IMG/VR virus record: IMGVR_UViG_3300033148_002173
Coordinates: 1-20,130 of that record
Source of the DNA: a virus
Reading direction: 5' to 3' (one strand)
DNA: 20,130 bases
Every line of letters starts with the position of its first letter. Within the stretch, counting starts at the first letter, position 1. The position numbers and the translations under genes were made by a program. Positions 1 through 20,130 of this stretch are shown one piece after another. Under the pieces are notes generated by a model. It was not told the origin of the DNA and did not search any database. It saw only the letters and a program-made list of their open reading frames with translations.

Positions 1-26
1 GACCTAATTAAATAATAGGAGTTGGC

Positions 27-317
27 ATGGAATCAAGACTAGTTAAAATCACGAGATCGGCTATCAATGCCGCATTAAAGCCTTTTTGTTTACGCATAAA
101 TCCAAAAGATAAACTGAGGGTTAGAGTGACTAGCGAAAAGGTTTACGTTACAAACTACCCAGCACACTATACAAGCACAGATCATGCCATGCTGAATCAG
201 CAGATTGAGTGCTATAGGATTAGCTTGTTCGGTCTTAGGCAATATGGGTTATTAGGGTTTTCAGATAGGCCATACAGAAGTACAAAGGAAATGATTAGTG
301 GAGCTAGAGATACTTAA
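27..317 (+). CDS. hypothetical protein, 96 aa
   Basis: I do not recognise this protein. It starts at an ATG preceded by a good Shine-Dalgarno sequence (AGGAG at 17-21, five bases upstream), which supports it as a real gene. The product is basic and soluble-looking, with no membrane segment or signal peptide. The N-terminal half is rich in Arg and Lys, and the second half has several Tyr and Arg residues. It lies upstream of the packaging genes in the same orientation, and its 3' end is followed by a 53-base gap that holds a promoter-like motif. No function is proposed. Confidence 0.6.
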   Translation: MESRLVKITRSAINAALKPFCLRINPKDKLRVRVTSEKVYVTNYPAHYTSTDHAMLNQQIECYRISLFGLRQYGLLGFSDRPYRSTKEMISGARDT

Positions 318-338
318 TTACCGCCCATTTATCACTTA

Positions 339-347
339 TGCTACAAT
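339..347 (+). promoter_or_regulatory. candidate extended -10 promoter (TGCTACAAT)
   Basis: The gap between the first two genes contains TG-N-TACAAT, which matches the extended -10 consensus (TGnTATAAT) at all but one base. No good -35 hexamer is visible at 16-18 bp upstream; the best is TTACCG at 318-323, matching TTGACA at 3 of 6 positions. Extended -10 promoters can work without a -35. The motif lies 24 bases before the ATG at 371, a reasonable leader length. Related motifs sit before the genes at 12617 and 16851. This is a consensus match by eye only. Confidence 0.35.
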
Positions 348-370
348 AAATAAAAACACTAGGATTTGGA

Positions 371-469
371 ATGGCAACGAAGAAAGCAGCACCGAAAAAG
401 AATAGAGCGGCTATGACCGGCGTAAAAAACAAGCCCCGAAAGAGATCGAATAATGGCAAACGAAAGTAA
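371..469 (+). CDS. very small basic protein, 32 aa
   Basis: This short reading frame starts with ATG at 371, six bases after AGGA at 361-364, and ends with TAA at 467-469. Of 32 residues, 13 are Lys or Arg and none is acidic, so the product would bind nucleic acid or another polyanion if made. Its end overlaps the start of the next gene (ATG at 453) by 17 bases in another frame, a normal phage arrangement suggesting translational coupling. No family is recognised. The Shine-Dalgarno sequence and the upstream promoter-like motif support it. Its small size and A-rich composition mean it could still be a chance frame. Confidence 0.45.
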   Translation: MATKKAAPKKNRAAMTGVKNKPRKRSNNGKRK

Positions 470-980
470 GAATGGTTATACCCTGGCATTAATATTAATA
501 ACAATCGGGCTTTTCTCTTATTTTGCAGGGAATATGGGAATACATATCATCGATAGCATTGATACTGAAGCTATTAGCAACGAGAAAGCAGATTTTTACA
601 CGGTGTTGCTAACTTTTACGCTTTGCTACGGCATGGGCGCATTGCTTGATTTTATGTGCAGACACTTAGTTGCCCTATTTCCAGTCAAGAGATTAAAGCT
701 AACACGCAATATTATCATATCGTGTTACTTGGCGATAGCTGTCCACTTAGGCGGCGCGATTTCATATATGTCGGTGTGGTTTAATATAGACAATGGAATT
801 TTTTCAATTGCCCCAAATTTTCATTATGAGGCATTGATAGGATTATCATTAATACAAGCATTGCTATTTTTGACATATTGGATCGATGAACGTGTGGGAA
901 TTTCTGACAGCATTACAATTTTCAATAGTTCTATCTTGGATAGCTTGGGTCTTGTACGTAGCGGTAGAGAGGTTGATTAA
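453..980 (+). CDS. integral membrane protein, four predicted helices, 175 aa
   Basis: The product is very hydrophobic. About four membrane segments can be seen near residues 9-30, 48-75, 86-110 and 125-144, joined by short charged loops (for example a basic PVKRLK loop around 77-82), with a polar C-terminal tail of about 30 residues. I do not recognise a family. It sits just upstream of a second membrane-anchored protein (980-1267) and of the terminase genes. In P22 the lysis cassette lies in this general position, so a holin-related role is possible, but the sequence has no holin-specific motif and no endolysin is visible nearby. The start lies inside the preceding small gene with no strong Shine-Dalgarno sequence, which suggests coupling. 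The stop overlaps the next ATG (TAATG). Confidence 0.65.
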   Translation: MANESKNGYTLALILITIGLFSYFAGNMGIHIIDSIDTEAISNEKADFYTVLLTFTLCYGMGALLDFMCRHLVALFPVKRLKLTRNIIISCYLAIAVHLGGAISYMSVWFNIDNGIFSIAPNFHYEALIGLSLIQALLFLTYWIDERVGISDSITIFNSSILDSLGLVRSGREVD

Positions 981-1267
981 TGGAGGATACAGAGAGAATT
1001 ATCAACAAGTTAGACGGTCATACCGAAATGATGACAAAGATGAGTAATGAAATAACACTAACTAGCGCATCATTAAGAAACCAAAAAGAAGATATTGACA
1101 CATTATTTGATAGAGACAGAGAAAAAACAAAGTCTATTCATGAAATAGAGAAAAGCAACATTGAATATGACACAAAATTAAAAACGGTAGCGAGAGCATT
1201 TATATGCGCTAGCGGCGTTATTACCTTAATTTATGGGGCTATTAATCTGTGGATTGGAATAGCATGA
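980..1267 (+). CDS. coiled-coil protein with C-terminal membrane anchor, 95 aa
   Basis: Residues 1-68 are polar and strongly charged with a heptad-like pattern, consistent with a helical coiled coil. Residues 70-93 form one hydrophobic segment (starting near ARAFICASGV) that would anchor the C-terminus in the inner membrane. This layout resembles XhlA-type holin-associated proteins and other tail-anchored phage proteins, but that is similarity of architecture, not a family assignment. The gene is translationally coupled to the membrane protein before it (TAATG at 978-982), and its own stop overlaps the next start (ATGA at 1264-1267). Function in lysis is an inference from topology and location only. 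Confidence 0.6.
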   Translation: MEDTERIINKLDGHTEMMTKMSNEITLTSASLRNQKEDIDTLFDRDREKTKSIHEIEKSNIEYDTKLKTVARAFICASGVITLIYGAINLWIGIA

Positions 1268-1401
1268 TATACACATGCCGCAATCACAACTACATAAACA
1301 AGGTTAAAACTTCAAATAATGCTGTGATAAAGTTCAAGCAGTGCAAAGAGTGTAAATTATCTAAGATCGTTGCAGCTTTTGAAAAGGTTAGTAAGAACTA
1401 A
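1264..1401 (+). CDS. Cys/His microprotein, possible zinc-binding, 45 aa
   Basis: This short frame starts at ATG 1264 with an ATGA overlap on the preceding stop and ends with TAA at 1399-1401. The product contains C5-x2-H8 near the N-terminus and C27-x2-C30 (QCKEC) further on, a spacing that could hold one zinc ion. It also has a basic surface (many Lys, two Asp/Glu). I do not recognise a family. Microproteins of this kind occur in phage genomes as small zinc ribbons, but metal binding is inferred only from the residue pattern. The tight coupling to its neighbour and the four candidate ligands are the main reasons to call it real. Confidence 0.5.
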   Translation: MIYTCRNHNYINKVKTSNNAVIKFKQCKECKLSKIVAAFEKVSKN

Positions 1402-1426
1402 CAAAACAAAAAGAATAGGCTTAAAA

Positions 1427-1672
1427 ATGAATAAAATTGATTATACAGTTTCAATACCCGACACAGCACCTGCTAGGGCCGCTATTGATGATATGGCTAG
1501 CAAGGTAACAGCTGCACAGGAAAGAGCAGAGATTAACGCAAAGAAGCGAGAAGAACCAAAAGCGCCCCCTTTAGAGGCTAAATCTACTGATGAGGAAACC
1601 AATGGAAACCAAGAAGAAAAACCCAAGCCCAAAAAAGTCGGACGACCCAAAAAAGTCAAAGCCGAAGACTAA
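1427..1672 (+). CDS. hypothetical Lys/Pro-rich protein with AT-hook-like tail, 81 aa
   Basis: I place the start at ATG 1427 rather than at the earlier in-frame TTG at 1370, because the TTG lies inside the upstream gene and the protein from 1427 begins naturally (MNKIDYTVSIP). The middle is helical and charged (residues about 15-45). The C-terminus is rich in Lys, Pro and Glu and ends with a GRPKK core like that of an AT hook, which binds the minor groove of AT-rich DNA. The last 71 bases overlap the small terminase gene in another frame. No family is recognised; a DNA-binding accessory role near packaging would fit the tail motif but is inference. Confidence 0.5.
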   Translation: MNKIDYTVSIPDTAPARAAIDDMASKVTAAQERAEINAKKREEPKAPPLEAKSTDEETNGNQEEKPKPKKVGRPKKVKAED

Positions 1673-2189
1673 AGAGCCTGAACAGGTTACTGAAGAGCTA
1701 AAAGAGGCTCCACAAGGATTTCCAGTTAGTCGATTCTGGGAGGCAAGAACTACAGTAGGAAGAAATAAGTTATTTTCTACTCCTTCGGTATTGGAGGAGG
1801 CTTGCCTTGAATATTTCCATTGGAATGCTGATAACCCACTTCATGAGATGAAACCATTCGCTTATCAGGGCGAGGTCGTACAGGCTCCAGTACCAAAAAT
1901 TAGAGCAATGACCCTATCAGGTCTCTGTACATTCCTTGGTATTAGTAGGCAAGTTTGGTACGACTATAAAGAGCATGATGGAGGTGTATTTCTTGACATC
2001 ATAGGCATGGTTGAGCAAGTGATGTATGAACAGAAGTTTACCGGCGCTGCTGCTGATATGCTTAATGCCAATATAATTGCTAGGGATTTAGGCCTTACTG
2101 ACAAGAAAGACATCACCAGTGCAGGAAAGCAAATACAAAACGAATACCATATTCATCCAGTGACTACAGACAAAAATGGCGAAGATTGA
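1602..2189 (+). CDS. terminase small subunit (DNA-packaging protein gp3-like), 195 aa
   Basis: The small terminase recognises the packaging site and hands DNA to the large subunit. Residues about 35-155 match the gp3-type DNA-packaging family as I know it: a helix followed by ADNPLHEMKPFAYQGE, then KIRAMTLSGLCTFLGIS and a WYDYK segment, the latter resembling a DNA-binding helical region. The N-terminal 30 residues are Lys/Pro-rich and unstructured. I choose ATG 1602 because GAGGA at 1592-1596 is well spaced for it; an in-frame ATG at 1590 would add four residues. The 3' end overlaps the large terminase gene by 14 bases. In P22 the pac site lies inside this gene; no pac sequence can be picked out by eye here. 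Family and role are confident, packaging-site location is not. Confidence 0.85.
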   Translation: METKKKNPSPKKSDDPKKSKPKTKEPEQVTEELKEAPQGFPVSRFWEARTTVGRNKLFSTPSVLEEACLEYFHWNADNPLHEMKPFAYQGEVVQAPVPKIRAMTLSGLCTFLGISRQVWYDYKEHDGGVFLDIIGMVEQVMYEQKFTGAAADMLNANIIARDLGLTDKKDITSAGKQIQNEYHIHPVTTDKNGED

Positions 2190-3636
2190 TCTAAGGATAA
2201 TCGAGAAAGCTGCTTGGTTGCTGTCTAAGCCTAAGCGAATAAAAATCCTTGTCGGTGGCAGGGGTTCGGCTAAGTCCATATCTATCGCTGATGTAATGAT
2301 CATGTTCGCAGACCAAGGCCAGCGCGTTTGCTGTTGTCGTGAGTTCCAAAACTCAATAGATGATTCTGTGCATGAATCAATTAAGGGTGAAATTGATCGT
2401 ATGGGTATTGAGTCATTTGATGTTCTAGAAACCAAAATAAGAAACCCACACTCAGGCGGCGAAATATTCTATAAAGGATTAGCTCGCAATATATCAAGCC
2501 TTAAGTCTATCTCTGGTGTTGATAAGCTGTGGATAGAAGAGGGTGAAACTGTATCCTCAAAATCACTCAAAGTATTAACCCCATCTATTCGATCTGATGC
2601 TTCAGGTAATGAAGATGGCGAAATGCCTGAGATATGGATAACCATGAACCGGCGATCTAGTGCTGATGCAATTGCAGAGAAATATCTATCAAGGGCTGAG
2701 GCTGATCTTGCTCGGGCTGGTTACTATGAAGATGATCTAATGATGGTAGCTCAGGTTAACTACGATGAAAACCCTTGGTTTCCCCCAGAGCTTGAGCTTG
2801 AGCGGTCTGATGATTTTAGGTTATTGCCCAGAGCTGAATATGATCATATTTGGAACGGTACCTATAATGACTCTATTGAAAATGGGCTAATTAAGGCTGA
2901 GTGGTTTGATGCATGTATTGATGCTCATGTTAAATTGGGCTTTAAGCCGTCCGGCGCTATTGTGACAGCGCATGATCCATCCGAGTCGAATGATGCTAAG
3001 GGTGTGATAACTAGGCATGGCTCTGTATTCATTGCCGGTGATGAGATCATGGTGGGCGATGGTAACGCTGGTTGTGATTGGGCTTGTGATGTTGCTATCG
3101 GACAAAGAGCAGACTTTTATACTTGGGATTGCGATGGGCTTGGTATTACTCTTAACCGTCAAACTGAGCAAAATCTAGCCGGTAAGAAGATGGAAGTTGT
3201 TCAATTCAGAGGCTCGAATTCTGTTGATGATCCTAATGCGCCTTACGAAGAAGTAACCCATGCAAACATTGATAAACGAAACCAGAAAACCCAAGCGGAA
3301 ACATATTTTAATCGGCGCGCACAATTTTATGGGCGTTTGGCTGATAGAATGTATCGAACATATTTGGCAGTTGAAGAGAAGCAAAGAGCATTAAACCCTG
3401 ATGAGTTGATTAGTTTTTCATCAGATATGGTGGGGCTTAAAGCACTCAGGCATCAATTAACCAGGCTACCAGTAAAACCCAATGGATCTGGAAAAATACA
3501 GCTTCTTGATAAGGCAGCGATGAAGAAAATGGGCATAGAATCGCCAAATCTAGGCGATTGCGCTATGATGTCAATGATGATGCCTAAAATTAAGAAAACT
3601 TATAAACCCATAAAGCAAAAGTCTGCATTCAGGTAA
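2176..3636 (+). CDS. terL: terminase large subunit (ATPase and nuclease), 486 aa
   Basis: This is the packaging motor: it hydrolyses ATP to pump DNA through the portal and cuts the concatemer. The N-terminal ATPase has a Walker A GGRGSAKS at residues 27-34 and a Walker B segment KLWIEEGE at 117-124 with the catalytic acidic pair E121/E122. The C-terminal RNase H-like nuclease has candidate metal-binding acids at D267 (AHDPSE), D318/D320 (WDCDGLG) and D461 (GDCAM), spaced much as in the Sf6-type Terminase_3 family. Length (486 aa) is normal and the gene looks intact. It starts inside the small terminase gene (14-base overlap) with only a weak ribosome site, implying coupling. A headful mechanism is expected from the family, not shown here. 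Confidence 0.95.
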   Translation: MAKIDLRIIEKAAWLLSKPKRIKILVGGRGSAKSISIADVMIMFADQGQRVCCCREFQNSIDDSVHESIKGEIDRMGIESFDVLETKIRNPHSGGEIFYKGLARNISSLKSISGVDKLWIEEGETVSSKSLKVLTPSIRSDASGNEDGEMPEIWITMNRRSSADAIAEKYLSRAEADLARAGYYEDDLMMVAQVNYDENPWFPPELELERSDDFRLLPRAEYDHIWNGTYNDSIENGLIKAEWFDACIDAHVKLGFKPSGAIVTAHDPSESNDAKGVITRHGSVFIAGDEIMVGDGNAGCDWACDVAIGQRADFYTWDCDGLGITLNRQTEQNLAGKKMEVVQFRGSNSVDDPNAPYEEVTHANIDKRNQKTQAETYFNRRAQFYGRLADRMYRTYLAVEEKQRALNPDELISFSSDMVGLKALRHQLTRLPVKPNGSGKIQLLDKAAMKKMGIESPNLGDCAMMSMMMPKIKKTYKPIKQKSAFR

Positions 3637-3640
3637 TTAC

Positions 3641-5728
3641 ATGCAAGAAGAATATGATACTTCTGAAGAAAAAACAGAATCAAATAGTGAGTATATTTAT
3701 CCGTGGAGTGACTTTGATGACTTTAAGTTAATGCTAGAAACCTCACAAGAGGCCGATACTGACCAGCGCCAAAAGGCTAGAGAGTGTATTAACTTCACTA
3801 CTCAGGATAAGGGCCAATGGGAGGATGATGTTGCTAGCACATTTGATGACGAAGGCAGGCCCATGTATACGTTTGATAGAACTACCCCGTTAATTGATTT
3901 AATTGTGGGTAAGATTGAACAGTCTGAATTTTCTCCCAAAGTTTACTCTAATGGTGATGAGGCCGATAACGGATTGGCTGAGATACGCAACGGCATGATT
4001 CGAGCGGTAATGAATGCTTCTGACGTACCCTTTCAGCTTAAGCGTGTGGCTAGAAAGCTATGCCACACTGGTTTTGATGTTCTTAGGTTGCGCCATGATT
4101 ACATTAGCGAGGAATCTTTTGATCAAGATTTAACGATTGAAATGGTTCCTAATGCTATAGATAGGGTCTGGTTCGATCCTAATTCAGAAGAGCAAGATCA
4201 TAGTGATGCTGAGTGGTGCGTAGTATTGCAAACCATAAGCAAAGAGCGATTTAAAAAAGAATTTGGAAAAGATACACCGTTGCCTGTCTCAGTAAGTCAA
4301 GATAGATCAAGCGATTACTATGACGAAAACAAAGCGGAAAAGCTTCTTATAGGCGAGGTTCTTTATTATAAATATGAGAATGTTGATATATCGCTTCTAT
4401 CGAATGGTGATGTTGTAGATTCTGATGACGCTGACGAGGCCATAAAAAATACAGAAGACGACATTACAAAACTTAAAGTAATGGAAACCAGAAAAGTTAA
4501 GCGGCCTAGAGTTTATTCGCGCATGTTCTCTGATGGTGATTGGCTCAAAGAAGAAAGAGAAACGGCTTTTGCTATGCTGCCGGTAATACCTTTTTATCAT
4601 TGCTTCGACATTATTGAAGATAAGAAGGTATGGCGTCGAATTGTTGAGAAGCTAATGGATGCTCAGAGGGTGCTAAATTACGCAAAATCAGCACAGGTTC
4701 AACAGGTGGCGCTTACGCCCCCAGAAAAAATAGTTATTAGTACAGAGCAGCTTGATGGTGTAGAAGCGGCAGTATCTGAGCTTAATGTTTCACTTGATCC
4801 AATATTTGCATATAACCATGTAGAAGGCCAACCGCCACCATATAAGCTATCTGGATCAGTTGTTAACCAAGGACTCATGGCTATAGCTCAAGATTCAGCA
4901 AATGATATTGAGGCCATTGCAGGGTTGTACGCTGCTAACATGGCTAAGAATGAAGGGCTTCAGTCAGGTGTTGCTCTAGAGATACAGACGGAGCGCGGCG
5001 ACCTAGGAAACTCATCATTCTTTGTTGATTTAGCTAAGGGTGTTACTCGGCTTTGTCAGGTTATGAATGATACATTCTCGCGTGTGCATGATGTACAAAA
5101 GAAAGTCCAATCAAAATCTGAGGACGGTACTAGCGAATACATCGAGCTTAATAAACCTGTATTTAATGAAGAAACCAACAGATACGACATAGAGAATGAC
5201 ATGACAACAGGCCAATTTACTGCAATTTGCAGAATGGGGCCGATGTTTACTACTCGACGATCAGAGACAAGATCAGGTTTGATGGATTTGTACACAGTAC
5301 TTCCTGAAACGGCTCCCCTTACCTCTGATATATTCGCAAGCACAATAGATTCGCCTGGGATGGATCAAGCTACAGAGCGACTGAGGATGACGCTAGTGGC
5401 AAGCGGTCAAATACCAGAGAACCAATTATCTAAAGAAGAGAAGGCGGCTATACAACAAGCGCATAAAACTCAAGCTAATACTAAAGAAAAGGATAGCACC
5501 GATCCATTAGAGCAATTAATGGCTGGCCAATTGTCTGTAGAGCAGTTTAAGGCTCAAAATGATGCGGCTGTTGATCAATTTAAAGCTGAGACTGACGCTA
5601 AACTTAAGGAGGCGCAAACCAGAAAGGCGATTGCTGAAGCCGAGGCCACCGAGCTTGAGACTGATATGAAAGAGGCTAGGGTTATCGGTGTTTTAAGCAA
5701 TGATGAGGATGAAGTTAATGCAAGATGA
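3641..5728 (+). CDS. portal protein, P22 gp1-like, 695 aa
   Basis: The portal forms a twelve-subunit ring at one capsid vertex, through which DNA enters and leaves and to which the tail attaches. The sequence has the features of the P22-type portal family: an acidic N-terminus, a conserved block with RMYSD-like and LP-V-PFYHC segments in the middle, a region matching the wing and stem, and a long C-terminal helical stretch from about residue 590 onward rich in Ala, Glu, Gln and Lys, like the coiled-coil barrel of P22. Length is close to the 725 aa of P22 gp1. It begins four bases after the terminase stop, and its last 11 bases overlap the next gene. I regard the assignment as firm from both sequence character and position. 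Confidence 0.88.
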   Translation: MQEEYDTSEEKTESNSEYIYPWSDFDDFKLMLETSQEADTDQRQKARECINFTTQDKGQWEDDVASTFDDEGRPMYTFDRTTPLIDLIVGKIEQSEFSPKVYSNGDEADNGLAEIRNGMIRAVMNASDVPFQLKRVARKLCHTGFDVLRLRHDYISEESFDQDLTIEMVPNAIDRVWFDPNSEEQDHSDAEWCVVLQTISKERFKKEFGKDTPLPVSVSQDRSSDYYDENKAEKLLIGEVLYYKYENVDISLLSNGDVVDSDDADEAIKNTEDDITKLKVMETRKVKRPRVYSRMFSDGDWLKEERETAFAMLPVIPFYHCFDIIEDKKVWRRIVEKLMDAQRVLNYAKSAQVQQVALTPPEKIVISTEQLDGVEAAVSELNVSLDPIFAYNHVEGQPPPYKLSGSVVNQGLMAIAQDSANDIEAIAGLYAANMAKNEGLQSGVALEIQTERGDLGNSSFFVDLAKGVTRLCQVMNDTFSRVHDVQKKVQSKSEDGTSEYIELNKPVFNEETNRYDIENDMTTGQFTAICRMGPMFTTRRSETRSGLMDLYTVLPETAPLTSDIFASTIDSPGMDQATERLRMTLVASGQIPENQLSKEEKAAIQQAHKTQANTKEKDSTDPLEQLMAGQLSVEQFKAQNDAAVDQFKAETDAKLKEAQTRKAIAEAEATELETDMKEARVIGVLSNDEDEVNAR

Positions 5729-5939
5729 TATTTCATACGCTGATATATTTAAGCCTGTTGATGGTCGAGTATTTGAGGTTGATTCACCATCCGAGAATAT
5801 AAGCTATTCCGATATATTCATGAGTGATAAGAAAGCATCACCTGATTACTCGGAAGCTGCCTCAGTTTTTGCCAAAAAGCGATTAGCAAGAAAGGGAGTT
5901 TTTGATAAAGAAAAAGATTCCTTTATAGGTGATAGCTAG
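5718..5939 (+). CDS. small protein with duplicated ISY[A/S]DIF motif, 73 aa
   Basis: I choose ATG 5718 because GAGGA at 5705-5709 lies eight bases upstream; in-frame ATGs at 5700, 5703 and 5709 would add up to six residues inside the portal gene. The protein carries the motif ISYADIF at residues 5-11 and again as ISYSDIF at 28-34, followed by a polar, Lys-rich C-terminal region (AKKRLARKG). No family is recognised and no membrane segment is present. It sits between portal and scaffold, overlapping the portal stop, so a small virion or assembly factor is plausible. The two motif copies use different codons, which suggests that selection acts on the peptide. Confidence 0.65.
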   Translation: MQDDISYADIFKPVDGRVFEVDSPSENISYSDIFMSDKKASPDYSEAASVFAKKRLARKGVFDKEKDSFIGDS

Positions 5940-5950
5940 CGCTTATTGGA

Positions 5951-5973
5951 TTTAGCATCATCATAGTGCTAAA
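5951..5973 (+). other. perfect 7-bp stem-loop upstream of scaffold gene
   Basis: TTTAGCA at 5951-5957 is the exact reverse complement of TGCTAAA at 5967-5973, with a nine-base loop. It lies 12 bases after the stop of the small gene and about 58 bases before the scaffold start. The stem is AT-rich and is not followed by a T run, so it is not an intrinsic terminator. It could be an RNA processing or protein-binding site, an operator-like dyad, or chance. Confidence 0.35.
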
Positions 5974-6031
5974 CTATTATTAAATCGACTTGGGGCGATT
6001 CCCTCATGAGCTAATCGAAAGGTGAGCATAG

Positions 6032-6898
6032 ATGTTTGGTACAAATGAAAATACATTGCTGAATGACGCGACTATTGACTCTAGCGAAGAGATAGCCAGT
6101 GTTAGTGCAGATACGGCAGCTGCTAAGGTAACTGAGACCGATAATAACTCAGATGATAATGGCGTTGAGGTTAATGATGTAGTAGTTGATGAGGCTGAAG
6201 TAGTGGCCGAAACCATCGAAACAGAAAAACCTATATTGCAACAAAGTGCGATTGATAAACGATTTGGAAAAATAACTGCTGAAAAGCACGCGCTCAGAGC
6301 GAGAGCCGAGACCGCTGAAAAGGGAAGGATTGAGGCACAACAGGAACTAGATAGGCTGAAGTTAGCCACTTCTGACCCTGTGCTAGCACCACATCCTGAT
6401 CTTGCTTACACTGATCCTGATGAATTTCAGAAACAGAATGCAGCGTATTTAGACAGTCGTGTTAAAAGTCAAACTGACGCCATGAGATTAGAGGCACAGC
6501 AAAAGATTACTGAGGATAGTGAGCAGGAATATCAAAAAGCCTCATATCAAAGGCTTGATAACACTGCAAAAGAATTAGGCATTTCGTCAGAACAGATGGA
6601 ACAAGCAGCGCAAGTAATACTAAATTCTGAGGTTAGTGATAATCTTAGAGACATGCTAGTACAGCATGAAGTGGGGCCAGCGTTGATGGTTCATCTAGCT
6701 AAGAATGAGGCTGAGTTTAGTGTCTTGAATGACATTTCAAACCCTTTATTGTTGGCGCGAAGTCTTGATGCTCTTCAGGATAAAGCTGTAACTCGAAAAA
6801 CTAGCAGCGCTCCGGCACCGCTTCAAAAAATTTCAGGCTCTTCAGCGAAAGAGCAAGACGATTTTGACAAAGCATTGCCAGGGGCCATAATTGAATAA
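6032..6898 (+). CDS. scaffolding protein, 288 aa
   Basis: Scaffold directs coat subunits into a procapsid of the right size and is then released. The protein has an acidic, disordered N-terminal third (many Asp, Glu, Ser and Thr to about residue 65), then a charged helical coiled-coil region near 75-112 (KRFGKITAEKHALRARAE), a PDLAYTDPDEFQKQ segment typical of phage scaffolds around 121-136, and further helices. The last 12 residues are acidic and hydrophobic rather than basic, unlike the coat-binding tail of P22 gp8. Length is close to P22 gp8 (303 aa). Position directly before coat supports the call. A ribosome site GGTGAG at 6021-6026 sets the start. Identification rests on composition and position rather than strong motif identity. 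Confidence 0.78.
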   Translation: MFGTNENTLLNDATIDSSEEIASVSADTAAAKVTETDNNSDDNGVEVNDVVVDEAEVVAETIETEKPILQQSAIDKRFGKITAEKHALRARAETAEKGRIEAQQELDRLKLATSDPVLAPHPDLAYTDPDEFQKQNAAYLDSRVKSQTDAMRLEAQQKITEDSEQEYQKASYQRLDNTAKELGISSEQMEQAAQVILNSEVSDNLRDMLVQHEVGPALMVHLAKNEAEFSVLNDISNPLLLARSLDALQDKAVTRKTSSAPAPLQKISGSSAKEQDDFDKALPGAIIE

Positions 6899-6919
6899 TA
6901 AATTTTATGGAGGCCTATC

Positions 6920-8179
6920 ATGGCTAATAATTTAAATAGTAATGTAAGCGCAAAATTGTTGCGCAAATTCGCGCCAGGCTTTATGTCTGATCTTGTATTA
7001 TGCAAAACCGTTGATTCTAACTTACTTGCAGGCGAGTACGATGTCGCTTCAGGTGATCAGGTATCAGTCAAGCGACCCCACCAATATCAAGCAATTGAAA
7101 CTTCTGATGGTGATCTTAGTGGAGACCTGCCAAGCAATATCATATCTGCACAAGCTACGGCCACAGTTCAGCCAATGATTAGCGTATGGATTAAATGGAG
7201 TCAAATTGAGGAGGCTTTAAAGTCTGATCAGTGGGACAAAATAACAAACCCAGCTCGCGATACAATGGTTACTCGGTTAGAGAAAAACCTTGCGGCCTAT
7301 ATGCTTAAAAATGCCGCGTTAACGTCAGGAACTATCGGAACTGCTATTGATGCATGGTCAGATGTTGCGTCGATGGGTACATATATGTCTGATTTAGGCT
7401 GTACTAGTCAGGTTTGTGCGGCTCTTGATCCTTGGAGCGTTCAAGGTTTGGCTGATGCTCAGAAAGGTATAGCCTCTGGCGATGCGCTTGTTAAGTCGGC
7501 ATGGGAACGTGCCCAGATTTCAGGCAACTTCGGCAATGTAATGCCATACACTTCAAACGCTTTAAGCGCTCACACAATGGGTACGGCTTCAGGTGCAGTA
7601 GCTCTTGCCGCCTCTCCTACAGTGACATATACAGCGCTTAAAGATACCTACAACGTTGCTTTATCAATAGATGGGCTTGGTGCTGGTGAGACAATTACAG
7701 CAGGCACTCAGCTTGAGTTCCCCGCTACATTGATGCTAAATCAACAAAGCAAAGAGCAATTAGTTAAAAATGGCGCTGGTATTCCTTTTACTGGTACTGT
7801 GCTTGCTGATGCTACTGCTGATGGTGCAGGCGTTATTGCTGTTACTATCTCAGGCGCTCCAATCTTTGATGCAACAAACCCTCAGTATAATGTTGTTAAT
7901 CGTGCAATTGTTGATAATGATGTAGTTAATATCTTGGGTACTGCCTCAACCGTTTACAAGCCTAGCTTGTTTTATGCCAAGGATGCTTTTGGATTAACTA
8001 CTGTTAAGCTTCCTAAGCTGAATGGCTGGGATAGTTCAGTGTTTAGTCATGAAGGTTTTAGTCTTCGTGCTACACAGTCAAGCGATCCGACTACAGGCGT
8101 ACAGGCAATGCGCTTAGACTTGCTCCCTGCTTTCTGTACGTTCCAGCCTCATCTTGCTGGGCAAGGCGCGGGTTATTAA
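6920..8179 (+). CDS. major coat protein, P22 gp5-like, 419 aa
   Basis: This is the HK97-fold capsid subunit. The N-terminal region matches the P22 coat family: MANNLNSNVSAKLLRKF, the VDSNLLAGEYDVASGDQV segment and an EEALK..W..IT block near residues 97-110. About residues 220-340 look like the beta-rich inserted (I) domain of P22-type coats, which stabilises the subunit, and the fold resumes at about 345-400. Length (419 aa) is close to P22 (430 aa). A strong Shine-Dalgarno GGAGG at 6910-6914 precedes the ATG, as expected for the most abundant virion protein. The gene is followed by an intrinsic terminator. Confidence 0.9.
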   Translation: MANNLNSNVSAKLLRKFAPGFMSDLVLCKTVDSNLLAGEYDVASGDQVSVKRPHQYQAIETSDGDLSGDLPSNIISAQATATVQPMISVWIKWSQIEEALKSDQWDKITNPARDTMVTRLEKNLAAYMLKNAALTSGTIGTAIDAWSDVASMGTYMSDLGCTSQVCAALDPWSVQGLADAQKGIASGDALVKSAWERAQISGNFGNVMPYTSNALSAHTMGTASGAVALAASPTVTYTALKDTYNVALSIDGLGAGETITAGTQLEFPATLMLNQQSKEQLVKNGAGIPFTGTVLADATADGAGVIAVTISGAPIFDATNPQYNVVNRAIVDNDVVNILGTASTVYKPSLFYAKDAFGLTTVKLPKLNGWDSSVFSHEGFSLRATQSSDPTTGVQAMRLDLLPAFCTFQPHLAGQGAGY

Positions 8180-8194
8180 GCTAACCTACTAGGA

Positions 8195-8220
8195 ATGGGG
8201 GGAGCAATCCCCTCATTTTT
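8195..8220 (+). terminator. intrinsic terminator after coat gene
   Basis: ATGGGGGG (8195-8202) can pair with CCCCTCAT (8209-8216) as an eight-base-pair GC-rich stem with one G-T wobble and a six-base loop, followed at once by five T residues (8216-8220). This is a textbook Rho-independent terminator placed 16 bases after the coat stop. Because gp4-like and tail genes follow with no obvious promoter, it is probably leaky and lowers expression of the tail genes relative to coat. Strength has not been measured. Confidence 0.75.
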
Positions 8221-8225
8221 ATATC

Positions 8226-8726
8226 ATGGCTACAGCACAATCATATATAGACATTATTCTGCGTTACACTGGCGAGCTTACTGATTTTTCAATAGCCACG
8301 CCAGACGCTAGAAATAGAGCTTTAGATAAACTTAACGAATATATAGAATTATTACGTGATAAGGGATGCTCGTTAAATTCATCTCAAACAGAAATAACAA
8401 ACGAAAATCAGAACGTTAACTTTCCATCGTATGCCCGATCGTGTATTGAATTAAATACAGCTCAGATATTGTGGGGTATCATCAATCCTTCAGTTCCTTA
8501 TCAGCATATGAGAGCGGCTAAAAAATCACAGGCCTACATAATGTATAAGCATGGCCCTAGTCGAAGTGCTAAGTTTCCTGGTACGCTACCTAAAGGCAAT
8601 GCAAACAGGGATAGAGGCTATGGAAACTCTAGGGTTTTGTATCCTGATCATGACCCACGAATGTATACTGATGATTCAGGTGAATTACTTACTTCTACCG
8701 GCGAAAATATATTTACAGAGGATTAA
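8226..8726 (+). CDS. head completion / tail accessory protein, P22 gp4-like, 166 aa
   Basis: In P22, gp4 binds under the portal to extend the channel and start tail assembly. This protein is 166 residues, the same length as P22 gp4. It shows the same layout: a helical N-terminal half with a Y-x-E-L-L-x-D-K-G segment near residues 38-47, a run of helices, and a C-terminal extended part with PGTLPKGNANRDRGYGNSR matching the PSRMPTGSGNSFANL-like region of gp4. The ATG has no Shine-Dalgarno sequence (TTTTTATATC precedes it), and no alternative in-frame start exists before a stop at 8190-8192. Expression should therefore be low, fitting a dodecameric part made in few copies. Confidence 0.8.
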   Translation: MATAQSYIDIILRYTGELTDFSIATPDARNRALDKLNEYIELLRDKGCSLNSSQTEITNENQNVNFPSYARSCIELNTAQILWGIINPSVPYQHMRAAKKSQAYIMYKHGPSRSAKFPGTLPKGNANRDRGYGNSRVLYPDHDPRMYTDDSGELLTSTGENIFTED

Positions 8727-9158
8727 ATGACAAAGTTATCTCAGCTGTCAAAAGTAGGAAACCCATCAACATTAGACTATTTTATAATGGTTCGCGGATC
8801 TGGTGGTTCATCTCAAGACGTTCAAGTGTCTTTTGAAGATATGGTTTCTACACTAGGCTTGGAGGTTATTCCTAGAGAGAAAGTGTATCAGATAACCTTT
8901 GCAGATACGCCATTCACAGTACCGGATAAGGTTTGTACTGTCTTTGTGGACACTACAGGCGGTGAGGTTGATGTTAATTTAAAGGCGGTATCACCAGGAA
9001 ATACCTGCTCACTGATTAGAACAACAGCAGGCGCGAATAATGTGGTTATAGCATCATCATCTAATATTAATGGAGCAGGCACTTATTCACTGACATCGCA
9101 ATATGATAGAGCCGTAATTAAGGCTAATAGCACTGAATACTTTTTGCTGAGCGAATAG
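8727..9158 (+). CDS. small beta-rich virion protein, fibre-like N-terminus, 143 aa
   Basis: The N-terminus (residues about 1-44, KLSQLSKVGNPSTLDYF through SFEDMVSTLG) resembles the repeated module found near the start of many phage tail fibre and collar proteins (xISELxxxxxxxxxDxxxVVxxGxTxxVxxxDL). The rest, from about residue 52, is predicted to be beta-strand rich with Thr, Val, Gly and Ser and ends in YFLLSE. It lies between the gp4-like and gp10-like genes with a one-base gap before and a single base after, so it is most likely a virion component such as a head decoration or minor tail protein. P22 has no gene at this spot. Function is inferred from position and composition. Confidence 0.55.
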   Translation: MTKLSQLSKVGNPSTLDYFIMVRGSGGSSQDVQVSFEDMVSTLGLEVIPREKVYQITFADTPFTVPDKVCTVFVDTTGGEVDVNLKAVSPGNTCSLIRTTAGANNVVIASSSNINGAGTYSLTSQYDRAVIKANSTEYFLLSE

Positions 9159-9159
9159 C

Positions 9160-10530
9160 ATGGCTACACCTATACCGTTACCATCAGGATTAAGCGGCGG
9201 AAAACGAACACCAAAGCAAAAAGAGGTGATCCGCAATGCTTACGTGCTTAATGATCAGGTGCCGACAATAAGAACTAGGCCAGTCGTTAAGTCTGTGGGG
9301 TCTTCTTTGGGGCGATGTAGAGGAATTGGCCTTTTTAGGGATGAACTTTATATGGTCTCAAATGACCGATTAGTAAAGATAACGCTAACTGACCCCAATT
9401 TACCCCCATTGAATAACTTAACTATTGATGACTTAGGCGAAATAGGTGGCGAAGCTGAGTGTCAATTAGAAGCGGGATTCACTGAACTATGTGTTATTGT
9501 GCGCGGCGGTGCGGGATACGTTTATAACGAAACTGATGGCCTTAGAGAGATAATCGACCCATCATACAAGCCTAGCGTGTATATTGAGTATGATCAGGGT
9601 AGATTCGTCTTTGTGCCGTCCTCTGGTGATCCGTTCTTTTGGTCATTGCTGCAAGATCCCGCAAATATTCTGGCAGTTAACTTTGCCGACGCTGAAGAAT
9701 TCCCAGACTTAAATAAGGTTGTATTCTATCGACGCAAGCAGATATATGTAGGTGGCGGGCGATCGTTTGAGAGAATAATATACAATTCAAAAATAGACAC
9801 ATATGCATCTATTGATGGTGCGAGTTCAGCTTTTGGGTTTATTGGGGGTAAAACCGATTATAATGAAACTTTTATGTTTTTAGGCGTTGGCGAAAATGGT
9901 GGCTTTTCAATTTACATGATGAGCGAGTCCCCAAAAAAAATATCGACGCCATCCGTTGATGAAATACTGGGAGAATATACCGCTGATGAGCTAAAAGATG
10001 TTACAGCGGCCTCATTTATGTGGGAGGGCGTGGAGTTTGCTTTATTTTATCTACCTAATGAAACGCTATGTTTTTACGGTGGCTGGTCTAAGTGGCACAG
10101 CGACACAAAAGAAACTACCACTTGGAGTCCTCAATACTTTCAATTTTGCTATGGTTATATTTTTACTGGTGATAAGGCTCTGCCTACTGTTGGCATTATC
10201 TCGGATGGTGAGAAAGAATATGGCAAAGATGTTGATGCGGGGTTTACCACATTTATAAAAACTAGCCCTAGGAATGGCACAATTATTAATAAAGTTTTTG
10301 CATCTATCAACCCTGGCGAATCAGGCAATGAGTCATCAATGGGTTTGTCAGTAAGTCGTGATGGTGTTATTTATGGGCCTACTGTTTATAAGTCGATCGG
10401 TGTAGTCGGAAACTACGCCCAAGAAATGTATTGGGGGCCGTCAATTATAAAAATGGGTGACTTTTGCGGCTTGGATTTTTCATGGCGCGGAGATATGCAA
10501 CTTACTTGTGATGGGGTGAGCTTCGAGTGA
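9160..10530 (+). CDS. packaged DNA stabilisation / tail hub protein, P22 gp10-like, 456 aa
   Basis: In P22, gp10 forms the hub below gp4 and closes the channel with the tail needle. This protein shows the family's beta-propeller-like pattern throughout: a short N-terminal segment then repeated strand motifs such as GIGLFRDELYMVSN, DQGRFVFVPSSGDPFFWS near 150-170, and YRRKQIYVGGGRSFERI near 191-207. Residues around 274-282 (EYTADELKD) match the conserved SYTAEE segment of gp10. Length is close to P22 (472 aa). It starts one base after the previous stop and ends overlapping the next GTG start (GTGA at 10527-10530). I consider the assignment firm. Confidence 0.85.
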   Translation: MATPIPLPSGLSGGKRTPKQKEVIRNAYVLNDQVPTIRTRPVVKSVGSSLGRCRGIGLFRDELYMVSNDRLVKITLTDPNLPPLNNLTIDDLGEIGGEAECQLEAGFTELCVIVRGGAGYVYNETDGLREIIDPSYKPSVYIEYDQGRFVFVPSSGDPFFWSLLQDPANILAVNFADAEEFPDLNKVVFYRRKQIYVGGGRSFERIIYNSKIDTYASIDGASSAFGFIGGKTDYNETFMFLGVGENGGFSIYMMSESPKKISTPSVDEILGEYTADELKDVTAASFMWEGVEFALFYLPNETLCFYGGWSKWHSDTKETTTWSPQYFQFCYGYIFTGDKALPTVGIISDGEKEYGKDVDAGFTTFIKTSPRNGTIINKVFASINPGESGNESSMGLSVSRDGVIYGPTVYKSIGVVGNYAQEMYWGPSIIKMGDFCGLDFSWRGDMQLTCDGVSFE

Positions 10531-10886
10531 GAATTTTACCTGATGTATCAGAACGAGCCGTAACAGAACAGGGGCTACTTACTGAGCAGACTAGATTATA
10601 TCTTTTAGAGCTTAGAGAAGTTTTTGAGGAATCAGGGTCTGGCATACAGAGCATTGTAGAAGGAGATGATATAGGTGTTGACAATACCGACCCTGATAAT
10701 CCAATTGTTAGCTATACCGGTACAGATTTCACTGACATTATTGCTCAACTACAAAAAACCTTTAGCTGGAAATTCATCCCCGCTGATGAAAACATAACGA
10801 TAGCGGATACGCAGCAGATGATTGTTGTGGATGGTATAACCATTGACGGAACGCTAGATATTGAAGGAGAGATTGCACTTATATGA
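10527..10886 (+). CDS. small phage structural protein, 119 aa
   Basis: The start is GTG at 10527, supported by GGGGTGAG at 10513-10520 and by the GTGA overlap with the gp10-like stop. The N-terminal helix (residues about 5-36) is followed by GVDNTDPDNPIVSY at 50-63, a module also present in the next gene. The C-terminus ends in MIVVDGITIDGTLDIEGEIALI-type repeats (residues 98-119), a pattern common in small phage proteins near the tail. In P22 the tail needle gene follows gp10, but this protein does not resemble a needle. Role probably structural, undefined. Confidence 0.55.
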   Translation: MRILPDVSERAVTEQGLLTEQTRLYLLELREVFEESGSGIQSIVEGDDIGVDNTDPDNPIVSYTGTDFTDIIAQLQKTFSWKFIPADENITIADTQQMIVVDGITIDGTLDIEGEIALI

Positions 10887-12160
10887 GCATTACGTTACTA
10901 GAAAAAGATAGTGGGGACGTACCAAACCCTCCTAGCGGAAAGCTAACTCTTTATGCAGATGAAGACGGGAAGCTATATATTCGTGAGCCTGATGGAACTA
11001 CAACCCCGATTGATGCAAACGCTGACACAATTTATAGTATTAGCTCAGAAATAACAGAAGATAGAACAGTTACATTAAATGGATCTGGGCTTACATTAGA
11101 CTTTACTGCAATAGATGGTTTGATTCAGTCTTATATAAGACTTAAAAGCACTCAGGCTGGGATTATCGTTAATCCAGATACTGGTGCTGGTGATTTAGCA
11201 TCATTATTACTGAATACGTCCGGTACAATTGCAGAATTTTTCAATGATATTGATGGTTCTGGGCTTAAATATGCATCAAACATTACCGTATGGGATGGTG
11301 ACACGCTAATAACTCAAGACAGGGGCGACGGAAGATACGCAACATCAGCCCAAGGTTTACTAGCAGATAGTGCGCTTCAAAACGGAGATAATGTAAGCGA
11401 GTTGGTAAATGATGCTGGCTATGTTACAAGCTCAGGGGGGGTAGTTGATTCAGTAACTGGTGACGGGGTAGACAATACGGACCCAGCTAACCCTATACTA
11501 AGCTTCCCAGATGCTGACCAGATAGACGACACTAGCACTACTAATAAATTTGTATCGGGTCCATTAATATCATTAATAAATAGCGCGCTTCAAAACGGAG
11601 ATAATGTTAGTGAGTTGGTTAATGATGCCGGTTATATAACATCAGAGAATGACACGCTTCAAGATGTTTATTCTAGAGGCTCGGACGTTGACATAGACAA
11701 CACAGAGGGAGCGCTAAAGCTTTCAAGGGGTGTCGGAATAACTGATGCGGCTTTTAATATAGTTCCAAGCACTGTAACTCCATCCACCAATTTAGCCGAT
11801 GGTGATTTTCATGTAGAAGACGGAACAATCTTCTTATATGACTTAGCAAGAACTAAGTTTTTAAGCTCTCACGAATACTCTTTGCAATTTGGTAAAAATA
11901 ACGGCGTGGGCAATGAATACTTAAGATTTGGCGGTGATGCCAGAGATGGAAATTCAGGGGCTACATTTCCATTTGATGTAACTATTGTTGCATTTACTCT
12001 ACAAGGCTCAAATAACACTGGGCAAAGTTTTGACATAGAAGTTGATGGCGTTGATGTTGAGACACTTGTCGCGGTTTCCAGCAAAATATCAGATGACACA
12101 TTGGATCTGGATGTTGACGCGGGGCAAACTATCAATTTTGTTAAACGAAGGAAAGTTTAA
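10883..12160 (+). CDS. fibre-like tail protein with repeated module, 425 aa
   Basis: The protein begins with a short motif (residues 17-42, PPSGKLTLYADEDGKLYI) typical of phage tail fibre N-termini. It contains SALQNGDNVSELVNDAGY twice (residues 163-180 and 234-251), a motif widespread in trimeric fibres, and GDGVDNTDPANPILSF at 193-208, which is shared with the preceding gene. Residues about 325-425 form a separate beta-rich C-terminal domain (SLQFGKNNGVGNEYLRFGG through DLDVDAGQTINF) like those ending some phage fibres and surface proteins. It sits where P22 has its tail needle but shows no long parallel coiled coil. I call it a tail fibre-like or needle-substitute protein; the exact role is not settled. 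Confidence 0.6.
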   Translation: MSITLLEKDSGDVPNPPSGKLTLYADEDGKLYIREPDGTTTPIDANADTIYSISSEITEDRTVTLNGSGLTLDFTAIDGLIQSYIRLKSTQAGIIVNPDTGAGDLASLLLNTSGTIAEFFNDIDGSGLKYASNITVWDGDTLITQDRGDGRYATSAQGLLADSALQNGDNVSELVNDAGYVTSSGGVVDSVTGDGVDNTDPANPILSFPDADQIDDTSTTNKFVSGPLISLINSALQNGDNVSELVNDAGYITSENDTLQDVYSRGSDVDIDNTEGALKLSRGVGITDAAFNIVPSTVTPSTNLADGDFHVEDGTIFLYDLARTKFLSSHEYSLQFGKNNGVGNEYLRFGGDARDGNSGATFPFDVTIVAFTLQGSNNTGQSFDIEVDGVDVETLVAVSSKISDDTLDLDVDAGQTINFVKRRKV

Positions 12161-12161
12161 T

Positions 12162-12544
12162 ATGTCACACACAGTAATTTTGAAGAATACAACAGCATCA
12201 CAGATAATTATTAGAGATCTTGCGGGTATGAGAATAGAAGCAAGCAGTCAATATGAAGCATCAAAGAACCGAACGCTCGCAGACATTCAGAATAGTGGCT
12301 AAAAACTGACATTAGCAGCGGCGATATAGTTGTAAACGATGGCTCGAATGATTTATCAGTATCTGACGCGCTGGAGCTAGTGACTTCTTATGATCCACAT
12401 TTTGCTGTCCAATATATCACGTTTAAATCGGCTACAAAGACTTGGCAGTTATCAATTAATGACGAGGGCGGGGTATCGGCTACAAAGACTTGGCAGTTAT
12501 CAATTAATGACGAGGGCGGGGTAATACCTACTGAGATTGTGTGA
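12162..12544 (+). pseudogene. frameshifted small tail-associated gene, broken at about 12296-12302
   Basis: The first frame starts at ATG 12162 (AAGGA at 12148-12152) and encodes MSHTVILKNTTASQIIIRDL and onward for 46 residues before TAA at 12300-12302. A second frame, shifted by -1, continues from about 12296 with LKTDISSGDIVVNDGSNDLS and runs to TGA at 12542-12544. The joined product has the shape of a known small phage protein type found after fibre genes. The second frame's own stop (12293-12295) and the first frame's stop pin the shift to seven bases (TGGCTAA). One missing base, for example turning GGC back into GAG-like coding, would restore one open frame. It may be a true mutation, an assembly error or, less likely, programmed frameshifting. 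The 3' part also carries the tandem duplication at 12428-12523. Confidence 0.6.
12428..12523 (+). repeat. perfect 48-bp tandem duplication, in frame
   Basis: The 48 bases at 12428-12475 (beginning TCGGCTACAAAGACTTGG) are repeated exactly at 12476-12523. The length is a multiple of three, so the shifted reading frame gains a second copy of the 16 residues SATKTWQLSINDEGGV. There is no divergence between copies, so the duplication is recent or an assembly collapse/expansion artefact. It lies near the 3' end of the frameshifted gene. Confidence 0.95.
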
Positions 12545-12571
12545 AATTATTCAAATATAATTAAATAACAA

Positions 12572-12595
12572 AATTATGCATCCTGTGCAATAATT
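12572..12595 (+). promoter_or_regulatory. hairpin overlapping an extended -10-like motif
   Basis: AATTATGCA (12572-12580) pairs with TGCAATAATT (12586-12595) with a five-base loop and one bulged base. The right arm contains TGC-AATAAT (12586-12594), an extended -10 match with one mismatch in the hexamer. It lies 22 bases before the ATG at 12617. No -35 is convincing. Either a promoter for the ejection genes or a chance AT-rich dyad. Confidence 0.3.
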
Positions 12596-12616
12596 AAGCT
12601 AGAAAAGGTGGAAACT

Positions 12617-13387
12617 ATGGGTTTATTGGATAGAGGTTCTATTGGCAGGTATCATGGCGACATGGGCGGCAAGTCTGGTTCTCGCGCAGCTAAAGAGGCG
12701 GCAGCTCTTCAGGTTAGAGGCTATGAAGATGCGAGCGACGAATATGGCAAGGGCTATGATGGAGCAATAGCTAGATTTGATCCTTATTCTAGCGGCGGTA
12801 AAGCTGCAATGCAGCGCATGATTGATGGTTCTACTGCTGAGGGTTACGGCGCATCATTGGAGAATTTAAGCAACTCTCCAATGATTCAGCAAATGATACA
12901 GCGTAAAATGAAAGGGATAGGAAATGCTCTTAATGCTGGTGGGTTAAGTCGATCTGGTTACGGTGTTTCAGAAATGGGCGAAGTTACCCCTGAAGAGCTA
13001 ATGAGAATAGAGGGCGACCTTTATGGCCGCAATGCAAATGTTGCGGGTATTGGTATGAGTGCATCAGGCGCCCAGTCAGGGCTTGATGTTGATAAAACCA
13101 ATGCACTAGCAAAAATGATACTTGCAAAGTCAGGGGCTAAAGCCTCTGGAGTTCTTGGATCAGCTGCGGCCAAGGTTGCAGGCTCACAAAACCGATACAA
13201 TGCCATGCATAACGCAGGAACAGCCGTGATGGGTATGTTTAGCCCAGGCGGCGGAGGTGGTGGCGGTACTTCTGATGGTGCTGGATCAGTTAATACAGTT
13301 AACCAAAATCAGGGCGAAAGTAATTTTGGCGGATGGAATGAGAATAATTATTTTAATTCTGCACCAGAAGGATCAATGAGGTATTAA
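12617..13387 (+). CDS. ejection / internal virion protein (P22 gp7 position), 256 aa
   Basis: I choose ATG 12617 (AAGGTGG at 12605-12611, five bases upstream) over the GTG at 12608. The sequence fits the podovirus family of small internal proteins that leave the head with DNA: Gly/Ala-rich helices, RAAKEAAALQVRGYEDA near residues 23-39, FDPYSSGGKAAMQRM near 54-68, then NSPMIQQMIQRKMKGIGNALNAGGLSRSGYG-like region at 86-116 and LYGRNANVAGIG at 135-146. The C-terminal part has a seven-Gly run at 211-217 and an Asn-rich tail, probably flexible. It is first of three consecutive ejection-type genes, matching the gene 7-20-16 order of P22. The role is well supported by pattern and context; the exact orthology is inferred. 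Confidence 0.7.
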   Translation: MGLLDRGSIGRYHGDMGGKSGSRAAKEAAALQVRGYEDASDEYGKGYDGAIARFDPYSSGGKAAMQRMIDGSTAEGYGASLENLSNSPMIQQMIQRKMKGIGNALNAGGLSRSGYGVSEMGEVTPEELMRIEGDLYGRNANVAGIGMSASGAQSGLDVDKTNALAKMILAKSGAKASGVLGSAAAKVAGSQNRYNAMHNAGTAVMGMFSPGGGGGGGTSDGAGSVNTVNQNQGESNFGGWNENNYFNSAPEGSMRY

Positions 13388-13389
13388 TT

Positions 13390-14592
13390 ATGGTTGCCAT
13401 TCCACCGCTAGTAGATTCAAGAGGCTATAAGTTAGTAGCTGATCTGCCTCGATCAAATGACTTTGCTAATGCATTGCAGGGCATGGTTAAAAGAGGCGCG
13501 GCAAAAGATAGAGCCTACGAAGATAAAAAAACCATGAGACAGGCGGGGCTGTTGGCTCAGCTATCTCGCATTAGCGATGAAGATCAGTACTCTTCATATC
13601 TACAAAACGCCATAGCCAATGCTCAGGATGATGAGGAGCGCGGAGAGCTTGAGCAGCTATCGCAATATGATAGAGCTACAGGGCAGCAAATTGCATCTGG
13701 TATGGTTAGGCAAGCTGGCCTTGGTAATATGCTCGCGGCAGAAAGCACAGCTCAAAGCAAAGCATGGGACGTTGGTGAAGATGTTCAGCCTACCGGCGAT
13801 AAGGATGGTGACAAACCAACATATCAAAGGTATACATTAACAAAAATAATGGGTGATGATGGCATTGAAATAGTCCGCAGCGCAATTGGTGGGCCTGCAA
13901 CTATTGATCAGATCAATAGAGAGAAATTCTCAGGGGCATTAGCATCCGAGTCTGGAAAAGGCGCGGGATTTGTAAGTACAGCAGGCGAAGTTGGCGACGC
14001 AAAAGCAGGCATTGCGGGTAAGGTTGAATTAGCGAAAGGCAAAGCGCAGGTTGAGACAGCAACAGACAGAGCAAGCGTTGACGCTGAGGCCAAAAGGCTT
14101 TCTGATCAGGCTACCAACCAAGAGAAAGCTGCTGAAAATGCAATGAATAGAGTCGCATCGATAGGAGTTAAAGTTGCTGCATTGAATGACGCTATTGAAG
14201 CGCTTAAGGGTGGGGCTAGAACAGGCCCGATATATAGTAAATTGCCGTCATTCAAAGCTGAGACCATTAAGCTAGAAAAAGCAGCGGCTGATCTAGGCCT
14301 AGGAACATTAAGCGAGGCCACTTTTGGAGCGTTAAGTGAAAACGAGTTAAAATTTGTTCTGGAAAAAGACATACCTACAGCCATGAATGAGGTTGATTTA
14401 CTGGCTCATCTTGAGGGTAAAAAAGCCGCATTTGAGAAAGTTCAGCAAGTCATGCTTCAGGCTTCTAAGTTTCTATCTCAGCCAGGCAATACTCGCGCTA
14501 TGTGGCTAGAAAGATCTGGCGGGGTTAATACAAAATCAACTGGCATTACTCCAGAACAACAAACCGCGCTAGACGCTAAATACGGGCTTTAA
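13390..14592 (+). CDS. ejection protein (P22 gp20 position), 400 aa
   Basis: The product is rich in Ala, Lys, Glu and Gln with long helical stretches, as in podovirus proteins ejected with DNA. The N-terminal part (VAIPPLVDSRGYKLVADLP) is proline-containing, followed by a coiled-coil-like region around residues 45-110 and another near 205-265 (KGKAQVETATDRASVDAEAK). The C-terminal block (about 300-380, LGTLSEATFGALSENELKF through KFLSQPGN) resembles the conserved end of such injection proteins. A ribosome site GAGG at 13378-13381 precedes the ATG. It lies between the two other ejection-type genes, matching gp20 of P22. Function is inferred from family pattern and gene order. Confidence 0.65.
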   Translation: MVAIPPLVDSRGYKLVADLPRSNDFANALQGMVKRGAAKDRAYEDKKTMRQAGLLAQLSRISDEDQYSSYLQNAIANAQDDEERGELEQLSQYDRATGQQIASGMVRQAGLGNMLAAESTAQSKAWDVGEDVQPTGDKDGDKPTYQRYTLTKIMGDDGIEIVRSAIGGPATIDQINREKFSGALASESGKGAGFVSTAGEVGDAKAGIAGKVELAKGKAQVETATDRASVDAEAKRLSDQATNQEKAAENAMNRVASIGVKVAALNDAIEALKGGARTGPIYSKLPSFKAETIKLEKAAADLGLGTLSEATFGALSENELKFVLEKDIPTAMNEVDLLAHLEGKKAAFEKVQQVMLQASKFLSQPGNTRAMWLERSGGVNTKSTGITPEQQTALDAKYGL

Positions 14593-14594
14593 TA

Positions 14595-16808
14595 ATGGCG
14601 AATGATATTGATCTACTCTATCAGCATCTTGAGGCTACAGATAAAGCGGGTGATACGGTTAAGGCGCAGAAAATAGCGTCAAAAATACGAGAGCTTAAAG
14701 CTGCAAAGGCGGCAAGTCCACAAGAAGATCAGATAGCTGTAGGCTTAGAGCCTGCAACATTTATGGCTACCTCTGGCGCTGCGGTTCCTGTCTCTGGATT
14801 AGCGGGATTGGCGGGCACTCTTGTACCTGATTCTCTAGGTGGCGATGAGGGAATGGGGGCTAGGTGGCAGGCCGCTACTGAATCCGCACTAACTGACGAC
14901 ATAGACACTCAGCAAGGTAGAAATGAGCTTGAAATAATCGCTAATATGCCTGTTATTAAACAGATGGGGGAGTTTGCTCAAGACTATACTGATGAAGTTA
15001 AAAGGAACGTAAGAACTATAGGTGACGGCGGCGCGATAACCGTCCCTAATCCTTTTGGTGAAACTGCTGAGGATGATTTCACTATAGTATCAAAAGAAAA
15101 TATACCGCTATTACAAACAGCAATTGAGACTGCCGCCACAGCAGGCCCAGAGGCTGCTATGGCTCTTCTTGGGATTAAGGGTGGTGGATTAGCTAGGCAA
15201 GGAGTAAAAGAAGTTGCCAACATTGTAGATGAATTTAAGGGGCCTGTATTTGATGCTGCAAAGGAGACTACGGATTCGATAGTTAAGCAAGTTTCAGGGA
15301 CTCCTGAATATAATATTTATGACGATAAAGGGCTTTTTACACCGGAGTCCGTCGAGATAATTGGAGATATATACAACAAAAGACTATCGGAAAAACCTAG
15401 AGTTGCACAGCAAGCAAAAAGACTTCAGGAAGAGGGAAAGCCAGAAGCTGAAATTGAAGCTTTCTTAAAAAGAGCTTTAGATCTTGATGACGTTCTTTCA
15501 CCTAATGAAATGACTAGACATAACACGTTTAAGGAAACTAATGTAACCCCTTTACGCGCAGACATAACCGGATCAACTGATGACTGGCGTATTCAGCGCG
15601 ATGCTATGAAGCAAAGCAATGATATATCTAAGCGAGTGGCACAGCAAGATATAGAGCTAAAATCTACCGCTGAATCATTAAGAGAGGGAACGGGCGGGCA
15701 GTCTAATATTAATGACCGAAAAGGCACAAGCAAAAGACTGTTTGGACTGATGGATTCTGTTGTTCAAAAATACGATGACGCGACAACCAGAGCATATCAA
15801 ATGGCGCGTGAAAGATCTAAGGATGGACGAAACATAAAGCTTGATGAGTTAGTAACCACTACCCGTAAAAATCTGGCTTTAAGTCCTGCCGAGGGTTCTA
15901 GTGGCGTTCCGAAAACAATAATTAACATCCTTCGACGGGATGGCATACTTCCTGCGGAGGGCTATAAGGTACAAGGTAGAGTTGATGTTGATACTGCCGA
16001 AAGGATAAGGCAAGAAATAAACACGCTTTACCCTGACACCAAAGGGCTTGGAAGGGGCATGATTAGGGATATTAAAGAGTCCTTAGATAATGATGTAATG
16101 AAGGTTGCTGGCGAAGATGTATTTAAGGAAGCCAGACAGGCTAAAATTGATTACCATAAGCTTATAGAGAGAGAAAAGGGCAAGCGAGACAAAACCAAAA
16201 GCTCATTCGTTGAGGAAATTATTAATGAAAAGGTTAGCCCTGAAGATATTATAGATAAGCTGAAAGGCGCAAATGTAAGATTTCCTGATCTTGTCCACTT
16301 AAGAAAGTTTTTAGTTGAAAGCTCCGGCACTGAAGGAAAGCAGTTATGGCACGATATGCGCGCTCAGATAATGGAGGACGGTATAACCGCTGCCACAAAA
16401 AATATGGGCAAGCAAGAAGGTGGCGTTCAAGTATTCGATGGAATCGCATTTAAAAATCATGTTTATGGAGCAATCGGCGGAGTAGATAACGCTCAGCGTA
16501 GGAATTTATTTTTTAATCCCGATGAGCAGTCTTTAGTTAATAACATTGCTGAAATTAAGAAATTGCGTACGGCTCCAGGTGCGGTTCAATCTGGATCAGG
16601 TGCATCAGGGTTTGCAATAGAAGAGTTATTGCGGGAAGTGCAGGCTCAAGAAACTTTCGCCGGTGTGCCATATCGAAAAATGGGGCGCGGCGCTAAGTGG
16701 CTACATGGAGCATTAATGAATAGGACTAACCGAAAGAACGTTAAGGCCCCAACTCGACAAACAGACGCGGCAATTAAAAAGCAAATTGACGAAAACCAAC
16801 AAAATTAA
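14595..16808 (+). CDS. large ejection protein (P22 gp16 position), 737 aa
   Basis: This is the largest of the three ejection-type proteins. Residues 1-40 (MANDIDLLYQHLEATDKAGD and onward) form a short helical repeat seen at the start of other phage internal and lysis proteins (x-A-x-x-A-G-D-T-x-x-A-x-x-I). Two hydrophobic stretches at about 50-77 and 170-196 could contact membrane during DNA entry. The remainder is helical and highly charged, with long coiled-coil-like regions to about residue 600. I saw no lytic transglycosylase motif, so peptidoglycan cleavage is not claimed. P22 gp16 is 609 aa and membrane active; this one is longer. The ATG follows the previous stop by two bases with a weak ribosome site. 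Confidence 0.65.
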   Translation: MANDIDLLYQHLEATDKAGDTVKAQKIASKIRELKAAKAASPQEDQIAVGLEPATFMATSGAAVPVSGLAGLAGTLVPDSLGGDEGMGARWQAATESALTDDIDTQQGRNELEIIANMPVIKQMGEFAQDYTDEVKRNVRTIGDGGAITVPNPFGETAEDDFTIVSKENIPLLQTAIETAATAGPEAAMALLGIKGGGLARQGVKEVANIVDEFKGPVFDAAKETTDSIVKQVSGTPEYNIYDDKGLFTPESVEIIGDIYNKRLSEKPRVAQQAKRLQEEGKPEAEIEAFLKRALDLDDVLSPNEMTRHNTFKETNVTPLRADITGSTDDWRIQRDAMKQSNDISKRVAQQDIELKSTAESLREGTGGQSNINDRKGTSKRLFGLMDSVVQKYDDATTRAYQMARERSKDGRNIKLDELVTTTRKNLALSPAEGSSGVPKTIINILRRDGILPAEGYKVQGRVDVDTAERIRQEINTLYPDTKGLGRGMIRDIKESLDNDVMKVAGEDVFKEARQAKIDYHKLIEREKGKRDKTKSSFVEEIINEKVSPEDIIDKLKGANVRFPDLVHLRKFLVESSGTEGKQLWHDMRAQIMEDGITAATKNMGKQEGGVQVFDGIAFKNHVYGAIGGVDNAQRRNLFFNPDEQSLVNNIAEIKKLRTAPGAVQSGSGASGFAIEELLREVQAQETFAGVPYRKMGRGAKWLHGALMNRTNRKNVKAPTRQTDAAIKKQIDENQQN

Positions 16809-16813
16809 AACGG

Positions 16814-16822
16814 TGCTATAAT
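16814..16822 (+). promoter_or_regulatory. extended -10 promoter before tailspike gene (TGCTATAAT)
   Basis: TG-C-TATAAT at 16814-16822 is a perfect match to the extended -10 consensus, 28 bases before the tailspike ATG at 16851 with a good ribosome site (AAGAGG at 16837-16842) between. No -35 lies at a normal distance; TTGACG at 16786-16791 is 25 bases away, too far for standard spacing. Extended -10 promoters do not need one. This is the best promoter candidate in the window and would give the tailspike its own transcript. Confidence 0.5.
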
Positions 16823-16850
16823 GTGTTTTATATATCAAGAGGTTATTTAG

Positions 16851-18908
16851 ATGTTTATTAGAACTGCACCATTTTGGTCGCTTCCATCTGGAGCAGCTGC
16901 AAAAGATTGCCTAGTGTATATTGGCCTAAAGAATACAGACCCAACAATACCCGCTAATAAACTTTCTGTTGTTAATGGTTATGGTGGGGCTGCTGTATCA
17001 AATCCATTTCATATAAATAGCGCAGGAAAGCCTCGAAATACTAATGGCGAAGCTATCAATCCTTATATATCAGAGAATGAATACAGCCTAACATTCACCT
17101 CTGAGAATGGCGCGTTTATTGACTCAATACCCGATATGAGATCAGACGCTGTGGGGGCTTCAGGTGGCGCGGGAACTCCCACTGTAGATGCTGTATTAAA
17201 TAACTTCACTGATGCGCTTACTTCAGACATGACAGATTTTAATATTGTATTTATACAATCGTTTGCTCCATCTTGGGAGGGCACTGGAAGCGGGCCTGTA
17301 GGGGGTTTTTATGCATACAGAACAGGCACTCTCGGCACGCCATCAACAGGAAACCCTGGCGCATTTTTTGACTCGGAAGGTAATCAATATAAGCCTGCTG
17401 ACTTTCAAAGATTGTATGCTGAAATGTTCGGGGCTATAACGGGGATAGGTAATGACTCCTCAGCGGCTATCACAAATATGGTTGAAGCTGCCATAAGTCT
17501 AGAAAAGCCTTGCTACTTTGATGGCGATATATATTACATAAATACACAATCAAATATACCGGCAGGCTACACTCTAATGAGCTTTTACGCTACTAAGATC
17601 GATGGAGATTTAGCGATGTATGGGAATGGTAATACCATCATTAAAAATACCACGCCCAACAATCAACAATACCTATTTTGGGCTGAAGATGTTGAAAACT
17701 TGCATATTGAGGGATTGATTTTAGATGCCAATTCTTCCTCTGACATTACTGGCGCGCTATATTGTGCGGGGGTAGCTAATGCTTATCTTGATTGCACGAT
17801 TAAAAATAGCGGCCCCTTATATTTGTCTGGATCAACAACAAGACAGACAGACAAGGTGCGCGGGAATTTAGTTATTGAATCATCACAAGGCTTTGCTATT
17901 AGCGGAAAGTCAGCAGGATTTAAAAGCTTGGATATGTCGGCGCTTATATTAACTTCATGCTCAAAAGGCGTTGAGGTTACAGCTATTGATACTGATGGAT
18001 TCGGTTACGGGATAACGGCGCCAGAAGTTAACATCAGCAACATATCTGGTGATTGCACCAATGAGTTATATAGCGTCATTAGTGGATCGGTTAATTTTGA
18101 CACAATAAAGGTTAATGCGGCTAGTATTTTCAGCTTTCCATTGACCACTATTGACGTTGATTTGATTTACGGAAATAGCATTGTATCTAATGGGGATAAG
18201 GTCTTTACTTGCACATCAACAACATCAGCGAAAATAAATAGTATTTTTGTCGATAATATTCACGCGAGAGGCGTTACTACTGCATTTGAGTTTGATAATG
18301 CATTGCAGGTTGTTGGCGATGTCGTTTTTAATTACGTTGATATTGATGGTACAACAAATGGAATGGTTTTGGGTGATGATACCCAGCTTGGAAATATAAC
18401 TATAAACGGCGGGACATTTGGAGCAGTATCAAATGGAATAGTTATAAATCAAACCAATGGCCAAAATCTTAGATTTACAGGCTTGAGCCTTGGCGGAACA
18501 ACTACCATTATCAATGACTCATCAAAAAGTAAAATCACATCAGTATGCACAGTTTATAATGGGCGCGCCGAATATGATGATAATGGTGGAAGCCCTATAT
18601 ACACGCTTTCTGGTTTAATCCCCTCCGATTGGTCTATAGTCTATGAGCGGGGTTCGGGTAACTATGGCTTTAGTGCAATATTAACGCACAATCTTGGTCA
18701 TAAAGATCTATCTGTTTCAGCGTCTGGGATTGATCCAAACGCCCCATCAGACAATACAGGGGCTTGCCAAGTTTATGCGGCGGGTTACGGTAACAAAAGA
18801 GATGATGATATAAGAATTGTATTCTCTAGAAATACGGGCGCAAGTTCCAGCAATGTTTCAAACACATCAGTGAGTTTTGATTTCACAGTCACTTCAGCAT
18901 GGAATTAA
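16851..18908 (+). CDS. tailspike with P22-type head-binding domain, 685 aa
   Basis: The tailspike trimer binds and often cleaves surface polysaccharide. Residues 1-97 match the head-binding domain that attaches spikes to the gp4/gp10 tail: VYIGLKNTDPTIPANKLSVV, then NPFHINSAGKPRNTNGEAIN and YSLTFTSENG. Residues 98-200 are a linker with a repeated Gly/Thr-rich segment. From about 230 to 570 the sequence has the short, repetitive beta-strand pattern (VENLHIEGLILDANS, VNISNISG, IKVNAASIF) of a right-handed beta-helix. The C-terminal 115 residues form a separate beta domain, probably for trimerisation or substrate binding. I cannot identify catalytic residues or the sugar target. The gene is intact with a strong ribosome site. 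Confidence 0.85.
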   Translation: MFIRTAPFWSLPSGAAAKDCLVYIGLKNTDPTIPANKLSVVNGYGGAAVSNPFHINSAGKPRNTNGEAINPYISENEYSLTFTSENGAFIDSIPDMRSDAVGASGGAGTPTVDAVLNNFTDALTSDMTDFNIVFIQSFAPSWEGTGSGPVGGFYAYRTGTLGTPSTGNPGAFFDSEGNQYKPADFQRLYAEMFGAITGIGNDSSAAITNMVEAAISLEKPCYFDGDIYYINTQSNIPAGYTLMSFYATKIDGDLAMYGNGNTIIKNTTPNNQQYLFWAEDVENLHIEGLILDANSSSDITGALYCAGVANAYLDCTIKNSGPLYLSGSTTRQTDKVRGNLVIESSQGFAISGKSAGFKSLDMSALILTSCSKGVEVTAIDTDGFGYGITAPEVNISNISGDCTNELYSVISGSVNFDTIKVNAASIFSFPLTTIDVDLIYGNSIVSNGDKVFTCTSTTSAKINSIFVDNIHARGVTTAFEFDNALQVVGDVVFNYVDIDGTTNGMVLGDDTQLGNITINGGTFGAVSNGIVINQTNGQNLRFTGLSLGGTTTIINDSSKSKITSVCTVYNGRAEYDDNGGSPIYTLSGLIPSDWSIVYERGSGNYGFSAILTHNLGHKDLSVSASGIDPNAPSDNTGACQVYAAGYGNKRDDDIRIVFSRNTGASSSNVSNTSVSFDFTVTSAWN

Positions 18909-18932
18909 GCAATAATAAAGCAGGCTTTTAAT

Positions 18933-19217
18933 ATGTTTATAGATATACAAAAAATGGCGGGGGGCACACCGCTGCCAAGGGGCAAGGTGCATATAGGCGC
19001 AGTAGCCACTAACCCTGTTGATAGCCCTATATCAGTATATTCTGATTATAATTACAGCACCCCAATATCTACGCCACTATTTTTAGACGCTAATGGCTTG
19101 CCTGTTGATGCTGATGGCGCTCAAGTTAATCTATATTTTAATGCAGACTTTACTATCCAGTTAACTGATGAGTACGCTGCTAACTTTTATCTAACCCCAC
19201 CAACAGTATCGGTATAA
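18933..19217 (+). CDS. stand-alone head-binding-like domain protein, 94 aa
   Basis: The protein repeats the plan of the tailspike head-binding domain in the preceding gene: a start MFI..., then GKVHIGAVATNPVDSPISVY, then TPLFLDANGLPVDADGAQVN and a strand FTIQLTDEYAANF. It stops after this domain with no beta-helix. It could be an adaptor that binds the tail and recruits another receptor-binding subunit, or the remnant of a lost second spike. The 24-base gap before it has no clear terminator, so it is probably cotranscribed with the tailspike. The similarity is seen by direct comparison of the two proteins; the adaptor role is inference. Confidence 0.7.
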   Translation: MFIDIQKMAGGTPLPRGKVHIGAVATNPVDSPISVYSDYNYSTPISTPLFLDANGLPVDADGAQVNLYFNADFTIQLTDEYAANFYLTPPTVSV

Positions 19218-19226
19218 GAGGCAAAC

Positions 19227-19538
19227 ATGAACCAGCTGAAATTTAAAACTAGACTAATAACTGCGGCCAGCTCTGTCGTGTATGGACAGCAAGGACTTGC
19301 TACTGATAATGAATCAACTAATAAGAGACTTGAGCAAATGAGTGTTCATAAAGTGGATTTAACTTCATTAGGGGCAGGCGTTGCAACAATATCTTTTGAC
19401 TCAGGCAACGGCCCTAATGGTGCTGAGACACAAAACGCAGGCACAGTAGCATCTTATTATGTTCCTAGTGTAATCGCTATCACAGTAGCTATATCAACAG
19501 CAGACACCAATGTGATACTTGAATCATCAAAGGGCTAG
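19227..19538 (+). CDS. hypothetical protein, possibly tail-associated, 103 aa
   Basis: I do not recognise a family. The N-terminal half is helical and polar (residues about 1-40, with QLKFKTRLITAASSVVYG), the second half is strand-rich with Thr, Val, Ser and Ala, ending in TVAISTADTNVILESS. An AGAGG ribosome site at 19217-19221 precedes the ATG. It follows the orphan head-binding protein by nine bases and precedes another small gene by three, so it likely belongs to the same tail-end operon. A structural role is inferred from composition and place. Confidence 0.5.
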   Translation: MNQLKFKTRLITAASSVVYGQQGLATDNESTNKRLEQMSVHKVDLTSLGAGVATISFDSGNGPNGAETQNAGTVASYYVPSVIAITVAISTADTNVILESSKG

Positions 19539-19541
19539 AAC

Positions 19542-19772
19542 GTGGCTATAATTGAAAAAGTTATATCTAAAGTCATAACATCACCAGGCTTTAACGGTAA
19601 GCCTTGGCTTGCGCCCTCTTCCGAAACAGATCAGGTAATAGCTTTTACATCAGGATCAAACGGTAACGGATATTGGTTCGAGATGCACATTGATGGCATC
19701 AAGATTGAACAGGTTCAAAGGTCTCAAAGATCTTCAAGCAGCTATGTCGCCGGTTCATCAATATCGATGTGA
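19542..19772 (+). CDS. hypothetical small beta-rich protein, 76 aa
   Basis: The start is GTG at 19542 with AAAGGG at 19528-19533 upstream. The protein has alternating strand-like stretches (KVISKVITSPGFNGKPW, YWFEMHIDGIKIEQVQ) and a Ser-rich end. Its stop overlaps the next frame's GTG (GTGA at 19769-19772). The two frames might instead be halves of one protein split by a single-base -1 shift, because the second frame is open over the last 63 bases of the first (19709-19772). Function unknown; location suggests a tail-end component. Confidence 0.45.
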   Translation: MAIIEKVISKVITSPGFNGKPWLAPSSETDQVIAFTSGSNGNGYWFEMHIDGIKIEQVQRSQRSSSSYVAGSSISM

Positions 19773-19957
19773 CAGACGAGAATGATTCCGCAACTACTGA
19801 TTTCATAACTGATGCAACTTGTCTTGATAGAGAATATACGGACTGTGTTAATGGATCAGTCACATCGACTACAGTTTCATTTTTTATGCGCGCACTTAAT
19901 AATGACTCAGACCAAAATAACGCAGATACCTGGACTGCAATTTGGAGGAAGGGATAA
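19769..19957 (+). CDS. hypothetical small protein or 3' half of a split gene, 62 aa
   Basis: The frame starts at GTG 19769, overlapping the previous stop by four bases, and ends with TAA at 19955-19957, overlapping the next ATG (TAATG). The product is acidic with two Cys (residues 18 and 26) and a strand-rich second half (STTVSFFMRALNN). No independent ribosome site is clear, which fits either coupling or a frameshifted single gene with the preceding frame. No family recognised. Confidence 0.4.
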   Translation: MTDENDSATTDFITDATCLDREYTDCVNGSVTSTTVSFFMRALNNDSDQNNADTWTAIWRKG

Positions 19958-20130
19958 TGGCTTTAATGATAAGCACAGGCTCAACCGCCGCAGGGAAATA
20001 TACGAGATTATATGATCCAGATGTAGGTGATTTGCTTGTAATGCAAGGCGGTAGAAGCCCATCAGCGAGCAGCCAAACTATTACACTACCTTATGAAACA
20101 GAGGATGCAGCGTGGCTGGGAACCACAACA
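19957..20130 (+). CDS. partial CDS running off the window end, first 58 aa
   Basis: The ATG at 19957 overlaps the preceding stop (TAATG) and has a strong purine-rich ribosome site (GGAGGAAGGG at 19944-19953). The frame stays open to the end of the window with no stop, giving 58 residues that begin MALMISTGSTAAGKYTRLYD and include a strand-like TITLPYETEDAAWLG. It is too short to assign. It continues the run of small genes after the tailspike. Confidence 0.55.
   Translation, partial: MALMISTGSTAAGKYTRLYDPDVGDLLVMQGGRSPSASSQTITLPYETEDAAWLGTTT

Follow-up and report, generated by a model that had tools for sequence, protein, structure and literature searches.

A head-binding domain encoded on its own behind the tailspike gene of a P22-like phage: possible anchor for a second receptor-binding protein

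The head-binding domain (HBD) of the P22 and Sf6 tailspikes is the part that is seated on the gp10 tail hub. What, then, could be the role of a short open reading frame that lies directly behind the tailspike gene of a P22-like phage and appears to encode such a domain without a spike to go with it? The window in which this frame occurs, i.e. the whole stretch of DNA analysed here, corresponds to an entire IMG/VR record (20,130 bases) and covers the structural genes, about one half, of a short-tailed phage of the P22-like kind. The portals nearest to its own are those of Pseudoalteromonas phage H6/1 and Vibrio phages 234P9 and 340E47.2 (~32% identity), its coat protein shares 36-40% identity with the H6/1 and 234P9 counterparts, and its small terminase matches, at 49% identity over 96 residues, a stretch of P22 that overlaps the P22 small-terminase gene. 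All long core genes are intact. The phage recurs, since a 7,819-base contig from another metagenome (L003) is nearly identical to the window from terminase to gp10; that contig is without the tail genes. The gp10-like hub is the expected docking platform for head-binding domains. At the 3' end the tailspike gene is followed by the orphan HBD frame and by four small genes, P0003 to P0006, and the record ends inside the last of these. The features that are relevant here are:

9160 to 10530, plus strand: gp10-like tail hub (head closure Hc3), from alignment with annotated Hc3 proteins
10883 to 12160, plus strand: 425-residue fibre-like protein, the C-terminal tip of which resembles P0004
16851 to 18908, plus strand: tailspike, 685 residues (Pfam PF09008, 24.8 bits; P22 HBD in PDB, E 0.002)
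16851 to 17141, plus strand: HBD of the tailspike, residues 1 to ~97
18933 to 19217, plus strand: orphan HBD protein of 94 residues, whole domain only, ATG to TAA
19227 to 19538, plus strand: P0003, 103 residues, Shine-Dalgarno AAGAGG, in the frame of the orphan, candidate partner
19542 to 19772, plus strand: P0004, 76 residues, GTG start, resembling the C-terminal tip of the 425-residue fibre
19769 to 19957, plus strand: P0005, 62 residues, GTG start overlapping the P0004 stop (GTGA), -1 frame
19957 to 20130, plus strand: P0006, at least 58 residues, strong Shine-Dalgarno, cut by the record end

The initial annotation held that the 94-residue protein parallels the N-terminus of the tailspike and then ends, and this was borne out. 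With BLASTP, the orphan matches the N-terminus of its own tailspike only, residues 19-83 aligning with residues 22-88 at 26% identity (E 5e-4), and the local alignment score of 64 was reached by none of 5,000 shuffles, the best of which scored 53. Because this similarity is weak, an independent HBD profile was built from L008, Vibrio phage 234P9, P22 and nine IMG/VR relatives, with exclusion of both window domains and of anything found by using the orphan as query. Among 40,546 ORFs this profile recovered the orphan with an E value of 4.6e-5 and the tailspike N-terminus with 3e-8, and the orphan scored above all of 10,000 shuffles. A wider profile gave 6e-10, three of its members having been found with the orphan as query. 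The orphan covers profile positions 4-98 and its frame terminates at the domain boundary. With Pfam PF09008 it scored 15.1 bits (E 0.028) against a gathering cut-off of 24, which the phage's own tailspike barely passes; thus, Pfam alone would overlook the orphan, which is not a PF09008 member and is to be regarded as a homologue of the fold group only. Searches of the orphan against Pfam and PHROGs yielded weak head-binding matches only.

A structural model points in the same direction. AlphaFold2, given an alignment of 14 HBDs taken from the window and the fetched loci, returned a model of the orphan with a pLDDT of 79 and a pTM of 0.68. Its best Foldseek matches in the PDB were the HBDs of the P22 and Sf6 tailspikes (1lkt, TM 0.71, rmsd 2.0), followed by tail-complex chains of the cyanophages Pan3 and Pam1. 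VIA-align superposed the model on the P22 HBD (1lkt) with Z 12.2 and rmsd 2.3 over 87 residues, whereas folds outside the HBD group gave a Z of 4.3 at most. Apart from the orphan itself the alignment consists of 13 HBDs, so that the model partly inherits this fold; the sequence test is the independent one. The orphan resembles the HBDs of P22 tailspike gp9 (1lkt, 8eb7, 8tvr) and Sf6 gp14 (7sg7) in predicted fold (Z 11-12, ~24% identity), in motif order and length, and in its setting in a P22-like genome with a gp10-like hub. It differs from them in being encoded alone, in an N-terminal arm that is ~11 residues shorter and in falling under the Pfam cut-off. P22-type tailspikes carry HBD and spike body on one chain, whereas in the orphan a stop codon follows directly after the domain. 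The shuffle and profile tests, together with the structural Z comparison, rule out a chance resemblance. Both profile and model thus sustain the initial proposal of an orphan second head-binding domain right after the tailspike, and the frame encodes an entire HBD of the P22 tailspike type without any further part.

Among 41,408 ORFs from all the loci that were fetched, two HBDs occur in the window and in no other source, and the remaining complete ORFs with an HBD in these loci are all at least 372 aa long. Whole records of 50 coat-protein relatives contained an HBD in 21 cases, once per record and within a long open frame, except for one record where it is cut by the record end. The P22 HBD used as query against an isolate-phage collection matched 194 places in 192 records, with a second place in at most two of them, and in the annotated matches that were inspected the HBD is the N-terminus of a full-length spike. 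A scan with a narrower HBD alignment found a Klebsiella jumbo-phage spike as its sole match. Searches of viral contigs and/or isolate phages gave no useful relatives of the orphan, nor was it found in 295 genomes of the family to which the host MAG carrying the nearest terminase belongs.

The orphan shares ~30% identity with Klebsiella jumbo-phage spikes and 26% with the HBD of its own tailspike, which rules out a recent partial duplication of the tailspike N-terminus. Since the domain is complete and has kept its core motifs despite this low identity, it is old or foreign rather than fresh debris, either an old paralogue or an acquired gene.

The genes behind the orphan have coding-like signals. 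The orphan frame starts 24 nt after the tailspike stop, and the spacings from the orphan through P0003, P0004 and P0005 to P0006 are 9, 3, -4 and -1 nt. In-frame codon scores of the orphan and the downstream ORFs are 0.22-0.35 bits per codon, like those of the phage's other genes. Good Shine-Dalgarno sites and start codons precede P0003 and P0006; spike, orphan, P0003 and P0004 share one reading frame, and P0005, in the -1 frame, may be a coupled gene or the second half of a split domain. Neither Pfam nor PHROGs gave a match to the small downstream proteins. Viral contigs and/or isolate phages, searched with P0003, P0004 and P0006, yielded nothing useful, and P0003, P0005 and P0006 had no detectable relatives in the searches made. 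A weak match of P0004 in a Pseudohongiella MAG was taken as chance; the contig that bears it differs in length from the terminase contig.

Within the phage itself P0004 does have a counterpart. It resembles the C-terminal tip of the 425-residue fibre (BLASTP E 6e-5; shuffle p 6e-6), and the two proteins are reciprocal best matches among the 41,408 ORFs. The two can be aligned along most of P0004, but only ~28 residues carry the similarity, which concerns the first part only of the fibre-tip domain. The fibre tip modelled together with P0004 gave no usable structure (pLDDT 40), and searches for fibre-tip relatives among viral contigs and/or isolate phages gave nothing useful. This resemblance gives at least one of the downstream genes the look of a receptor-binding part, and the sequences suggest that receptor-binding tip domains are shared within this one genome.

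The region directly after the fibre gene has peculiarities of its own. A small ORF (MSHTVILKNTT..DIQNSG, 12162-12302) stops at 12302, and an apparent continuation (TDISSGDIVVNDGSNDLS..., region to 12546) lies in the -1 frame beside a run of five A. The region 12162-12546 may represent a small fibre-associated gene that has been interrupted, an error of sequencing, or a pair of genes. It contains an exact 48-bp tandem duplication (12427-12523) with 100% identical copies, encoding SATKTWQLSINDEGGV twice, which is the sole tandem repeat of the window.

With regard to function, we tentatively favour, at somewhat less than even probability, that the orphan anchors a second receptor-binding protein (RBP), one that is composed of several gene products and encoded downstream. 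The orphan would be produced as a separate late protein and would trimerise, the trimer occupying gp10 hub sites of the same kind as those used by the spike. It would then hold, non-covalently, a receptor-binding part made of one or more of P0003 to P0006, so that the virion would bear two kinds of side appendage, namely the covalent spike with its beta-helix and a modular structure made by several genes. In favour of such a role are the identity of the domain by sequence and predicted fold, the end of the frame at the domain boundary, the coding-like codon usage and tight packing of the orphan and its followers, and the likeness of P0004 to the phage's own fibre tip. The isolated P22 HBD, of 104 residues, folds and crystallises alone (1lkt), which also fits a free anchor.

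A further argument comes from Vibrio phage 234P9 (OZ196835; L005 19263-22797), where an HBD-bearing spike is directly followed by a second protein without an HBD, a beta-helix protein as read from its sequence motif. Thus, in a relative the place after the spike holds second receptor-binding genes. The arrangement is complementary: the second gene of 234P9 encodes a beta-helix protein without HBD, and that of the window an HBD without spike body. The second spike of 234P9 may need another anchor or may dock on the first spike.

Precedents for uncoupled anchors exist in phages with other anchor types. In K1-5, gp37 is a free trimeric adapter for a second RBP, and in KP34-type phages a first RBP truncated to ~307 residues serves as the anchor for another RBP (PMC6872550). 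The orphan is like gp37 of K1-5 and SP6 and the truncated first RBPs of KP34- and KP32-type phages in being a free tail-binding domain beside receptor-binding genes (PMC6872550). However, the anchors of K1-5, KP34 and KP32 are of the T7 type, have ~300 residues and include a T4gp10-like docking domain (PMC6872550), whereas the orphan is P22-type, has 94 residues and displays no extra docking domain; it is not an adapter of the K1-5/KP34 type and the likeness is one of working principle only. Similarly, the side spike of phage B2 consists of two proteins, gp48 and gp49 (PMC11654681), and corresponds in principle to a side appendage of more than one gene product, but B2 belongs to the Schitoviridae and has a G7C-like spike instead of a P22-type HBD.

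Several observations weigh against an anchoring role. Apart from the missing docking domain, the gene is represented by a single sequence, and searches of viral contigs and isolate phages disclosed no relative that carries the orphan together with its downstream neighbours, so that the gene pair that the initial annotation proposed to look for in related phages was not recovered. P0004 and P0005 are perhaps a split or broken gene, and the fibre-associated ORF at 12162-12302 also looks interrupted. The similarity between P0004 and the fibre is strongest over 28 residues, the fibre-tip model has a low pLDDT, and the gene cluster runs off the record end. The idea of an adaptor for a second RBP, which the initial annotation put forward, thus gains from codon usage, packing, the P0004-fibre likeness and the 234P9 spike pair, and loses from the lack of a relative with the same genes.

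The other suggestion made at that time, a remnant of a lost spike, is a serious rival and nearly as likely as an anchor. Recombination would have removed the body of a second tailspike, leaving the attachment part, followed by small genes that are unrelated to it. The domain would then be made without a dedicated job, or would linger as a place where some later receptor-binding module could dock. Exchange of spike genes takes place at the HBD end, and Klebsiella phages possess 'truncated' RBPs that retain the attachment part only (PMC6872550). The failure to find a conserved relative of the orphan in the searches made fits a remnant as well, and the fibre modules of this phage appear to be in flux, with an interrupted small ORF and the 48-bp duplication. 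Mildly against a remnant are the completeness of the domain, the retention of core motifs at 26% identity to the tailspike HBD, the preserved coding-like codon usage and the frame end at the domain boundary.

It is unlikely that a single longer second RBP is spread over the orphan and the downstream ORFs, either broken by mutation or by an assembly or sequencing error, or read through. The common frame from spike to P0004, with P0005 in the -1 frame, could be taken as a sign of this, as could the restriction of the P0004 similarity to the first part of the fibre-tip domain. However, a single chain would have to run through stop codons at three places (TAA, TAG, TGA). Stop-codon recoding is ruled out, as TAA, TGA and TAG each end other genes of the window, and a programmed -1 shift from P0004 into P0005 was rejected since their overlap contains no canonical -1 slippery heptamer. 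The translation signals of P0003 and P0006 and the intactness of all long core genes also argue against fragments of one protein. Least probable is a free HBD that carries no other protein and competes with the spike for hub sites, thereby lowering or setting the number of spikes per virion or capping empty sites. This would agree with a protein matching the hub-binding part and nothing more, encoded just downstream of the spike and, given the 24-nt gap, probably co-transcribed with it. It has to our knowledge no precedent among P22-type phages, the isolates inspected having the HBD at the head of a full spike, and it leaves the downstream cluster unexplained.

A functional free domain would mean that anchor and receptor-binding body can be separated in P22-type phages, much as adapters allow in phages of the T7 type. 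This would provide a route to two host-recognition parts per tail, and would explain part of the spread of the P22-type domain among unrelated spikes. Should the orphan indeed be an anchor, it would belong to a modular multi-gene receptor-binding device, the anchor of which is a separate gene. That a P22-type hub carries covalent spikes together with a second appendage of separate tiny proteins held by a free HBD gene is proposed with more reserve, as a conceivable though rather doubtful arrangement.

Other tail-binding domains occur among the relatives. In L010, L012, L013, L023 and similar aquatic relatives, proteins of 266-293 residues are encoded shortly after the gp10-like gene, and their N-terminus is another tail-binding domain, as in Pseudoalteromonas phage H6/1. 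The orphan weakly matches this H6/1-type domain (E 0.003), which hints at a common superfamily.
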